This document shows, piece after piece, positions 1-64,000 of a stretch of 64,000 bases of DNA. Below the pieces are notes generated by a model. The model was not told the origin of the DNA, searched no databases, and saw only the letters and a list, made by a program, of their open reading frames with translations. Location: positions 1-64,000 of the forward strand of contig JNKP01000006.1 of assembly GCA_000702085.1 (NCBI GenBank). Direction: 5' to 3'. Source of the DNA: Lachnospiraceae bacterium P6A3. Its GTDB lineage: Bacteria > Bacillota > Clostridia > Lachnospirales > Lachnospiraceae. The translations under genes and the position numbers were made by a program. Within the stretch, counting starts at the first letter, position 1; each line of letters opens with the position of its first letter.

Positions 1-91
1 TGGTGAAAACCGGATATAGATTATCGGCTTCTGATCCCAGGATGCAGCAATCGTGCTTATCTTTTGCAACATCGATACCAACATAGATCAT
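1..91 (-). CDS. IS110-family DEDD transposase, N-terminal fragment cut by the window edge
   Basis: Reading the minus strand from 91 gives MIYVGIDVAKDKHDCC followed by ILGSEADNLYPVFT, a typical IS110/IS1111 N-terminus. The Asp in YVGIDVAK is the first acidic residue of the RuvC-like DEDD nuclease fold that these recombinases use. An ATG six bases upstream (97) is in frame, but an AGGAGG at 106-101 sits at better spacing from 91, so I chose 91. Only about 30 residues are in the window; the catalytic Ser domain would lie beyond the left edge. Whether the full gene is intact cannot be judged. Confidence 0.85.
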   Translation of the reverse strand, partial: MIYVGIDVAKDKHDCCILGSEADNLYPVFT

Positions 92-119
92 ACGCATGAT
101 CCTCCTAAAAAGTATTTGA

Positions 120-300
120 CGCTGTATTGGATCCACAGAGCTCTCTGCCGATGTAACCTCGTTCTACATAAACCGTCATGCGGTATCTAACTGATTAACA
201 TTGTGACAAAGAGGCTGTGGTTGGAGCCTTTCGGGAAACCGTCTGAGCGGTAGGAGGTACAAACCAATCCACAGCATCTTCAAAAGCATACCCTATACCT
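120..300 (-). ncRNA. Candidate bridge RNA in the non-coding end of the IS110 element
   Basis: In the IS110 group the non-coding end upstream of the transposase is transcribed into a bridge RNA whose two loops pair with target and donor DNA. This segment has the expected position and strand. It can form a clear stem: GCTGTGG (214-220) pairs with CCACAGC (269-275) and extends by TTGG (221-224) with CCAA (264-267) around one unpaired base, enclosing a loop of about 39 nt. A second, weaker set of pairings lies nearer the transposase (about 150-180). The function is inferred from family knowledge; the ends are approximate. Confidence 0.45.
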
Positions 301-348
301 TAGAACAGGTAAAGAATGGGTATGACTATATAATACGAGGAGTTATAT

Positions 349-735
349 ATGTATCTTAAAAATGTAGGAATCTTTGTTAAGGACCTTGAGGGTGCCAGGA
401 AATTTTTTGAAAGCTATTTTCATGCAAAAGTATTAAAGACCTTTGATAATCCGGATAAGGGATACTATTCATACATACTTGAGCTTGACGGTCAGGCATG
501 GATCGAGCTTATGACCAAGCCGGAGATCGTAGATGCGCCCAAGGATCCCAATCGCAGCGGGCTTGCGCATATCTGCTTTAAGATCGATACCAGAGAAGAA
601 CTGAATGATATAATAAAGAGGTTCAAAGAGGACGGATATAAAATCCAGTACGAGCCCTCTTCACCCGAAGGTGCCGGAGAGGTTCGTGCCGTAACTTTTG
701 AAGATATCGTAATAGAAGCAAATTACGGTTATTGA
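349..735 (+). CDS. VOC-superfamily (glyoxalase/dioxygenase fold) protein
   Basis: A 128-residue protein with the beta-alpha-beta-beta-beta VOC fold. It starts MYLKNVGIFVKDLEGARKFF, the usual opening of glyoxalase-like proteins, and contains the later strands SGLAHICFKIDT and EVRAVTFEDIVIEANYG. VOC proteins bind a divalent metal and act as glyoxalases, dioxygenases, epimerases or resistance proteins; the substrate cannot be read from sequence. A GAGGAG at 338-343 precedes the ATG, and a TATAAT at 329-334 may be its -10 box. The stop lies 17 nt before the likely start of the next gene, so the two are probably cotranscribed. The gene lies next to the IS110 end. Confidence 0.75.
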   Translation: MYLKNVGIFVKDLEGARKFFESYFHAKVLKTFDNPDKGYYSYILELDGQAWIELMTKPEIVDAPKDPNRSGLAHICFKIDTREELNDIIKRFKEDGYKIQYEPSSPEGAGEVRAVTFEDIVIEANYGY

Positions 736-752
736 TCTATACAGGTGAATAT

Positions 753-1937
753 ATGAAATTTGATTTTGATAAAGTATATGACAGAAAAAATACCAATTCA
801 CTAAAATGGGACTTCGCCATAGAAAGACATCATTCTCCCGACGAACTTCCCATGTGGGTTGCAGATATGGATTTTCCGTCACCTGAGCCGATCGGAGAAG
901 CCCTTATTAAGGCTTCTTCCTTCGGCTTTTTCGGGTATACGGAGCCCGGAGACCCGGACAGGAGAATAGTATCCGAATGGTATGACAGGAGGCATGGATT
1001 TAAACCGGATCCGGACAGTATTATCTTTACTCCCGGAACGGTTTTCGGACTGACGGTTGCGATACTGGCCTTCACGAATCCGGATGATGCGGTTATGATA
1101 TCGGAGCCGGTATATTACCCTTTCAGCGAAGCGGTTATCGATAACGGAAGAAAACTCGTAAGAAATACTCTTATCCTCGGAGAAGACGGAAAGTATTCGT
1201 TTGATTTCGATTCATTCGAAAAACAGATAGTGGAGGAAAATGTAAAGATATATCTCTTATGTTCTCCTCATAATCCTGTAGGCAGAGTCTGGACGGAGGA
1301 TGAATTAAGAAGGATAGGAGAGATCACATTAAAGCATAATGTTTTGGTAGTTGCCGATGAGATACATGCGGACTTTGTATATGAGGATAATTATTTTATA
1401 AGCTTCCCCTCATTATCCGATGAGATCGGAAACAATACCATACTTTGCACCGCACCTTCCAAAACCTTTAACACAGCCGGCCTTCAGATATCTCCGATCA
1501 TGATATTCGATTCCGATAAGAGAAGGATATATAAGAAAAAGCTGGGTGCCATAGGATACTCACAGGTTGACTATCTTGCCCTTGAAGCCATGAAGGCTGC
1601 GTACACGAAGTGTGATGAATGGGTGGATGCTCTTGTTGATTATATTCATGAGAATATCCTGTATATGGAAGGCTTTGTTAAAGAGAGACTGCCCGAACTT
1701 AAAATGATCCACCCTCAGGGAACGTATCTGACATGGGTTGATTTCTCGGAACTCGGTCTTAACTCAAGAGATCTGGAAAGGCTTATAAGAGAAGATGCGA
1801 AGCTGTGGCTGGATGCGGGATTTATCTTCGGAAAAAGCGGCGATGGATTTCAAAGATTCAATCTTGCAGCTCCGAGAAAGCTGATAGAGGATGCACTTGA
1901 AAGACTTGAAAGAGCTGTAATTGCAATAAGAAAATGA
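753..1937 (+). CDS. patB: MalY/PatB-family PLP-dependent C-S lyase/aminotransferase
   Basis: A 394-residue fold-type I PLP enzyme of the MalY/PatB group, which cleaves C-S bonds (cystathionine beta-lyase activity) and can act as an aminotransferase. Family marks are the opening MKFDFDKVYDRK, ELPMWVADMDFPSP, the NPVGRVW segment, ADEIHADFV (Asp contacting the PLP pyridine nitrogen) and the Schiff-base Lys at about residue 237 in APSKTFNTAG. An in-frame TTG at 732 would overlap the VOC gene; the ATG at 753, with AGGTGA just upstream, is the better start. It sits upstream of three sulfur amino acid genes, supporting a role in methionine/cysteine metabolism. A terminator follows. Confidence 0.85.
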   Translation: MKFDFDKVYDRKNTNSLKWDFAIERHHSPDELPMWVADMDFPSPEPIGEALIKASSFGFFGYTEPGDPDRRIVSEWYDRRHGFKPDPDSIIFTPGTVFGLTVAILAFTNPDDAVMISEPVYYPFSEAVIDNGRKLVRNTLILGEDGKYSFDFDSFEKQIVEENVKIYLLCSPHNPVGRVWTEDELRRIGEITLKHNVLVVADEIHADFVYEDNYFISFPSLSDEIGNNTILCTAPSKTFNTAGLQISPIMIFDSDKRRIYKKKLGAIGYSQVDYLALEAMKAAYTKCDEWVDALVDYIHENILYMEGFVKERLPELKMIHPQGTYLTWVDFSELGLNSRDLERLIREDAKLWLDAGFIFGKSGDGFQRFNLAAPRKLIEDALERLERAVIAIRK

Positions 1938-1994
1938 TATAAAAATCAGGCAAAATGAGGACGCTAAATACCTCGAAATGCCGATGAATACTGA

Positions 1995-2037
1995 AAGAGC
2001 GGGTTATAAGTTTTTCTTATAGCCCGCTCTTGATTTT
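1995..2037 (+). terminator. Intrinsic terminator after the patB-like gene
   Basis: A perfect stem of AGAGCGGGTTATAAG (1996-2010) with CTTATAGCCCGCTCT (2016-2030) encloses a TTTTT loop and is followed by TGATTTT. It separates the first sulfur gene from the metY transcription unit. Confidence 0.85.
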
Positions 2038-2147
2038 ATGAATTATACAGACTTCTAAAAGCGGTGTATCTTAATATCATCAAACAAAACAAAACTCCCT
2101 CACACAGTTGAGGAGAAAGCAAAAGAGATTTTCAGGAGGTATTGATT

Positions 2148-3443
2148 ATGAGCAACCACGAATTTAAATTTGAAACCAAGCAGCTTCATGTAGGACAGGA
2201 ACAGGCAGATCCCGTAACCGATTCAAGAGCGGTTCCCATTTACCAGACTACCTCCTATGTATTCCACAGTGCACAGCACGCAGCAGACAGATTCAATCTC
2301 AGGGATGCAGGAAATATCTACGGAAGACTTACCAACTCAACCCAGGGTGTTCTCGAAGAGAGAATCGCAGCACTCGAAGGCGGAGTCGCAGCACTTGCAC
2401 TTGCATCCGGTGCAGCAGCAGTAACTTATTCAATCCTTGCAGTCGCAGGCGCAGGCGATAATATCGTAGCCCAGAACAGCATCTATGGCGGTAGCTACAA
2501 CCTCCTTGATAATACGCTTCCCACCTACGGCATTGATACCAAGTTTGTTGATATTCATGATCATGCAGCAGTTGCCGCCGCTGTTGATGAAAAGACCAAG
2601 GCAATCTTCATCGAGACTCTCGGAAATCCCGGATCGGACATTCCCGATATCGAGAAGATTGCGGAGATCGCACACTCACATAAGATTCCTCTTATTATAG
2701 ATAATACTTTCGGAACTCCCTATCTTATCCGTCCTCTTGAGCACGGCGCAGACATTGTAGTTCACTCCGCTACCAAATTCATCGGCGGACACGGAACCAC
2801 ACTTGGAGGAATCATTGTAGACGGCGGTAAGTTCGATTGGGCAGCATCCGGAAAGTTCCCCAGATTCACCGAGCCCAATGTAAGCTATCACGGAGTATCC
2901 TTCGTAGGAGCCGTAGGACCTGCAGCATATGTTACTTACATCAGAGCAATCCTTCTTCGTGATACCGGAGCCGCTATCTCACCCTTCAACGCATGGGCAC
3001 TTATCCAGGGACTTGAGACCCTCAGCTTAAGACTTGACCGTCATGCAGAGAATACCAAGAAGGTTGTTGAATTCCTTTCAAATCACCCTCTTGTAGAGAA
3101 GATAAGTCATCCTTCACTTAAGGATCACCCTCAGCATGATCTGTACGAGAAGTACTTCCCCAACGGCGGCGGTTCAATTTTCACCTTCGATATCAAGGGA
3201 GGCCAGAAAGAAGCATACGCATTCATCGACGGACTGAAGATATTCTCACTTCTCGCAAATGTAGCTGATGTTAAGAGCCTTGTTATTCATCCTTATGACA
3301 CCACTCATGCAGAGATGACTCCCGAGCAGCTTGAAGCAGCCGGAATCAGCCAGGCTACCATCCGTCTTTCAATCGGAACCGAGCACATCGATGACATTAT
3401 CTGGGATCTTGAACAGGGATTTGAAGCAGTAAAGGCATTATGA
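2148..3443 (+). CDS. metY: O-acetylhomoserine sulfhydrylase (O-acetylhomoserine aminocarboxypropyltransferase)
   Basis: A 431-residue Cys/Met-metabolism PLP enzyme of MetY length. It condenses O-acetylhomoserine with sulfide to give homocysteine (direct sulfhydrylation). Visible motifs are the N-terminal [44 protein letters not shown] and the PLP Lys at residue 210 in [20 protein letters not shown] at 2134-2140 is ideally spaced from the ATG at 2148; a TTG at 2142 in frame is less likely. No SAM or T-box riboswitch is recognisable upstream. The stop overlaps the next start (ATGA), so translation is coupled. Confidence 0.92.
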
Positions 3444-4588
3444 GTATAAGCATAGACACAACCTGTATACACGGAAAAAATCATATTGAAGAAAACCACC
3501 CGTATCGCTCACTTACGACACCGATATTCCAGGTAGCAACATTTGCCCACCCGGGTATCGGAAAGTCGACGGGATATGATTATTCAAGAGTCGGCAATCC
3601 TACCAGGGACGATCTTGAACAGGTTGTGAATGATCTTGAGCACGGAAGCGGATGCCTTGCGACAACAAACGGCATGGCAGCTATATGGCTTACACTTGAA
3701 CTTTTTTCACCCGGTGATCATATAGTGGCATCCGAAGATCTGTACGGAGGATCTGTAAGACTCTTCGATGCAGTAAGAGACAGTCACGGATTAAGTGTTG
3801 ATTATATAAATACTTCTCATCCGGAGCTTGTCAGAAAAGCCATTAATGAACACACCAAAGCACTATACATCGAAACGCCCAGCAATCCGATGATGGAAGT
3901 TACGGATCTGTCGGAGATGAGAAAGATCGCTGACGAACATGGTCTTTTACTCATTGTCGATAATACTTTCCTGTCACCCTACTACCAGAATCCGATAGAT
4001 TTCGGAGCAGACATCGTGATTCACAGCGGGACGAAGTACCTTGAAGGGCATAATGACACGCTGGCCGGATTTGTTATCTCCAAAACGGCAGACCTACACG
4101 ATAAACTTTCCTTCCTTTACAAAACTACCGGTCCGTGTCTCGCACCCTTCGACTGTTTCCTCGTATTAAGGGGCATCAAGACTCTTGCTGTAAGACTTGA
4201 AAGGCAGCAGGAAAACGCAATCAGGATTGCCAAATGGCTCAGATCAAATAAGAATGTAACGGATGTTTATTATGTCGGACTTGAAGACCATCCGGGATAT
4301 GAAACAAACAAAAAACAGACGAGGGGCTTCGGCGGAATGATATCCTTCAGAACGAAGGATAAGGAAACGGCCGAAAGAGTCCTGGCAAAGGTAAAGATAA
4401 TCACATTTGCGGAAAGCCTCGGCGGAGTAGAGTCATTGATCACATATCCGATGATACAGACTCACGGATATATAGATCCTCAGGTAAGAGAGAAACTGGG
4501 AATAACCGACACTTTACTCAGATTATCGGTCGGAATAGAAGATGCGGATGATCTCATCAGGGATCTGGAACAGGCGTTTAACGAGTAG
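3440..4588 (+). CDS. Trans-sulfuration PLP enzyme (cystathionine gamma-synthase/lyase family)
   Basis: A 382-residue member of the Cys/Met-metabolism PLP family. It has YDYSRVGNPT near residue 46, TTNGMAAIW, IETPSNPMMEV, LIVDNTFLSPYYQNP and the Schiff-base Lys at about residue 199 in VIHSGTKYLEGHNDTLAG. This length and motif set cover cystathionine gamma-synthase, beta-lyase and gamma-lyase, which cannot be separated confidently by eye. Translational coupling to metY (4-base overlap) and proximity to cysK suggest interconversion of cysteine, cystathionine and homocysteine. Cystathionine gamma-synthase or gamma-lyase are the likeliest assignments. Confidence 0.8.
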   Translation: MSISIDTTCIHGKNHIEENHPYRSLTTPIFQVATFAHPGIGKSTGYDYSRVGNPTRDDLEQVVNDLEHGSGCLATTNGMAAIWLTLELFSPGDHIVASEDLYGGSVRLFDAVRDSHGLSVDYINTSHPELVRKAINEHTKALYIETPSNPMMEVTDLSEMRKIADEHGLLLIVDNTFLSPYYQNPIDFGADIVIHSGTKYLEGHNDTLAGFVISKTADLHDKLSFLYKTTGPCLAPFDCFLVLRGIKTLAVRLERQQENAIRIAKWLRSNKNVTDVYYVGLEDHPGYETNKKQTRGFGGMISFRTKDKETAERVLAKVKIITFAESLGGVESLITYPMIQTHGYIDPQVREKLGITDTLLRLSVGIEDADDLIRDLEQAFNE

Positions 4589-4612
4589 CATTACAGATAT
4601 GGAGGACCATAT

Positions 4613-4651
4613 ATGTTTACAAGCGGATTTCGATGTAGTAAAACTTCATAA
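4613..4651 (+). CDS. Possible 12-residue leader peptide upstream of cysK
   Basis: A short ORF encoding MFTSGFRCSKTS follows GGAGG (4601-4605) at 7-nt spacing, a strong ribosome site for something so short. It contains one Cys and three Ser codons and lies 79 nt upstream of cysK. A Cys-containing leader could couple cysteine supply to downstream expression, but no classic attenuator terminator is visible before cysK, only a small hairpin at 4701-4716. It may equally be chance or a decayed gene start. Confidence 0.3.
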   Translation: MFTSGFRCSKTS

Positions 4652-4700
4652 TAGATAGATAAAGAAAAGCTACGACCTCGCAAAAAACAAAAAAATATTT

Positions 4701-4724
4701 AGGATCTTTAGATCCTGTAAGGAG
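4701..4724 (+). promoter_or_regulatory. Small hairpin next to the cysK ribosome-binding site
   Basis: AGGATC (4701-4706) pairs perfectly with GATCCT (4711-4716) around a TTTA loop, ending two bases before the AAGGAG ribosome site (4719-4724). It has no U-tract and is not a terminator. It could tune ribosome access or RNA stability. Confidence 0.4.
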
Positions 4725-4730
4725 ATTATT

Positions 4731-5663
4731 ATGGCTAAAATTTATAAAAGTGCAATTGAACTGATCGGAAACACTCCTCTTCTTGAGCTCACTCACATCG
4801 AGAAGAAATATGATCTTAAGGCAAAGCTTCTTGCTAAGGTTGAGTATTTCAATCCCGCAGGATCCGTTAAGGACCGCATTGCCAAGGAAATGATCGAAGC
4901 TGCCGAGAAGGACGGATCTCTTAAGCCCGGTGCAACCATTATCGAGCCTACTTCCGGAAATACCGGTATCGGACTTGCCGCTATCGCTGCTGCTAAGGGA
5001 TATAAGATCATCATCGTTCTTCCCGAGACCATGAGCGTTGAGCGCAGAAACATCATCAAGGCATATGGTGCAGAGATCGTTCTTACCGAAGGTGCTAAGG
5101 GTATGAAGGGAGCTATCGCTAAGGCCAACGAGCTTCATGAGCAGATTGAGAACAGCTTCATCCCCGCACAGTTTGATAACCCCGCTAACCCCGAAGCACA
5201 TTACAAGACCACCGGTCCCGAGATCTGGAACGATACCGACGGAGAAGTTGATGCATTTGTAGCAGGTGTTGGAACCGGCGGAACCATCACCGGCGTAGGA
5301 AAGTTCCTTAAGGAAAAGAAAGCAGACGTCAAGATCTTTGCAGTTGAGCCCGCTACCAGCCCCGTACTTTCCAAGGGCACTCCCGGAGCACATAAAATAC
5401 AGGGTATCGGAGCCGGATTCGTCCCCAATACCCTTGATACCAAGATCTATGATGAAGTTATAACCATCGAGAATGAAGTTGCATTCGAAGGCGGTAAAGA
5501 AATCTCCGTAGAAGAGGGATTCCAGGTAGGTATCTCTTCCGGAGCCGCACTTAAGGCAGGAATCGAAGTAGCTAAGCGTCCCGAGTTTGCGGGAAAGACC
5601 ATTGTAGTTCTTCTTCCCGACAGCGGTGACAGATACTACTCAACCGATCTGTTCAGCAACTAA
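4731..5663 (+). CDS. cysK: Cysteine synthase A (O-acetylserine sulfhydrylase)
   Basis: A 310-residue fold-type II PLP enzyme making cysteine from O-acetylserine and sulfide. Hallmarks are LIGNTPLLEL, the PLP Lys47 in NPAGSVKDR, the substrate loop PTSGNTGIG, PAQFDNPANP, the PLP-phosphate loop GVGTGGTITG and LPDSGDRYYST at the C-terminus. AAGGAG lies 6 nt before the ATG. It ends the sulfur block and converges on the minus-strand regulator at 5676. Only a weak dyad (AAGAAT with ATTCTT, around 5667-5685) lies between them as a possible shared terminator. Confidence 0.95.
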   Translation: MAKIYKSAIELIGNTPLLELTHIEKKYDLKAKLLAKVEYFNPAGSVKDRIAKEMIEAAEKDGSLKPGATIIEPTSGNTGIGLAAIAAAKGYKIIIVLPETMSVERRNIIKAYGAEIVLTEGAKGMKGAIAKANELHEQIENSFIPAQFDNPANPEAHYKTTGPEIWNDTDGEVDAFVAGVGTGGTITGVGKFLKEKKADVKIFAVEPATSPVLSKGTPGAHKIQGIGAGFVPNTLDTKIYDEVITIENEVAFEGGKEISVEEGFQVGISSGAALKAGIEVAKRPEFAGKTIVVLLPDSGDRYYSTDLFSN

Positions 5664-5675
5664 AAAGAATTCATA

Positions 5676-7409
5676 TCATTCTTCTACAGAAAAATACATT
5701 TTCTCAAAGGCTTCCCTCAATTCGGCGTTCCTTATGATCAGCTGGATTGAGGGTGCTCTCATTTTAGAGATCCAGATAAACTTACCTCTGTAAATGATAA
5801 TATTGATATTTCTGAACGGGCTGTTGGGATTTTCAACAAGCCTGTAATTTATATTTTTACGGGCATATTCTCTTGATATCTCAAGCTGTTCGACATATTC
5901 CTCATAGGTATAAGGAAGATCGAAAGGAAGAGGTCCTCCGGGAAGCTGCATGAAAATAGGAGCTTTCTCAAATTCCTCTTTGGTAATGAGGGGAACCTCG
6001 TCCACTACTTCCAGATCTCTTATCCAGACTTCCATCATGGTCTTGAGACCTCTTAAATACTCAATCTCTTTGGATATGATATCTTCCGATACATTGTTTC
6101 TCTTGAGTACATTTTTGAGAGTCTTCTCGGATATGGTACACATGGGAAGGCTTGCCAGAATGTTGTAACGGGGGCTTTTCTGGTATGTGTTGATCTTAAG
6201 AAACTCTATGAATTCGGGCTGGTTATAGTCCGTATACATTTCCATCAGCGGAGATGCATTTGCAATGACGGCATTTGCGGTCTGTCTTACTCCGGCTACG
6301 AAGTTCTTGGAAGTGGTGGTTCGGAAACAATATCCTTTGGGATCTCCGGAAATACCGGTTCCGATCATGGCAACGCCGCCGGCAACCCTGATAAGATGCT
6401 TAAATATATCATTATGTCTTTCTGGGAGGTAGTAAACCTCGACCTGTCCGGTCATATATAAAGGAAGAAGTGCTTCCAATGCAAACAGAATCTCCTTGGG
6501 AGTTGAATCCAGGTTGAGAACGTACTGGATCTTTACCCCCTTTTTAAGGATCATTGCCAGTCCGGTCATGAACTTTTTGGAGAAATCGGCATCGTTAATC
6601 AGATCCGACAGCTCAAAATCCGAGAACAGGAATACGGGGTCATTTGATTTGGATGAAATGATCAGCTTAAGTATGTCCAGCTCTGCTGCTTTGTGTCCGT
6701 CGATACCGAAGTAAACCTTGGACTTGGGAATGGAGAAGGGAACATTGGGAAGCTTTATTTCATCAAAATGAATCGATCTGATGTAGTCGTTTAGATCGAA
6801 CTCGTCAACATATTTGAGGAATACGGATACGTTCTTGTCTTCCGATACATTATCGTTATTGAGGATATATCCTTTCAAAAGAGTACAGAAAGAATCATAT
6901 GAATCGAATTTCTCCGATGCGGGAACGCTTAACAGATCTCTGAAAGCAGTCACGGATATATTCTTTCCCAGAGAAGGATATATAAATTTGCAGAGTGTGC
7001 TTACGAATTCCTCCGGATCGGGGGGACGACGCTTTCCTGTCCTGATTCTCGAAATGTATGAAGGGTCGTAGTTCATAACCCTGGACATTTCGGAAGCGTT
7101 AAGAGAGAGCTCTCTTATAAGGAAGTTAAAATTCTCGTAATTGAACGGAACGTTCAAAAGAGAGAGGTCGGAATCAAATGCCTCTAAAACATCGGATGCA
7201 TTAATGGGGTCTCTGCCGTTTTTGCGAGACAGTGACTCAATGCCGAATGCAAGTTCCTCCAATACTCCTCTGTTATCAAGAGAGGGTATTCTCTGACCGG
7301 TACGGTAGCGGCTGATGACAACCTGTGAAACACCGCTTTCGAGTGACAATTCCTTGGCGGAAACACCAAGTTCTTTCAAGTATGAATCCAAACGTTCTGA
7401 AAAAGACAT
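5676..7409 (-). CDS. Large double helix-turn-helix regulator of unknown signal
   Basis: A 577-residue protein with two XRE-like HTH units. The first is at about residues 6-42 (KELSLESGVSQVVISRYRTG) and the second at about 93-135 (ASEMSRVMNYDPSYISRIRTG). The remaining ~440 residues form a mixed alpha/beta region (for example KVYFGIDGHKAAELDILKLI and GVAMIGTGISGDPKGYCF) that I do not recognise as a named ligand-binding domain. No membrane segment is apparent. Two HTHs in tandem suggest binding to an extended or palindromic operator. A perfect 22-bp palindrome lies 33 bp upstream of its start, so autoregulation is plausible. The start has a weak upstream ribosome site (AAAGGA). Confidence 0.7.
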   Translation of the reverse strand: MSFSERLDSYLKELGVSAKELSLESGVSQVVISRYRTGQRIPSLDNRGVLEELAFGIESLSRKNGRDPINASDVLEAFDSDLSLLNVPFNYENFNFLIRELSLNASEMSRVMNYDPSYISRIRTGKRRPPDPEEFVSTLCKFIYPSLGKNISVTAFRDLLSVPASEKFDSYDSFCTLLKGYILNNDNVSEDKNVSVFLKYVDEFDLNDYIRSIHFDEIKLPNVPFSIPKSKVYFGIDGHKAAELDILKLIISSKSNDPVFLFSDFELSDLINDADFSKKFMTGLAMILKKGVKIQYVLNLDSTPKEILFALEALLPLYMTGQVEVYYLPERHNDIFKHLIRVAGGVAMIGTGISGDPKGYCFRTTTSKNFVAGVRQTANAVIANASPLMEMYTDYNQPEFIEFLKINTYQKSPRYNILASLPMCTISEKTLKNVLKRNNVSEDIISKEIEYLRGLKTMMEVWIRDLEVVDEVPLITKEEFEKAPIFMQLPGGPLPFDLPYTYEEYVEQLEISREYARKNINYRLVENPNSPFRNINIIIYRGKFIWISKMRAPSIQLIIRNAELREAFEKMYFSVEE

Positions 7410-7441
7410 AATCCCAATCCTTTAGTAATACAGTCAATGCC

Positions 7442-7463
7442 AATATTGGTAATTACCAATATT
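7442..7463. promoter_or_regulatory. Perfect 22-bp palindrome, operator candidate
   Basis: Positions 7442-7463 read the same on both strands, with core GGTAATTACC flanked by AATATT on each side. It lies in the divergent intergenic region, 33 bp upstream of the double-HTH gene and about 70 bp upstream of the GH5 promoter. A perfect dyad of this length in a divergent region is typical of a repressor site; the neighbouring double-HTH protein is the natural candidate to bind it. Confidence 0.6.
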
Positions 7464-7480
7464 AACCATATATTACCTTA

Positions 7481-7492
7481 TAACGCGCGTTA
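7481..7492. promoter_or_regulatory. Second palindrome, TAACGCGCGTTA
   Basis: A perfect 12-bp dyad 17 bp beyond the 22-bp palindrome in the same divergent region. Its CG-rich core stands out against AT-rich surroundings. It could be a second regulator site. Confidence 0.35.
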
Positions 7493-7533
7493 AAGGAAGC
7501 ATTTTTTTGACGTATTTTTTTATCCATATTTAA

Positions 7534-7564
7534 TTGACGGGGCGTTATATCTCTTTGGTATAAT
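7534..7564 (+). promoter_or_regulatory. Sigma-A-type promoter of the GH5 gene
   Basis: TTGACG (7534-7539) and TATAAT (7559-7564) are separated by 19 bp, slightly longer than the usual 17. The -10 box is consensus and lies 43 bp before the ATG at 7608. Confidence 0.55.
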
Positions 7565-7607
7565 TAGAAGGTAGTTGAAAACGTTTTGACTAAAGAAGGA
7601 AAACGGT

Positions 7608-8636
7608 ATGAGAGAATTCAAAGGATATGTTCACGGAGTTGATCTGGGCGGCTGGTTTTCACAGTGCGACCACAGTTCCGAGCGTTATGACAATTTTATT
7701 AAGGAAGAAGATTTTAAGACGATCAGCTCCTGGGGACTGGATCATGTAAGACTTCCCATCGATTATGAGCTTGTTGAGGATGAAAACGGAGCATACAGAC
7801 AAGACGGCATCGAGCGCATCAGAAAAGCTCTTGAACTTGCGGGAAAATATAACCTGAACACCGTACTCGATCTTCACAAAACCTACGGGTATTCTTTTGA
7901 CATAGGGTACGGTGAGAGCGGATTTTTCGAAAATGAGAAGTATCAGGAGAGATTCTACAAACTGTGGGAGAAGCTGGCTTCCGAGTTCGGCGGTTACGGC
8001 GATGCTCTTGCTTTCGAGCTTCTCAACGAAGTAACGAAAAAAGAATACTGCGACACATGGAACAGGATCGCTAAGGAGTGCATAAGAAGAATCCGTGCAA
8101 TTCTTCCGGATGTTAAGATTCTAATCGGCGGATATTATAACAACAGTATAGTTGCACTTAAGGATCTTGAAGCTCCTTATGATGAGAACATCGTTTACAA
8201 TTTCCATTGCTATGATCCTTTGATCTTCACACATCAGGGAGCGGGCTGGGTTGATAAAATGGATCTTGATTTCAGGATTTCCGTTGATGCAACTTACGGC
8301 GAAATGGCGAAGGCATCCGAAGAACAGACAAACGGCATCGGAGAAGATCTTAAGCTTCTGGATCCGGATGAGAAGCTCAGTTCAAAGTATTTCGATAAGT
8401 GTTTTGCTGAAGCGGTAGCTGTGGCAGAGGAAAGAAACGTACCTCTTTACTGCGGAGAATACGGAGTTATCGAGTGTGCATCCGCGGAAGATACTCTCAG
8501 ATGGTATGAGATGATCGGCGAATCCTTCAATAAATATAATATAGGAAGAGCCGCATGGTCTTATAAGGAGATGAACTTCGGACTTACATCTCCCGCACTT
8601 GACGGAGTACGTGACAAGCTTATCAAACTCTTATAA
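7608..8636 (+). CDS. Cytoplasmic glycoside hydrolase family 5 (cellulase-like) enzyme
   Basis: A 342-residue GH5-type (beta/alpha)8 enzyme. The acid/base Glu is at about residue 141 in LAFELLNEV and the nucleophile Glu at about 284 in PLYCGEYGV; the conserved Arg in DHVRLPIDYE, the His in NFHCYDP and the Trp in AAWSYKEMNFG also fit. It starts directly with the catalytic domain: no signal peptide, membrane segment or carbohydrate-binding module. It should therefore act inside the cell, probably on short beta-linked oligosaccharides after uptake. AAGAAGGAAAA precedes the ATG. No transporter is adjacent, so the substrate is unknown. Confidence 0.85.
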   Translation: MREFKGYVHGVDLGGWFSQCDHSSERYDNFIKEEDFKTISSWGLDHVRLPIDYELVEDENGAYRQDGIERIRKALELAGKYNLNTVLDLHKTYGYSFDIGYGESGFFENEKYQERFYKLWEKLASEFGGYGDALAFELLNEVTKKEYCDTWNRIAKECIRRIRAILPDVKILIGGYYNNSIVALKDLEAPYDENIVYNFHCYDPLIFTHQGAGWVDKMDLDFRISVDATYGEMAKASEEQTNGIGEDLKLLDPDEKLSSKYFDKCFAEAVAVAEERNVPLYCGEYGVIECASAEDTLRWYEMIGESFNKYNIGRAAWSYKEMNFGLTSPALDGVRDKLIKLL

Positions 8637-8651
8637 TTTTTCAGAAAAATA

Positions 8652-8680
8652 TTGCAAAGAATTCCGGCATATATTATTCT
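8652..8680 (+). promoter_or_regulatory. Promoter of the trpE T-box leader
   Basis: TTGCAA (8652-8657), a 17-bp spacer and TATTCT (8675-8680) precede the T-box RNA by about 10 bp, the expected place for the leader promoter. Confidence 0.5.
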
Positions 8681-8689
8681 GAATAAAAT

Positions 8690-8950
8690 CGTATAGAAAC
8701 CGATGACGAAGAGGAGTAGCAAAGGACGCTTGCTAAGAGAGAGCCCGGGGCGGTGTGATCCGGACAGTAAAGGCTTATGTGAATGGACTTCGGAGGGCAT
8801 GGTGGAAATACCATGACGTGAGGCATACGTAAGTTGCCGGGGATATGAAGGTATCCCGCGAGAGCATGGGTCAAACCATGAAGCAGGGTGGCACCGCGAA
8901 TTAACAGATTCGTCCCTGACAGTATAACAGTACTGTCAGGGATTTTTTTA
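8690..8950 (+). ncRNA. T-box riboswitch, predicted tRNA-Trp specificity
   Basis: The leader carries the invariant T-box sequence AGGGTGGCACCGCGA (8885-8899), the K-turn/GA region GATGACGAAGAGGAGTA near 8703-8719, and AGAGAG in Stem I. Uncharged tRNA pairs with the specifier codon in Stem I and with the UGGN bulge, stabilising an antiterminator. In GTGAATGGACTTCGG the specifier reads TGG (8784-8786), a Trp codon. The N of UGGN is C, which pairs with the G discriminator base of bacterial tRNA-Trp. The next gene is trpE, which agrees. This ~410-bp stretch between GH5 and trpE holds only this leader and the hairpin repeat at 8962-9028. Confidence 0.93.
8914..8949 (+). terminator. T-box intrinsic terminator
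   Basis: CCCTGACAGTA (8914-8924) pairs perfectly with TACTGTCAGGG (8931-8941) around TAACAG and is followed by seven T residues. It lies 15 nt after the T-box sequence and is the OFF state of the leader. Confidence 0.92.
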
Positions 8951-8961
8951 TATGATGACGA

Positions 8962-9028
8962 GGTGACGCCGGGGACGCTTCATTTTTGTCATCAAAGATG
9001 ACAAAAATGAAGCGTCCCCAGTGTCACC
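8962..9028. repeat. REP-like long perfect hairpin between T-box and trpE
   Basis: A 23-bp perfect inverted repeat (8971-8993 with 8997-9019) encloses only AAA. The arm begins GGGGACGCTTCATTTTTGTC. Outer arms GGTGAC (8962-8967) and GTCACC (9023-9028) extend the dyad. The GGGGACG...CGTCCCC ends resemble REP-type repeats mobilised by RAYT (Y1) transposases that I recall from Firmicutes genomes; that family link is inference. There is no U-tract. It lies 23 nt upstream of the trpE ATG, downstream of the riboswitch terminator, so it is transcribed whenever the T-box is ON. Confidence 0.7.
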
Positions 9029-9051
9029 CGGATCAGGCAGGAGGAAAGCAG

Positions 9052-10500
9052 ATGACTTTAGAAGAACTGAAATCACTTAAAACTGAAGGTAAATATGACA
9101 TCGCACCGGTAAGCTGCGAGATGCTTTCCGATATGAGAACTCCCATACAGGTTCTCAGGATACTTAAGAATGTATCAGATCATTGTTATCTTCTGGAATC
9201 GGCCAAAGATAATGATAACTGGGGCAGATATACTTTTCTTGGTTTTGATCCCAAGCTTGAGATAACCTGCCTTAACGGACGGATGAAGATCGGTGAAGAC
9301 GCATTTGAAACAGATTGTCCCGAGAAGGCTATAAGAGAGCTTCTTGCCCGTTACAGAAGCCCGAAGATATCTTCCCTTCCTCCTTTTACCGGAGGACTTG
9401 TGGGATATTTTGCATATGACTATATCAAGTATGCGGAAAAATCTCTTCACCTTACGGAAGAAGATGAAGAGCAGTTCAACGATATCGATCTGATGCTTTT
9501 TGACAAGGTCATTGCTTTCGATCATCTCAAGCAGAAGATCATAATCATCGTAAATATTCATTTGGACGATATCGATGCCGAATATGCAAGGGCACGGGAA
9601 GAACTTGCGAAGCTAAAGGATCTTATAGAAAACGGTGAGATGTGCGCAGATACCGCAGGAAAGGCAACGGGTGAATTCACTCCCGTATTTGATAAGGATG
9701 CCTATTGCGCAATGGTAGAAAAAGCAAAGCATCATATCGTCGAAGGAGATATTTTCCAGATAGTTCTTTCAAATAAGCTCAGTGCTCCTTTTGAAGGATC
9801 TCTTCTTAATACTTACAGGATGCTCAGAACTATTAATCCTTCACCTTATATGTTCTATTTCAGTTCAAACGATCTGGAACTTGCCGGTGCTTCTCCCGAG
9901 ACTCTGGTAAAACTTCAGGACGGAGTACTTCATACATTTCCTCTTGCGGGTACGAGAAAGCGCGGTAAGGATGAAGAGGAAGACAAGGCTCTTGTTGAGG
10001 ATCTGCTTGCGGATCCGAAGGAACTTGCGGAGCACAATATGCTGGTAGATCTGGGAAGAAACGATCTGGGAAGGATATCCAAATTCGGAACCGTTGAAGT
10101 CGAAAAGCTTCGCGAAGTACAGTTCTTCTCACATGTAATGCATATCGGATCCACCGTAAGAGGTGAGATAAGGGATGATGAGGACGCAATGAGCGCCATA
10201 GGTGCGGTTCTTCCCGCAGGTACTCTTTCCGGCGCTCCCAAGATCAGGGCATGCGAACTTATAGATGAGCTTGAAGGAAATAAGAGAGGCGTTTACGGAG
10301 GGGCCATCGGATATATCGACTTTACCGGAAACCTTGATACATGTATTTCCATAAGACTTGCTTATAAGAAGAAGGGCAAGGTATTTGTAAGAAGCGGAGC
10401 CGGTATTGTAGCGGATTCCGTTCCCGAGTCCGAGTTTACCGAGTGTATCAACAAGGCTTCTGCCGTTATCAAAGCCATCACACAGGCTTCGGAGGTGTAA
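9052..10500 (+). CDS. trpE: Anthranilate synthase component I
   Basis: A 482-residue chorismate-utilising enzyme making anthranilate from chorismate with ammonia supplied by TrpG. The N-terminal domain has the tryptophan feedback motif LLES (about residues 47-50). The C-terminal catalytic domain contains FQIVLSNKL, YMFYF, GASPETLV, TFPLAGTRKRG, ELAEHNMLVDLGRNDLGR, HIGSTVRG and AGTLSGAPKIRA. The open frame extends upstream to 8986, but that part is only the hairpin repeat; AGGAGG at 9039-9044 points to the ATG at 9052. Expression should be controlled by the Trp T-box. The trpG start follows by one base. Confidence 0.95.
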   Translation: MTLEELKSLKTEGKYDIAPVSCEMLSDMRTPIQVLRILKNVSDHCYLLESAKDNDNWGRYTFLGFDPKLEITCLNGRMKIGEDAFETDCPEKAIRELLARYRSPKISSLPPFTGGLVGYFAYDYIKYAEKSLHLTEEDEEQFNDIDLMLFDKVIAFDHLKQKIIIIVNIHLDDIDAEYARAREELAKLKDLIENGEMCADTAGKATGEFTPVFDKDAYCAMVEKAKHHIVEGDIFQIVLSNKLSAPFEGSLLNTYRMLRTINPSPYMFYFSSNDLELAGASPETLVKLQDGVLHTFPLAGTRKRGKDEEEDKALVEDLLADPKELAEHNMLVDLGRNDLGRISKFGTVEVEKLREVQFFSHVMHIGSTVRGEIRDDEDAMSAIGAVLPAGTLSGAPKIRACELIDELEGNKRGVYGGAIGYIDFTGNLDTCISIRLAYKKKGKVFVRSGAGIVADSVPESEFTECINKASAVIKAITQASEV

Positions 10501-10501
10501 G

Positions 10502-11068
10502 ATGATCCTGCTTATAGACAATTATGACAGCTTTTCATATAACTTATTCCAGCTTGTGGGAGAGATAAATCCTGACATCCGTGTCGTAAGAAACGATGCT
10601 TACACGGCCAGCGAGATCAGGCAGATGAAGCCTTCTCATATAATCTTAAGTCCGGGTCCCGGAAGACCGGAGGATGCCGGAGTATGTATAGACGTGGTAA
10701 AGGAGCTTTCGGGAGAATTTCCCATCCTCGGAGTCTGCCTCGGACATCAGTCCATCTGCGCAGCATTCGGAGCGGTTGTAACCTACGCCAAGACTCTTAT
10801 GCACGGTAAGAGCTCGGTCGTAACTCTTGATAACGGGTCGGCTCTTTTTAAGGGACTCGGTAAGACTACGGAGGTTGCAAGATATCACTCTCTCGCCGCG
10901 GATGAAAACACCATGCCGGACTGTCTTAAGGTGACCGCACGTACGGATGACGGTGAGGTTATGGCGGTTGAACATAAGGAATTCAAAGTGTACGGAGTGC
11001 AGTTCCATCCCGAATCCATACTTACTCCCGAAGGCAGAAAGATGCTGAGGAATTATTTAGAGGTATAG
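10502..11068 (+). CDS. trpG: Anthranilate synthase component II (glutamine amidotransferase)
   Basis: A 188-residue class I glutamine amidotransferase that releases ammonia from glutamine for TrpE. It has LLIDNYDSFSYNL at the N-terminus, the oxyanion segment SPGPGRPEDAG, the nucleophile Cys in ILGVCLGHQS and the His-Glu pair in GVQFHPESILT. It overlaps functionally with PabA, and in many Firmicutes one subunit serves both pathways. The ribosome site lies in the end of trpE (GGAGG), implying coupling. No other trp gene follows, so the rest of the pathway must be elsewhere. Confidence 0.92.
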   Translation: MILLIDNYDSFSYNLFQLVGEINPDIRVVRNDAYTASEIRQMKPSHIILSPGPGRPEDAGVCIDVVKELSGEFPILGVCLGHQSICAAFGAVVTYAKTLMHGKSSVVTLDNGSALFKGLGKTTEVARYHSLAADENTMPDCLKVTARTDDGEVMAVEHKEFKVYGVQFHPESILTPEGRKMLRNYLEV

Positions 11069-11070
11069 TG

Positions 11071-11098
11071 TGTACAATGCGATTTTGCACTTTGTACA
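11071..11098. other. Inverted repeat after trpG
   Basis: TGTACAA (11071-11077) and TTGTACA (11092-11098) are perfect arms, with inner TGC/GCA pairing. No T-tract follows, so it is a poor terminator. It may be a partial terminator for trpEG or an operator for the gltB promoter at 11130. Confidence 0.35.
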
Positions 11099-11129
11099 GT
11101 GTATCACATTAAAGTAATAAAGTTTTTTG

Positions 11130-11158
11130 TTGACAAATCTTTTATAAAAGTCTATTTT
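11130..11158 (+). promoter_or_regulatory. gltB promoter
   Basis: A consensus TTGACA (11130-11135), a 17-bp spacer and TATTTT (11153-11158). The expected transcription start is about 11164-11167, the first base of the ANTAR-type hairpin. The glnN leader has the same layout. Confidence 0.65.
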
Positions 11159-11166
11159 ATTGAGAA

Positions 11167-11184
11167 AGAGGCAAAGGCGTCTCT
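11167..11184 (+). promoter_or_regulatory. ANTAR-type hexaloop hairpin in the gltB leader
   Basis: AGAGGC (11167-11172) and GTCTCT (11179-11184) form a 6-bp stem with one G-U pair around the hexaloop AAAGGC. A at loop position 1 and G at position 4 are the signature recognised by ANTAR-domain antiterminators. Its 3' arm is part of the 5' arm of the terminator at 11176-11217, so hairpin and terminator exclude each other. Known ANTAR targets have two such hairpins; I see one. Confidence 0.7.
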
Positions 11185-11217
11185 AATGTTTTAATGACAT
11201 TAGAGGCGTCTTTTTCT
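11176..11217 (+). terminator. Regulated intrinsic terminator in the gltB leader
   Basis: GGCGTCTCTAATGT (11176-11189) pairs with ACATTAGAGGCGTC (11197-11210), 14 bp with two G-U pairs and a 7-nt loop, followed by TTTTTCTTTTTTT. It lies 80 nt before gltB and must be disrupted for gltB transcription. Confidence 0.85.
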
Positions 11218-11296
11218 TTTTTTCCGAGGTTGAAATGTTTACCGGACCTTGGGCCCGGTATGGATTACTTAAGACTTATGTTGAAAGGAAGAAGAC

Positions 11297-14200
11297 ATGG
11301 ACAATAATCTTTCATATGACAGAGAACATGATGCGTGCGGAATAGGTGCGGTTGTTAAGATTGACGGTGTACCCGAATATTCCGTTCTCGATGATGCTCT
11401 TACCATCGTTGAAAAGCTTGAGCACAGAGCAGGTAAGGATGCCAGCGGCAAGGTCGGAGACGGTGTCGGTATCATGCTTCAGATCTCTCATCCTTTTTTC
11501 TCTGCTGCATTAAAGAAAGCAGGGATAAAGGTCAGTCATGCGGGAGATTATGGTATAGGTATGTTCTTCCTTCCCCAGGATGAACTTAAGCGCACCTTTG
11601 CAAAGAGACTCTTTGAAGTTATTGCGGATAAAGAGGGCGTTACCGTAAAGGGCTGGAGAGAGGTTCCAACCAATCCCAAGATCCTCGGTGAGAGGGCTCT
11701 TGATTGCATGCCTTCGATCTGGCAGTGCGTTGTCGCAAGACCCGAGGGAGTTCAGAAGGGTATAGACTTTGACAGAAAGCTTTATGTCATCAGAAGAGAG
11801 TTTGAGCAGTCTTCCGATGATACTTATATCTGTTCTCTTTCTTCAAGGACCATAGTCTATAAGGGAATGTTCCTGGTTTCCCAGCTCAGACGTTTCTATG
11901 ACGATCTGCAGAGCAAGGAGTACACCACCGCGGTTGCTCTTGTTCACTCAAGATTTTCCACCAATACTCTTCCCAGTTGGGAGAGAGCTCATCCGTACAG
12001 ATTCATAGCACATAACGGTGAGATCAATACCATCAGAGGTAATGCGGACAGAATGCTTGCACGTGAGGAGACCATGCACTCCGCACTTCTGGAAGCCGAG
12101 AAGAGTAAGATCTATCCCGTTATCTCGGCAAGCGGATCCGACTCCGCCATGCTTGATAACACTCTTGAATTCCTCTACATGAACGGAATGGATCTGCCTC
12201 TTGCAATGATGGCTCTGATTCCCGAGCCCTGGAAGCACAACAGATTCATGAGCGAATCCAAGAAGGATTTCTATCACTACTACGCAACCATGATGGAGCC
12301 CTGGGACGGTCCCGCTGCAATTCTTTTCACCGACGGTGAACTCTTCGGTGCAACTCTCGACCGTAACGGACTTCGTCCTTCCAGATATTATGTAACGGAT
12401 GACAACAGACTGATCCTTTCATCCGAAGTAGGTGTTCTGGATATCGCTCCCGAGCACATCGTAGAAAAATCAAGACTTACCCCCGGAAGAATGCTTCTTG
12501 TCGATATGCGTAAGAAGAGGATTATTTCCGATGAGGAGTGCAAAGAATTCTATGCATCCTCCAATCCTTACGGCGAGTGGCTTGATGCACATCTGATCAG
12601 ACTTAAGGATCTGACCATCCCCAATCATCAGGTTCCCGTTCACACCCAGCCCGAAAGAGACAGATTGTATAAGGTATTCGGATACAGCTACGAGGAGGTT
12701 AAGACATATATCCTTGAAGCTGCCAAGAATGGTGCGGAGCCCACTGTATCAATGGGTCATGACGTGCCTCTTGCATCACTTTCCGATAACTACCCTTTGA
12801 TGTACAGATTCTTCCAGCAGCAGTTTGCCCAGGTTACGAATCCTCCCATCGACTCACTCAGAGAAAAGATTGTTACCGATACAACCGTGTACATCGGATC
12901 CGACGGTGATCTCTTATGTGAAAAGAGTGATAACTGCACCGTACTTGAAGTAAACAACCCGATACTTACCGGTGTTGATGTCATGAAGATACGCTCCATG
13001 AAGCGTAAGGGCTTTATGACCGAGACCATATCACTCCTTTACTACAAGCACACATCCCTGTCCCGCGCGGTCGAGCAGCTTTATCTCTCCGTAGACCGTG
13101 CGGTCTCGCAGGGTGCCAATATCATAATCCTCTCCGACCGCGGAGTAGACGAAAACCATGTGCCCATCCCCGCTCTCCTTGCTGTATCAGCGGTTGAGCA
13201 GCATCTGGTACATACGAAAAAGAGAACGGCGGTATCTCTCATCCTCGAAACTGCCGAGGTAAGAGATGTTCATCAGGCCGCATGCATACTCGGTTTCGGT
13301 GCACGTGCCGTCAACCCTTATCTGGCACATGAGTGTATCGGAGAGCTTATTAATCTGGGACTGCTCGATAAGGATCTCCATACCGCCATCGATGATTTTG
13401 ACAAGGCACTTTTATCCGGCGTTGTTAAGATCGCAGCCAAGATGGGTATCTCAACGATACAGTCATATCAGTCCGCAAGGATCTTTGAAGCCATCGGTCT
13501 TTCCGATGAGGTTATCAGGGATTATTTTGCGGGAGTAGCATCAAGAGTCGGCGGAATCGGAGTCAAGGAACTGGAAGAGGGAATCTCTTACAGACATGAC
13601 AGAGCATTCGATCCCATGGGACTTCCCGTAGATCCCGTACTCGACAGCATGGGCTATCACAACTTAAGAAGCGGAAACGGCAAAGAGGATCATCTCTATT
13701 CTCCCAAGGTTATCGTTCTTCTCCAGCAGGCCGTAAGAACCGGAGATTACGAGAAGTTTAAGGAGTACACCGCGCTTGTTGATGATGCAAAGCATCCTCA
13801 TACCTTAAGAGGGCTTCTTGAATTCGTTCCCGCAGGTAAGAGCATTGATATAGACAAGGTTGAGCCTGTAAGTGAGATCGTTAAGCGTTTCCAGGTAGGC
13901 GCAATGAGTTACGGTTCACTTTCGAGAGAAGCTCATGAGACTATAGCAACCGCAATGAACAGACTCGGCGGAAGATCCAATACCGGTGAAGGCGGTGAAG
14001 CTTCCGACAGATTCGGTACCGAGAGAAATTCTGCGGTCAAGCAGGTTGCATCGGGAAGATTCGGTGTTACGGAAGAATATCTCCTCAGTGCGAGTGAGAT
14101 TCAGATCAAGATGGCTCAGGGCGCAAAGCCCGGCGAAGGCGGAAACCTTCCCGCAGCCAAGGTATACCCCTGGGTTGCCAAGACCAGATGTTCCACACCC

Positions 14201-15826
14201 GGAGTACAGCTGATCTCCCCTCCTCCTCACCATGATATTTATTCCATCGAGGATCTGGCTCAGCTTATTTACGACCTTAAGAACGCAAACAGAAATGCGA
14301 GAATATCAGTAAAGCTTGTATCGGAAGCAGGCGTAGGAACCATAGCATCAGGTGTTGCAAAGGCAGGTGCACAGGTAGTGCTTATCTCCGGTTATGACGG
14401 AGGTACGGGTGCGGCTCCTTACAGTTCGGTTCACGGTGCAGGTCTTCCCTGGGAGCTTGGCGTAGCCGAGACTCATCAGGCACTTATAGACAGCGGACTC
14501 AGATCAAGAGTAAGGATCGAGACGGACGGAAAGCTTATGACGGGACGTGACGTTGCAATCGCAGCACTTCTCGGCGCGGAGGAATTCGGATTTGCCACGG
14601 CTCCCCTTGTATCCCTGGGATGCATGATGATGAGAGTCTGCTCCAAGGATACCTGCCCGGTAGGTATTGCAACCCAGAACGAGATCCTCCGAAAGAGATT
14701 TGCAGGAAAGCCCGAGCATGTTATGAACTTCATGACATTTGCGGCAATGCAGCTTCGTGAGATAATGGCGTACTTAGGATTTAAGACCGTTGATGAGATG
14801 ATCGGACGCACCGACTGTCTGAAAAAGAGAGAAAGCTTCGATCAGCCTCATGCACATACGATCTCTTTTGACGCGATACTTAAACCCGAATTTGCACATA
14901 TCAGTGAGAACAGATTCGATCCGAAGCAGGCATATGATTTTGAACTTGAGAAGACTCTTGATGTAAACAAGCTTCTTCCCTGGTTTGAGAAGGCATCCAA
15001 AACAAAATCTGCTTCATCCAAGGTTTCCGTCAAGGTAAGCTCCACAGACAGAAGTATGGGAACCATTCTCGGATCCGAGATAGTTAAAAAGTACGGTGAC
15101 GGATGCAGTAAGCTTGCAGAAGACAGATACATTGTGGAATGTGAAGGCGGCGGCGGCCAGTCCTTCGGTGCATTCATTCCTCATGGTCTTACCATCAGAC
15201 TTAATGGTGATGCCAACGACGGATTCGGAAAAGGTCTTTCCGGAGGAAAGCTTGTTGTCACTCCTCCCGAGGGCAGCAGGTTTGAAGCTTCGGAGAATAT
15301 CATAGTCGGTAATGTTGCATTGTACGGTGCTACATCCGGTAAGGCTTATATCACCGGTGTTGCGGGCGAAAGATTCTGCGTAAGAAATTCCGGAGCCACT
15401 GCAGTAGCGGAAGGCTGCGGAGACCACGGTCTTGAATACATGACGGGCGGAAGAGTTGTAATACTGGGAAGTACAGGTAAGAACTTTGCCGCAGGTATGA
15501 GCGGCGGTATCGCTTATGTACTTGATAAGGACCACAGCCTATACCGCAGGATCAACAAGGATATGATCGAACTCGAAGAAGTATCCGAGAAGGTTGACCG
15601 TGAAGAACTTAAGACCATACTGGAAGATTATGTGGCTTCAACCGGTTCCAAGCTCGGAAAAGAGATACTTGATAATTTCGATGAAGAGCTTCTTTGCTTC
15701 AAGAAGGTAATCGCAAGAGATTATCAGAGAATGATCAGAACCATCGCCAAGTATGAAGAGGAAGGCGCATCCAGAGAAAGAGCCGAACTTGAAGCATTCA
15801 AAGAAGTTACTAACGCAGCGGTTTAA
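11297..15826 (+). CDS. gltB: Glutamate synthase (NADPH), large subunit
   Basis: A full-length 1509-residue GOGAT large subunit. It hydrolyses glutamine at the N-terminus and channels ammonia to the FMN site, where 2-oxoglutarate becomes glutamate. The N-terminal amidotransferase nucleophile is Cys14 in REHDACGIG, so the start requires processing of about 13 residues, as usual. Later marks are the FMN-domain stretch FQVGAMSYGSLSREAHE, GEGGEASDRF, KPGEGGNLPAAKVYPWVAKTR (in two parts), VSEAGVGTIASGVAKAG, the [3Fe-4S] cysteines in CSKDTCPVGIATQ and the C-terminal beta-helix with GGGGQSFGAF. GAAAGGAAGAAG precedes the ATG. gltD follows after 16 nt. The leader carries an ANTAR-type antitermination switch. 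Confidence 0.97.
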   Translation: MDNNLSYDREHDACGIGAVVKIDGVPEYSVLDDALTIVEKLEHRAGKDASGKVGDGVGIMLQISHPFFSAALKKAGIKVSHAGDYGIGMFFLPQDELKRTFAKRLFEVIADKEGVTVKGWREVPTNPKILGERALDCMPSIWQCVVARPEGVQKGIDFDRKLYVIRREFEQSSDDTYICSLSSRTIVYKGMFLVSQLRRFYDDLQSKEYTTAVALVHSRFSTNTLPSWERAHPYRFIAHNGEINTIRGNADRMLAREETMHSALLEAEKSKIYPVISASGSDSAMLDNTLEFLYMNGMDLPLAMMALIPEPWKHNRFMSESKKDFYHYYATMMEPWDGPAAILFTDGELFGATLDRNGLRPSRYYVTDDNRLILSSEVGVLDIAPEHIVEKSRLTPGRMLLVDMRKKRIISDEECKEFYASSNPYGEWLDAHLIRLKDLTIPNHQVPVHTQPERDRLYKVFGYSYEEVKTYILEAAKNGAEPTVSMGHDVPLASLSDNYPLMYRFFQQQFAQVTNPPIDSLREKIVTDTTVYIGSDGDLLCEKSDNCTVLEVNNPILTGVDVMKIRSMKRKGFMTETISLLYYKHTSLSRAVEQLYLSVDRAVSQGANIIILSDRGVDENHVPIPALLAVSAVEQHLVHTKKRTAVSLILETAEVRDVHQAACILGFGARAVNPYLAHECIGELINLGLLDKDLHTAIDDFDKALLSGVVKIAAKMGISTIQSYQSARIFEAIGLSDEVIRDYFAGVASRVGGIGVKELEEGISYRHDRAFDPMGLPVDPVLDSMGYHNLRSGNGKEDHLYSPKVIVLLQQAVRTGDYEKFKEYTALVDDAKHPHTLRGLLEFVPAGKSIDIDKVEPVSEIVKRFQVGAMSYGSLSREAHETIATAMNRLGGRSNTGEGGEASDRFGTERNSAVKQVASGRFGVTEEYLLSASEIQIKMAQGAKPGEGGNLPAAKVYPWVAKTRCSTPGVQLISPPPHHDIYSIEDLAQLIYDLKNANRNARISVKLVSEAGVGTIASGVAKAGAQVVLISGYDGGTGAAPYSSVHGAGLPWELGVAETHQALIDSGLRSRVRIETDGKLMTGRDVAIAALLGAEEFGFATAPLVSLGCMMMRVCSKDTCPVGIATQNEILRKRFAGKPEHVMNFMTFAAMQLREIMAYLGFKTVDEMIGRTDCLKKRESFDQPHAHTISFDAILKPEFAHISENRFDPKQAYDFELEKTLDVNKLLPWFEKASKTKSASSKVSVKVSSTDRSMGTILGSEIVKKYGDGCSKLAEDRYIVECEGGGGQSFGAFIPHGLTIRLNGDANDGFGKGLSGGKLVVTPPEGSRFEASENIIVGNVALYGATSGKAYITGVAGERFCVRNSGATAVAEGCGDHGLEYMTGGRVVILGSTGKNFAAGMSGGIAYVLDKDHSLYRRINKDMIELEEVSEKVDREELKTILEDYVASTGSKLGKEILDNFDEELLCFKKVIARDYQRMIRTIAKYEEEGASRERAELEAFKEVTNAAV

Positions 15827-15842
15827 AAGGCAGGGAGATAAA

Positions 15843-17306
15843 ATGGGTAAACAGACAGGTTTTCTTGAATACGAAAGAACAGAGAACGAAGAGATCCCGG
15901 CTAAGGAAAGGATCAAAGGCTATAAAGAATTCCATACCTTTCAGACCGAAGAGACCAGGAGAAAACAGGGTGCCAGATGCATGAACTGCGGAGTTCCTTT
16001 CTGCCAGTCGGCCATGAGCCTTTCGGGAATGGTAGTCGGTTGCCCTCTTCACAATCTGATCCCCGAGTGGAACGATGCAATCTACAAGGGAGAAGATTCG
16101 CATGCACTTGCAAGACTCCTCAAGACAAACAGATTCCCCGAGTTCACCGGAAGAGTATGCCCCGCACTTTGCGAAAAAGCATGTATCTGCGGACAGTATG
16201 ACGATCCCGTTACGGTAAGAGACAATGAGCTTTTCCTCATCGAGTCCGGTTATAAGAATGGCTGGATGAAAGCTCAGCCTCCGGTAAAAGAAAGCGGAAA
16301 GAGCGTTGCTGTTATAGGCAGCGGCCCTTCCGGACTTTCCGCAGCGGATGCTCTTCGTAAAAGAGGACATAAGGTAACCGTATTTGAAAGAGAAGACCGT
16401 ATCGGCGGACTGCTCATGTACGGAATTCCCAATATGAAACTCGACAAGAGTGTCATTTCCAGAAGGCAGCAGCTCATGGAGGAGGAAGGCATAGAGTTTA
16501 AGACCGGTGTTAAGGTCGGTGTCGACATTAAAGCCTCGGAGCTTCGCAAGAAATATGATGCCATAGTCCTTGCATGCGGTGCAAAGAAGGCAAGAGCACT
16601 TAATGCGGAAGGAATCGAAGGAACAGACGGTATATACTTTGCAGTTGATTTCCTGACGGCAGCAACCAAGAATGTACTCGGTATCAAGAAGCTCCCCGCT
16701 CACTTTGATGCAAAGGGAAAGAACGTAATAATAGTAGGCGGCGGAGATACGGGTAATGACTGTATCGGAACCGTTATCAGAATGGGATGCAAATCCGTTA
16801 CCGCTATCGAGATGATGCCCAAGCCTCCCGTAAACAGAGCGGAAAACAATCCCTGGCCCGAATGGCCCAAGACTCTCAGAACCGATTACGGTCACGCGGA
16901 AGCCATCGAGGTATTCGGAGAAGATCCCAGAGTATTTAAGACCACCGTCACCAAAGTCTTTTCCAAGAAGGGACATATATGCGAGGTAGAACTTTCGGAG
17001 GTTTATTTCGACAAGGGAAAACTCTGTACCAAGAAGGGAACCGAGAGAAAGGTTAAGTGCGATCTTCTTCTGGTTGCAGCGGGATTCATAGGAGCAGAAT
17101 CTGAAGTGCCCGAAGATTTCGGACTTGAGATGACCGCAAGAGGCGTGGTCTCCACACCCGAAGGAAAATACTCCACCAATGTTCCCGGCGTTTTCAGCGC
17201 AGGAGATATGAGAAGAGGACAGAGCCTCGTTGTATGGGCACTTTCCGAAGGCAGAGAGTGCGCTGCGGAGGTTGATGAATACCTTATGGGATATCGTAAC
17301 GGCTGA
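15843..17306 (+). CDS. gltD: Glutamate synthase, small subunit
   Basis: A 487-residue FAD/NAD(P)H electron-transfer subunit that reduces GltB. The N-terminal [4Fe-4S] Cys are visible: about residues 46, 49, 54 and 67 (RCMNCGVPFC and GCPLH) and 106, 110, 114 and 116 (RVCPALCEKACIC). The FAD loop is VIGSGPSGLSAADAL, the NADPH loop IIVGGGDTGNDC, and the second FAD motif GVFSAGDMRRGQSLVVWA. The frame is open upstream into gltB, but GGGAGAT just before the ATG at 15843 and homology to MGKxTGFLE-type starts fix the start. It forms an operon with gltB. Confidence 0.96.
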   Translation: MGKQTGFLEYERTENEEIPAKERIKGYKEFHTFQTEETRRKQGARCMNCGVPFCQSAMSLSGMVVGCPLHNLIPEWNDAIYKGEDSHALARLLKTNRFPEFTGRVCPALCEKACICGQYDDPVTVRDNELFLIESGYKNGWMKAQPPVKESGKSVAVIGSGPSGLSAADALRKRGHKVTVFEREDRIGGLLMYGIPNMKLDKSVISRRQQLMEEEGIEFKTGVKVGVDIKASELRKKYDAIVLACGAKKARALNAEGIEGTDGIYFAVDFLTAATKNVLGIKKLPAHFDAKGKNVIIVGGGDTGNDCIGTVIRMGCKSVTAIEMMPKPPVNRAENNPWPEWPKTLRTDYGHAEAIEVFGEDPRVFKTTVTKVFSKKGHICEVELSEVYFDKGKLCTKKGTERKVKCDLLLVAAGFIGAESEVPEDFGLEMTARGVVSTPEGKYSTNVPGVFSAGDMRRGQSLVVWALSEGRECAAEVDEYLMGYRNG

Positions 17307-17325
17307 TGAAAAAGTCTGCGCTTGA

Positions 17326-17389
17326 TTGACAATCTCTGCCATCATATAGAATAATAATTTTCAGTGAGAAAACGGGCGCCCGGGCGCCC
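17326..17389 (+). promoter_or_regulatory. Promoter and GC-rich palindrome upstream of the type I glutamine synthetase
   Basis: TTGACA (17326-17331) lies in the gltD-GSI gap, with TAGAAT (17347-17352, spacer 15) or the overlapping GAATAA (spacer 17) as -10 candidates. Downstream, GGGCGCCCGGGCGCCC at 17374-17389 is a perfect 16-bp palindrome that can fold as GGGCGC-CCGG-GCGCCC. It has no T-tract and no A1/G4 hexaloop, so it is neither a standard terminator nor an ANTAR target. It could be an operator or RNA-stabilising hairpin. Confidence 0.45.
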
Positions 17390-17412
17390 ATGGTAAATAT
17401 CTTGGAGGAGAC

Positions 17413-18630
17413 ATGAATTACACTTATCAGGAAGTGAAACAATTCGTCGAAGAAGAAGATGTCAAATTCATACGTCTTGCTTTTTGCGATGTATTCGGAA
17501 AGCTCAAGAATGTTTCGATTATGCCTATGGAGCTTGACCGTGCATTTTCCGAAGGTATAGCGATCGATGCATGGAGCATAACGGGATTTGACTGTTTCGA
17601 CAGATCGGATCTCTTCCTTCATCCCGATCCGGATACGCTTGCAATCCTTCCCTGGAGACCCGAGCACGGACGCGTTATCAGAATGTACTGTAATATCACA
17701 TGGCCCGACGGAAAGCCTTTCGAATGCGATTCCAGAACCATTCTTCAGGGTGCCATTGATGCTGCGGAAAAGAAGGGATATACCTTCAGATTCGGAACCG
17801 AGCAGGAATTCTATCTGTTCAGAAACGATCTGGAGGGAGAGCCTACGGACATTCCTTATGACAATGCGGGATATATGGATGTGGGTCCCGCAGACAGATG
17901 TGCGAACATCAGAAGAGAGATCTGCATTACTCTCGAGCAGATGGGTATCATGCCCGAAAGCTCACATCATGAAGAGGGTCCCGGACAAAACGAGATTGAT
18001 TTCAGATACTGCGATGCGCTTAAGTCCGCAGATGATGCCATGACTTTCAGAGGCGTCGTGGGAGCCATTGCAAACAGAAACGGTGCCACCGCAGTCTTTT
18101 CACCCAAGCCTTTTAAGGGAAAGCCCGGCAACGGCATGCACATTAATTTCTCCGTAAAAAAGGGAAATGAAGACGCAGATCTGGAGCCTGTTATTGCGGG
18201 TATTCTCGAGCACATTGCCGAGATGACTCTTATCCTTAATCCCACCAGGGAAAGCTATGACAGAATAGGTGCGCTCAAAGCCCCCGGATATATTACCTGG
18301 GCCAAAGAGAACCGCTCTGCCCTTGTAAGAATACCCGCTGCTTTCGGCGAGTATAAGAGAGGAGAACTCAGATCTCCCGATGCTTGTGCAAATCCTTATC
18401 TTGCATTTGCTCTTTTGATTTATGCCGGACTTTCGGGACTTGAAAAAGGTCTTGCCGCTCCCGAGCCCGTTAATACCAATCTTTCAACTGCTCCGGAAGA
18501 TGTTACCAAGAATCTGAAGAAGTTACCTTTGACATTGGAAGATGCCGTATCCGTAACAGGAAAGGGAAGCTTTGTAAAGGAAACGCTTCCCGCAGAGATT
18601 ATTGCATCATATCTTGATCTGAACAGATAA
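17413..18630 (+). CDS. glnA: Type I glutamine synthetase, short form
   Basis: A 405-residue glutamine synthetase, shorter than the usual 440-470. It makes glutamine from glutamate, ammonia and ATP. Core motifs are present: CDVFGKLKNVS at the N-terminus, FGTEQEFYLF (metal ligands), GPGQNEIDFRY, GNGMHINFS (His at the glutamate site), NPTRESYDRIG, ENRSALVRIPA and ELRSPDACANPYLAFA. No adenylylation Tyr motif of the GSI-beta type is seen, so control by adenylylation is unlikely. GGAGGAG precedes the ATG by 4 nt. It lies between gltBD and an ANTAR regulator; a second, type III enzyme is encoded at 22482. Confidence 0.9.
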   Translation: MNYTYQEVKQFVEEEDVKFIRLAFCDVFGKLKNVSIMPMELDRAFSEGIAIDAWSITGFDCFDRSDLFLHPDPDTLAILPWRPEHGRVIRMYCNITWPDGKPFECDSRTILQGAIDAAEKKGYTFRFGTEQEFYLFRNDLEGEPTDIPYDNAGYMDVGPADRCANIRREICITLEQMGIMPESSHHEEGPGQNEIDFRYCDALKSADDAMTFRGVVGAIANRNGATAVFSPKPFKGKPGNGMHINFSVKKGNEDADLEPVIAGILEHIAEMTLILNPTRESYDRIGALKAPGYITWAKENRSALVRIPAAFGEYKRGELRSPDACANPYLAFALLIYAGLSGLEKGLAAPEPVNTNLSTAPEDVTKNLKKLPLTLEDAVSVTGKGSFVKETLPAEIIASYLDLNR

Positions 18631-18649
18631 GCGTAAAGGGTTGCATTAA

Positions 18650-19231
18650 ATGCAGGCTGAAAGAGTATACAGCGTGCTGCTTGTATCCGCAGCGGAAAAA
18701 ATGAATACCAGGCTGACTGCCTTTTTTGCGGGAGGAGGATTTGAACCCGTAACTGTGGTAGACAGTGTTGCAAAGGCGCAGCGAAGGCTTCTTGACCGGG
18801 ATTACGACCTTGTTATTGTTAACTCGCCACTTCCCGATGACTTCGGAAAAAAGCTTTCCGTAGATGTGGTTTCGGAAAGCGGGGGAGTATCGCTTCTCCT
18901 CGTAAAGAGCGATATGTATGACGAAATCTCGTCAAGCATGATACCGAGAGGCGTCATGGTGGCAAAAAGGCCTCTTGACGAATCCATGCTCGATCAGCTG
19001 ATAAATATCATGTGCAGCGTCTGCGAGCGTCTTAAGGGCATCAGAAAGAAGACTATGAGCCTTGAGGATAAGATGGAAGAGATCAGGCTCGTTAACAGAG
19101 CTAAATGGGCACTTATCAAGTCATGTCATATGACCGAAGAGGATGCTCACAGATATATACAGAAGCAGGCTATGGATCTGTGCCTGAGTAAAAAAGAAAC
19201 AGCGGAAAACATTCTTAAGACTTACGGATAA
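18650..19231 (+). CDS. ANTAR-domain antiterminator with a degenerate receiver
   Basis: A 193-residue protein with an N-terminal receiver-like domain (about 5-125) and a C-terminal ANTAR RNA-binding domain (about 136-190; NRAKWALIKSCHMTEEDAHR and QKQAMDLCLSKKETAENIL match the family). ANTAR proteins bind hexaloop hairpins and stop terminators from forming. The receiver is atypical: Asn58 in DLVIVNSPLPDD replaces the phospho-acceptor Asp and the N-terminal acidic pair is lost (LLVSAAEKM), while Lys106 in AKRP remains. Phosphorylation control is therefore unlikely; dimerisation by another signal or partner is an inference. It lies 19 nt after glnA and between two leaders with ANTAR-type hairpins (11167, 22393), its probable targets. 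Confidence 0.88.
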   Translation: MQAERVYSVLLVSAAEKMNTRLTAFFAGGGFEPVTVVDSVAKAQRRLLDRDYDLVIVNSPLPDDFGKKLSVDVVSESGGVSLLLVKSDMYDEISSSMIPRGVMVAKRPLDESMLDQLINIMCSVCERLKGIRKKTMSLEDKMEEIRLVNRAKWALIKSCHMTEEDAHRYIQKQAMDLCLSKKETAENILKTYG

Positions 19232-19237
19232 AGAAAC

Positions 19238-19262
19238 GGGGATGCATGTTGCATCCCCTTAT
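19238..19262 (+). terminator. Terminator after the ANTAR gene
   Basis: GGGGATGCA (19238-19246) and TGCATCCCC (19250-19258) form a perfect 9-bp stem with a TGT loop, then TTATTATTT. It lies between convergent genes and may serve both strands, although the T-tract is interrupted. Confidence 0.7.
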
Positions 19263-19265
19263 TAT

Positions 19266-20093
19266 TTATTCTTCTCCGATCCTTACATTGCCGCTTCCGA
19301 GCCCCATTCCGGAATCTTCAAGCGGGAGTCTGTCCAGTAATTTCTTTATCTGGGAATCCCAGAAATCCCAATCGTGTCCTTTATCTTCTTCATCCCAGGT
19401 TACATCCGCGCCTTTTGATATCAGGAAATCCCTGAAATCAACGTTGGCGTCCATAAGGCCGTCCTGTGTCCCGCAGGAAATATAGAATTTCGGAACGGGA
19501 CGGTTTTCTTTTAACAGATTTTCAAATGCGACCTTGGGGTTCAGATCGGTCTTACCCGCCTTTTCCATATCGCCGAATATTGCTTCGTCGTTCATAAGTA
19601 CTGCATCGTGCTCTTTGCCGTCAAAGAGATGTGCCGCTGCGGAAAAGCCCGCAACGTAGCTGAAAGTATCCGAGTAAACGATACCGTTTCTGAGGGCGCC
19701 GTATCCGCCCATGGAAAGACCGGCAATATAGGTGTCTTCTCTTTTGTCGGATAAAGGAAACATATTTCTCGTAACTTCAACCAGTTCTTTTCCGATAAAG
19801 GTGCTGTAGTTATTCTTGGTCCCGGGATAATCGATGTAAAAAGCGTTGTCGCCGGAGGGCATAACAACCGCAAGATTTTTCTCTTCGGCCCATCTGCGGA
19901 TCCTTGTTCCGTTAACCCAGTCGGAACAGTCTCCCAAAAGTCCGTGGAGAAGGTAGAGTGTTTTGAACTTTTTACTTCGGCCGTTTGCATAATCAAAAGT
20001 TCTGTAGTCAATCTTGTCCGAAGGAAGTATTACATAGAGCGGAACTGTGCGGAATAATGCTTTGGATAAATAACTTACTTGTATAAGAGCCAT
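19266..20093 (-). CDS. Intracellular alpha/beta-hydrolase esterase (esterase D/tributyrin esterase type)
   Basis: A 275-residue alpha/beta hydrolase of the esterase D/acetyl-esterase group. It contains TLYLLHGLLGDCSDW (oxyanion region), the nucleophile elbow GLSMGGYGALR with Ser at about residue 127, and YISCGTQDGLMDAN with the likely catalytic Asp, then GHDWDFWD with the His. There is no signal peptide. Related enzymes remove acetyl or feruloyl groups from sugars or hydrolyse short-chain esters; the substrate is not predictable here. The frame is open further upstream (to 20150), but GGAGGT just before the ATG at 20093 supports this start. Confidence 0.82.
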   Translation of the reverse strand: MALIQVSYLSKALFRTVPLYVILPSDKIDYRTFDYANGRSKKFKTLYLLHGLLGDCSDWVNGTRIRRWAEEKNLAVVMPSGDNAFYIDYPGTKNNYSTFIGKELVEVTRNMFPLSDKREDTYIAGLSMGGYGALRNGIVYSDTFSYVAGFSAAAHLFDGKEHDAVLMNDEAIFGDMEKAGKTDLNPKVAFENLLKENRPVPKFYISCGTQDGLMDANVDFRDFLISKGADVTWDEEDKGHDWDFWDSQIKKLLDRLPLEDSGMGLGSGNVRIGEE

Positions 20094-20183
20094 AGCTGTA
20101 CCTCCGTTTGTTCTTTTCTCCATTATGATGGAAGCCTGCGTATTATTCAAATACCGTCCTCGAAAATATTTTTTAAAAATTTG

Positions 20184-20226
20184 TTGACAGAAGATTAAAA
20201 CAAGATTATATTGAATACAGATTCAA
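20184..20226 (+). promoter_or_regulatory. Promoter with overlapping TetR-type operator
   Basis: TTGACA (20184-20189), 17 bp, TATATT (20207-20212) form a near-consensus promoter. An inverted repeat TTGAAT-ACAG-ATTCAA (20211-20226) starts on the last two bases of the -10 box and covers the expected start site. This is the classic position of a repressor site; the TetR gene at 21760 is in the same operon, suggesting autoregulation. Confidence 0.65.
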
Positions 20227-20268
20227 TGAACGTGAAATCAACAAACAACAAAATGTGAGGATAAAGAC

Positions 20269-21750
20269 ATGGCAAAAGTAATAATCGTAGGCGGCGGAAT
20301 TGCAGGACTTTCAGCCGGAATATATGCACTCAAGGCGGGATATGAGGCTGAGATTTATGAAAAGAACCCCATCGCGGGCGGCGAATGCATGGGATGGAGC
20401 AGAAAGGGTTATCACATTGATAACTGCATCCACTGGCTCACGGGCACCGACCCTAAAACAGGACTTTGGGAAACCTGGAAGACCGTGGGAGCCATTGATG
20501 AAAATACCGAGTATGCGGAGACTTCCAAGTTCTATTCCAGCAGAGCGGAGGGAAGGGAAGTAACTCTTTGGAACGACCTTGACAGAACGGAGAAAGAACT
20601 TATCGAAGAATCTCCCGAAGATGCAGAAGAGATCAAAAAGTTCATACAGCATGTAAGGTACGCCGAAGATTGCGTAATTCCTTCCATCAAGCCTATGGAT
20701 ATGATGGGGATCCGCGATTATATCGAAATGGGTAAGGGAATGGCGAATATGCCCAAGGTCATGAAAGAGTATGGTAAGATCAACTGCTTTGAGCTGGGAA
20801 AGAGATTTAAATCTCCCGTGATAAGAAAGATGATGAGCGATTATCTCCCCGGTGAATATACTGCTTACTCCCTGATCGTTTCATACGCGACCATGACAAG
20901 CGGAAACGGCAAGATTCCCATGATGGGTTCCCTTGCAATGTCACTTAGAATCGCAGAGAGATTCAAAGAGATGGGCGGAGTGCTCCATACCGCATCTCCC
21001 GTCAGCGAAATTGTTATAAAGGGTAAGAAGACGGAAGGCATAAAGCTTGAGGACGGATCATTCGTGCCTGCGGATTACGTCATAAGCGCAGTCGACACCG
21101 GTTTTCTTTTCGGGAAACTGATAGACGGAAAGTACATGCCTAAGGAGCTTGCTAAGGCTTATGAAAAGAGAGAAGCATATCCCGTAACCACCGGCTTCCA
21201 GGTTGCATATGCCATAGATGCGGATTTTTCGGGAGAGGATACGATCTTTTTCGATTGCGAGCCCGTGAAGATCGGAACAAGAACTTTCGGAAGAATATCG
21301 GTTAAGAACTATGCCTATGACAAGAGCTTTGCACCCGAAGGAAAAGCTGTTCTTCAGGCAAATCTCATACAGACCGATGCGGATTATGAATACTGGGCAT
21401 CGCTGACCAAAGAGGAATACGCAGTAAAGAAGGCGGAACTGTCAGAGCAGATCACTCAGAGGATTGTAAAAGAATTCCCTGAGCTTGAAGGAAAGATTGA
21501 ACTGCTTGATTCATGGTCTCCTTTGACTTATAACAGATATTGTAATGCTTATCACGGATCCTACATGGGCTTTGTTACCACGGTAGGTAATAAGCAGATG
21601 AGATTCAAAGGTACGGTAAAGGGTGTGGATAATCTCTACATTGCAGGCCAGTGGGTCATGAGCCCCGGCGGATTACCGATAGCTCTCGTTTCCGGAAAAT
21701 TCGCGGTTCAGAGGATACTTAAAAAAGCCGGAAAATCCATCCTTATCTGA
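20269..21750 (+). CDS. FAD-dependent oxidoreductase of the phytoene desaturase/CrtI-like family
   Basis: A 493-residue flavoprotein. It starts with the dinucleotide-binding fold VIIVGGGIAGLSAGIYALKAG followed by the acidic YEKN and AGGECMGWSRKGYHIDN, typical of CrtI-like/NAD(P)-binding Rossmann oxidoreductases. Near the end, NLYIAGQWVMSPGGLPIALVSG is the second FAD motif. Members oxidise, desaturate or isomerise carotenoids, fatty acids and related lipids; no carotenoid genes are nearby, so the substrate is unknown. It is cotranscribed with the TetR gene 9 nt downstream. GTGAGGATAAAGAC provides the ribosome site. Confidence 0.8.
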   Translation: MAKVIIVGGGIAGLSAGIYALKAGYEAEIYEKNPIAGGECMGWSRKGYHIDNCIHWLTGTDPKTGLWETWKTVGAIDENTEYAETSKFYSSRAEGREVTLWNDLDRTEKELIEESPEDAEEIKKFIQHVRYAEDCVIPSIKPMDMMGIRDYIEMGKGMANMPKVMKEYGKINCFELGKRFKSPVIRKMMSDYLPGEYTAYSLIVSYATMTSGNGKIPMMGSLAMSLRIAERFKEMGGVLHTASPVSEIVIKGKKTEGIKLEDGSFVPADYVISAVDTGFLFGKLIDGKYMPKELAKAYEKREAYPVTTGFQVAYAIDADFSGEDTIFFDCEPVKIGTRTFGRISVKNYAYDKSFAPEGKAVLQANLIQTDADYEYWASLTKEEYAVKKAELSEQITQRIVKEFPELEGKIELLDSWSPLTYNRYCNAYHGSYMGFVTTVGNKQMRFKGTVKGVDNLYIAGQWVMSPGGLPIALVSGKFAVQRILKKAGKSILI

Positions 21751-21759
21751 GGACAGTAT

Positions 21760-22326
21760 ATGACCAGAAAAGAACAGAAGGAAGAAAGAAGAAAAGCGAT
21801 ACTGATGACGGCTCTTGCCCTTTTTGTGGAAAGAGGCTATTACGACACCAAAATTGCCGATATAGCGGCAGCGGTGCCCATGAGTACGGGGCTTTTGTTT
21901 CACTATTTTGCATCGAAGGAAGAACTGCTTCTGGAGCTTGTCAAAATGGGTTTGCAGGGACCCGGCTCCGTCGGGGATTCGGGGGATGTTCCGCCGGATT
22001 TATATCTGACTATGTTTCTCGGAAAAGTTTTTTCTTTTGCCGAGGAACAGCCCTGGGTGTTTAACATGTTTGTTTTCATGGCGCAGGTCAGAAGAGTGGG
22101 AATGCCCGAAGAAGCAAGGCGTCTTGCACAGTCGGTGGATGCGGTTGCGCCTACGGTAAAACTGATCAAAAAAGGTCAGAAGGACGGAATATTCCGCAAA
22201 GGAGATGCGGACACCATGGCCAGATGCTTTTGGGCTTCTCTGCAGGGAATCATGGAAGAAATGTCTGCCGATAAGAACATGAAAGCGCCCGACCCCGGGT
22301 GGATTGTATCCATGCTTAAGGCGTAA
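21760..22326 (+). CDS. TetR-family transcriptional regulator
   Basis: A 188-residue TetR repressor. The N-terminal HTH is clear: RRKAILMTALALFVERGYYD, then TKIADIAAAVPMSTGLLFHY and FASKEELLLELV. The C-terminal ligand domain is diverged, as usual. It lies 9 nt after the FAD oxidoreductase and probably represses that operon through the TTGAAT-N4-ATTCAA dyad at 20211-20226. The effector may be the substrate of the oxidoreductase, perhaps a hydrophobic compound; this is inference. Confidence 0.88.
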   Translation: MTRKEQKEERRKAILMTALALFVERGYYDTKIADIAAAVPMSTGLLFHYFASKEELLLELVKMGLQGPGSVGDSGDVPPDLYLTMFLGKVFSFAEEQPWVFNMFVFMAQVRRVGMPEEARRLAQSVDAVAPTVKLIKKGQKDGIFRKGDADTMARCFWASLQGIMEEMSADKNMKAPDPGWIVSMLKA

Positions 22327-22356
22327 AATTTTTTTGAAAAAACACACTTTAATTTC

Positions 22357-22385
22357 TTGACAACTTAAATTTACAGTAGTAATTT
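22357..22385 (+). promoter_or_regulatory. glnN promoter
   Basis: TTGACA (22357-22362), a 17-bp spacer and TAATTT (22380-22385). The expected start, about 22392, coincides with the base of the ANTAR-type hairpin, as in the gltB leader. Confidence 0.65.
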
Positions 22386-22392
22386 ATCACTT

Positions 22393-22414
22393 GAAAAGGC
22401 AAAGGCGTCTTTTC
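22393..22414 (+). promoter_or_regulatory. ANTAR-type hexaloop hairpin in the glnN leader
   Basis: GAAAAGGC (22393-22400) and GTCTTTTC (22407-22414) form an 8-bp stem with one G-U pair around the hexaloop AAAGGC (22401-22406), identical to the gltB loop and with A1 and G4 in place. The loop and 3' arm are reused in the downstream terminator. It starts 7 nt after the -10 box. Confidence 0.75.
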
Positions 22415-22450
22415 TGTAACAGTACAGAAAAGGCACCTTTGTCTTTTTCT
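22401..22450 (+). terminator. Regulated intrinsic terminator in the glnN leader
   Basis: AAAGGCGTCTTTTCTGT (22401-22417) pairs with ACAGAAAAGGCACCTTT (22424-22440), with one mismatch and one wobble, then GTCTTTTTCTGTTT. Formation excludes the ANTAR hairpin. It ends about 30 nt before glnN and should gate the whole downstream operon. Confidence 0.85.
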
Positions 22451-22481
22451 GTTTCCAAAAAAACTTAGGAGGAACAATACT

Positions 22482-24584
22482 ATGGAAACACATTCAGTAC
22501 CTGATTATTTCGGAGAACTCGTATTTGACGACCGCCAGATGAGAGCAAGACTTTCATCAAAGGTTTATGCATCCCTCAGAAAGACCATCGATGAGGGCAA
22601 GAAACTCGATCCCAAGGTTGCGGAATATGTAGCAGAGGCCATGAAAGAATGGGCACTCGAAAAAGGCGCAACTCACTATACACACTGGTTCCAGCCCCTT
22701 ACCGGCGTAACCGCAGAAAAGCACGATTCATTCATAAGCCCTTCACCTGACGGAAGTGTCATAATGGAATTCTCGGGCAAGGAACTCATCCAGGGCGAGC
22801 CCGACGCATCTTCATTCCCTACCGGCGGTATCCGCGCGACATTCGAAGCAAGAGGATATACGGCATGGGATCCTACTTCTTACGCATTCATCAAAGATAA
22901 GACCCTTTGCATTCCCACTGCATTCTGTTCATACAGCGGAGAAGCACTCGATAAGAAGACTCCCCTTCTTCGTTCAATGGAAGCTCTCAATAAGCAGGCT
23001 CTTCGTATCCTTGCCCTTTTCGGAAACACCACCGCAAAGAACGTAAGAACTTCCGTAGGCCCCGAGCAGGAGTACTTCCTTATCACCAAGGAAATGTATG
23101 AGCAGCGTCCCGACCTTAAGTTCACCGGAAGAACACTCTTCGGTGCAAAGTCTCCCAAGGGTCAGGAGATGGACGATCATTACTTCGGAGTTATCAAACC
23201 CCGTGTACAGGCATTCATGAACGATCTTAACAAGGAACTCTGGAAGCTGGGAATCCTTGCAAAGACCGAGCATAACGAAGTTGCTCCCGCTCAGCACGAG
23301 CTTGCTCCCATTTATTCAACCACCAACATCGCAACCGACCAGAACCAGCTCACCATGGAGATCATGCAGAAGGTTGCTTCCAAGCACGGACTTGTATGCC
23401 TGCTTCATGAGAAGCCTTTCGCAGGAGTAAACGGATCCGGTAAGCACAACAACTGGTCGATGGCAACGGATACCGGTATCAACCTTCTCTCCCCCGGAGA
23501 TACTCCCGCAGAGAACGCTCAGTTCCTTCTTTTCCTGTGTGCGGTAATCAAGGCTGTCGATGATTATCAGGATCTCCTCAGACTTTCCGTTGCAACCGCA
23601 GGAAACGACCACAGACTCGGAGCTAACGAGGCACCTCCCGCAATCATCTCCGTATTCCTCGGAGACGAGCTCAGCGCAATCCTTGATGCCATTGAGGAAG
23701 ACAAGCCTTATAAGGGAGCAGAGCAGAAGATCATGAAGCTGGGTGTTGATGTTCTTCCCGCATTCCCCAGAGACAACACTGACCGTAACAGAACTTCACC
23801 CTTTGCATTCACCGGTAACAAGTTCGAGTTCAGAAGCCTCGGCTCCTCCAACTCAATCGCATGTGCAAACATCATGCTCAACACTGTTGTTGCAGAGTCA
23901 CTTAAGATCTATGCGGACAGACTTGAGGGTGCCGAAGATTTCGAGAAGACTCTTCACGAGATGATCCGTAAGACCATCAAGGATCACAAGAGAATTCTCT
24001 TCAACGGAAACGGATATGACGATGCATGGGTTAAGGAAGCTACAGAGGTCAGAGGACTTTGCAACTACAGAACCACTCCCGACTGCATGCCTCACATTCT
24101 CGATGAGAAGAACGTTAAGCTCCTTACTTCTCACGGAGTATTTACTCAGAAAGAGATTGAGTCCCGTTGCGAGATCATGCTTGATAACTACTGCAAGCAG
24201 GTTCACATCGAGGCAAACACCATGATCGACATGGCACTAAAACAGATCCTTCCCGCTATCACCTGCTATGCGGATAAGCTTTCTTCCGGAGTCATCGCGA
24301 AGAAGTCGGCTTGCGAAGGCATCGCCTGTGAATATGAAAAGAGCGTTATATCAAGACTTTCCGTTCTTGCGGATCAGATCTACTCAAGAACCGGTGAACT
24401 CGAAAGTGCTGTTCTTAAGCTTGCGGATGCTAAGGATGTTATCGAAGAAAGCGCAATGATCCGTGACACCGTTCTTCCCAAGATGGGAGAACTCAGAGCA
24501 TGTGCGGACGAAGCAGAGACACTCGTATCCAAAGAGTGCTGGCCTCTTCCTTCGTACGGCGATCTCCTCTTCGGAGTCAGATAA
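22482..24584 (+). CDS. glnN: Type III glutamine synthetase
   Basis: A 700-residue GSIII enzyme, the large dodecameric form common in Bacteroidetes, cyanobacteria and Clostridia. Distinctive parts are [11 protein letters not shown] near the N-terminus, [16 protein letters not shown], the catalytic stretch [73 protein letters not shown] and the GSIII-specific C-terminal region. AGGAGGAA precedes the ATG. It is the second glutamine synthetase in this window and heads an operon of glutamine-dependent enzymes under an ANTAR-type leader, so its expression should rise with nitrogen limitation (inference). Confidence 0.96.
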
Positions 24585-24593
24585 AAAATATTC

Positions 24594-24621
24594 TTCACCT
24601 GCACCGCAAGGTGCAGGTGAA
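24594..24621 (+). other. Perfect GNRA-capped hairpin between glnN and asnB
   Basis: TTCACCTGCACC (24594-24605) pairs perfectly with GGTGCAGGTGAA (24610-24621) around a GCAA tetraloop. There is no T-tract after it, only ATAATTCGG, so it probably does not end transcription. It may protect the upstream glnN message from 3' decay and set different transcript levels within the operon. Confidence 0.6.
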
Positions 24622-24641
24622 ATAATTCGGAGGATGAAAAA

Positions 24642-26228
24642 ATGTGTTCGATAATGGCGTGGTGTAAAAAAGCCGCTGACGAGAAAAAATTTACCGCCGC
24701 ACTTGATGAGATGACATCAAGAGGACCTGACGACGGAAGAGTGATAAAAACAGAAGGAGGCCTTCTCGGATTCAGAAGACTTTCCATCATGGGTCTTACA
24801 CCCGAAGGAATGCAGCCCTTCGAAATGAAGGACTGCGCTGTTGTTTGTAACGGTGAAATTTACGGATTTGCTCCCTTAAGAGATGAACTTAAGAGCAAAG
24901 GATATACCTTTAAGAGTGACAGCGACTGTGAGATCCTGCTTCCCATGTATTTTGAATACGGAACCGAGATGTTCAAGAAGCTGGATGCGGAATTTGCATG
25001 TGTTATCTATGACGGCAGAAATGATGAGTGGATCGCCGCAAGAGATCCCATCGGAATAAGACCTCTTTATTACACATTCGATAAAGGCGGAAGTATTATT
25101 TTCGCAAGCGAGCCCAAGAGCCTGATGCCTCTGACCGAGGAGCAGATCTATCCCTTCCCTCCCGGTCATTACTATAAAGACGGTAAGTTTACCTGCTTCA
25201 ACGATATCGCAAAGCCCGACAAGGTTATCAAGGATGACATTGAGACGGTTTGTGCGAATATCAAAGAAAAGCTTATTGCAGGCGTAGAAAAGAGGCTTAT
25301 CGCGGATGCTAAAGTCGGTTTCCTCCTTTCCGGCGGACTTGATTCATCCCTCGTATGCAGCATTGCTGCAAGAAAGTCCGATAAGCCCATACGAACATTT
25401 GCGATTGGCATGAACGAAGATGCCATTGATCTTAAATATGCCAAGCAGACCGCAGATTTCCTCGGTGCAGATCACACCGAAGTTATCATTACCAAAGAAG
25501 ACGTACTCGAGGCACTTCCCAAGGTAATTCATCTTCTGGGAACTTACGACATCACCACCATAAGAGCTTCGATGGGTATGTACCTGCTCTGCAAAGCAAT
25601 CCATGAGCAGAACGATATCAGGGTAATCCTTACCGGCGAAGTTTCCGATGAGATCTTCGGATATAAATATACGGACTTTGCTCCCAGCGCCGAGGCCTTC
25701 CAGGCTGAAGCAGAAAAGAGAGTGAGCGAGCTTCATATGTATGATGTTCTCCGTGCGGACAGATGTATTTCCGTAAACTCTTTGGAAGCAAGAGTTCCTT
25801 TCGGAGATCTTGATTTCGTAAAGTATTGCATGTCCATCGATCCCGAGATGAAGCGCAATCACTACAACAAGGGTAAATACCTCCTTCGTCACGCTTTCGA
25901 AGGCGGAGATTATCTCCCCGATGAGATCCTTATGCGTGAGAAGGCAGCTTTCTCCGATGCTGTCGGACACTCCATGGTAGATCATCTGAAGGAGTATGCG
26001 GAGAAGCAATATACCGAAGAGGAATTCAAAGAGGGCTGCAAGAAATACACTCATGCGCGTCCCTTCACCAAAGAGTCCCTTCTTTACAGAGAAATTTTTG
26101 AGAAGTTCTATCCCGGCCAGTCCCGCATGGTTAAGGACTTCTGGATGCCCAACAAGGAGTGGGAAGGCTGTAATGTTAACGATCCTTCCGCAAGAGTACT
26201 GTCCAACTACGGGGCAAGTGGTGTATAA
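24642..26228 (+). CDS. asnB: Asparagine synthetase (glutamine-hydrolysing)
   Basis: A 528-residue AsnB. The N-terminal Ntn amidotransferase has its nucleophile at Cys2 (MCSIMAW), with the substrate loop RGPDDGR and VVCNGEIYG following. The C-terminal synthetase domain has the PPi-loop SGGLDSSLVCSIAA, then TGEVSDEIFGY and NSLEARVPFGDLDF, all intact. It makes asparagine from aspartate, glutamine and ATP. TCGGAGGATG forms the ribosome site. It lies 57 nt after glnN with no terminator between, so it is probably in the same operon. Confidence 0.94.
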   Translation: MCSIMAWCKKAADEKKFTAALDEMTSRGPDDGRVIKTEGGLLGFRRLSIMGLTPEGMQPFEMKDCAVVCNGEIYGFAPLRDELKSKGYTFKSDSDCEILLPMYFEYGTEMFKKLDAEFACVIYDGRNDEWIAARDPIGIRPLYYTFDKGGSIIFASEPKSLMPLTEEQIYPFPPGHYYKDGKFTCFNDIAKPDKVIKDDIETVCANIKEKLIAGVEKRLIADAKVGFLLSGGLDSSLVCSIAARKSDKPIRTFAIGMNEDAIDLKYAKQTADFLGADHTEVIITKEDVLEALPKVIHLLGTYDITTIRASMGMYLLCKAIHEQNDIRVILTGEVSDEIFGYKYTDFAPSAEAFQAEAEKRVSELHMYDVLRADRCISVNSLEARVPFGDLDFVKYCMSIDPEMKRNHYNKGKYLLRHAFEGGDYLPDEILMREKAAFSDAVGHSMVDHLKEYAEKQYTEEEFKEGCKKYTHARPFTKESLLYREIFEKFYPGQSRMVKDFWMPNKEWEGCNVNDPSARVLSNYGASGV

Positions 26229-26260
26229 CTGTTTGGGTAAATTTGACAGGTAGGTATTAA

Positions 26261-27871
26261 ATGATGACGAAATATATCTTTGTAACCGGCGGTGTTGTAT
26301 CAGGATTGGGAAAAGGAATCACCGCAGCTTCACTGGGAAGACTTCTTAAGGCAAGAGGTCTTAAGGTTGCTGCCCAGAAACTCGATCCCTATATTAACGT
26401 AGACCCCGGAACCATGAGTCCTTATCAGCATGGCGAAGTCTATGTCACCGAGGACGGTGCCGAGACAGACCTTGACCTCGGCCATTATGAGAGATTCATC
26501 GACGAGGACCTCAACAAATACTCCAATCTTACTTCCGGAAGAGTATATTGGAATGTCCTCAACCGTGAGAGAAGAGGCGAGTACCTCGGCTCCACCGTTC
26601 AGATAATCCCTCACATCACCGATGAGATCAAGAATTTCGTCTACAGTGTCGGCAAAAAGACCGAGGCTGATGTTGTTATAACCGAGATCGGAGGAACTGT
26701 GGGTGACATCGAGTCACAGCCCTTTATAGAGGCGGTCCGCCAGATCTCACTTGAAGTAGGGAGAGAGAACAGCCTGTTTATCCATGTTACTCTCGTTCCT
26801 TTCCTTCACGGATCGGAAGAGCATAAATCAAAACCCACCCAGCATTCCGTTAAGGAACTTCAGGGAATGGGTATCAATCCCGGCATCCTGATCTTAAGAT
26901 GCGACGAGCCTCTTGAGGACGAGATTTTCAAGAAGATCGCACATTTCTGTAATGTTAAGGAAGACTGCGTAATAGAAAACATCACCCTCCCTTTCCTGTA
27001 TGAGGCCCCTCTCATGCTGGAGGATTCGGGATTTTCAAAGATCGTCTGCAGAGAACTGGGCATCGAAGCCGGTGAGCCCGATCTGGATCACTGGAAAGAG
27101 ATGGTCGATCGCATCAAGAACCTTAAGAAGACTGCGGTCATCGGCCTTGTAGGAAAGTATGTACAGCTTCATGATGCATATCTGTCCGTTGCAGAGGCAC
27201 TTCGCCACGCGGGATATGAGAATGATGCAAAGGTTGAGATCAAATGGATCGATTCCGAGAAGATCACCGAGGAAAATGCAGAGGAGATATTTAAGGGTAT
27301 TGACGGCATAATCGTTCCCGGAGGATTCGGCGACAGAGGCATTGAGGGAATGATCACTTCCGCAAAATACGCCAGAACCCACGATGTACCTTATTTCGGA
27401 ATATGCCTCGGAATGCAGATCGCATGTATAGAATATGCAAGAAACGTTCTGGGTTATGAAGATGCAAATTCGGGAGAATTCGATGAGCTCTGCGCACATA
27501 AAGTCATCGACTTCATGCCCGGACAGAGCGATACCATCAATAAAGGCGGAACGCTCAGACTCGGAGCATATCCCTGCAGGATAAGCGAGGGCTCCAAGAT
27601 GAAGGAGTACTACGGAAAAGAAGAGATTTCCGAGCGTCACCGTCACAGATATGAATTCAATAATGATTTCAAAGAAGCTTTCGAGAAAGCGGGAGCAACA
27701 TTTGCGGGTATGTCCCCCGACGGAAAACTCGTGGAGGAGATGGAGATCACCGAAAAAGATTTCTATCTGGGAGTTCAGTACCATCCTGAATTCAAGTCCA
27801 GACCCGACAAAGCTCATCCTCTTTTCAAAGGATTCGTAAAGGAGGCATGTAAACGAAATGGCAATTCATGA
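26261..27871 (+). CDS. pyrG: CTP synthase
   Basis: A 536-residue enzyme aminating UTP to CTP with glutamine and ATP. The synthase domain opens with [21 protein letters not shown] and contains [20 protein letters not shown] and [18 protein letters not shown]. The C-terminal amidotransferase has [11 protein letters not shown], nucleophile Cys in [11 protein letters not shown], and the His-Glu pair in [12 protein letters not shown]. The ORF begins with two Met codons; either could be the start. It ends 14 bases inside purF, so the two are coupled. Confidence 0.96.
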
Positions 27872-29285
27872 AGAATGCGGAGTTTTCGGAATCGTCGGAA
27901 GTAGGAATAATGACATTGCACGTGATATTTACCACGGACTGTACGCCCTGCAGCACAGAGGGCAGGAAAGTTGCGGTATCGTGGTAAATGATGACGGTGT
28001 ATTTGCAACTCACAAAGACCTCGGCCTGGTTGGCGAGGTCTTTTCCGAGACTGAACTTAATGCTCTTCCGGGCGGCTGCATGGCCATAGGTCATGTCAGA
28101 TACGGAACCACCGGGGGAAATATCGCAAGCAATATCCAGCCCATGGTCGTTAGTCATCAAAAGGGTAACCTGGCCCTTGCTCATAACGGAAATCTGGCAA
28201 ATTCCCTTGATCTGCGTGATTCTCTGGAACTTTCGGGTGCTATTTTCCACTCCACCAGCGATACGGAGACCATCTGCTACATGATCACAAGGGAAAGGCT
28301 TAAAACAGACAGCATCGAGAAGGCGGTTCTCGGTGCGGTTAAATATCTTGAGGGTGCATACAGCCTTGTTATGATGTCCTCCACAAAACTCCTGGCGGTT
28401 AGGGATCCTCACGGATTCAGACCGCTTTGTTACGGTACGAGAGAGGACGGAAGCTTTGTGGTTGCGTCCGAAAGCTGTGCTCTCAATGCGGTTGGTGCTA
28501 CCTTCGTAAGAGATATCGAGCCCGGCGAAATGCTGGTCTTCCAGGCCGATAAACCGTTTTCGGAGCCCGTTTCCTACACGGAAAACTGCGGAGGCAAAAA
28601 AAGTCCCTGTATTTTTGAATATATCTATTTTGCAAGACCCGATTCTGTGATAGATTGTATAGCGGTGCATGATACGAGAGTCAGGGCAGGAAGAATTCTT
28701 GCCAGGGAATATCCCGTAGAGGCGGACGTGGTTGTAGGCGTTCCCGATTCCGGACTTGATGCTGCCATAGGCTATTCAAGGGAGAGCGGAATCCCCTACG
28801 AGATCGGACTCGTTAAGAATAAATATGTGGGCAGAAGCTTTATAGCACCCTCACAGGATCAGAGAACAGATACTGTCAGGATAAAGCTCAGTCCCGTAAA
28901 GAGTGTCCTTGAAGGAAAAAGAGTGGTCCTTATCGACGATTCGATAGTAAGAGGAACCACCAGCAAGCGGATCATAAATATCCTGAGGGATGCGGGAGCC
29001 GGCGAGATTCACTTGAGGATCTCTTCGCCTCCGTTCAGACATCCCTGCTTCTACGGAGTGGATATCGATTCCGAGGACAAGCTGATCGCAAACCACCATA
29101 CACCCGAGGAAATAGCAGCTCTTACCGGAGCTGATTCAATAGGATTCCTTCCTATAGACAGTCTTGAAGAGATGAGCGGAGTAAAGTCTTTCTGCAGCGC
29201 TTGTTTTGACGGGGATTATCCCACAAAGATACCCTCGGATCCCAGGAAGGACAGATTCGAGAAAAAACTTTCGGAGGTCAGGTAA
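27858..29285 (+). CDS. purF: Amidophosphoribosyltransferase
   Basis: A 475-residue glutamine PRPP amidotransferase, the first step of purine synthesis. The Ntn nucleophile is Cys7 in [11 protein letters not shown], implying a very short (6-residue) propeptide compared with the 11 residues of the Bacillus subtilis type. The PRPP loop is [15 protein letters not shown]-terminal cysteines in HPCFYG and FCSACFDG fit the [4Fe-4S]-containing class. It overlaps pyrG by 14 bases, with AAAGGAGG inside pyrG as ribosome site, and its stop shares one base with the carA start. No other pur genes are adjacent; its placement follows glutamine use instead. Confidence 0.95.
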
Positions 29286-30370
29286 TGATTTACAAGGGGA
29301 AGAAAAGAAAACTGATAATGGAAGGCGGCAGTGAATACGTCGGCTTCGGATTCGGAGAAGATACTGGCAACAGAGTCTGCGAGCTTGTATTTAATACTTC
29401 TCCCGTCGGTTATCAGGAGATAATGTCCGACCCCTCTTACACCGACCAGTTCGTTACCATGGCTTATCCTTTAATAGGAAATTACGGCATCAATGAAGAC
29501 GACTACGAAACAAAGCATCCTACCATAGGCGGTTTCGTGGTAAGAGACTATAACGATCTTCCTTCCAATTTCAGAAGCAACAAGACCTTCTCACAGACTC
29601 TCAAGGAGCTGGGCATTCCCGGCATCACCGGAGTTGACACCAGAGAAATAGTCCGTAAGATCAGAGACGTAGGAACAAGAAAAGCTCTCATAACAGACGA
29701 AAGCACTACATTGGAAGAGGGACTTAAGATACTCGAAGAAACCGTCATGGCTCATGACCAGGTTCCCAGAGTAAGCAGACCCCTCATAGAAAAATATATT
29801 TCGGTTAATTCCAAATATCATATCGCTGCCATTGACTTCGGTATGAAAGAGAACATTCTCCGTTCTTTTTTCAACAAGAACTGCAGCGTAACCGTATTCC
29901 CCTGGAATGCCACGGCTGAGGAAGTGGAGTCTGTCAAACCCGACGGAATCTTCCTTTCGAACGGCCCCGGAGATCCGGAAGATGTTAAGGAAGCAATCGA
30001 ACTGGTAAGAACGCTTCGCGGCAAATATCCCATTTTCGGAATCTGCCTCGGACACCAGATCATCTCTCTTGCCTGCGGAGCCAAGACCTACAAGCTTAAG
30101 TTCGGTCACCGTGGCGGAAATCATCCCGTTAAAAATCTTGAGACAGGCAAAACCGATATTACATCACAGAACCATTCCTATGCGGTGGATGAAAATTCAC
30201 TTGAGGGAACGGGTCTTGTTGTGACACATAAAAATCTCCTGGACGGAACCGTAGAGGGAGTTAAGTGTGAGAAGGATAAGATCTTCAGCGTGCAGTACCA
30301 TCCGGAGAGTTCGCCCGGACCGCACGACAGTTCATATCTGTTTGATGAATTTCTTAAACTGATGGATTAA
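29285..30370 (+). CDS. carA: Carbamoyl-phosphate synthase, small subunit
   Basis: A 361-residue glutaminase subunit that supplies ammonia to CarB for arginine and pyrimidine synthesis. The N-terminal domain has [15 protein letters not shown] and [19 protein letters not shown]. The class I amidotransferase domain has [11 protein letters not shown], nucleophile Cys in [11 protein letters not shown], and the His-Glu of [15 protein letters not shown]. It starts on the last base of purF (TAATG), a coupled arrangement, and carB follows after 28 nt. Confidence 0.96.
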
Positions 30371-30398
30371 CGACTGCGGATACGTAAAGGAAAGAAAA

Positions 30399-33300
30399 AT
30401 GCCTAAGAGAACAGACATAAACAAAATACTTGTGATCGGATCGGGCCCCATTGTCATCGGACAGGCTGCCGAGTTCGACTATGCGGGAACCCAGGCCTGC
30501 CTTGCACTTAAAGAGGAAGGCTATGAAGTGATCCTGTGCAATTCAAACCCTGCGACCATTATGACGGATACATCCGTTGCGGACAGGGTTTATATGGAGC
30601 CTCTTAATCTCGAATATGTTGCGAGAATCATCAGAACCGAACGTCCCGATGCGATCCTTCCCGGAATCGGAGGACAGACCGGTCTTAACCTTGCAATGCA
30701 GCTTGAGAAAAAAGGAATCCTTAAAGAGTGCAGATGCGAACTTCTCGGAACCGATTCCGAAAGTATCGAGATGGCGGAAGACAGAGAAGAGTTCAAAGAG
30801 CTCTGTGAAAGACTGGGAGAGCCCGTTCTTCCTTCAATCGTAGTTCACAGTATTGAGGAAGGAAAGGCCGCAGCCGAGGAAATCGGATATCCCGTTGTAC
30901 TTCGCCCGGCATTCACTCTCGGCGGAACCGGCGGCGGATTTGCCGATAACGAAAAAGAACTTACAGAGCTTCTTGCAGCGGGACTCGAGCTTTCTCCCGT
31001 CAGCGAGGTTCTCGTGGAAAAGAGTGTCAAGGGATACAAGGAGATCGAGTATGAAGTAATCCGCGATGCGGGTGATACCGCGATTACCGTATGTAACATG
31101 GAAAACCTGGATCCCGTAGGAATCCATACAGGTGACTCCATAGTTGTATGTCCTTCACAGACACTTACCGATAAAGAGTATCACATGCTCCGTGACTCGG
31201 CCCTTAAGCTTATCAGAGCACTTAAGGTCTGCGGCGGATGTAATGTTCAGTTTGCCCTCGATCCCAAGTCCTTTAAGTATTACCTCATCGAGGTCAACCC
31301 CAGAGTATCCAGATCTTCGGCACTTGCTTCCAAGGCATCCGGATACCCCATCGCAAGGGTTTCTGCCAAGATAAGTGTCGGATACACTCTCGAGGAGATT
31401 CAGCTTGCCAATACTCCCGCGTGTTTCGAGCCCGCACTTGATTACATCGTAACCAAGATGCCCAGATTCCCCTTCGATAAATTCACCGATGCAAACCAGA
31501 GCCTCGGAACCCAGATGAAGGCTACGGGCGAGACCATGAGTATCGGAAGATGTTTTGAGGAAAGCCTTCTTAAGGCTGTCAGAAGCCTTGAGTGCGGAAC
31601 CGTTCATCTGTACATGAGCAAGTTCACGGATATGTCCGACGAAGAACTCTGGGATCCCGTTCTTAAGATGACCGGCGACCGTATCTATGCCATTGCGGAA
31701 ATGCTTCGCCGTAAGATCACTCCCGAAGAGATTTCGAAAAGAACCGGAATCGACATGTTCTTCCTTGATAAGATCTCAAATATTATCGATGAAGAAAGTA
31801 TTCTTTTTGACCACAAGAATGATCCCGCGGTTCTCAGAGACGCCAAGAGAATGGGCTTCTCCGATGTTGAGATAGCTTATATCTGGGGCATTACCGAGCA
31901 GGACGTATTCAATCTGAGAAAAGAAAACGGAATATTCCCCGTTTATAAGATGATCGATACATGTGCTTCCGAGTTTGAAAGCTATGTACCTTATTTCTAC
32001 TCCACCTATGAGGGAGAAAACGAGTCCAAGATTTCCGATAAACCCAAGGTTATCGTACTCGGTGCCGGTCCCATAAGGATCGGACAGGGTGTTGAGTTCG
32101 ATTACTCCACCGTTCATGCCGTAAAGACCATTAAGGATTCCGGCTTTGAAGCTATCGTAATCAACAACAACCCCGAGACCGTATCAACCGACTATACAAC
32201 TTCCGACAAGCTGTATTTCGAGCCTCTGTGCGTTGAAGATGTTATGAATATCATAGAGCTTGAAAAGCCCGAGGGAGTCATTGCAACTCTCGGAGGACAG
32301 ACTGCGGTCAACCTTGCGGAGCCTCTGTATGCACGCGGAGTAAAGCTTATAGGAACCGACTGCGACGCAATAGATAAAGCGGAGAACCGTGACAGCTTCG
32401 AGAAGCTTCTTGAGGATCTTGATATACCCGAGCCCAAGGGACTTGCGGTTACCAATATCGAGGACGGCGTAAAGGCGGCAGAGTCCATCGGATATCCCGT
32501 TCTGGTACGTCCCAGCTTCGTACTCGGCGGAAGAGCAATGCAGATCGTATCCAAGGAAAAGGATCTCAGAACTTATCTTCAGACCGCCGTTGAGATTGAT
32601 GAGGACAGACCAGTTCTCGTAGACAGATATATCAGCGGTAAGGAACTTGAGGTTGATGCCATCTGTGACGGTACAGATGTATTCATCCCCGGAATCATGG
32701 AACTTGTTGAGAGAACCGGTATCCACTCCGGCGACTCCATAAGCGTATATCCTACCTTCAGCGTATCCGATAAGGTTAAGGAAACCATCAAAGACTACAC
32801 CGGAAAGCTGGGTCTCGGAATCGGAATCAAGGGACTTTTCAACATTCAGTTTATCTGCGATAAGAACGAAGATGTATTCATCATTGAGGTAAATCCCAGA
32901 TCTTCGAGAACAGTTCCCTTCCTGTCCAAAGCAACCGGATTTCCTCTTCCCGATATTGCTACCAGAGTAAGCCTCGGAATCTCTCTTAAAGAGCAGGGAA
33001 TTACCGATATGACTCCCGCTCCCGGAGAGAAGTGGTATGTCAAAGCTCCCGTATTCTCGTTCTCCAAGCTTTCGGGAATGGATGCATATCTCTCACCCGA
33101 GATGAAGTCCACCGGTGAAGCAATCGGATATGACAAGCTGCTCCACCGTGCGATGTACAAGGCTCTTGTTGCATCCGGAATAAAGCTCCAGAACTATGGA
33201 ACCGTTACTTTCACGCTTGCGGATGAGGATAAGGAAGAAGCTCTTCCTCTCGCAAAGCGTTTCTATGACATGGGCTTTAATATCGAAGCTACCACCATGA

Positions 33301-33572
33301 CAGCCAAGTACTTCAAGGATCATGGAATCAGATGCAGGCTTCGCCACAAACTCAGCGAGGGAAGCACGGAGATCCTTGATTCCATAAGTGCGGGATATGT
33401 AAGCTATGTAATCAACACCAGAGCCATCCTTTCCGGTGTTCATTACGAGGACGGCGTTGCCATCAGAAGATGTGCAAGCGAGCATCGAATCACTACATTT
33501 ACTTCACTCGATACCGTCAGGGTACTTCTTGATGTTCTCGAGGAAATGACCATCGGAGTTTCACCTATTTAA
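30399..33572 (+). CDS. carB: Carbamoyl-phosphate synthase, large subunit
   Basis: A 1057-residue synthetase with the two homologous ATP-grasp halves expected of CarB. The first half starts [22 protein letters not shown] and the second [21 protein letters not shown]. Each half has the ATP-grasp segments ([14 protein letters not shown] and [26 protein letters not shown] and [12 protein letters not shown]). The C-terminal allosteric domain (about 920-1057) follows. It ends the run of glutamine-related genes. Downstream (33600-33649) an imperfect inverted repeat, ATTGTCC with GGACAAT, precedes the signalling operon. Confidence 0.97.
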
Positions 33573-33655
33573 TTGCCAAATCCGCCTGTTTATCGTAAAA
33601 TTGTCCTAAGTATGGCTTTTTAGTTTTTTCTTATGTTTATGGGGACAATAGTAAC

Positions 33656-36019
33656 ATGGCGGAATGGATCATTGTAGTTGATGACGATACCAGCAATCTT
33701 AAGATGGCAGGTCACATCTTAAGTAAGGCAAATATGCGTGTTACTGCGCTCAGATCCGGGCAGTCTCTTCTTGACTATGTCAGCGAGAAGGGGTTTCCGG
33801 ATCTTATTCTTTTGGACATAAACATGCCCGAAATGGACGGCTTCGAGACTCTCATGAGGCTCCGCGGATATGAAAACGAGCTTGGAAGAGAAGAGATTCC
33901 CGTCATTTTCCTGACAGCAGACGATACTCCCGATACCGAGACCATGGGATTCGAGGTCGGCGTATCGGACTATATCAAAAAACCTTTCGACCCTGAGGTT
34001 CTTCTCAGGCGTATCAATAACATTCTCTCCAATCGCGAGAAAATGCTCAACCTTAAAGCCGAGGCATCAACGGATAAGCTTACGGGCTTTCTGAACAAAA
34101 TGTCCGGTAAAACCGAATTCGGCAAGGCCTGTGCATCGGGCGAGGGCGCCCTTTTGATGATAGACCTTGATTCCTTTAAACTCGTCAACGATATCTACGG
34201 CCATGATATGGGTGACAGAGTTCTGATAAGCTTTGCAAGGATTCTGTCCGAGGTTCTTCCCGAGGGAAGCATCTTAGCCAGAATGGGCGGAGACGAGTTT
34301 GAAGCATTTGTTCCGGGGGTTACGGCGGAAGAGAGCATAGCAGGCTTTTCGGAGGCGGTTAATGCCAAGATGCTGAAGGATGCCAAGCAGATGATGGGAG
34401 ATGATATGGAGATCCCTCTCGGTGCTTCCTTCGGTATTGCCTTTGTTCCCGAATTCGGAACCGATCACGACATGCTGGAGAAGCTGGCGGATAAAGCCGT
34501 TTACAGTGTCAAGCAGCACGGAAAGCACGGATATGCCGTCTATTCCGGAACAGGTCAGGATGAAGACGACGATACCGCAGGAACGGACATTCATACCGTT
34601 TCGAAGATCCTGGATGAGCGTTCCATTTCAAACAACGCTCTGTGCCTGGACAAGGATTCGTTCATCTATGTATACCGTTACATAATGAGATACCTGATGC
34701 GCAATCAGGGAACCGCGTGCAAGGTTTTGATCAATCTTGAACCTGCGGGTGATAAAGACGAAGAGGCTTTCAGAGAGCTTTGCGACGGCTTCGGAGAGCA
34801 TATCGGGGAGTCCCTCAGAAAATCCGATCTGTTCATGAAGAGCAGATTTAACAGGTACTTTGTCCTGCTGTCCGATATACGTGAAGATTATATAGAAAAG
34901 GTTGTCGGAGAACTCTTAAGAGAATGGCATGAAAAGCACCCCGGCGAACTCGTGATCACTTACGAGACAGAGTTTGTGGGTGCCGAGGATAAAGAAAAAC
35001 ACGACCGCGAAGTAAGGGTTGTGGTGGTGGATGACGATACCGCAAACCTTCAGGTTGCCGGTCATATACTGAGTAAGAACGGATTCTATGTTACCGCTCT
35101 TAAATCGGGACAGGCGCTTTTGGACTATCTTGAGAAAAATGTTCCCGATGCGATCCTTCTGGATATTAAGATGCCTGTCATGGACGGCTTTGAAACCATG
35201 AGAAGGCTACGTACCATGGAAAGGAAAGTTGCCGACATTCCTGTCATATTCCTGACTGCGGACGAGAGCGAAGAAGCAGAGAAACAGGGACTGTCACTGG
35301 GTGCAATGGACTTTATCAAGAAGCCTTTTGTTCCCGAGATACTTCTACTCAGGGTAAGACATATTATCGAACTGGTAAGACTTCAGAGGTCGTTATCCAA
35401 CGAGGTGGAGAAAAAGACAAGGGAAAACAATACGCTTTTCCTTCATGTCGTTCAGGCACTTGCCGAGTCCATCGATGCAAAGGACACTTATACAAACGGT
35501 CATTCCGGAAGAGTCGCGGATTATGCAAGAGAGATTGCCAAGAGATACGGATATCGCGACAAGAGACTCGAAGATATCTACATGCTGGGTCTTCTGCACG
35601 ATGTAGGAAAGATCGGTATTCCCGATGCAATCATCAACAAGCCGGATAAACTTACTGATGAAGAATATGAGATTATCAAGACTCATCCCGTTAAGGGAGC
35701 CAGAATTCTTGAGACCATCGAAGAGATGCCGCTTCTTTCAACCGGCGCCAGATGGCATCACGAGAGATTCGGAGGCGGAGGATATCCGGACGGACTTGTA
35801 GGAGAGGCCATTCCGGAGGAGGCAAGGATCATTGCCGTTGCGGATTCGTATGATGCCATGAGCAGCAGGAGAAGCTACAGAGATGTCCTTCCTCAGAATG
35901 CCATCAGGCAGGAGATCATTAAGGGCAGAGGAATACAGTTCGATCCCGTGTTTGCGGACATAATGCTCCAGATGATCGATGAAGACACACAGTACAACAT
36001 GAGGGAAAAAGACAACTGA
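33656..36019 (+). CDS. REC-GGDEF-REC-HD-GYP response regulator for cyclic-di-GMP turnover
   Basis: A 787-residue cytoplasmic protein. Domains: receiver 1 (1-125, Asp54 in LILLDINMPEM); GGDEF diguanylate cyclase (135-300, MGGDEFE at about 210-216, no RxxD inhibitory site before it); a GGDEF-like stretch without the signature (about 320-440, RFNRYFVLLSD in the matching place); receiver 2 (about 453-575, Asp503); HD-GYP phosphodiesterase (about 592-780, LLHDVGKIG and HHERFGGGGYPDGL intact). Both synthesis and breakdown of c-di-GMP are thus encoded in one chain, each next to its own receiver. The two receivers are near duplicates. It is the first gene of an operon with two kinases, which probably phosphorylate it. 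Confidence 0.9.
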   Translation: MAEWIIVVDDDTSNLKMAGHILSKANMRVTALRSGQSLLDYVSEKGFPDLILLDINMPEMDGFETLMRLRGYENELGREEIPVIFLTADDTPDTETMGFEVGVSDYIKKPFDPEVLLRRINNILSNREKMLNLKAEASTDKLTGFLNKMSGKTEFGKACASGEGALLMIDLDSFKLVNDIYGHDMGDRVLISFARILSEVLPEGSILARMGGDEFEAFVPGVTAEESIAGFSEAVNAKMLKDAKQMMGDDMEIPLGASFGIAFVPEFGTDHDMLEKLADKAVYSVKQHGKHGYAVYSGTGQDEDDDTAGTDIHTVSKILDERSISNNALCLDKDSFIYVYRYIMRYLMRNQGTACKVLINLEPAGDKDEEAFRELCDGFGEHIGESLRKSDLFMKSRFNRYFVLLSDIREDYIEKVVGELLREWHEKHPGELVITYETEFVGAEDKEKHDREVRVVVVDDDTANLQVAGHILSKNGFYVTALKSGQALLDYLEKNVPDAILLDIKMPVMDGFETMRRLRTMERKVADIPVIFLTADESEEAEKQGLSLGAMDFIKKPFVPEILLLRVRHIIELVRLQRSLSNEVEKKTRENNTLFLHVVQALAESIDAKDTYTNGHSGRVADYAREIAKRYGYRDKRLEDIYMLGLLHDVGKIGIPDAIINKPDKLTDEEYEIIKTHPVKGARILETIEEMPLLSTGARWHHERFGGGGYPDGLVGEAIPEEARIIAVADSYDAMSSRRSYRDVLPQNAIRQEIIKGRGIQFDPVFADIMLQMIDEDTQYNMREKDN

Positions 36020-36052
36020 AAAGTTGCCGGTAGATTTTAAAAGGGGTTTCTT

Positions 36053-38680
36053 ATGAGTCGGGGGAACGAAGAAAATGAGGTTTTTAAATCCTCACATATG
36101 ATTCTGCTATTATGCTTTTCCGCTTTTGCCTTGATACTGATAGGCGAATGTATCCTGATGGGCTGGGAAAGCTGGGCAATTGTTCTGATCGTCGCAGGTT
36201 TGGGAGGCGCATGGATTCTGCATATACAGCAGCTGCTTGCACCAAACGCAAGGCTGTGGATATATGCCGTCATGATGATGATCGTGTACTTCTTCTACGG
36301 TACGCACATGACAAGCACATTTGATGCGGCACTTATCATGGTGGTGGTCATAATGATCTACTCCATTACGTGCGTGCGTTCGCTTATATGGGTTTGTCAG
36401 GGTACCTTCTATGTGACTTTCGCTTATGACATTCTTACACTCGTCACAATGGGCGAAAAGTTCGATGCTCTTTCGATTTCAAGAATCTTACTTCACTTTG
36501 TTGTCGTAACCATGGCCGGCTGGATCGGAAGACTGATAATCGACAACTGGAACGGAGTCACCAAAAAAACAAAAAAAGAAATTGAGGAACTTAAAGGCGC
36601 AACGGAGAGACTGGATAATTTCCTTGCGAATGTTTCCCATGAGATAAGAACTCCCGTAAATGCGGTTATCGGTCTTACAGCAGTTATAGAAAAGGACGAT
36701 CTTCCCGACGGAGCCCAGGCCAATATACGGGCAATCTCGGAAGCGGGTCACAGAGTCAGTGAACAGATCGGTGACATTCTTGATTTTACCGAGATAGATA
36801 TGGGCAAGCTTGCGGTTACCAGAGAGACTTATATGATCGATTCTCTCGTAAACGATCTGCTTGTTCAGCTTTCTTTTACGGAAAATTACGGACTTGAACT
36901 GATAGTGGATATGGATGCCCACATTCCTTCCGAACTGGTCGGCGACGGAAGCAAGATCAAGAAGATACTCTGGCATCTTATCAGTAACGGATATAAATTC
37001 ACCAAAGAGGGAGGAGTTTATGTCCATATCTACCATGTCCGCAGAAATTACGGAATCAATCTGGTACTCGAGGTTAAGGATACCGGTATCGGAATGAGTG
37101 AAATCGAGATAGAACACGCTTATGAAAAGTTCTATCAGTCCGATTCGGGTAAGACCAGAACTGCCGGCGGTCTCGGACTCGGTATTCCCATCATCAGCGG
37201 ATTTACAAGAGCCATGGACGGCGTTCTTGCAATAGAGAGTGATGAAGGCGAAGGAACCACGGTACGTGTAAGCATACCTCAGGAAGTCGAAAACGATGCT
37301 CCCTGTCTTGCTGTCAAGGATAGGGATAATTGCGTCGTTGTAGGTTTTCTCGGCTTTATGACCACGGGCCATCAGAGTGTCAGGGATTTCCATATGGAGA
37401 TGGTAAACCATCTTGTAAGCGGACTGGGAATCGGATTTAAGAGAGTTCAGTCCAGGGAAGAGCTGGAGAAGATAATCCGCAATGAAAAAGTAACACATCT
37501 GTTTGTGGGAACCGGCGAGTATCTCGAGAACATGGAATACATCGACAAGATTGCTTCCGAGATGAATGTTGCGGTTGTTGCGGACAGAGGATTTAACGGT
37601 ATTGTCGGAAGAGGAGTACAGCTCCTTCCCAAGCCTTTCTACGGCGCACAGGTTGTTAATTTCCTGAATCATACATTTGACGGAAACGAAGAAACTCATG
37701 TGGAGAGAATGACCTGTCCCGGACTTAAGGTGCTGGTAGTCGACGATGAGCCCATGAACCTTCTTGTTGCAAGAGGTATCTTTGAAACATACGGAATGAT
37801 CGTATCCACCGCATCAAACGGTCCCGAAGCTATCGAGATGTGTACCGTTGAAGATTATGCTCTGGTATTTATGGATCACATGATGCCGGAGATGGACGGC
37901 GTCGAAGCAATGAAGAGAATAAGGTTCAATGCTTCAAGATTCAGAAAAGACATCTGCATCGTAGCTCTTACCGCCAATGCCATCAGCTCCGCAAAAGAGA
38001 TGTTCATGTCGGAAGGCTTCGACGGATTCATACCCAAGCCTATTGAGATCAGTGAACTTGAAAGAGTTCTCAGAAGAGTACTGCCCAAGTCTGCCATCGT
38101 GTTTGAAAAGGTGGAAGTTACTCCCAAAAAGGATACCCCGAAGACCGTATCCGACAAAAAAGAAAAAGGCATCATGAGTCTGAATGCCGTTTCAAGATCC
38201 GATACATCCGTTTCAATCCCTCAGGAACTTGCTGATCTAAGGAGTGCGGGAATAGAACCGGAGGACGGACTTAAGTATTGCAGGGGAGACGTGGAGTTTT
38301 ATAAAACACTTCTTCTCGAATATGCCAAGAATGTTTCCAAGAAGATTGCGGAACTTAACAGATATCATGACGAATCGAAATGGAATGATTATTCCATCAG
38401 GGTTCATGCGGTGAAGAGTACATCCAAGATGATCGGTGCCGCAGATATCTCCGTGCTTGCGAAATTCCTTGAGGATGCATCCAAGGCAGGAGATGTAGCG
38501 AAGGTAGACGAGAAGCATACGGAATTTATGACAGGTTACGAGAAACTGATGCAGAAGATCAATTCTGCACTCGTTGCCGAGGGAAGTGATCCCGCTGCCG
38601 GAAATGCCGGCGGTGCAAATACGGCTTCACCCGAGGAAGACGACGAGATCATGGAGTTTGCTCCGGAGGGTGAAGAATGA
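36053..38680 (+). CDS. Membrane hybrid histidine kinase with receiver and Hpt domains
   Basis: An 875-residue sensor kinase. The first ~165 residues form about six membrane helices without a large extracellular domain. HisKA follows with His196 in LANVSHEIRTP, then an ATPase domain with HLISNGYKF (N box), DTGIGMS and GGLGLGIPI. A degenerate receiver-like segment (about 425-545, lacking the acidic site) precedes a complete receiver (about 560-685; VLVVDDEPMN, FMDHMMPEMDG). The C-terminus carries an Hpt domain with the phosphorylatable His in RVHAVKSTSKMIGA, then an acidic tail. It is a full phosphorelay module. AAGGGG precedes the ATG. It overlaps the next gene by 4 bases. Confidence 0.9.
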   Translation: MSRGNEENEVFKSSHMILLLCFSAFALILIGECILMGWESWAIVLIVAGLGGAWILHIQQLLAPNARLWIYAVMMMIVYFFYGTHMTSTFDAALIMVVVIMIYSITCVRSLIWVCQGTFYVTFAYDILTLVTMGEKFDALSISRILLHFVVVTMAGWIGRLIIDNWNGVTKKTKKEIEELKGATERLDNFLANVSHEIRTPVNAVIGLTAVIEKDDLPDGAQANIRAISEAGHRVSEQIGDILDFTEIDMGKLAVTRETYMIDSLVNDLLVQLSFTENYGLELIVDMDAHIPSELVGDGSKIKKILWHLISNGYKFTKEGGVYVHIYHVRRNYGINLVLEVKDTGIGMSEIEIEHAYEKFYQSDSGKTRTAGGLGLGIPIISGFTRAMDGVLAIESDEGEGTTVRVSIPQEVENDAPCLAVKDRDNCVVVGFLGFMTTGHQSVRDFHMEMVNHLVSGLGIGFKRVQSREELEKIIRNEKVTHLFVGTGEYLENMEYIDKIASEMNVAVVADRGFNGIVGRGVQLLPKPFYGAQVVNFLNHTFDGNEETHVERMTCPGLKVLVVDDEPMNLLVARGIFETYGMIVSTASNGPEAIEMCTVEDYALVFMDHMMPEMDGVEAMKRIRFNASRFRKDICIVALTANAISSAKEMFMSEGFDGFIPKPIEISELERVLRRVLPKSAIVFEKVEVTPKKDTPKTVSDKKEKGIMSLNAVSRSDTSVSIPQELADLRSAGIEPEDGLKYCRGDVEFYKTLLLEYAKNVSKKIAELNRYHDESKWNDYSIRVHAVKSTSKMIGAADISVLAKFLEDASKAGDVAKVDEKHTEFMTGYEKLMQKINSALVAEGSDPAAGNAGGANTASPEEDDEIMEFAPEGEE

Positions 38681-41346
38681 AAAAACGTGCCAAGAAATTA
38701 TATGACGAAGTAATAAGTCCCGGCAGAAGCTTTCAGGAAAGGCTTTTTATAATCCTCACCTGGCTTGCGGAGATTGCCGTTATTTTAGCACTGATATGCG
38801 ATCTTATAATCGGCGAGAGTATTCCCGAGACACTTTCTCTCGGTATTTCCGCCGTGCTCACTCCGTTTTTGATAGGTATTGCTGTCCGCAAAAAGAAAAC
38901 GGATCTGGCCGCGCTTGTTGTTGCGATGACCATTGTGTTTATCCTTCTGCCCATTGCATATTTCTACGGCGGAGGCCTTTCCGGCGGTGCCAATATCTGG
39001 ATTGTTGTTTCATTCCTGTATATCGGCCTGCTCCTGAAGAGTGTTCCCAGAAAGATCATGATGATCATGCTGACACTCCTGACGGTCGCGGAATATACGA
39101 TAGAATTCTGGTTCCCCGACCTGATCGTTTCACATACGCGTAACGTCTGGTTTGCCGATTCATCGGTATCTGTTCTTCTGGTGGGATTTTTGGTATATGC
39201 GGTTGTATATATCATGACCAAGATTTTCCAGTGGGAGAATGATCACGCCACCAGACAGGCCAAGGAAATCGAAGAACTCAATAAAGCCCAGAGCAGGTTC
39301 TTCTCAAGCATGAGCCATGAGATCAGAACTCCCATCAATACGATAATCGGATTGAACGAGATGATCCTCAGGGAAGATATATCCGATGAGGTTGCGGATG
39401 ATGCGAGAAACGTCCGCTCCGCTTCCAAGATACTGCTTTCGCTTATTAACGATATTCTCGATATGTCCAAGATCGAATCGGGTAAGATGGATATTGTTAT
39501 CCAGCCCTATGATGTTGGAGCGATGTTCTCCGATATCGTAAACATGATCTGGATCCGAGCCAATGAAAAGGGACTTAAGTTCTCCATCGATGTGGATCCC
39601 GCGCTTCCTTCGAGCCTGGTATCCGATGATGTAAGGATCAAGCAGATACTTATTAATCTCTTAAACAATGCGGTCAAATATACGGATGAGGGAAGCGTAA
39701 CTCTTTCCATTCATTGCAATAAAACCGCCCCCAACAAAGTACTTGTCACTTATTCCGTAGAGGATACGGGAATCGGTATCCGTAAAGAGAGCATTCCTCT
39801 TTTGTTCGATGCATTCAGACGTGAAGATCAGAAGAAGACCAGATACATTGAAGGAACGGGACTTGGTCTTTCCATTGTTAAACAGCTTGCGGATCTTCTC
39901 GGCGGTGATATATCCGTCAACAGTATCTATACCAAAGGTTCTACCTTCGTATTTACACTCGAACAGGAAATCGCTGACGACAGAGCACTGGGTAAATACG
40001 AGCCTGCAAGATTCAAGGGCGCAAGAAAACATGAATACCATCAGACCTTTGAAGCACCTTCCGCGAAGGTTCTTCTGGTTGATGACAATACCGCAAACCT
40101 CATGGTTGCAACAAAGCTTCTGAGGGATACCAAGGTTCAGGTATCTGCGGTAGAGAGCGGAGAAGAGGCTCTCAGGCTTACTGCAGAAGAACATTTCAAT
40201 GTAATCCTTATGGACCACATGATGCCGGATATGGACGGTATCGAGTGCCTGCACGCCATCAGAGAGCAGAGGGGCGGACTTTGCAGGGAAGTTCCCATTG
40301 TAGCCATGACGGCAAATGCAGGAAGCGAAAACCAGGCTCTTTACAGACGCGAGGGATTCGACGGATATCTCCTCAAGCCTTTTGAAGCAGTCGAACTTGA
40401 GAAGACCATAATCGATTTCCTTCCCGAAGATATTGTTACCATAGAAGACGAAAGCTTAAGGTCTGAAACCGATAAGATAGTCAGGGCATCCAGGAAAAAG
40501 ATACCGGTCCTTGTCACCACGGACAGTATTGCGGATATTCCAAGAAGCCTGCTTAAGTCTCTCAAAATCCCCATCGTGCCTTACAAGGTTTATACCGCCA
40601 GGGGTGTATTCTATGACGGTATCGAAGCAGAGGGAGATGTGATATTAAAGTATCTTGATAAGAAAGATGTCACGGCACGAAGCGAAGCTCCCGATACCGC
40701 AGACTATGAAGCCTTCTTTGCGGAGCAACTTTCATACGCTCAGAACATCCTTCATATCTCGACTTCCGGTAATACAAGCCGCGGATATGCAAAGGCATGC
40801 GAAGCGGCGGTTTCTTTTTACAACGTATTTGTATTCGATTCGGGAAGCTTATCCAGCGGTACCGGTATAATGACTCTCGCCGCCAAGGCAATGGTGGACG
40901 GCGGCATTACCGACATCAAGGCTATCATCAGGGAGCTTGAAAAGAAAAAGTATAAAGTAAATTCAAGCTTTATCATGGATACTACCGAATTCCTGTACAG
41001 GGGCGGAAGATTGTCGGAGACCGCATACAAGATCACCAATGCATTCATGTTCCATCCCGTAATCCAGATGAAGAACGGATTTATGAAGGTGGGCAGGGTT
41101 ATTATAGGCGGAAGAAACAGATCCAGGGATAAATATATTACCGGAACCCTGAGCAGCCCGGGCGATATCGATACCTCCGTGCTTTTTATCACTTATGTAG
41201 GCATGAAGAAAGCCGAGATCGACGAGATCAAGGAAAAGGTGCTGAAGATCGTTCCTTTCGAGGTTGTTTATTGCCAGAAAGCAACTTCTGCGATTGCGAT
41301 AAACTGCGGACCCGGCACATTCGGACTTTTGTTCAGCAGAAAATAA
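38677..41346 (+). CDS. Hybrid histidine kinase fused to a C-terminal DegV (fatty-acid-binding) domain
   Basis: An 889-residue protein. Membrane region 1-185 (about six helices); HisKA with His214 in FSSMSHEIRTPINT; ATPase (about 320-435; LLNNAVKYTDEG, DTGIGIRKE, GTGLGLSIVKQ); receiver (about 465-590; VLLVDDNTANL, LMDHMMPDMDG); then about residues 605-889 form a complete DegV/EDD domain. DegV marks are VLVTTDSIADIP, PYKVYTARGVFYDG, ILHISTSGNTSRGY, VFDSGSLSSGTGIMTLAAKA, FLYRGGRLSETA and the end CGPGTFGLLF. Free-standing DegV/FakB proteins bind a fatty acid in a buried tunnel. Here the domain could sense or present lipid to the kinase (inference). ATGA overlap with the kinase upstream implies joint translation. 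Confidence 0.9.
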   Translation: MKKRAKKLYDEVISPGRSFQERLFIILTWLAEIAVILALICDLIIGESIPETLSLGISAVLTPFLIGIAVRKKKTDLAALVVAMTIVFILLPIAYFYGGGLSGGANIWIVVSFLYIGLLLKSVPRKIMMIMLTLLTVAEYTIEFWFPDLIVSHTRNVWFADSSVSVLLVGFLVYAVVYIMTKIFQWENDHATRQAKEIEELNKAQSRFFSSMSHEIRTPINTIIGLNEMILREDISDEVADDARNVRSASKILLSLINDILDMSKIESGKMDIVIQPYDVGAMFSDIVNMIWIRANEKGLKFSIDVDPALPSSLVSDDVRIKQILINLLNNAVKYTDEGSVTLSIHCNKTAPNKVLVTYSVEDTGIGIRKESIPLLFDAFRREDQKKTRYIEGTGLGLSIVKQLADLLGGDISVNSIYTKGSTFVFTLEQEIADDRALGKYEPARFKGARKHEYHQTFEAPSAKVLLVDDNTANLMVATKLLRDTKVQVSAVESGEEALRLTAEEHFNVILMDHMMPDMDGIECLHAIREQRGGLCREVPIVAMTANAGSENQALYRREGFDGYLLKPFEAVELEKTIIDFLPEDIVTIEDESLRSETDKIVRASRKKIPVLVTTDSIADIPRSLLKSLKIPIVPYKVYTARGVFYDGIEAEGDVILKYLDKKDVTARSEAPDTADYEAFFAEQLSYAQNILHISTSGNTSRGYAKACEAAVSFYNVFVFDSGSLSSGTGIMTLAAKAMVDGGITDIKAIIRELEKKKYKVNSSFIMDTTEFLYRGGRLSETAYKITNAFMFHPVIQMKNGFMKVGRVIIGGRNRSRDKYITGTLSSPGDIDTSVLFITYVGMKKAEIDEIKEKVLKIVPFEVVYCQKATSAIAINCGPGTFGLLFSRK

Positions 41347-41355
41347 GGAGATCTT

Positions 41356-41607
41356 ATGGGATTGTTTAAATCTAAAGCAGCATCCGATCTGGATATGATA
41401 ATGCAACGCATTGATATGAACATGTCGAATAACTATAAGGATGCCGCACAGATGAATTACAAGGAGCTCATGGATGCGTATGCGGAGGCGGTATCGAAGG
41501 GCGGATTAAAACCCAAAGAGGCACCCGTATACGAGGCCAAAGTGGAGGAGTACGGCATCAGACTGAAGGGCTATACGCACAAGGACCAACAGCCCTACTG
41601 GCACTGA
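41356..41607 (+). CDS. Small conserved-looking protein of unknown function
   Basis: An 83-residue soluble protein (MGLFKSKAASDLDMIMQRID at the start) rich in charged residues and Tyr, predicted mainly helical, ending in KDQQPYWH. No membrane segment, signal peptide or known motif is seen. AAGGAGAT stands 5 nt before the ATG, and it begins 9 nt after the DegV kinase, so it belongs to the signalling operon and is closed off by a terminator. A role as a partner or output of that phosphorelay is a guess. Confidence 0.7.
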   Translation: MGLFKSKAASDLDMIMQRIDMNMSNNYKDAAQMNYKELMDAYAEAVSKGGLKPKEAPVYEAKVEEYGIRLKGYTHKDQQPYWH

Positions 41608-41627
41608 AAAAACGCATAAAAATGCTG

Positions 41628-41657
41628 AAAAGGAAGGCGTTTTCGTCTTCCTTTTTT
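41628..41657 (+). terminator. Terminator of the signalling operon
   Basis: AAAAGGAAGGCG (41628-41639) pairs with CGTCTTCCTTTT (41644-41655) around TTTT, with one G-U pair and a T-run. It lies 20 nt after the small gene. Confidence 0.85.
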
Positions 41658-41745
41658 CATTGAGAGAAGGGGGCTTTTGTGATATTATTTAAGTTGGTTT
41701 TTTGTGCAGGATAACAGTAAACGGGGATTGAATAGGAGGCCGGAT

Positions 41746-42819
41746 ATGAAGAGAATCGGAATGCTTACAAGCGGCGGTGACTGTCAGGCTCTTAATGCTG
41801 CAATGAGAGGCGTGGTAAAGACCATAGCCCACAGCGGTCAGGAAGTAGAGATCTACGGCTTTATAGACGGATACAGAGGCCTTATTTACGGAAATTTCCG
41901 CATGCTTACCGGCAAGGATTTTTCCGGTATCCTCACCAAGGGCGGAACCATACTGGGCTCCTCCCGTACTCCTTTTAAGACTATAACCGAGCCCGATGAA
42001 AACGGCCTGGATAAGGTAGAGGCTATGAAGCAGAACTACTATAAGCTTAAGCTCGACTGCCTGGTCGTACTCGGAGGAAACGGTTCACACAAGACCGCAA
42101 ACCTTCTCAGCGAAGAAGGTCTCAATATAGTAACCCTTCCCAAGACCATAGATAACGATCTGTGGGGAACCGATATGACATTCGGATTCCAGAGTGCGGT
42201 TGACATCGCAACCCAGGCAATCGACTGCATTCATACCACCGCGGCATCCCACGGAAGAGTATTCATCGTTGAGGTTATGGGACATAAGGTAGGATGGCTT
42301 ACCCTTAATGCCGGCATGGCAGGCGGAGCGGATATCATCCTTGTTCCCGAGATTCCTTACGATATCAAGAAAATCGTCGATAAGATCGAGGAAAGAGAAA
42401 AGGGCGGCAGTAAGTTCACCATCATCGCGGTAGCCGAAGGTGCCATATCCAAGGAAGTTGCCGCAATGTCCAAGAAGGACCGCAAGAAGCTTGCGGAGAA
42501 GTCAAAATATCCTTCCGTATCATATGAGATTGCCGCACAGATTCAGGAGAAGACCGGACGAGAGGTAAGAGTTACCGTTCCCGGCCATACCCAGAGAGGC
42601 GGAAGTCCCTGCCCTTACGACAGAGTATTTGCAACCAGACTCGGAGCCGAAGCGGGCGAGCTCATCCTTAACAACGAGTACGGATTCATGGTAGGTTACA
42701 GAAATCGTGAGATCGTAAAGGTTCCTCTCGATAAAGTAGCCGGCAAGCTTAAATATCTCGATCCCGATGCAAGCATTATCAAAGAGGCCAAGCTTACGGG
42801 AATTTCATTCGGAGACTGA
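41746..42819 (+). CDS. pfkA: 6-phosphofructokinase
   Basis: A 357-residue phosphofructokinase. It starts KRIGMLTSGGDCQALNAAMR. The phosphoryl-donor loop is VVLGGNGSHK, with Gly at the place of E. coli Gly104, which suggests ATP. The catalytic loop is LPKTIDNDLWG, with Lys at the place of E. coli Gly124, a feature of pyrophosphate-dependent enzymes. The donor is therefore uncertain. Other marks are VEVMGHKVGWL, VAEGAISKE and GHTQRGGSPCPYDR. The frame is open upstream to a GTG at 41704, but AGGAGG at 41734-41739 fits the ATG at 41746. dnaX follows after 3 nt. Confidence 0.92.
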   Translation: MKRIGMLTSGGDCQALNAAMRGVVKTIAHSGQEVEIYGFIDGYRGLIYGNFRMLTGKDFSGILTKGGTILGSSRTPFKTITEPDENGLDKVEAMKQNYYKLKLDCLVVLGGNGSHKTANLLSEEGLNIVTLPKTIDNDLWGTDMTFGFQSAVDIATQAIDCIHTTAASHGRVFIVEVMGHKVGWLTLNAGMAGGADIILVPEIPYDIKKIVDKIEEREKGGSKFTIIAVAEGAISKEVAAMSKKDRKKLAEKSKYPSVSYEIAAQIQEKTGREVRVTVPGHTQRGGSPCPYDRVFATRLGAEAGELILNNEYGFMVGYRNREIVKVPLDKVAGKLKYLDPDASIIKEAKLTGISFGD

Positions 42820-42822
42820 TAA

Positions 42823-44421
42823 ATGTCTTATACAGCTCTTTATCGTAAATTTCGTCCGACCAACCTCTCGGAGGTCAGAGGTCAGGATCATATAGTAACT
42901 ACGCTGCGAAACCAGCTGAAGAATCAAAGGATCGGTCATGCGTATCTTTTCACCGGAACCAGAGGAACCGGTAAAACTTCGATAGCCAAGATCCTCGCAA
43001 GGGCGGTTAACTGCGAACATCCTACGGATGACGGTCCCTGCTGCGAGTGCGATTCGTGCAAGGCAATTGCCGACGGTTCTTCACTGAACGTATATGAGAT
43101 CGATGCGGCATCCAACACCGGTGTAGACGGCGTAAGAAATATCATCGAGGGTATTACTTACCGCCCCACGCTGGGAAGATACAAGGTGTATATCATCGAC
43201 GAGGTTCATATGCTTTCGGAGTCAGCGTTCAACGCACTTCTGAAAACACTTGAAGAGCCTCCCGAATGGGCGATATTCATTCTCGCGACTACGGAAGTCC
43301 ACAAGCTTCCCGCAACCATTTTGTCCAGATGTCAGAGATATGATTTTAAGCGTATCAGGATCGACACCATCGTGGACAGAATGAAAGAACTGATGGAAGC
43401 CGAAGGCAGAGAGGCGGATGAAAAGGCCTTAAGATACATAGCCAGAAAAGCGGACGGCTCCATGAGAGATGCATTGTCGCTTCTGGATCAGGCGATAGCT
43501 TTCCAGTCCGACGGTCCCCTGTCATATGATAAGACCCTGGAGGTTCTGGGTGCCGTTGATACCGAGGTTTTCAGCAGGCTCTACAGAGGAATCTTAAACC
43601 GCGATACATTGCAGTGTGTCGGAATAATCGATGAGATGACCATGCAGGGTAAGGAACTGACTCAGTTCGTTACCGATTTTGTATGGTATCTGAGAAATAT
43701 CATGCTGATCGTTGCATCTCCCGATACCGCAAGGATGATAGATATCTCTTCGGAGAACATGGTAAGGCTTCGCGAAGATGCCGGACTTAGCGAACTGGAT
43801 TCTGTTATCAGATATATCAGGATATTCTCGGAGCTTACTTCGCAGATAAGGTATGCTTCACAAAAGAGAGTTTATGTGGAGATCGCGTTCATAAGATGCT
43901 GCGAGCCGAGAATGGCGATCAAAGATCCCGAGTCTCTTACGGACAGGGTTCTTGCTTTGGAGAAGAGGCTGGAAGACGGAAATTTCGCCTTCAGGCCTTC
44001 GCAGGCATCAGGCACATCCGATATGCCGGTGATCAGGGAAGATATTAAGATGCCGGAAGCTCCCAAGGCGCTTCCCGATGATGTGAGAAAGCTGGTTGAG
44101 AACTGGCCCAAGATCATTGCGGAATGTCCCAACGATATGTCATACATGAAGACCTGTAAGCCCGTTCTGGGTGATGACGGCAAGCTGGTTCTTTATTTTT
44201 CCACGGGAAATATGGGAGCAAAGCTTCTTAAAAACGAGCAGCCTCATAACGACCTGAATGAGATATTCGAAAATCATGTGGGTGCATCGGTTGAATTCAG
44301 CGTAAAAGAAACCGAGAGCGACGAGATATTCGATTCGGGTCTGTACGATCTGAGAAATATGGTAAAACCCGGTACCGTAAATGTACCGATAGATACAGAA
44401 GAAGATACGGAGGATTTTTAA
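42823..44421 (+). CDS. dnaX: DNA polymerase III subunits gamma and tau
   Basis: A 532-residue clamp-loader ATPase. It begins MSYTALYRKFRPTNLSEVRG, with Walker A GTRGTGKTS at about residues 45-53, zinc cysteines 64, 73, 76 and 79, the Walker B/DExx motif YIIDEVHMLS, and the SRC sensor in ILSRCQRYDFKRI. The tail (about 370-532) is the tau-like region, shorter than in Escherichia coli. It is followed immediately by ybaB and recR, a very common bacterial gene order that supports the assignment. Confidence 0.96.
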   Translation: MSYTALYRKFRPTNLSEVRGQDHIVTTLRNQLKNQRIGHAYLFTGTRGTGKTSIAKILARAVNCEHPTDDGPCCECDSCKAIADGSSLNVYEIDAASNTGVDGVRNIIEGITYRPTLGRYKVYIIDEVHMLSESAFNALLKTLEEPPEWAIFILATTEVHKLPATILSRCQRYDFKRIRIDTIVDRMKELMEAEGREADEKALRYIARKADGSMRDALSLLDQAIAFQSDGPLSYDKTLEVLGAVDTEVFSRLYRGILNRDTLQCVGIIDEMTMQGKELTQFVTDFVWYLRNIMLIVASPDTARMIDISSENMVRLREDAGLSELDSVIRYIRIFSELTSQIRYASQKRVYVEIAFIRCCEPRMAIKDPESLTDRVLALEKRLEDGNFAFRPSQASGTSDMPVIREDIKMPEAPKALPDDVRKLVENWPKIIAECPNDMSYMKTCKPVLGDDGKLVLYFSTGNMGAKLLKNEQPHNDLNEIFENHVGASVEFSVKETESDEIFDSGLYDLRNMVKPGTVNVPIDTEEDTEDF

Positions 44422-44763
44422 ATGGCTAAACACGGAGGATTTCCCGGCGGCGGAATGCCCGGAAACATGGCAAATCTGATGAAGCAGGCACAGCGCATGC
44501 AGCGTCAGATGGAAGAGGGCAGAAAAGAACTTGAGTCTACCGAGTTCACCGGTTCTGCGGGCGGAGATGCCGTTAAGGTAACGATAAACGGAGCACGCGA
44601 TGTTCTTTCCATCACTCTTGATAAAGATATCGTAGATCCCGATGATGTTGAAACTCTTCAGGATGCTATACTCGCTGCCATCAGGGACGCAATGGATAAA
44701 GCCGACGAAGCCGGCGAGAAGATCATGGGCGGCATGAGCGGAATGCCCACGGGATTATTCTAA
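44422..44763 (+). CDS. ybaB: YbaB/EbfC-family nucleoid-associated protein
   Basis: A 113-residue DNA-binding protein of the YbaB/EbfC family, forming dimers that bind nucleoid DNA. The Gly/Met-rich start (GGFPGGGMPGNM) leads into MKQAQRMQRQMEEGRKEL and the conserved GDAVKVTINGARDVLSITLD. It starts at the base after the dnaX stop and ends right before recR, as in many bacteria. Confidence 0.95.
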   Translation: MAKHGGFPGGGMPGNMANLMKQAQRMQRQMEEGRKELESTEFTGSAGGDAVKVTINGARDVLSITLDKDIVDPDDVETLQDAILAAIRDAMDKADEAGEKIMGGMSGMPTGLF

Positions 44764-45369
44764 ATGGAACTTTACAGCGGATACGTAAACAGGCTGGTTT
44801 CGGAACTGGCCGCACTTCCCGGAATCGGTGATAAGTCGGCACAGAGACTTGCTTTTCATATGATCAATATGCCTCCCGAAAAGGTTAAGAGGCTTGCCGA
44901 TACGATGATAGAGGCAAGGAGCAGGGTTAAGTACTGCTCATGTTGTTATACCCTGACCGATACCGAAACCTGTCCGGTCTGTTCGAATCCCGCAAGAGAC
45001 CATAGCCAGATCATGGTGGTGGAAGACACAAGGGATATGTCCGCATATGAAAAGACCCAGAAATACGGCGGAGTTTACCACGTTCTTCACGGTGCGATCG
45101 CACCCATGCTCGGTGTGGGACCCGGTGATATTAAGATCAAGGAACTTGTGGCAAGATGCTCGGATGAAAGTAATCCTGTGAGTGAGGTCATACTTGCGAC
45201 CAATTCCAGCATCGAGGGTGAGACAACCGCAATGTACATCAGCAAACTCATAAAGCCTCTGGGCGTTAAGGTTACCCGCATAGCAAGCGGAGTGCCCGTC
45301 GGAGGAGATCTTGAATATATCGATGAAATAACCCTTACACGTGCTTTGGACGGAAGGGTTGAAGTTTAA
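44764..45369 (+). CDS. recR: Recombination mediator RecR
   Basis: A 201-residue RecR with the helix-hairpin-helix LPGIGDKSAQRLAFH, a zinc finger of Cys58/61 and Cys70/73 (YCSCCYTLTDTETCPVC), the Toprim segment IMVVEDTRDMSAYEKT and the Walker-like ILATNSSIEGETTAMYI. It works with RecF/RecO in gap repair by loading RecA. It follows ybaB directly, in the dnaX-ybaB-recR operon. Confidence 0.96.
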   Translation: MELYSGYVNRLVSELAALPGIGDKSAQRLAFHMINMPPEKVKRLADTMIEARSRVKYCSCCYTLTDTETCPVCSNPARDHSQIMVVEDTRDMSAYEKTQKYGGVYHVLHGAIAPMLGVGPGDIKIKELVARCSDESNPVSEVILATNSSIEGETTAMYISKLIKPLGVKVTRIASGVPVGGDLEYIDEITLTRALDGRVEV

Positions 45370-45382
45370 AGGAGGACCTACC

Positions 45383-46426
45383 ATGTCAGTTACTTCAAAA
45401 GAATTCGGATGCAGCCGTGACGGAAGAGAATTAAGACTTTATACCATCACGGGCAAAAACGGATTAACCGCAGTTGTTACCAATCTCGGAGCAATTCTTG
45501 TAAGTCTTATTGTTCCCGATGCACAGGGAAATAAAGAGGATATTGTTCTCGGATTTGATAAAGCGGATGATTATTACGGAAATCCCAGCTTCTTCGGCGC
45601 AACCATCGGTCCCAATGCAAACCGTATCGGAAATGCCGAATATGAGATCGACGGTGTTCACTACGAACTCGATATCAACGATAACGACAGAAACAACCTT
45701 CATTCACACATCGATAACGGATATCATAAGAGAGTATGGGATGTGGATAATACCGACAACAGTGTCACATTCTCAATCGAAGATCCCGCTACCCTCGGAT
45801 TTCCCGGAAACAAAAAGCTTTCGGTTACATATACCGTAACGGATGATAACGAGCTTAAGCTTCACTATGTGGGAAGCAGTGATGAAAATACCATCCTTAA
45901 TCCTACAAATCACTCATATTTCAATCTGGACGGATTTAAAGCAGGATCTATCTGCGGACACAAGATTCAGATCGAAGCGGATGAATTCACCCCCACCGAT
46001 GATGAGTCCATTCCCACCGGTGATATCGCATCCGTAAAAGGAACACCCATGGATCTTACATCTCCCACCGTTATCGGAGATCACATTGATGACGATTTCG
46101 AGCAGCTGAACTTTGCGGGCGGATATGATCACAACTTCTGCGTAAGAGGATATGACGGAACCCTTCGTAAGGTTGCATCCGTTTGGGCGGAAAAGAGTTC
46201 AAGAGTAATGGAAGTATATTCCGATCTTCCCGGAGTCCAGTTCTATGCCGGAAACTTCATTCAGGAAGGTCAGACAGGCAAGGAAGGTGCGGTATTCAAC
46301 AAGAGATACGGACTTTGCCTTGAAACCCAGTTCTATCCCGATGCTATTCATCACGAGAATTTCCAGAGCCCCGTTTTCGGTCCCGAAAAGAGTCTGGATA
46401 CAACAACCGTTTACGCATTCAAATAA
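45383..46426 (+). CDS. galM: Aldose 1-epimerase (mutarotase)
   Basis: A 347-residue galactose-mutarotase-like protein that interconverts alpha and beta anomers of sugars. It has IVLGFDKADDYYGNPSFFGA, IGPNANRIGNAEYEIDG, the catalytic region LNPTNHSYFNLDG with His, YDHNFCV and GVQFYAGNF; the late Glu is in GLCLETQFYPDAIHH. GGAGGA precedes the ATG at 45383, and the frame is open upstream only within recR. There is no signal peptide, so it is cytoplasmic. It lies 13 nt after recR but is probably unrelated in function. Confidence 0.93.
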   Translation: MSVTSKEFGCSRDGRELRLYTITGKNGLTAVVTNLGAILVSLIVPDAQGNKEDIVLGFDKADDYYGNPSFFGATIGPNANRIGNAEYEIDGVHYELDINDNDRNNLHSHIDNGYHKRVWDVDNTDNSVTFSIEDPATLGFPGNKKLSVTYTVTDDNELKLHYVGSSDENTILNPTNHSYFNLDGFKAGSICGHKIQIEADEFTPTDDESIPTGDIASVKGTPMDLTSPTVIGDHIDDDFEQLNFAGGYDHNFCVRGYDGTLRKVASVWAEKSSRVMEVYSDLPGVQFYAGNFIQEGQTGKEGAVFNKRYGLCLETQFYPDAIHHENFQSPVFGPEKSLDTTTVYAFK

Positions 46427-46435
46427 TAGGCAAAA

Positions 46436-47629
46436 ATGGCTAAATTCCGCACGATCAAAGGTGGCAGGTCGGAAGAAACCTCACCCGATGATTACAGAAG
46501 CAAATTAAAAAAGCACAGGGCAATGAACGCATACAGGACAATGCTGTTCATTGTCCTGATTCTGGTACTTGTCCTGATCATTTATGCGAGATTTCAGTCC
46601 CATGTTTATACGGGCTATGAAGTGCTTGCCGCCAATGAAAGAACCGTTCCCGATTCCCAGAGGGATATTAGGCTCGGTCACAGTATACTGTCTTACAGCC
46701 ATGACGGTGCGCACTGCATAGATGCGGACGGAAAAACCGTCTGGGATCAGGGCTATGAAATGCAGGATATCAGGATCAGCGAATGCAACGGAACCGTAGC
46801 CATTGCTTCCTACAACGGAAGAGAAGTATATATTCTCAATGAAAAAGAAAAGCTGGGAGCCATTAAAACAAACTTCCCCATAAGGGATGTGGCGGTGGCC
46901 CAGACCGGAAGAGTCACTCTCGTATTAAACGCCGGTGACAGTACTATGATCAACACCTATTCTCCCGCCGGAGATCTTCTTTACAGCGGACAGATGCATA
47001 TGTCCGGCAGCGGTTATCCCGTAAGCCTTGCACTTTCACCTGCAGGAAATCTCCTGTGTGTAAGTTTTATATATGTGGATGCGGGAACCGTAAAATCCAC
47101 AATAGCTTTCTATAATCTTACCGAGGTCGGAGACAATTACACCGACTTCCTGGTAAGCAGTTACGATTATACGGATCTGATTGTGCCCGAAGTGGGCTTT
47201 CTTGATGACTCTACGGCATATGCCGTAGGCGATGAGAGATTTATGATATACAAAGGTGCCGAACAGCCCGAGTCTTTGGGCGAGCATCTTCTTTCCGATG
47301 AGATCAGGTCTGTTTTTGCGGGAAACGGATATGTGGGACTTGTATTCAGGTCTTCCGATTCCGACGCAAGATACAGAATGGATGTTTATGATTCCGGTGA
47401 CAATCTCGTTGGGAAATTTAATATTGATTTCGAATATACGGATGTGCTGTTTGAGGACAGCGATCTTGTGATATACAATGAATCCTCCTGCATCATCTAT
47501 ACATACAGGGGTAAAGAAAAATACAATGATTCTTTCAGGGACGGCGTAAGGCTTGTTATCCCCACGGATAAGGCTTACAGATACGTTCTGTCCACATCTT
47601 CGGCGGTTGAAACCATCCGCCTCAACTGA
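46436..47629 (+). CDS. Membrane-anchored beta-propeller-like protein (DUF5711-like)
   Basis: A 397-residue protein with a basic cytoplasmic N-terminus (residues 1-35), one membrane helix at about 37-52 (MLFIVLILVLVLIIYARF) and a ~340-residue external part made of short beta-rich repeats such as GHSILSYSHDGAHCIDADGK and NGREVYILNEKEK, resembling a propeller. I recall similar proteins in Lachnospiraceae grouped as DUF5711; function is unknown. It begins 9 nt after galM without an evident ribosome site. It converges on the flagellin gene with a 1-bp gap and no visible terminator. Confidence 0.65.
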   Translation: MAKFRTIKGGRSEETSPDDYRSKLKKHRAMNAYRTMLFIVLILVLVLIIYARFQSHVYTGYEVLAANERTVPDSQRDIRLGHSILSYSHDGAHCIDADGKTVWDQGYEMQDIRISECNGTVAIASYNGREVYILNEKEKLGAIKTNFPIRDVAVAQTGRVTLVLNAGDSTMINTYSPAGDLLYSGQMHMSGSGYPVSLALSPAGNLLCVSFIYVDAGTVKSTIAFYNLTEVGDNYTDFLVSSYDYTDLIVPEVGFLDDSTAYAVGDERFMIYKGAEQPESLGEHLLSDEIRSVFAGNGYVGLVFRSSDSDARYRMDVYDSGDNLVGKFNIDFEYTDVLFEDSDLVIYNESSCIIYTYRGKEKYNDSFRDGVRLVIPTDKAYRYVLSTSSAVETIRLN

Positions 47630-47630
47630 T

Positions 47631-49013
47631 CTATCTTAACAGCGCAAGAATTCCTTCCTGGCTCTGGTTGGCCTGTGTCATCACAGTCTGGCCTACCTGC
47701 TGAAGGATGTTGTTGAGACTAAAGTTCACCATTTCCCTGGCCATATCTGTATCGCGGATTCGGGATTCTGCGGCGGCGGTGTTTTCTACGGTTGCACCGT
47801 TGCTGTTTATGGTATGCTCGAGTCTGTTTTGCTGTGCACCTATATCCGAGCGGGCTTTGCTTATTACCGCAAGAGCATCCTTGATCTTATCTATGGCATC
47901 TTTTGCACCGGTTGCGGTGCCGACATTCACATCACCGACTCCTATAACATCAGCATTCATTCTGGGAATCGTAACATAAAGGCCGGTATCGTTTTCGGTA
48001 CCGGTGTGTATCCAGAGGTCACGGTTATCTTCGACTATGCTTATGCCTGTCAGGGCGGAAGAATTGACAGCGCCGTATTTGCCTGCGCCCCCGGCAAATT
48101 GTCTTTCCGCTTCGGCTTTTGTTGCATAATTTGTTTCTGCGTAAATCGCAAGCTTATTTCCGCCCATGATCGACAGAACATTCGAATGGCTGACATGAAG
48201 CTCTCCGTTCGTGCCCGGGGTATAGCCGTTAGGCATATTGTGACTTACATGTTCGTAGAGTTTATTTACTATATCGGAACCGGATTTAAGATCCTTTATT
48301 CCGAGAACATATCTGTGCTCAACGCGGTTCAACAGATTTTCTGCAGAGCTGTCGGAGTAGGGGATGGTGTAATCAAAGGTTATCTTGAATGCTTCATCAC
48401 AGGACTGGCTGCAGGTGAAGGTGAAAGATTTTCCATTGAGAAGTCCGATGTTATTTTCGTTTACTTTGCTGAAATCAAGGGTGGCCGCAGCGTGGTAGCG
48501 TCCGTCCCGGGTTTGATAACTTTCGGTCAGATGTCCGCTGGCTGCTGCGGGAGAAGAGACCAGTTTGTCAGCACGCATGGGTTCTCCGTGGATATCTCCG
48601 AAAATAGGTCTTTCGTTATAGGTTGTGGTATTGCCCACACGGGATATTTCGTCTTTGAGGGCCTGTACTTCTGCCTGTATAAAGCTTCTGTCCGTATCCG
48701 TATTTGTCTCATTGGCCGACTGAATGCTCAGCTCGGTCATTCTGTGCAGCATGGAAGAAACCTCGGCAAGGGCTCCGTCTGCCACCTGGCATAAAGAGAC
48801 TCCTTCCTGAGCGTTAGCCGTTGCCTGTGTTAATCCTCTTACCTGTCTGCGTAATTTTTCCGAAATGGCGAGACCTGCAGCGTTATCCGCTGCACGATTG
48901 ATCTTGAATCCCGAGGTTAACTTCTCGGTGCTTTTTGCAATTTTCCCTGTAACACTACCGACATTCCGGCTCGCGAACATTGCCGTCATGTTGGTCTGTA
49001 CGGACATGCCCAT
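47631..49013 (-). CDS. Flagellin
   Basis: A 460-residue flagellin with conserved D0/D1 ends: VQTNMTAMFASRNVG, KLTSGFKINRAADNAAGLAI and AQEGVSLCQVADGALAE at the N-terminus and RLEHTINSNGATVENTAAAE, then MAREMVNFSLNNILQQVGQT and QANQSQEGILALL at the C-terminus. The central ~230 residues are the variable outer domain. No other flagellar gene is nearby. A sigma-28-type promoter lies upstream. The first codons give MGMSV, and either Met could start; the usual flagellin start is near the second. Its two cysteines (LCQV and FTCSQSCDE) are unusual in a flagellin. Confidence 0.93.
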   Translation of the reverse strand: MGMSVQTNMTAMFASRNVGSVTGKIAKSTEKLTSGFKINRAADNAAGLAISEKLRRQVRGLTQATANAQEGVSLCQVADGALAEVSSMLHRMTELSIQSANETNTDTDRSFIQAEVQALKDEISRVGNTTTYNERPIFGDIHGEPMRADKLVSSPAAASGHLTESYQTRDGRYHAAATLDFSKVNENNIGLLNGKSFTFTCSQSCDEAFKITFDYTIPYSDSSAENLLNRVEHRYVLGIKDLKSGSDIVNKLYEHVSHNMPNGYTPGTNGELHVSHSNVLSIMGGNKLAIYAETNYATKAEAERQFAGGAGKYGAVNSSALTGISIVEDNRDLWIHTGTENDTGLYVTIPRMNADVIGVGDVNVGTATGAKDAIDKIKDALAVISKARSDIGAQQNRLEHTINSNGATVENTAAAESRIRDTDMAREMVNFSLNNILQQVGQTVMTQANQSQEGILALLR

Positions 49014-49113
49014 GATCAGTCTCCCGATTATATACTCCGAAGCAGTTTACGATATCGAGATCCTTCTCAAATATGCAACATCCCTTTGCAAATATCGTTA
49101 TTCTACATATATT

Positions 49114-49140
49114 TTATCGGCATGATCAGGATAATATTTA
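49114..49140 (-). promoter_or_regulatory. Sigma-28 (FliA/SigD) promoter of the flagellin gene
   Basis: On the minus strand TAAA (49140-49137), exactly 15 bp, then GCCGATAA (49121-49114), the SigD consensus. A second GCCGATAA is at 49152-49145 but lacks a TAAA at the right distance. The 279-bp gap between flagellin and the lipoprotein gene holds this promoter and, for the + strand, a TATACT at about 49242. Confidence 0.85.
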
Positions 49141-49292
49141 GGTTTTATCGGCGTTTTGAACCGCTATATTGGTTGAACGCGAGGAAACTCGCGGTCAGAA
49201 TGCAGTTTATCTGTTAAAAATGTTTAATTTAAGCGGATTTTAATGTATACTATTACGTGTTTTTGCACACTGAAAAGTGAAAAGGAGAAATT

Positions 49293-50873
49293 ATGAAAAA
49301 GAAAATGACATTTCGTAAGAAGTCTCTTGCCATAATTCTCAGCCTTTCGATGGCAGTTTGTGCCCTCTCAGGCTGTACATTCGGCAAAGAGCCTTCAGAG
49401 CCCGCCGTAGAATCCGACGATGATAATCTCGAGGTTCCCGAGGTTAAGGGCAAGGAAGAGACCGTAGGTGCATTTACTCTTCTTGTTCCCAAGGGAATGT
49501 CTGCCGATGAAGACGGAAGCGAGAGCGCCGTTCTCTTGGTAGATGATGAGGATGAAGATAAATACATCCGCATTCAGGTAGCAGAAAAGGATGAAGCCAA
49601 GGAATACGTTAAGACTCTTATGGAAGAGGATGACAATTATTCCGAAGATGAGTTCACTGTTGCAGATGTTAAGTGGACCGGAGCTTCTTATAAGAAATCC
49701 TTTGTATTTTACGGAAAAGTAGGCAAGAAGACCATCTTCGTAACCGGAGAAGGCTTTAAACCCACCGATGATATCACTCTTGCAGTACTTGCATCTCTTG
49801 AAGTTGATGAGGATGCAGAGACTGTTTCAATCGCAGGCGGTGCAGGCAAGGGCGGCACTTTCACGTACGGAAACGGTCTTTACAGCGTTGAGTATTCGGG
49901 ATTCTATCGCGAGGCTGAAAATTCCGAGCTCGGAGATCTCGTTGCATGTGACGGAAGCCAGACCGTATACGTAACCGCATTCGCAGATCCTGAAGATGCT
50001 ATGTATGCATATGCAGCTCTTGATGAATATGACTATGATGAAAAAGAGATGACCGTAGCAGGATATGATGCGATTCTCTGCACTTATGAGGATTTCTTCG
50101 GAGATACCGCAGCAGAGTTCTTCCTTCCTCTCGAGTATTACCATGAGAACGGAAATCTTTCCATGGTCTGCATTTACATTCACACCACCGGTGATGATTA
50201 TGATGCTGCCGTAAACGATGATTTCATGGCTCTTATCAACAGCATTTCCATCGATGATCAGTACATGACCGACACTCTTATTGACGACGGCGGATCACAG
50301 GGTGGAACTTCTTCCGTTGAAGGCGCCGAGGAGTATTGGGAAAGAGGCTGGTACGGATGGTGGATCATTTATGATGCCTGCTCCGATTATGAGGATAATA
50401 TTGGATATGCATATGACTGCCTTTCTACCTTTGATGTAGACGGTGATGAGGTTCACTGGCAGCTTGTAGATGCCGACGGCGATAAGGATGTTGACGTATA
50501 CATGGAACTCCTTGCGGATTCAACCACATCCGGATGGCTTGTTTCAAGTGATGGAAATGTTCTCGGATATGATGTCGGATATGCCGATATCATGATCGAT
50601 CCCGAGCATGATTCCCAGCTTATGGATGATTACATTTCCTTCTCTGCATCACTTTATGATGATGACGGAAACTGGGTACTCACCATTAACGGATATCTCC
50701 GTCCCTGGGGAGCAGACTGGGAAGAGTTCTATGATGTCAGTGCAAGCGATCTTCCCGACATCTGTGTAAACTTCACTACCAATTATGCGGATATGTTCGC
50801 ATTCAACTATCAGGATTGGTATGTAAATGTTATGGACGATCCTTTCCCCGGCCTCTGGGCATCACAGGAATAA
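49293..50873 (+). CDS. Large secreted lipoprotein of unknown function
   Basis: A 526-residue protein with a signal peptide (KKKMTFRKKSLAIILSLSMA) and lipobox ALSGC, so Cys at about residue 28 is the lipid anchor. A very acidic spacer follows (PAVESDDDNLEVPEVKG). The mature protein has a repeat-like alpha/beta arrangement, with segments such as GAFTLLVPKGM, KVGKKTIFVTGEGFK and EYWERGWYGWWIIYD. I do not recognise a family. The composition is strongly acidic with many Asp/Glu, as in surface proteins. AAAAGGAGAAATT precedes the ATG. A bidirectional terminator follows. Confidence 0.75.
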   Translation: MKKKMTFRKKSLAIILSLSMAVCALSGCTFGKEPSEPAVESDDDNLEVPEVKGKEETVGAFTLLVPKGMSADEDGSESAVLLVDDEDEDKYIRIQVAEKDEAKEYVKTLMEEDDNYSEDEFTVADVKWTGASYKKSFVFYGKVGKKTIFVTGEGFKPTDDITLAVLASLEVDEDAETVSIAGGAGKGGTFTYGNGLYSVEYSGFYREAENSELGDLVACDGSQTVYVTAFADPEDAMYAYAALDEYDYDEKEMTVAGYDAILCTYEDFFGDTAAEFFLPLEYYHENGNLSMVCIYIHTTGDDYDAAVNDDFMALINSISIDDQYMTDTLIDDGGSQGGTSSVEGAEEYWERGWYGWWIIYDACSDYEDNIGYAYDCLSTFDVDGDEVHWQLVDADGDKDVDVYMELLADSTTSGWLVSSDGNVLGYDVGYADIMIDPEHDSQLMDDYISFSASLYDDDGNWVLTINGYLRPWGADWEEFYDVSASDLPDICVNFTTNYADMFAFNYQDWYVNVMDDPFPGLWASQE

Positions 50874-50889
50874 TCTTAAGGATACAAAG

Positions 50890-50918
50890 AGCTCCTGCCG
50901 TACGGCAGGAGCTTTTTT
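50890..50918. terminator. Bidirectional terminator between convergent genes
   Basis: AGCTCCTGCCG (50890-50900) and CGGCAGGAGCT (50903-50913) form a perfect stem with T-runs on the + side. It lies 17 nt after the lipoprotein and 12 nt before the end of the minus-strand gene, so it may stop both. Confidence 0.85.
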
Positions 50919-50929
50919 AGTTATATCGG

Positions 50930-51523
50930 TTATGCCCAGGGATCTGCGGCTACGGGTTTTCTGATATCCGCAAGGAGCATCTGCTCCCACAAAAACCATT
51001 TTCCGTCGCTTCCGCGCTTTCTGAGTGTGATGGGACGCTCGGAATCCGCACCTCCGGATCTGATATAGAGCTTTGCATATCCGTCATTGTCATATGAGTA
51101 CGGATTGGAGAAAACCTCGATCGTAAGAGGTTCGGAAGGAGTGTAATTATTGTCAGGCTTTGCTCCTTCGAAGTATGAAAGAGGAACATAAGTCTTGCCG
51201 TCCATGAATCTGTCCCGGAGGAACTGAATCTCGGCATTGCTTAAGGGCTGGGGACCCTTCAGGAAATTAAGCATTTCGATGCCGGTATCTTTGTCTGCGG
51301 CATAAGCGCACAGTGCACATACCGTAAGGGCTGCGGTCTTGAAGGGTGTATCGAGACTACTTTCGGGAAGAGCCTGAAGCTGAGCCAGGTTCTCGGGGAG
51401 TTCTTTGAAGGTGATTCTTTCTTTTTGATTACTCCCGCTTTTTACTGCATTTTGGACTGCTCCGCTTACGGCATTTCCGATTTCCTGAGCAGCCTGATTC
51501 TTAAGCCGGTCTAATAATCCCAT
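50930..51523 (-). CDS. Soluble protein of unknown function (DUF6935-like)
   Basis: A 197-residue protein starting MGLLDRLKNQAAQEIG, followed by an amphipathic stretch (NAVSGAVQNAVKSG) and a ~150-residue domain ending in WFLWEQMLLADIRKPVAADP. It resembles proteins I recall as DUF6935, often near phage-shock or tellurite-type genes, but this is a low-certainty recollection. AAGGAGATTTT precedes the ATG at 51523, so the ORF extending to 51544 is too long. It lies 48 nt downstream of a minus-strand GGDEF gene. Confidence 0.55.
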   Translation of the reverse strand: MGLLDRLKNQAAQEIGNAVSGAVQNAVKSGSNQKERITFKELPENLAQLQALPESSLDTPFKTAALTVCALCAYAADKDTGIEMLNFLKGPQPLSNAEIQFLRDRFMDGKTYVPLSYFEGAKPDNNYTPSEPLTIEVFSNPYSYDNDGYAKLYIRSGGADSERPITLRKRGSDGKWFLWEQMLLADIRKPVAADPWA

Positions 51524-51571
51524 AAAATCTCCTTTCGTTCTCACGGAGGCTTTTTATGACCTCCGGAAATA

Positions 51572-53482
51572 TCATTCGTTTATTTCCAGCCCTTTGATCT
51601 CCGCTTTGTGCCTGTACATCTTCTCATCCGCACGTTTTACGGTACTTTGAACGGATCTGTCCTTGGTGGGGATATATTCCGCAATGCCTACGGCAATGGA
51701 TATGTAATCATCGGGAATGGGTGCAGCGTTCGTGTAGGGACTCAGTTTTGAGGTTATCTCGTCAAAGAGATCGAATCTGTTTATGTAATCGTTGCCCGTA
51801 AGGACGGCTATGAATTCGTCTCCTCCAACCCTGTACACAGGACTGTGTTTAAACACATTACATATGAGCCTGCATGCTCTTACGATGTATTCGTCACCTG
51901 CTTCATGTCCTTTTGAATCGTTAACGAGCTTCAGATTATTGATGTCAAACATTGCTATGGCAAAGTTAATGTTCGCATCGGAATTGATCTGTGACTGAAG
52001 GAAGAGCTCTTTATCTTCGTAAGCCCGTCTGTTGCTTACGTTGGTAAGAGGATCACGTTTCATGATGTCCACCAGTCTCTTGTTGATAAGGTCAAGGCTG
52101 AGTGCGTGACGGAATTTGTCAAATACCAGTCCCAGACGGCTCTGATATGTCTGGAGAAGATGGTTGAGTATCTTATCCAGACAGTCTCTGAATACTACAT
52201 AGCCGAAAGCATCCGAGCCTTCATGAAGGGCAAGGAATGCATATAATCTGTTTTCATCCTCCGGATCATACCCCGGAATGAGCGAAGAAGAAGGGAATCT
52301 CGGGGAAGCATATTCGGTCCCGTTTTCCATAGAATACAGAACATCCATGTTGGAACTGTAGCCTTCTTTATCCAGAGTGATATTAGGGTCGTTTATTGAA
52401 AGACCGAAATTGGGTTCGAGAAGTACATGGAACGAATCTCCTTCAAAAGAGTGATCAAGAAGGAGAAGGTCATGTAGTCTTACACTGAATTCGGAAAAAG
52501 TAATACTGGAAAGAACCGTGGAATCAATAAGGTTCAGCTTTCTGTTGAAATAGGTATTCTCCGCTCTCTTGGAGAACATCTCGCGTCCCATGCGCCTTCT
52601 TAAATCATCACAGTATCCCTTGTCATCACATTTACAGCTTTCTGCGGGAATAAATTTACAGGGGATGATCACTTCTTCGCTGACAGTTTCGCCCGCAAAG
52701 AGTTTTTTCCACATATCTCCGCAGGCCTCGCCCATCTGTATGAAGCACTGATCGACGGATGCGATGGAAGGGTAGAAGATCCTGCTGTTATCGATATGGT
52801 CGTAGCCGGTGACGAGAACCTGCCCCGGAACATCCACATTGTTCTTTTCGAGGGTGATGCAGGTTTCCATGGCCAGGCCGTCATTTGCACATATTATGGC
52901 GTCGGGCAGAGGCTTGCCTTCGCTGCAATATGCATTAAAATATCTGGTGATCGCAGCGTTTTCCCATTTCGAGTAATAGACGTCAATCAGGTCACCCGAT
53001 CTTCCGTTTTCCTCAAGATAATCTTTAACGGCTTTCAGTCTGAGATTGGAATCCATGGAATCATCGGTTCCGGCCATAAAGATGATGGTTTTGACGCCGT
53101 GCACATCGGATAAATGGGAACACATATCCCTGGTTGCCACATAGTTATCGGAACCGATATAATATGCGCCTTCACGGCGGACACCCTGTAATATTACGGG
53201 AATCCCGGCTTCATTACTCTTTTTGACAATGCGGTCAACCTCTTCCTTGAAATCAAGGCCGCTTCCGAAAATTACGGTTCCGTCAAAGTCTTTTAAGTCG
53301 GGCAATCTGAATATGTTCATCTCGCCTTTTTTGTTGGCGGCAGAATCGACATAAGTGGGATATCCGGTGAACAGGAACAGATCCGCTTTTTCGGATCTGA
53401 GAGACTCTTTTAATCCGGTAAGAAACTGGGTCAATATCTCACAGCACCATCCGGTTGTGAATACGGCAATCTTTTTTTTCAT
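51572..53482 (-). CDS. LacI-type ligand-binding domain fused to GGDEF (diguanylate cyclase)
   Basis: A 636-residue protein with no signal peptide, membrane helix or HTH. Residues 1-~285 form a LacI/periplasmic-binding-like fold (KKIAVFTTGWCCEILTQF, VDRIVKKSNEAGIPVILQG, PLPDAIICANDGLAME, VTGYDHIDNSRIFYPSIASV). A middle region follows, with Cys in ESCKC at about 282-285. The C-terminal GGDEF domain (about 475-636) has DPLTNVSNRRAYE, FDINNLKLVND and YRVGGDEFIAVL. No RxxD inhibitory site precedes GGDEF (FKHS instead). It should make c-di-GMP in response to a small cytoplasmic ligand, perhaps a sugar. A GAGGG supports the start at 53482, not 53512. Confidence 0.85.
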   Translation of the reverse strand: MKKKIAVFTTGWCCEILTQFLTGLKESLRSEKADLFLFTGYPTYVDSAANKKGEMNIFRLPDLKDFDGTVIFGSGLDFKEEVDRIVKKSNEAGIPVILQGVRREGAYYIGSDNYVATRDMCSHLSDVHGVKTIIFMAGTDDSMDSNLRLKAVKDYLEENGRSGDLIDVYYSKWENAAITRYFNAYCSEGKPLPDAIICANDGLAMETCITLEKNNVDVPGQVLVTGYDHIDNSRIFYPSIASVDQCFIQMGEACGDMWKKLFAGETVSEEVIIPCKFIPAESCKCDDKGYCDDLRRRMGREMFSKRAENTYFNRKLNLIDSTVLSSITFSEFSVRLHDLLLLDHSFEGDSFHVLLEPNFGLSINDPNITLDKEGYSSNMDVLYSMENGTEYASPRFPSSSLIPGYDPEDENRLYAFLALHEGSDAFGYVVFRDCLDKILNHLLQTYQSRLGLVFDKFRHALSLDLINKRLVDIMKRDPLTNVSNRRAYEDKELFLQSQINSDANINFAIAMFDINNLKLVNDSKGHEAGDEYIVRACRLICNVFKHSPVYRVGGDEFIAVLTGNDYINRFDLFDEITSKLSPYTNAAPIPDDYISIAVGIAEYIPTKDRSVQSTVKRADEKMYRHKAEIKGLEINE

Positions 53483-53596
53483 GTGTTTCCCTCGCAAAAA
53501 TGCACTGTACATTTATTATATCATTTGAAAGAGGATAAAACAGACTCTACTTATACATGGAAAAGTAGTGTATAATAGATTGGTTAAGGGGGATTT

Positions 53597-54532
53597 ATGG
53601 ACTACAGACAATATTTGATCGATAACTGGAATATGATTGCCAAGGCCAATGCGGAGGACTATCCGAACGGCGTAGACTCTGTCGGTTTCAGGGCAGAGAA
53701 GCATATAGCATACCTGGGGGATTATGATCCCGCACATATGCTTAATCTGTATTATCCGGAAGACTTTAAGGGGGATTCGAAGATTCCTGCGGTCATTTAT
53801 ATACACGGCGGCGGCTGGATGTATGGAAGTGCCGATATTTCAGAGAGATATCTCGGGTATCTGGCATCGCGCGGATACGCCGTTATGGCCATGAACTATA
53901 CTCTTCTTCAAAACGGAGATCTGTCCGTTATCGTCCGCGAGATTTTTTCCGCAATGCACTGGCTGGAAAAATACGGACCCGCAAGAGGTTTCGATCTGGG
54001 AAAGGTTTTGGTATGCGGAGATTCCGCAGGAGGTCATCTCTCAATTCTTACCACATGCATAACCCTCAGCAGCGACCTTCAAAGCATCTACGGTGTAGAA
54101 GGCCTTTCATATAAGATAAGTGCGGTTTCCGTCAGCTCACCCGTTGTGGAAACTTCTAAGCTTTATATAAACGGAGCGGAGGGAACCGATCTTGGCGAAG
54201 GAACCGCGAAAGCATATGTGGATATGATGCTGGGAGAAAAGGGCGAAAAGGCACCTTGGAAAGGACATATGGCAGCTTCCGAGACGGTTCCGGGTCTAAA
54301 TCTTCCTCCCGTATACATCATAGATTCCGAAATGGATTCACTGAATGCTCATACAGGTTATCTGAAGAAGATCCTGGATGATTATTCCTGCCCTCATGAG
54401 GATATATATTGGACCAAAGAAGAAGGAATACATCTTCTTCATGTATTTAACATAAGCCATCCCGAGTGGAAGGAATCCGTCGAAGCCAACAACGGCATGC
54501 TTGATTTTTTTGAAAGGACTCTCAGATCATGA
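53597..54532 (+). CDS. Alpha/beta-hydrolase fold esterase/lipase
   Basis: A 311-residue alpha/beta hydrolase of the HSL-like type. The oxyanion motif HGGGW is at about residues 70-74 in IYIHGGGWMYGSAD; the nucleophile is Ser143 in VCGDSAGGHLSILTT. The Asp may be in YIIDSEMDSL and the His in GIHLLHVF. No signal peptide is seen, so it is cytoplasmic. The start has GGGGG upstream. Its stop overlaps the next gene's ATG by 4 bases, which couples it to the phosphoglycerol transferase. It may act on an ester of the surface polymer pathway. Confidence 0.85.
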   Translation: MDYRQYLIDNWNMIAKANAEDYPNGVDSVGFRAEKHIAYLGDYDPAHMLNLYYPEDFKGDSKIPAVIYIHGGGWMYGSADISERYLGYLASRGYAVMAMNYTLLQNGDLSVIVREIFSAMHWLEKYGPARGFDLGKVLVCGDSAGGHLSILTTCITLSSDLQSIYGVEGLSYKISAVSVSSPVVETSKLYINGAEGTDLGEGTAKAYVDMMLGEKGEKAPWKGHMAASETVPGLNLPPVYIIDSEMDSLNAHTGYLKKILDDYSCPHEDIYWTKEEGIHLLHVFNISHPEWKESVEANNGMLDFFERTLRS

Positions 54533-56421
54533 AACGTCCCGACATAAAGATCAATCCCAAAGTAATAAAGGTAATCGGGCTTGCCCTTTTGGGCATTTTG
54601 TTTTTCATACTCAGTTTGCTTTCCTGCAGTGTCATATGGATGTATTCCGTATGGGGCAGGAATCTTTCCATAAATGATTTTCTGTTCCAGATCAGGATGC
54701 TGGAAGGAACCGGTAACGAAATGGTCATCAAGTACCTGCTCGGAGCGCTTCTTCCCGCAGTAATCATCACGGCGGTTCCCGTCGCTTTATTCATCTGTTT
54801 CAGGAAAAAAGAAAAAGAATACATTCCGGGTCTTATCAAATGGAGTATGATCACGGCGGTTCTTGCCACGTGGTGCGTATTTTTGTTTGGAGTAAAATGG
54901 CTGAAGGTTGATGAATATTTCGGATTTGCGGGCTTCAGGGGAAGCGCCGCGGAGGAGTATATTCCTCCCGAGATTGAAACCATAGTTCCGGAAACCGTGG
55001 TCATATCATCCGGAGCTGCCGCTGAGGAAGACAGCGAGTGGAGCGAATTCCGAATGTCCCTTGCCATGGAAGATGCTCCTTGGGAAAAGGGCGACTCAAG
55101 GGATTTTATCGAGAGCTATTATGTGGATCCTTCCACGGTCAATCTTGTTTTTCCCGAGCGTAAAAGAAACCTTATCTTTATATATCTTGAATCAATGGAG
55201 ATGACTTTCGCGGACAGAGCGGTCGGCGGAGCATTTGATGAAAATGTGATCAAAAATCTGACGCTTCTGTCACAAGAAAATGAGAACTTCTCCGGAACAT
55301 ACGGTGAAGGCTCCATGCTTGACGGAGGATATGCCTACAGCGGAGGAACCTGGACAATAGGTGCCATATTCTCATCCACATCCGGAATACCTCTTCAGAC
55401 CAGCGGACTTGCGGATCATAACGATATGAACACGCAGGATGCGTTCTATCCGACGATCACCACCATGGGAGACATACTCCATGATGCAGGTTACAGACAG
55501 ATATTTATGATAGGATCTTCGGCCGTGTTCGGCGGAAGACAGCTCTATCTTACCAATCACGGAGAGTTTGAATTCAGGGATCTTAACTGGGCAAAACGGA
55601 CAGGTCATCTTCCTGCGGGATATTATGTCTGGTGGGGATATGAAGATCAGAAGCTTTTCACCTATGCCAGAGAGACACTTGAGGAGCTGGGAGAGGGAGA
55701 CGAACCCTTTAATTTCACTTTGCTTACCGTAGATACACATATGACGGGAGGCTATACCTGCGAGCTGTGCGGCGATGAATTCGAAAACAGATATTCCAAT
55801 GTATACGCATGTTCGGATAAACAGGTAAGTGAATTTATCGATTGGATAAAACAGCAGGATTTCTATGAAAATACCACCATAGTTCTGATGGGTGACCATC
55901 CCACCATGGATGCTACGTATTGCAGAAACATAGATAATGATTATGTCAGAAGAGTATATACATGCATAATAAATGCACCGGCATCACCGGTGCGTAACGC
56001 TTACAGATCTTATTCGACACTTGATATGTTCCCGACGACTCTTTCGGCACTGGGAGTCGAGATTGACGGCGGAAGACTGGGACTGGGAACAAGTCTTTAT
56101 ACCAATCAGAGAACTCTGACGGAAGAGCTGGGGTATGCCGCCGTTTCAAGCTCTCTTTCAAGATACTCGTCGTTTTTGGACGGACTCGGAAATATCGTAC
56201 CCACGGACTCCGAAGGAAATCAGATAATCTATAACGAGGACGGAAGCGTGACCATAATTGCGGAAGACAGAAGCCGTGTAACAATGTATCCCGACGGATC
56301 GCAACTTGTAGTCACACCCGACGGGATACAAACAGTAATCGCTATTGACGGAACTCAGACGGTATTGCCGGATCTGTATATCTTCCCCGAAGAACCGGAT
56401 ACAGAGACTGCACCTACCTGA
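54529..56421 (+). CDS. OpgB-like phosphoglycerol transferase (alkaline phosphatase superfamily)
   Basis: A 630-residue membrane enzyme. About three membrane helices (17-38, 66-88, 101-122) precede a large external catalytic domain. It resembles E. coli OpgB/MdoB more than LtaS: IYLESMEMTF (metal ligand Glu), GGTWTIGAIFSSTSGIPLQT (catalytic Thr region, matching the OpgB GT-TI-G motif), TLLTVDTHMTGGY and VLMGDHPTMD (metal ligands). It should transfer glycerol phosphate from phosphatidylglycerol to a surface glycan. The C-terminus (about 570-615) is a string of short PDG/EDG repeats absent from the enzymes I know. It overlaps the next gene's end by 8 bases, tail to tail. Confidence 0.85.
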   Translation: MKRPDIKINPKVIKVIGLALLGILFFILSLLSCSVIWMYSVWGRNLSINDFLFQIRMLEGTGNEMVIKYLLGALLPAVIITAVPVALFICFRKKEKEYIPGLIKWSMITAVLATWCVFLFGVKWLKVDEYFGFAGFRGSAAEEYIPPEIETIVPETVVISSGAAAEEDSEWSEFRMSLAMEDAPWEKGDSRDFIESYYVDPSTVNLVFPERKRNLIFIYLESMEMTFADRAVGGAFDENVIKNLTLLSQENENFSGTYGEGSMLDGGYAYSGGTWTIGAIFSSTSGIPLQTSGLADHNDMNTQDAFYPTITTMGDILHDAGYRQIFMIGSSAVFGGRQLYLTNHGEFEFRDLNWAKRTGHLPAGYYVWWGYEDQKLFTYARETLEELGEGDEPFNFTLLTVDTHMTGGYTCELCGDEFENRYSNVYACSDKQVSEFIDWIKQQDFYENTTIVLMGDHPTMDATYCRNIDNDYVRRVYTCIINAPASPVRNAYRSYSTLDMFPTTLSALGVEIDGGRLGLGTSLYTNQRTLTEELGYAAVSSSLSRYSSFLDGLGNIVPTDSEGNQIIYNEDGSVTIIAEDRSRVTMYPDGSQLVVTPDGIQTVIAIDGTQTVLPDLYIFPEEPDTETAPT

Positions 56422-58321
56422 CGGATCCTTTCATTCTTTTCTTGGTCTCATACATCGTTTCATCGGCGCGCTTGATGCAATCATCGATTGTTTCGGGTGC
56501 GCCTTCGTATACGGACATACCGTATGCAACGGAGACTCTCTCTTCGGGAGAGATGTTTTCGTTGTTCATGACACCGTTCATCTCTTCCACGAAATTGTTA
56601 AGCTGTTCTTCGCGCTGCTCGAATGCTTTTCCCTCCAGCAGAACCACGAACTCATCGCCGCCGATTCTGTAAACGGGGCTGTTCTTGAATGCTATACAGA
56701 TAAGCTTGCAGGCATTCTTGATATATTCGTCGCCGGAATAATGCCCGAGCTGGTCGTTGATATTCTTGAGGTTGTTGACGTCGAAGAGGATGATTCCGAA
56801 ATCAAGGCTTCCCTTCCTCTCGGCCTTCTTGCGGATCTCATCAAGCCTGCTCTCGTATGCGGTACGGTTCTTGACGTGAGTAAGAGCATCGACATGTGAA
56901 AGTTCTCTGATGGAATCGTTGATGGCTTTGAGATACATAGCCTTTCTGGCTTTTTCTATTGCGGAATTAAAACGCTCGCAGTATTCTCTGACGGCTCTTG
57001 ATTCTATCTTGTCATAGATATCGACGAAGCACAGATATCCTATCCTGATCTCACGCTCGTGAATGGGAAGGAAAACATACAGGTGCTTCTCGTCTTCTTC
57101 GGAAATTCCCGGAACAAGGGTCTTGGTCTGTACGGAACGGATATTCTGAACCTTGCCGTTTCTGAGGGAATAGATTACATCCTGCTTATCGCTGTAGGTA
57201 TCTGTGTCCGTAAGGGATACTCCCGTTTCAATCTCCGATCTGTATGCGGTGGGATCGAAAAGGATATGAAAGTTATCACCCTCGAAGATATGCTCATGAG
57301 TGATGCTGTCCGTCAGGGCACGTTTGATATCGGTGTATGATTCGCAGTCCATGACGATTCTCTCGAGATTGAGAGTATGCCATGTGGCACTGCTTGAAAG
57401 CTGAGTCTTTCTGAATGCTATGGTGCCGGATCTGAGTCTCTGATCAATGATCTTCTGACTGCTCTTGCATCCGCAGCTTTCGCCGGGGATGAATTTACAG
57501 GGGATCATGATCGTATCATCAATCTGACCGCCTTCTATAAGAACGGTGATCTTTTCCGCACAGATTTTGCCGTGTTCGTATGTGTTCTGATCCACGGATG
57601 CGATGGAAGGATAGAATATCTGGGATTCCTGAATATGGTCGAATCCTGTGACAATGGCATCTTTCGGACAAGAAAGTCCGAAATTCTCCAATGCGATATT
57701 AATGACCATTGCTATTTCATCGTTGGCACAGATAAACGCATCGGGAAGGTTTTTATTCTTGATCATTTCCTGGGCTTTACCCTGAGAGGTGTTGAGATCC
57801 CAGTTTGTATAGAAGATATTGTCGTCCGTAAAATCGAGTCCCTGCTCCAGGCAGACTTCTCTGACGGCTTCCAGTCTGGCGTTGGAATCGTCGTTATCGG
57901 CGGTTCCCGCAAAGAACATGACACGCTTGACACCGTGTTCTTTGATCAGGTGTTCGGTAAGAGCTCTGGTACCTGCGGTATTGTCGGTTATTACATTGGG
58001 GATTCCGGGGATTACGCGGCCGTGGCTGATAACAGGAACACCTGCCTGCTTTGAGCGTTCAACGATATCTTCGGCCTGTCCGGGAAAATCGATAAGATTT
58101 GTTATGATGACAACGCCGTCAAACTGCGCAATATCGGGGAGCTTGAAAATGTTAAGCTCTCCGTGCCTGCTGTTTTCGGTCTCTCCGTATGTACCGTAGT
58201 TCATAAAGAGATACATGTCGGCGTCATATGATTCAAGCTGATCACGCATTCCTTCCATGAAGTGGAAAAGAATGTCCGAAGCCCATCCGGTTGCAAAGAT
58301 GGCTATCTTTTTTCTTGCCAT
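56414..58321 (-). CDS. Second LacI-type ligand-binding domain/GGDEF protein
   Basis: A 635-residue paralogue of the protein at 51572, with the same order: LacI-like sensor (1-~285; KKIAIFATGWASDILFHF, VTGFDHIQESQIFYPSIASV), an ESCGC segment at 281-285, a middle region, and a GGDEF domain (about 475-635; DALTHVKNRTAYE, FDVNNLKNIND, YRIGGDEFVVLL at about 551-562). No inhibitory RxxD is present (FKNS). It has no HTH, signal peptide or membrane helix. A GGGGGAG ribosome site lies 8 nt upstream. The two paralogues probably respond to different ligands, as their binding cleft regions differ. Confidence 0.85.
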   Translation of the reverse strand: MARKKIAIFATGWASDILFHFMEGMRDQLESYDADMYLFMNYGTYGETENSRHGELNIFKLPDIAQFDGVVIITNLIDFPGQAEDIVERSKQAGVPVISHGRVIPGIPNVITDNTAGTRALTEHLIKEHGVKRVMFFAGTADNDDSNARLEAVREVCLEQGLDFTDDNIFYTNWDLNTSQGKAQEMIKNKNLPDAFICANDEIAMVINIALENFGLSCPKDAIVTGFDHIQESQIFYPSIASVDQNTYEHGKICAEKITVLIEGGQIDDTIMIPCKFIPGESCGCKSSQKIIDQRLRSGTIAFRKTQLSSSATWHTLNLERIVMDCESYTDIKRALTDSITHEHIFEGDNFHILFDPTAYRSEIETGVSLTDTDTYSDKQDVIYSLRNGKVQNIRSVQTKTLVPGISEEDEKHLYVFLPIHEREIRIGYLCFVDIYDKIESRAVREYCERFNSAIEKARKAMYLKAINDSIRELSHVDALTHVKNRTAYESRLDEIRKKAERKGSLDFGIILFDVNNLKNINDQLGHYSGDEYIKNACKLICIAFKNSPVYRIGGDEFVVLLEGKAFEQREEQLNNFVEEMNGVMNNENISPEERVSVAYGMSVYEGAPETIDDCIKRADETMYETKKRMKGSVR

Positions 58322-58542
58322 AATTCAACTCCCCCGAGTTTGAGCAATTTACGCAATACATTATACCAAAAATCATTAATAACAGGTAGTATTTATTTGA
58401 TGTTAAAGGAATATTAATGATTAAAACGTTAACTATAATAAAAGTATACAAAACATATTTTTTGCTTTTCGCGGAGTAAAATCAGAGGATATAATCAAAG
58501 GGTCCGTTTATCTGCAGATTATGTGAAAACCGGGAGTTGAAA

Positions 58543-59454
58543 ATGGGAGTTACCGTAGTATTAAGACAGATGTCTGTGATAGCCATCCTGGTATGTATCG
58601 GGGTCTATCTTGAAAAGAAAAGGGTATTTACCGAACAGGGTACCAAGCTTATATCCAAACTTGTTGTGGATATATGCAATCCTGTTTTGATCGTTTCCAC
58701 AATATTGAACGGCAATATTACGGTGACGCATAAGGAGTTTCTTAGCGGAGTGGGTGTAGCCGCCGCCGTTTACGCTGTCTTTATCCTTATCGGTTCCGTT
58801 TTGCCGATGCTTATCGGAATTCCTAAGGATGAGAGAAAATTTTATTCACTGATGTCAATATACGGAAATGTGGGATTTTTGGGAATCCCGGTAGCCAAGG
58901 CAATCCTTCCGGAAAACGCGATGCTTTACGTTATCATCTGTAATGTTTTCTATTGCCTGCTTTTCTATACTCACGGAATAATCACACTGTCGTCCGGCAG
59001 GGAAAAGATGGACCTTAAAAAGCTGATCAGTCCCGGCGTTATCATGAGTATTCTGGCACTTCTGATCTTCTGGTTCGATATAAAGGTTCCGGATTTTATC
59101 GCCAAAACGGCAGATTATGTGGGAAGTCCCACGGTATTTTTATCGATGGTGCTTCTGGGAGCGTCCGTTGCAAGAAGTAACTTTATAAGAGATATGAAAG
59201 ATGCCAAACTTTGGATTTTTATCCTGGTAAGGCTTGTATGCGTCCCTGCGGCCGCTGTCTTAATACTCAGAGGGATAGGAACCGCGGATGAAACGGTAAG
59301 GACGTTTTGTCTTATGTGCGCCGTTCCCGTGGGAAATCTTCCGATGATCCAGGCCGAAAAAATCGGAGAAAGAACAGATATTTTATCAAGAGGCATCATA
59401 GTTACGACAGTATTTTCGTTCCTGTCGATCACAGCGTTTATGTCGCTTATATGA
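58543..59454 (+). CDS. Auxin efflux carrier (AEC) family transporter
   Basis: A 303-residue integral membrane protein with about 8-10 hydrophobic helices and no signal peptide. Recognisable AEC features are VDICNPVLIVSTIL near residue 40, SIYGNVGFLGIPVAKAI (the conserved N/G/P region) and MCAVPVGNLPMIQAEK in the last third. AEC proteins export or import small organic acids such as malate; the substrate is unknown. ATG at 58543 after GGGAG is preferred over the TTG at 58537. It is divergent from the LacI-GGDEF gene. Confidence 0.82.
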   Translation: MGVTVVLRQMSVIAILVCIGVYLEKKRVFTEQGTKLISKLVVDICNPVLIVSTILNGNITVTHKEFLSGVGVAAAVYAVFILIGSVLPMLIGIPKDERKFYSLMSIYGNVGFLGIPVAKAILPENAMLYVIICNVFYCLLFYTHGIITLSSGREKMDLKKLISPGVIMSILALLIFWFDIKVPDFIAKTADYVGSPTVFLSMVLLGASVARSNFIRDMKDAKLWIFILVRLVCVPAAAVLILRGIGTADETVRTFCLMCAVPVGNLPMIQAEKIGERTDILSRGIIVTTVFSFLSITAFMSLI

Positions 59455-59466
59455 TGTCCGGGAAAA

Positions 59467-61149
59467 CTATTCCAAAGGCAGGCAGAAAACATCGGATCTG
59501 AACAGATTGAAACCGTTGATCTGTCCGATGAATTCATAGTTTGATGCGGTCTCGCTTCCGAATACTTCGCTGAGGTCGTCGCGCCACTGAGTCAGTATTA
59601 TGGAGCTGTCTCCGTAATAGGAAGCATCACCTGTTGTGTCATACCAGTCGCAGGAAATAAATTCTCCGTCCTGTGAATTGTAATTGGAGACTTTAACATC
59701 GGGCAGGAGAACCCTGATTATTTCCTCGGCTTCGTTATTATCCAGAACTATCACATTATCTACATTCTGAGTCTTTATAAAATCACAGATCCCATAGCAA
59801 AAACCGTAATAATTCTTGGTTATCTGGCAGGTGTCCACGTACTTTTTGGATGAATACCAGGTAAAGCAGGTAAAGAGGATAAGGTAAACAAATACCCGGA
59901 TGCAAACTGCGTTCCCGAGATTGTTTGTGAGCCTTGATATCCATATTCCGGCAAGGATCATCATGAAAATGAGTTCGACCAGATAATATCTGCCCTCATC
60001 ATAGGAGCACAGAAGGTGGATGATCACATTTACGATGATTATGGCGGACATATAACCGGTTGCGACGTGGGCGGTATCGCCGGAGGGATTGTTTTCCCTG
60101 CCCCCGAAGAAAAGAATGATGAAGTGTATTGCACAGACAAGTAAGAATATCGCAAGAGCAAATCTGACTATGCAGCCTATTCCCTCAAATGAAACTATGG
60201 GGTAAATATTCAGGTACTTTGAAGGGAGTGCATTCAGAAGATTGAAGTAATTGCCGATATTTAAGAGCACTCTGGGACCGAATTCTTCCGAATAGGTAAG
60301 AGTTGCGTTTATGCCGCTGGGGCTTATGTTGTTGATCTGATGTAAAGCAAATCCGATGACGCTTATGATTGTTCCCGCGATAAGGAGAGCCGTTCTGAAG
60401 GCATTGACCGATCCGGCATCTTTTTTTCTGAATGCGAAATTCACATAGTAAGCGCCTGCGATGGGGAGGATTCCCGTGATGAGGGGGAAGAGTCCGCTTG
60501 AAAAGCCGCAGAGGAAGCACAAGAACAGCCATATTGCAGACAGAATGTAATCTCTTTTTTTGTTTTTATCCGGAAATGTAAGTAACAGAACCGCAAGAAG
60601 CGGAATCAGAATCTTGATGGAATACTGGCTGCCTCTTACAAAGAGCATGTTCACATATTCGAGCATGCCGAAATTATAGGGAATATATACAAGGCAGCAG
60701 ATAAAAAGAGATATTTCGGATTTAATCCCGCAGTTTTTGAAGATGCCAAGAAGAACTGCAAGAAGAAGGAACATGTAAATCGTGTTTGATACGGCAAATG
60801 AAAAATAGAGCTTATGCGTGACCGCATAAAAGGGGATTGCTAAAAGCATTGCCGAGTCGAGTTCGTGGGTGGTCATGTAGGACCAGCCGGGAATAAGGAT
60901 TTTGCCCGTTCTTACCATCTCTATCATATGGCTCATGAGCTTGGCAGCGTCCTGATCCATCACACCGTATGCGTGAACAAGATTGAATTTGATAAGATAC
61001 AGGAATTCAACCGCAAGAATGATCAGAAAAACCAAAGAAACAGGTTTGCGAAACAGATTTTTGATCTTTACCCCTAAAGCCATAATCCACCTCATTATTC
61101 GACTAAGCACTTTCATAAATATATCATAAGAACGGACCTTGCGAAACAT
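59467..61149 (-). CDS. Polytopic membrane protein, possibly a GT-C type glycosyltransferase
   Basis: A 560-residue protein with about ten to twelve membrane helices between residues 37 and 425 and a soluble C-terminal part of about 130 residues. The early external loop GVMDQDAAKLMSHMIEM with acidic residues and the overall layout are reminiscent of GT-C glycosyltransferases (PMT/ArnT type), but I see no decisive motif, so this is a weak call. The start is uncertain: 61149 (AAGGA upstream) or an ATG near 61083 with GAGGTGG. It lies between the AEC transporter and the MBOAT operon on the opposite strand. Confidence 0.5.
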   Translation of the reverse strand: MFRKVRSYDIFMKVLSRIMRWIMALGVKIKNLFRKPVSLVFLIILAVEFLYLIKFNLVHAYGVMDQDAAKLMSHMIEMVRTGKILIPGWSYMTTHELDSAMLLAIPFYAVTHKLYFSFAVSNTIYMFLLLAVLLGIFKNCGIKSEISLFICCLVYIPYNFGMLEYVNMLFVRGSQYSIKILIPLLAVLLLTFPDKNKKRDYILSAIWLFLCFLCGFSSGLFPLITGILPIAGAYYVNFAFRKKDAGSVNAFRTALLIAGTIISVIGFALHQINNISPSGINATLTYSEEFGPRVLLNIGNYFNLLNALPSKYLNIYPIVSFEGIGCIVRFALAIFLLVCAIHFIILFFGGRENNPSGDTAHVATGYMSAIIIVNVIIHLLCSYDEGRYYLVELIFMMILAGIWISRLTNNLGNAVCIRVFVYLILFTCFTWYSSKKYVDTCQITKNYYGFCYGICDFIKTQNVDNVIVLDNNEAEEIIRVLLPDVKVSNYNSQDGEFISCDWYDTTGDASYYGDSSIILTQWRDDLSEVFGSETASNYEFIGQINGFNLFRSDVFCLPLE

Positions 61150-61236
61150 CCCCTTTTCCTTGCCCGCAGAGGCCTCATATTCTATAATATAGTTTGGTTT
61201 TTTTATTCTGTTCTGACAGTGAAGGTACTAAATCAA

Positions 61237-62649
61237 GTGGGATTTTTATCGTTAAAATTCATATTCTTCATGCCTGTTGTGCTGACAGCTTATTTTGCCG
61301 CTCGTAAAAACGGTAAAAATGAGCTTGCAAAGGGTGTGATAATTGCCGCATCCATGCTTTTTTTTGCACTGTACGGCCTTGATTCTTTCTTGGTTCTGGT
61401 ATTGTCCTGCACGTTCAACTATCTGTATTCCTCATTCCTTGTAAAAAACAAAAAGCCGGTTTTACTGGGTGCGGGTATCGTGATTAACGTGCTCCCTTTG
61501 CTGATCTTCAAATATCTGAATTTCTTCGGCGAAAATGCAGCGAAGATCGCAGGCACTCAGTATACGCCCGTTTCGCTTATCCTGCCGGTTGCCATAAGTT
61601 ATTACACATTCCAGATGATCACATGGTGTGTGGATTCGTATCGCGGAGAAACCAAGGGGATACCTGTGATCGATTATCTGACATATATCTGGTTTTTCCC
61701 GAGAATGGTCATGGGGCCCATCACAAGGCATGATGAATTTATCCCTCAGATAAATGACCCCGCGAAGTTTAAACCCGATCCGGAAAACATTGCCACGGGC
61801 TTTGTATGGTTTACCGTCGGAATGAGTAAGAAACTTCTTCTGGCAACCCGTTATTCGGGAGCTTCCCTTTACGGCCTCGGAGTAGGAAGCGGACTGGGCC
61901 TGGCGGAAGCCTGGCTTTGCACCGTCGCTTATACTTTTGAGATATATCTGGACTTTTCCGGCTACTGTGATATGGCAGCAGGCGTATCGAAGATGCTTAA
62001 TCTGGATATACCCATGAATTTCAATTCACCTTATAAAGCGGATTCCATAAGCGACTTTTGGAAAAGATGGCACATATCCCTTACATCCTTCCTCAGAAAA
62101 TATGTTTATTTTCCTCTGGGAGGAAACAGGAAGGGGAAATTCAGAACATATCTTAATATGATGGCTATCTTTATCATCAGCGGTTTCTGGCACGGTGCAA
62201 ACTGGACATTTATAATCTGGGGTGCACTTCACGGAATTTTGATGATAATTGAAAGGATCGGATGGAAATATATCGGGAAGATACCGAAGATCATCAGAAC
62301 TTTTATTACCTTCGCACTTGTAAATATCGGATGGGTGTTTTTCGCATCCCCCAATCCTGCGATGGCTGTGGATGTGATCAAAGAAATGTTCAGGTTCGAT
62401 AACATAATGCCCGCAGTGCAGTTCTATGATACCTTCGATATGGGAACCGTTCCTTTTATCAGATATCACCTGAATATCGCAATCCCTCTTTTCTATGTCG
62501 TGACCTATATATGCCTTTTGTGTACAGGGAATATTTACGAGAAGAAATATAAGCCGAATTTCAGAACGGCGCTTGCCTGCGGAATACTGTTTGTATGGTC
62601 GTTCCTTTATGCCAACAGCGTATCGAGCTTTATATATTTCCGATTCTGA
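61237..62649 (+). CDS. MBOAT-family membrane O-acyltransferase (AlgI/DltB-like)
   Basis: A 470-residue polytopic enzyme. It starts GFLSLKFIFFMPVVLTAY like AlgI-type proteins and has the MBOAT core: FFPRMVMGPITRHDEF, IYLDFSGYCDMAAGVSKML, FNSPYKADSISDFWKRWHIS, FLRKYVYFPLGGNRKG, then MMAIFIISGFWHGANWTFI with the catalytic His in FWHGA. It moves an acyl (usually acetyl) group across the membrane to an external polymer. A GTG at 61237 with GAAGGT 10 nt upstream fits the family start better than the GTG at 61219. The SGNH partner follows after 13 nt. Confidence 0.92.
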   Translation: MGFLSLKFIFFMPVVLTAYFAARKNGKNELAKGVIIAASMLFFALYGLDSFLVLVLSCTFNYLYSSFLVKNKKPVLLGAGIVINVLPLLIFKYLNFFGENAAKIAGTQYTPVSLILPVAISYYTFQMITWCVDSYRGETKGIPVIDYLTYIWFFPRMVMGPITRHDEFIPQINDPAKFKPDPENIATGFVWFTVGMSKKLLLATRYSGASLYGLGVGSGLGLAEAWLCTVAYTFEIYLDFSGYCDMAAGVSKMLNLDIPMNFNSPYKADSISDFWKRWHISLTSFLRKYVYFPLGGNRKGKFRTYLNMMAIFIISGFWHGANWTFIIWGALHGILMIIERIGWKYIGKIPKIIRTFITFALVNIGWVFFASPNPAMAVDVIKEMFRFDNIMPAVQFYDTFDMGTVPFIRYHLNIAIPLFYVVTYICLLCTGNIYEKKYKPNFRTALACGILFVWSFLYANSVSSFIYFRF

Positions 62650-62662
62650 TACTTTGAAATAA

Positions 62663-63739
62663 ATGGAAGATAAAAAAATCTGGAAAAAATTTCTTATACA
62701 GGAACTGTCGGTAACGGCACTGCTTCTTACAGCGGTGGCGGTAATTGTTGCGTATGTGGATCCTTTCTTCCATTATCATGCGCCCATAGACGGAATATCC
62801 TACATCATGGACAATGAAAGATACCAAAATGACGGTATCACGAGAAACTTCGAGTATGATGCTCTTATAACCGGAACCTCTGTTTCCGAGAATTTCCGTG
62901 CTTCCATGGTGGATGAGCTCTTCGGCGTCAACAGTGTTAAGGCAACTTATGCCGGCGGATATTATAAAGAAATCGGCGACGGCGAAAGAAGAGCACTTGA
63001 ATATAATGACAATATCAGGCTGGTTATCCGCAGCATGGATATGTATTTTGCCATGACGGAAACAGATTACAGAAATCCCGAAGCTGCGGACCCCGCATTT
63101 TTGTACGACAACAATATTTTTAATGACGAAGCGTATCTGTATAACGCGGATGTTCTTTTTGAATATGTTAATAACGAGATAAAAAGAACGGCTTCCGGAG
63201 TGCCTTCGGATAATTTTGACACATATATGCGCTTTGCCGAAGACAGGCCTCTCGGTGCGGCTTATGTTCTTCCATATGTTACCGAAAGGGAAGCGTCCGG
63301 TGCGGAAATCCATATGACGGATGAAGAACGTGAAATGCTTACCGCCAATGTAAGAGCAAATCTTACCGCAAATATCGCCGCATACCCGGATGTACAGTTC
63401 TATTACTTTTTCCCTCCTTATTGCATAGCAGACTGGTATACAAACCATTATGTAAAGGGAGACATTCCCGCACTTATCGAAGAGATGGAGCTTGTTACCG
63501 AAGAAGTGCTAAAGTACGACAATGCTCACGTATTTTGTTTCTATGATGACACTGATGTCATAACCAATCTTAACAATTATTCGGATCTTCAGCACTACAG
63601 CGGAGAGGTGTCCGACAGCATTCTCAGGTCAATGGCTGCCGGGGAACATGAACTTACGCGTGATAACTATAAAGAGTATTTCGAATCTATAGAAGCATAT
63701 TATATGAACTATGATTATTCATGGATCGATGCTCAGTGA
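62663..63739 (+). CDS. SGNH-like (AlgJ/AlgX/DltD-type) partner of the MBOAT acyltransferase
   Basis: A 358-residue protein with an N-terminal membrane anchor (about 13-32, ELSVTALLLTAVAVIVAYVD) and an external SGNH-like domain. The likely Ser is in LITGTSVSENF; the Asp-x-x-His pair is in NNYSDLQHYSGEVSD near residue 313. Such proteins receive the acyl group from the MBOAT enzyme and place it on a polysaccharide. The gene is 13 nt after the MBOAT gene and precedes a membrane gene at 63768. No clear ribosome site is visible. Confidence 0.8.
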   Translation: MEDKKIWKKFLIQELSVTALLLTAVAVIVAYVDPFFHYHAPIDGISYIMDNERYQNDGITRNFEYDALITGTSVSENFRASMVDELFGVNSVKATYAGGYYKEIGDGERRALEYNDNIRLVIRSMDMYFAMTETDYRNPEAADPAFLYDNNIFNDEAYLYNADVLFEYVNNEIKRTASGVPSDNFDTYMRFAEDRPLGAAYVLPYVTEREASGAEIHMTDEEREMLTANVRANLTANIAAYPDVQFYYFFPPYCIADWYTNHYVKGDIPALIEEMELVTEEVLKYDNAHVFCFYDDTDVITNLNNYSDLQHYSGEVSDSILRSMAAGEHELTRDNYKEYFESIEAYYMNYDYSWIDAQ

Positions 63740-63767
63740 ATATCACTGTTTGTGAGCGGAGGGGAAT

Positions 63768-64000
63768 ATGCCGAAGAAGAAAAGATTTAATCTCGATCAG
63801 AGATATGTAACGGTAAACTTAACTCTGTCCATCATCATATATGCGGTGGTTGTTCCCTTCTGTATATATCTGTGTGTCGATAATTTTATCCGTCACGATT
63901 ATGTGGTGGCGGTCTATGCATTCTTCTGCGCTCTGTTCACTGCGATCGCAACAGTAAATTTCTCAATCTGCAAATTCGGAAAAAAGAAACGCACCTGGCT
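63768..64000 (+). CDS. Small membrane protein, 5' part (cut by the window edge)
   Basis: The frame from ATG 63768 encodes at least 77 residues: a basic start (MPKKKRFNLDQRYVTV), two membrane helices (about 17-37 and 47-67) and a basic loop (KFGKKKRTW). GGAGGGG precedes the ATG. The start resembles the N-terminus of AI-2E/permease-like membrane proteins, but too little is in the window to assign it. It lies 28 nt after the SGNH gene, so it is probably in the same operon. Confidence 0.6.
   Translation, partial: MPKKKRFNLDQRYVTVNLTLSIIIYAVVVPFCIYLCVDNFIRHDYVVAVYAFFCALFTAIATVNFSICKFGKKKRTW

Follow-up and report, generated by a model that had tools for sequence, protein, structure and literature searches.

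The window analyzed here, a 64,000-nucleotide stretch of DNA from Lachnospiraceae bacterium P6A3, carries a row of genes in which gltB and gltD are followed by a glnA-type glutamine synthetase gene and, directly behind it, by a gene encoding an ANTAR protein (Table 1). An earlier note on this DNA had described, upstream of gltB, a TTGACA-17-TATTTT promoter, an 8-nt gap, and a 6-bp hairpin with the loop AAAGGC, i.e., with A at loop position 1 and G at position 4 (A1/G4), and these positions and letters were confirmed base by base: the -35 element (11130-11135) and the -10 element (11153-11158) are separated by a 17-nt spacer, and 8 nt further on the arms AGAGGC (11167-11172) and GTCTCT (11179-11184) enclose the loop (11173-11178). 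The 3' arm of the hairpin is shared with an intrinsic terminator, as had been claimed, but the terminator stem comprises 15 bp (11176-11190 pairing with 11196-11210) rather than the 14 bp reported. In addition, the loop A's can form pairs with the U's at the start of the T-run. Folded alone, the hairpin reaches -7.2 kcal/mol, with 8 of 200 shuffles equally good, and in the fold of 11160-11210 the terminator prevails at -21.3 kcal/mol, a value equaled by none of 200 shuffles. The C-G closing pair, the loop, and the terminator overlap match those of an ANTAR P2 hairpin, and the hairpin fits for the most part the consensus given for eut hairpins, AGCAANGRRGCUY (PMC3369931); loop position 6 is a purine in the eut type, whereas here it is usually C.

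Table 1. Positions of the genes and regulatory features in the window and of the amtB module elsewhere in the genome
Feature	Position	Strand	Support
Predicted gltB promoter, TTGACA-17-TATTTT	11130..11158	+	Base-by-base check; relatives
Single antiterminator hairpin (P2-like), 6 bp, hexaloop AAAGGC	11167..11184	+	Fold, stem covariation
gltB intrinsic terminator, T-rich tail, including 3' arm of hairpin	11176..11224	+	Fold, covariation
gltB, glutamate synthase large subunit	11297..15826	+	
gltD, glutamate synthase small subunit (likely start)	15840..17306	+	
glnA-type glutamine synthetase	17413..18630	+	
ANTAR protein, receiver-like half with Asn at EutV's Asp site	18650..19231	+	Sole PF03861 match in genome
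Predicted glnN promoter, TTGACA-17-TAATTT	22357..22385	+	
glnN-leader hairpin, 8 bp, hexaloop AAAGGC (second module copy)	22393..22414	+	Main-clade glnN leaders, 15/15
glnN-leader intrinsic terminator	22404..22447	+	
glnN, type III glutamine synthetase	22482..24584	+	
amtB module, third copy	Contig 5, 191855-191892	-	Loop-plus-T-run pattern

The Rfam search over the gltB leader returned no match at gathering score, and the 17 matches scoring below it, at E values of up to 10, appear chance-like. The only gathering-score match in the window is a T-box leader at 8694-8920 (RF00230, 106 bits), probably tryptophan responsive, which precedes a trpE-like gene (8986) and then a trpG-like gene (10502). 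Directly 5' of the gltB -35 element lies an A/T-rich block, approximately TAAAGTAATAAAGTTTTTTG (11109-11129), kept in the relatives L033 to L036, L046, and L047 and possibly serving as an UP element or activator site. The gap between gltD and glnA (17310-17412) contains TTGACA and a GGGCGCCCGGGCGCCC palindrome without a hexaloop module; a lone-hairpin module occupies this gap in the relatives L231 and L240 and, by reading, also in L216, L217, L220, L222, and L232.

The earlier note had named the gltB leader as the target, which holds for gltB, although the target is not limited to it: the module belongs to a regulon that includes glnN in the window and amtB elsewhere in the genome. These three modules, each with a predicted promoter, were picked by reading each place at which the loop is combined with a T-run, a pattern that in itself is without enrichment, given its 21 matches in the genome against 29 in a reversed control. 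Retained from the 21 were gltB, glnN, amtB (entered twice), and a doubtful site (L119) before a sodium:alanine symporter gene, the stem of which has an A.C mismatch and which is absent from the nine covariance model matches at E≤5; the remaining matches, resembling coding sequence or end-of-gene terminators, were dropped. The covariance model gave E values of 3.6e-7 (gltB), 1.1e-4 (amtB), and 1.3e-4 (glnN), but since these three are among the 34 modules from which it was built, their strong scores arise by construction, and the independent discovery is that made with the loop pattern. Weaker matches lie before an amino-acid-binding protein gene (E of 0.07; L295, contig 2: 89722), on the strand opposite the glnN copy (0.22), and before a PucR-like regulator gene (1.1; L297, contig 2: 88388), the first and last of which are possible additional targets. 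The dual-loop pattern CAANGGNG..CAANGGNG showed no excess in the genome (6 matches versus 21 in the reversed control). Downstream of glnN, the region 22482-30370 continues with asnB (Pfam) and then frames reading as pyrG, purF, and carA, all for glutamine-using enzymes, so that one attenuator in the glnN leader may feed all of these genes.

In related genomes, 130 leaders (70 gltB, 30 glnN, and 30 amtB) were read wherever the locus or a fetched stretch was at hand, and A1/G4 modules overlapping a terminator were found in 32, 22, and 21 of them, respectively, giving 85 modules in total. Among 28 same-genus gltB leaders, 16 carry the arrangement TTGACA-17-(-10)-8 nt-AGAGGC hairpin, 3 have another form (single in G019 and G024, dual in G021), and in 9 the module search found none. 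Throughout the 16 main-clade leaders, TTGACA, the spacer length of 17 nt, and the gap of 8 nt before the hairpin are constant while the spacer letters differ, the -10 element is TATTTT in 14, and the loops read AAAGGC, AACGGC, AATGGC, AAAGAC, AAAGGA, or AAAGTC, with A1 and G4 invariant; in G003 and G011, where loop base 5 or 6 is altered, the far arm of the terminator is altered along with it. The main-clade glnN leaders have one 8-bp hairpin each (15 of 15), the last pair being G-C or G-U. Covariation, which the earlier note had proposed to look for in the AAAGGC stem upstream of gltB, was found in both competing stems. For the antiterminator stem, 95.3% of cells were paired, with 38 double changes against 10.5 after shuffling and a score of 0.758 against 0.294, figures that are favored by the choice of the 34 aligned rows for stems of at least 4 bp; for the terminator, 89.8% were paired, with 102 double changes against 27.8 and a score of 0.567 against 0.236. 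In a test free of this selection, a flanking stem of at least 4 bp was present in 40 of 57 distinct AANGG terminators, compared with 8.2 when 5' arms were swapped. The hairpin-terminator module is beyond chance, given that its stems covary, that the unselected test agrees, and that it recurs at functionally related genes.

The protein encoded at 18650 contains the only ANTAR domain detected in a whole-genome search (54.4 bits for PF03861; curated cutoff, 27.3). Its Asn58, which is Asn in all 19 aligned sequences, aligns with the Asp of the EutV motif LMDIQMP; if that residue is, as we take it to be, the phosphorylated Asp54 of EutV (PMC8934654), the receiver would lack the EutV-type phospho-acceptor. 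As read from the alignment, EutV Met172 is retained as Met175, while Lys147 and Lys143 are replaced by Arg150 and Arg146; the replacement of Tyr164, which stacks on G4, by His167 and of Arg142 by Ile145 counts against the ANTAR reading. The predicted structure (pLDDT, 89.6) comprises a receiver-like domain, a long helix, and an ANTAR bundle, as in EutV, Rv1626, and AmiR, the only proteins among its best six PDB matches, with EutV the best (TM score of 0.78 against RNA-bound EutV). AmiR is a pseudo-receiver ANTAR protein under the control of AmiC, and the protein studied here resembles it in its receiver-like half without phospho-acceptor, its coiled coil, its ANTAR domain, and its fold; AmiR acts on amidase genes through a two-hexaloop leader, whereas no amiC-like partner of the 18650 protein is known. 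The lack of the Asp makes a partner protein, comparable to AmiC, the likelier input.

Across 114 genomes, an ANTAR domain was present in 87 and the module (E≤0.05) in 72, counts that rest on elimination for 7 of the ANTAR-negative and 22 of the module-negative genomes. The module occurs in 67 of 87 ANTAR-positive but only 5 of 27 ANTAR-negative genomes (P=7e-8, with relatives that are not independent), and when the 25 genomes contributing sequences to the model are set aside, it occurs in 44 of 64 and 3 of 25, respectively (P=1e-6, kinship ignored). At the order level only, the module was present in 14 of 23 ANTAR-positive and 2 of 21 ANTAR-negative genomes (P=5e-4), or in 12 of 21 and 2 of 21 once the model genomes were removed (P=0.0025), both again ignoring kinship. 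The covariance model search had no match in 20 of the 87 ANTAR-positive genomes; of the five ANTAR-negative genomes with a module, three belong to the same genus and are draft assemblies (90, 83, and 68% complete) and two have matches at E of 0.023 and 0.044. The reading of the hairpin as an ANTAR target, put forward in the earlier note, is thus supported both by the fit of loop, closing pair, and terminator overlap to P2 and by modules being common where the genome has an ANTAR gene and rare where it has none.

The position of the hairpin relative to the promoter was examined across the modules, since the earlier note had held that the predicted start of transcription leaves no room for an upstream partner hairpin (P1). 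A promoter (score of at least 9 of 12) ending 2 to 16 nt before the stem was found for 50 of 75 first modules (mean of 3.5 and maximum of 7 in shuffles), and in 35 of 59 strong cases the distance was 7 or 8 nt, so that the stem is predicted to start at about the first transcribed base. The corresponding distance for amtB in the same genome is 25 nt, with little room for P1 plus a linker, the linkers given for P1 and P2 being 5 to 12 nt in eut leaders (PMC3369931) and 2 to 25 nt in an actinobacterial survey (PMC8164766). The promoters do abut the hairpin, as claimed, yet missing room is not the whole cause, since modules located between genes (L143, L145, L161, L167, and L168), where on upstream reading there is room and no P1, and the second modules of tandem leaders are likewise without a partner; the between-gene modules may still have a hidden promoter.

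We consider it quite probable that the gltB leader is a nitrogen-status attenuator of glutamate synthase, the lone 5'-terminal hexaloop of which is held by the 18650 ANTAR protein. The transcript would start at, or a few bases from, the foot of the hexaloop hairpin, and by default the terminator would capture the 3' arm of the hairpin and stop transcription before gltB. By analogy to EutV, the active ANTAR protein would hold the hexaloop and leave the terminator incomplete, allowing the polymerase to enter gltB; gltD, glnA, and the ANTAR gene itself may lie on the same transcript, and the protein would act likewise on the lone hairpins before glnN and amtB. Read-through, which would occur when the ANTAR protein is active, is expected under nitrogen limitation if the system behaves like that of NitR. 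That one hairpin is sufficient for antitermination is inferred. A hairpin-stabilized pause was also considered and rejected, the occurrence of a pyrimidine-G about 11 nt past the hairpin base being flat (10 of 71 at offset 11; 2 to 16 of 71 elsewhere).

The leader could alternatively be explained without an ANTAR protein. If it were an ordinary terminator of read-through from the upstream gene, the hairpin would be a by-product of a GC-rich stem and an A-tract, and indeed AAAGGCG...CGCCTTT is a frequent terminator form, AAAGGC resembles an ordinary terminator base, and AANGG stands at the base of 26 of 227 other terminators. This is very unlikely in view of the leader's own conserved promoter, its position before a gene start, the covariation of the additional 5' arm, and the sizes of the loops: when every competing hexaloop hairpin was taken whatever its letters, 129 leader terminators yielded 93 (A1 and G4 in 85 of 93 and in 44 of 52 distinct ones), against 15, 10, and 17 competing loops of 4, 5, and 7 nt, the 50 loops of 8 nt in the same leaders being taken to be mostly hexaloop hairpins counted one pair shorter. 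Terminators as such do not favor hexaloops, as competing loops of 4, 5, 6, and 7 nt were about equally numerous (47, 45, 51, and 40) in 227 control terminators from 23 named loci outside the model matches; an A1/G4 hexaloop competitor was present in 12 of these, at least six of which (L216, L217, L220, L232, L235, and L237) look like modules overlooked by the model. Attenuation by a leader peptide, for which a short frame is readable from a TTG at 11160, is extremely improbable: the frame was rejected because its start varies in relatives, where CTGCA replaces TTGAGAA, no space is left for a ribosome-binding site, and such a mechanism would not demand A1 and G4. A genuine attenuator the 5' hairpin of which is read by a non-ANTAR factor, either another RNA-binding protein or the choice of start site, also seems improbable to us; with the hairpin at the predicted 5' end, a shift of the start by a few bases would delete its 5' arm, but start-site choice leaves unexplained the conserved A1 and G4, the between-gene modules, and the association with ANTAR genes.

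Another explanation retains the ANTAR protein and regards the leader as a normal two-hairpin target, with a partner hairpin that either is noncanonical (in loop size or by a stem of very few base pairs) or is carried by a transcript extending further upstream. In its favor, genetics in E. faecalis found both hairpins to be essential for EutV in vivo (PMC3369931), and real dual leaders exist in relatives, namely before gltB in G021 (L081) and G037 (L086), with linkers of 26 and 29 nt, and before glnN in G077 (L148), the last being outside the 85 modules because no terminator was called there; single and dual layouts are therefore both present among relatives. We nevertheless find it unlikely, as 78 of the 85 modules have no second A1/G4 hairpin of at least 4 bp within 75 nt upstream. 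Seven modules do have one (0.8 in shuffles), of which two are the gltB duals and five represent a separate upstream attenuator 38 to 58 nt away, and the single-hairpin reading of the earlier note stands on these counts. The opposing case that it had named, a second A1/G4 hexaloop further upstream, was also sought, and no such hairpin (at least 4 bp, at least two G-C pairs) occurs in the 420 nt 5' of gltB (L032), which means that even a far-upstream start would bring in no canonical partner; nor do AANG-loop partner hairpins of at least 3 bp occur in the gltB and glnN leaders of the window. The predicted promoters adjoining the hairpin likewise speak against a partner. As to layout, the first hairpin of the dual leader L081 itself adjoins the promoter, and five amtB leaders (L157, L158, L174, L179, and L180) carry two full hairpin-terminator modules in tandem, their hairpins 38 to 58 nt apart.

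The dual EutV-type targets (E. faecalis eut, K. oxytoca nasF, and P. aeruginosa amiE; PMC3369931) share with the leaders described here the C-G-closed A1/G4 hexaloop, the overlap of the hairpin 3' arm with the terminator 5' arm, an ANTAR gene in the same genome, and nitrogen genes downstream, but differ in that P1 is absent from the leaders in the window, where a lone hairpin stands at the predicted start of transcription. That ANTAR proteins control nitrogen genes is already known: according to a review (PMC6316151; primary report, Stutz 2007), NitR, an ANTAR protein of C. saccharobutylicum, induces glutamine synthetase and glutamate synthase (GS/GOGAT) genes on nitrogen limitation. The combination of an ANTAR protein with GS/GOGAT targets in a clostridium is common to both cases, and the gltB/glnN/amtB system may belong to the NitR type; compared with the review's description of NitR, it has a single hexaloop and a wider target set. 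The 2022 structure paper shows the EutV dimer contacting one hexaloop and considers single sites possible where transcription imposes no time limit (PMC8934654). In that proposal, as in the leaders described here, a single hexaloop would be the smallest unit bound by an ANTAR dimer; the difference is that the lone hairpin here lies inside a transcription attenuator. Two published surveys (PMC3369931 and PMC8164766) demanded two hairpins per target, so lone-hairpin targets would have escaped them. Given that two hairpins are required for EutV and single sites have only been raised as possible, a lone-hexaloop attenuator regulon, and with it a class of ANTAR attenuators without upstream P1, appears on sequence grounds to be new, as judged against the open-access literature and, for NitR, against the review's description.

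With slightly less assurance than for the gltB leader itself, we regard it as likely that these modules form a class of clostridial ANTAR attenuators with a lone 5'-end hexaloop, a nitrogen/glutamine regulon, a dispensable P1, and pseudo-receiver proteins as readers; the proposed targets are gltB, glnN, and amtB and, in relatives, also asnB and purF-, glmS-, and NAD-synthase-like genes. If this is true, the dual-hairpin rule applies to just part of the ANTAR world, and a natural single-hexaloop regulon lets the conflict be tested between E. faecalis genetics, in which both hexaloops are needed, and the EutV structure, with a dimer on one. It also raises the questions of what role P1 plays and how a lone hairpin outruns the terminator, and makes the module a candidate mechanism of nitrogen control in rumen Lachnospiraceae.

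From the further model matches, 20 regions (22 matches) situated away from gltB, glnN, and amtB were examined, with Pfam run on ten of the next genes and, where it named one of several similar genes, the others assigned by reading. The genes following these extra modules encode asparagine synthase (3), a glutamine amidotransferase with phosphoribosyltransferase, purF-like (2), a carbon-nitrogen hydrolase with NAD synthase (2), a glutamine amidotransferase with SIS domain, glmS-like (1), an ABC ATPase (1), an aminotransferase (1), a circularly permuted ATP-grasp protein (2), a PPDK_N-domain protein (6), a chemoreceptor-like protein (1), and a transposase-like frame (1), none being found in two cases. 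In six relatives (L265, L267, L269, L271, L272, and L273), the module precedes a similar large protein, which carries an ATP-binding domain of the pyruvate-phosphate-dikinase type (assigned by Pfam in L267). Lone hairpins were also present in named loci that include Oscillospiraceae, Cellulosilyticum, Sporanaerobium, and Clostridium jeddahtimonense.
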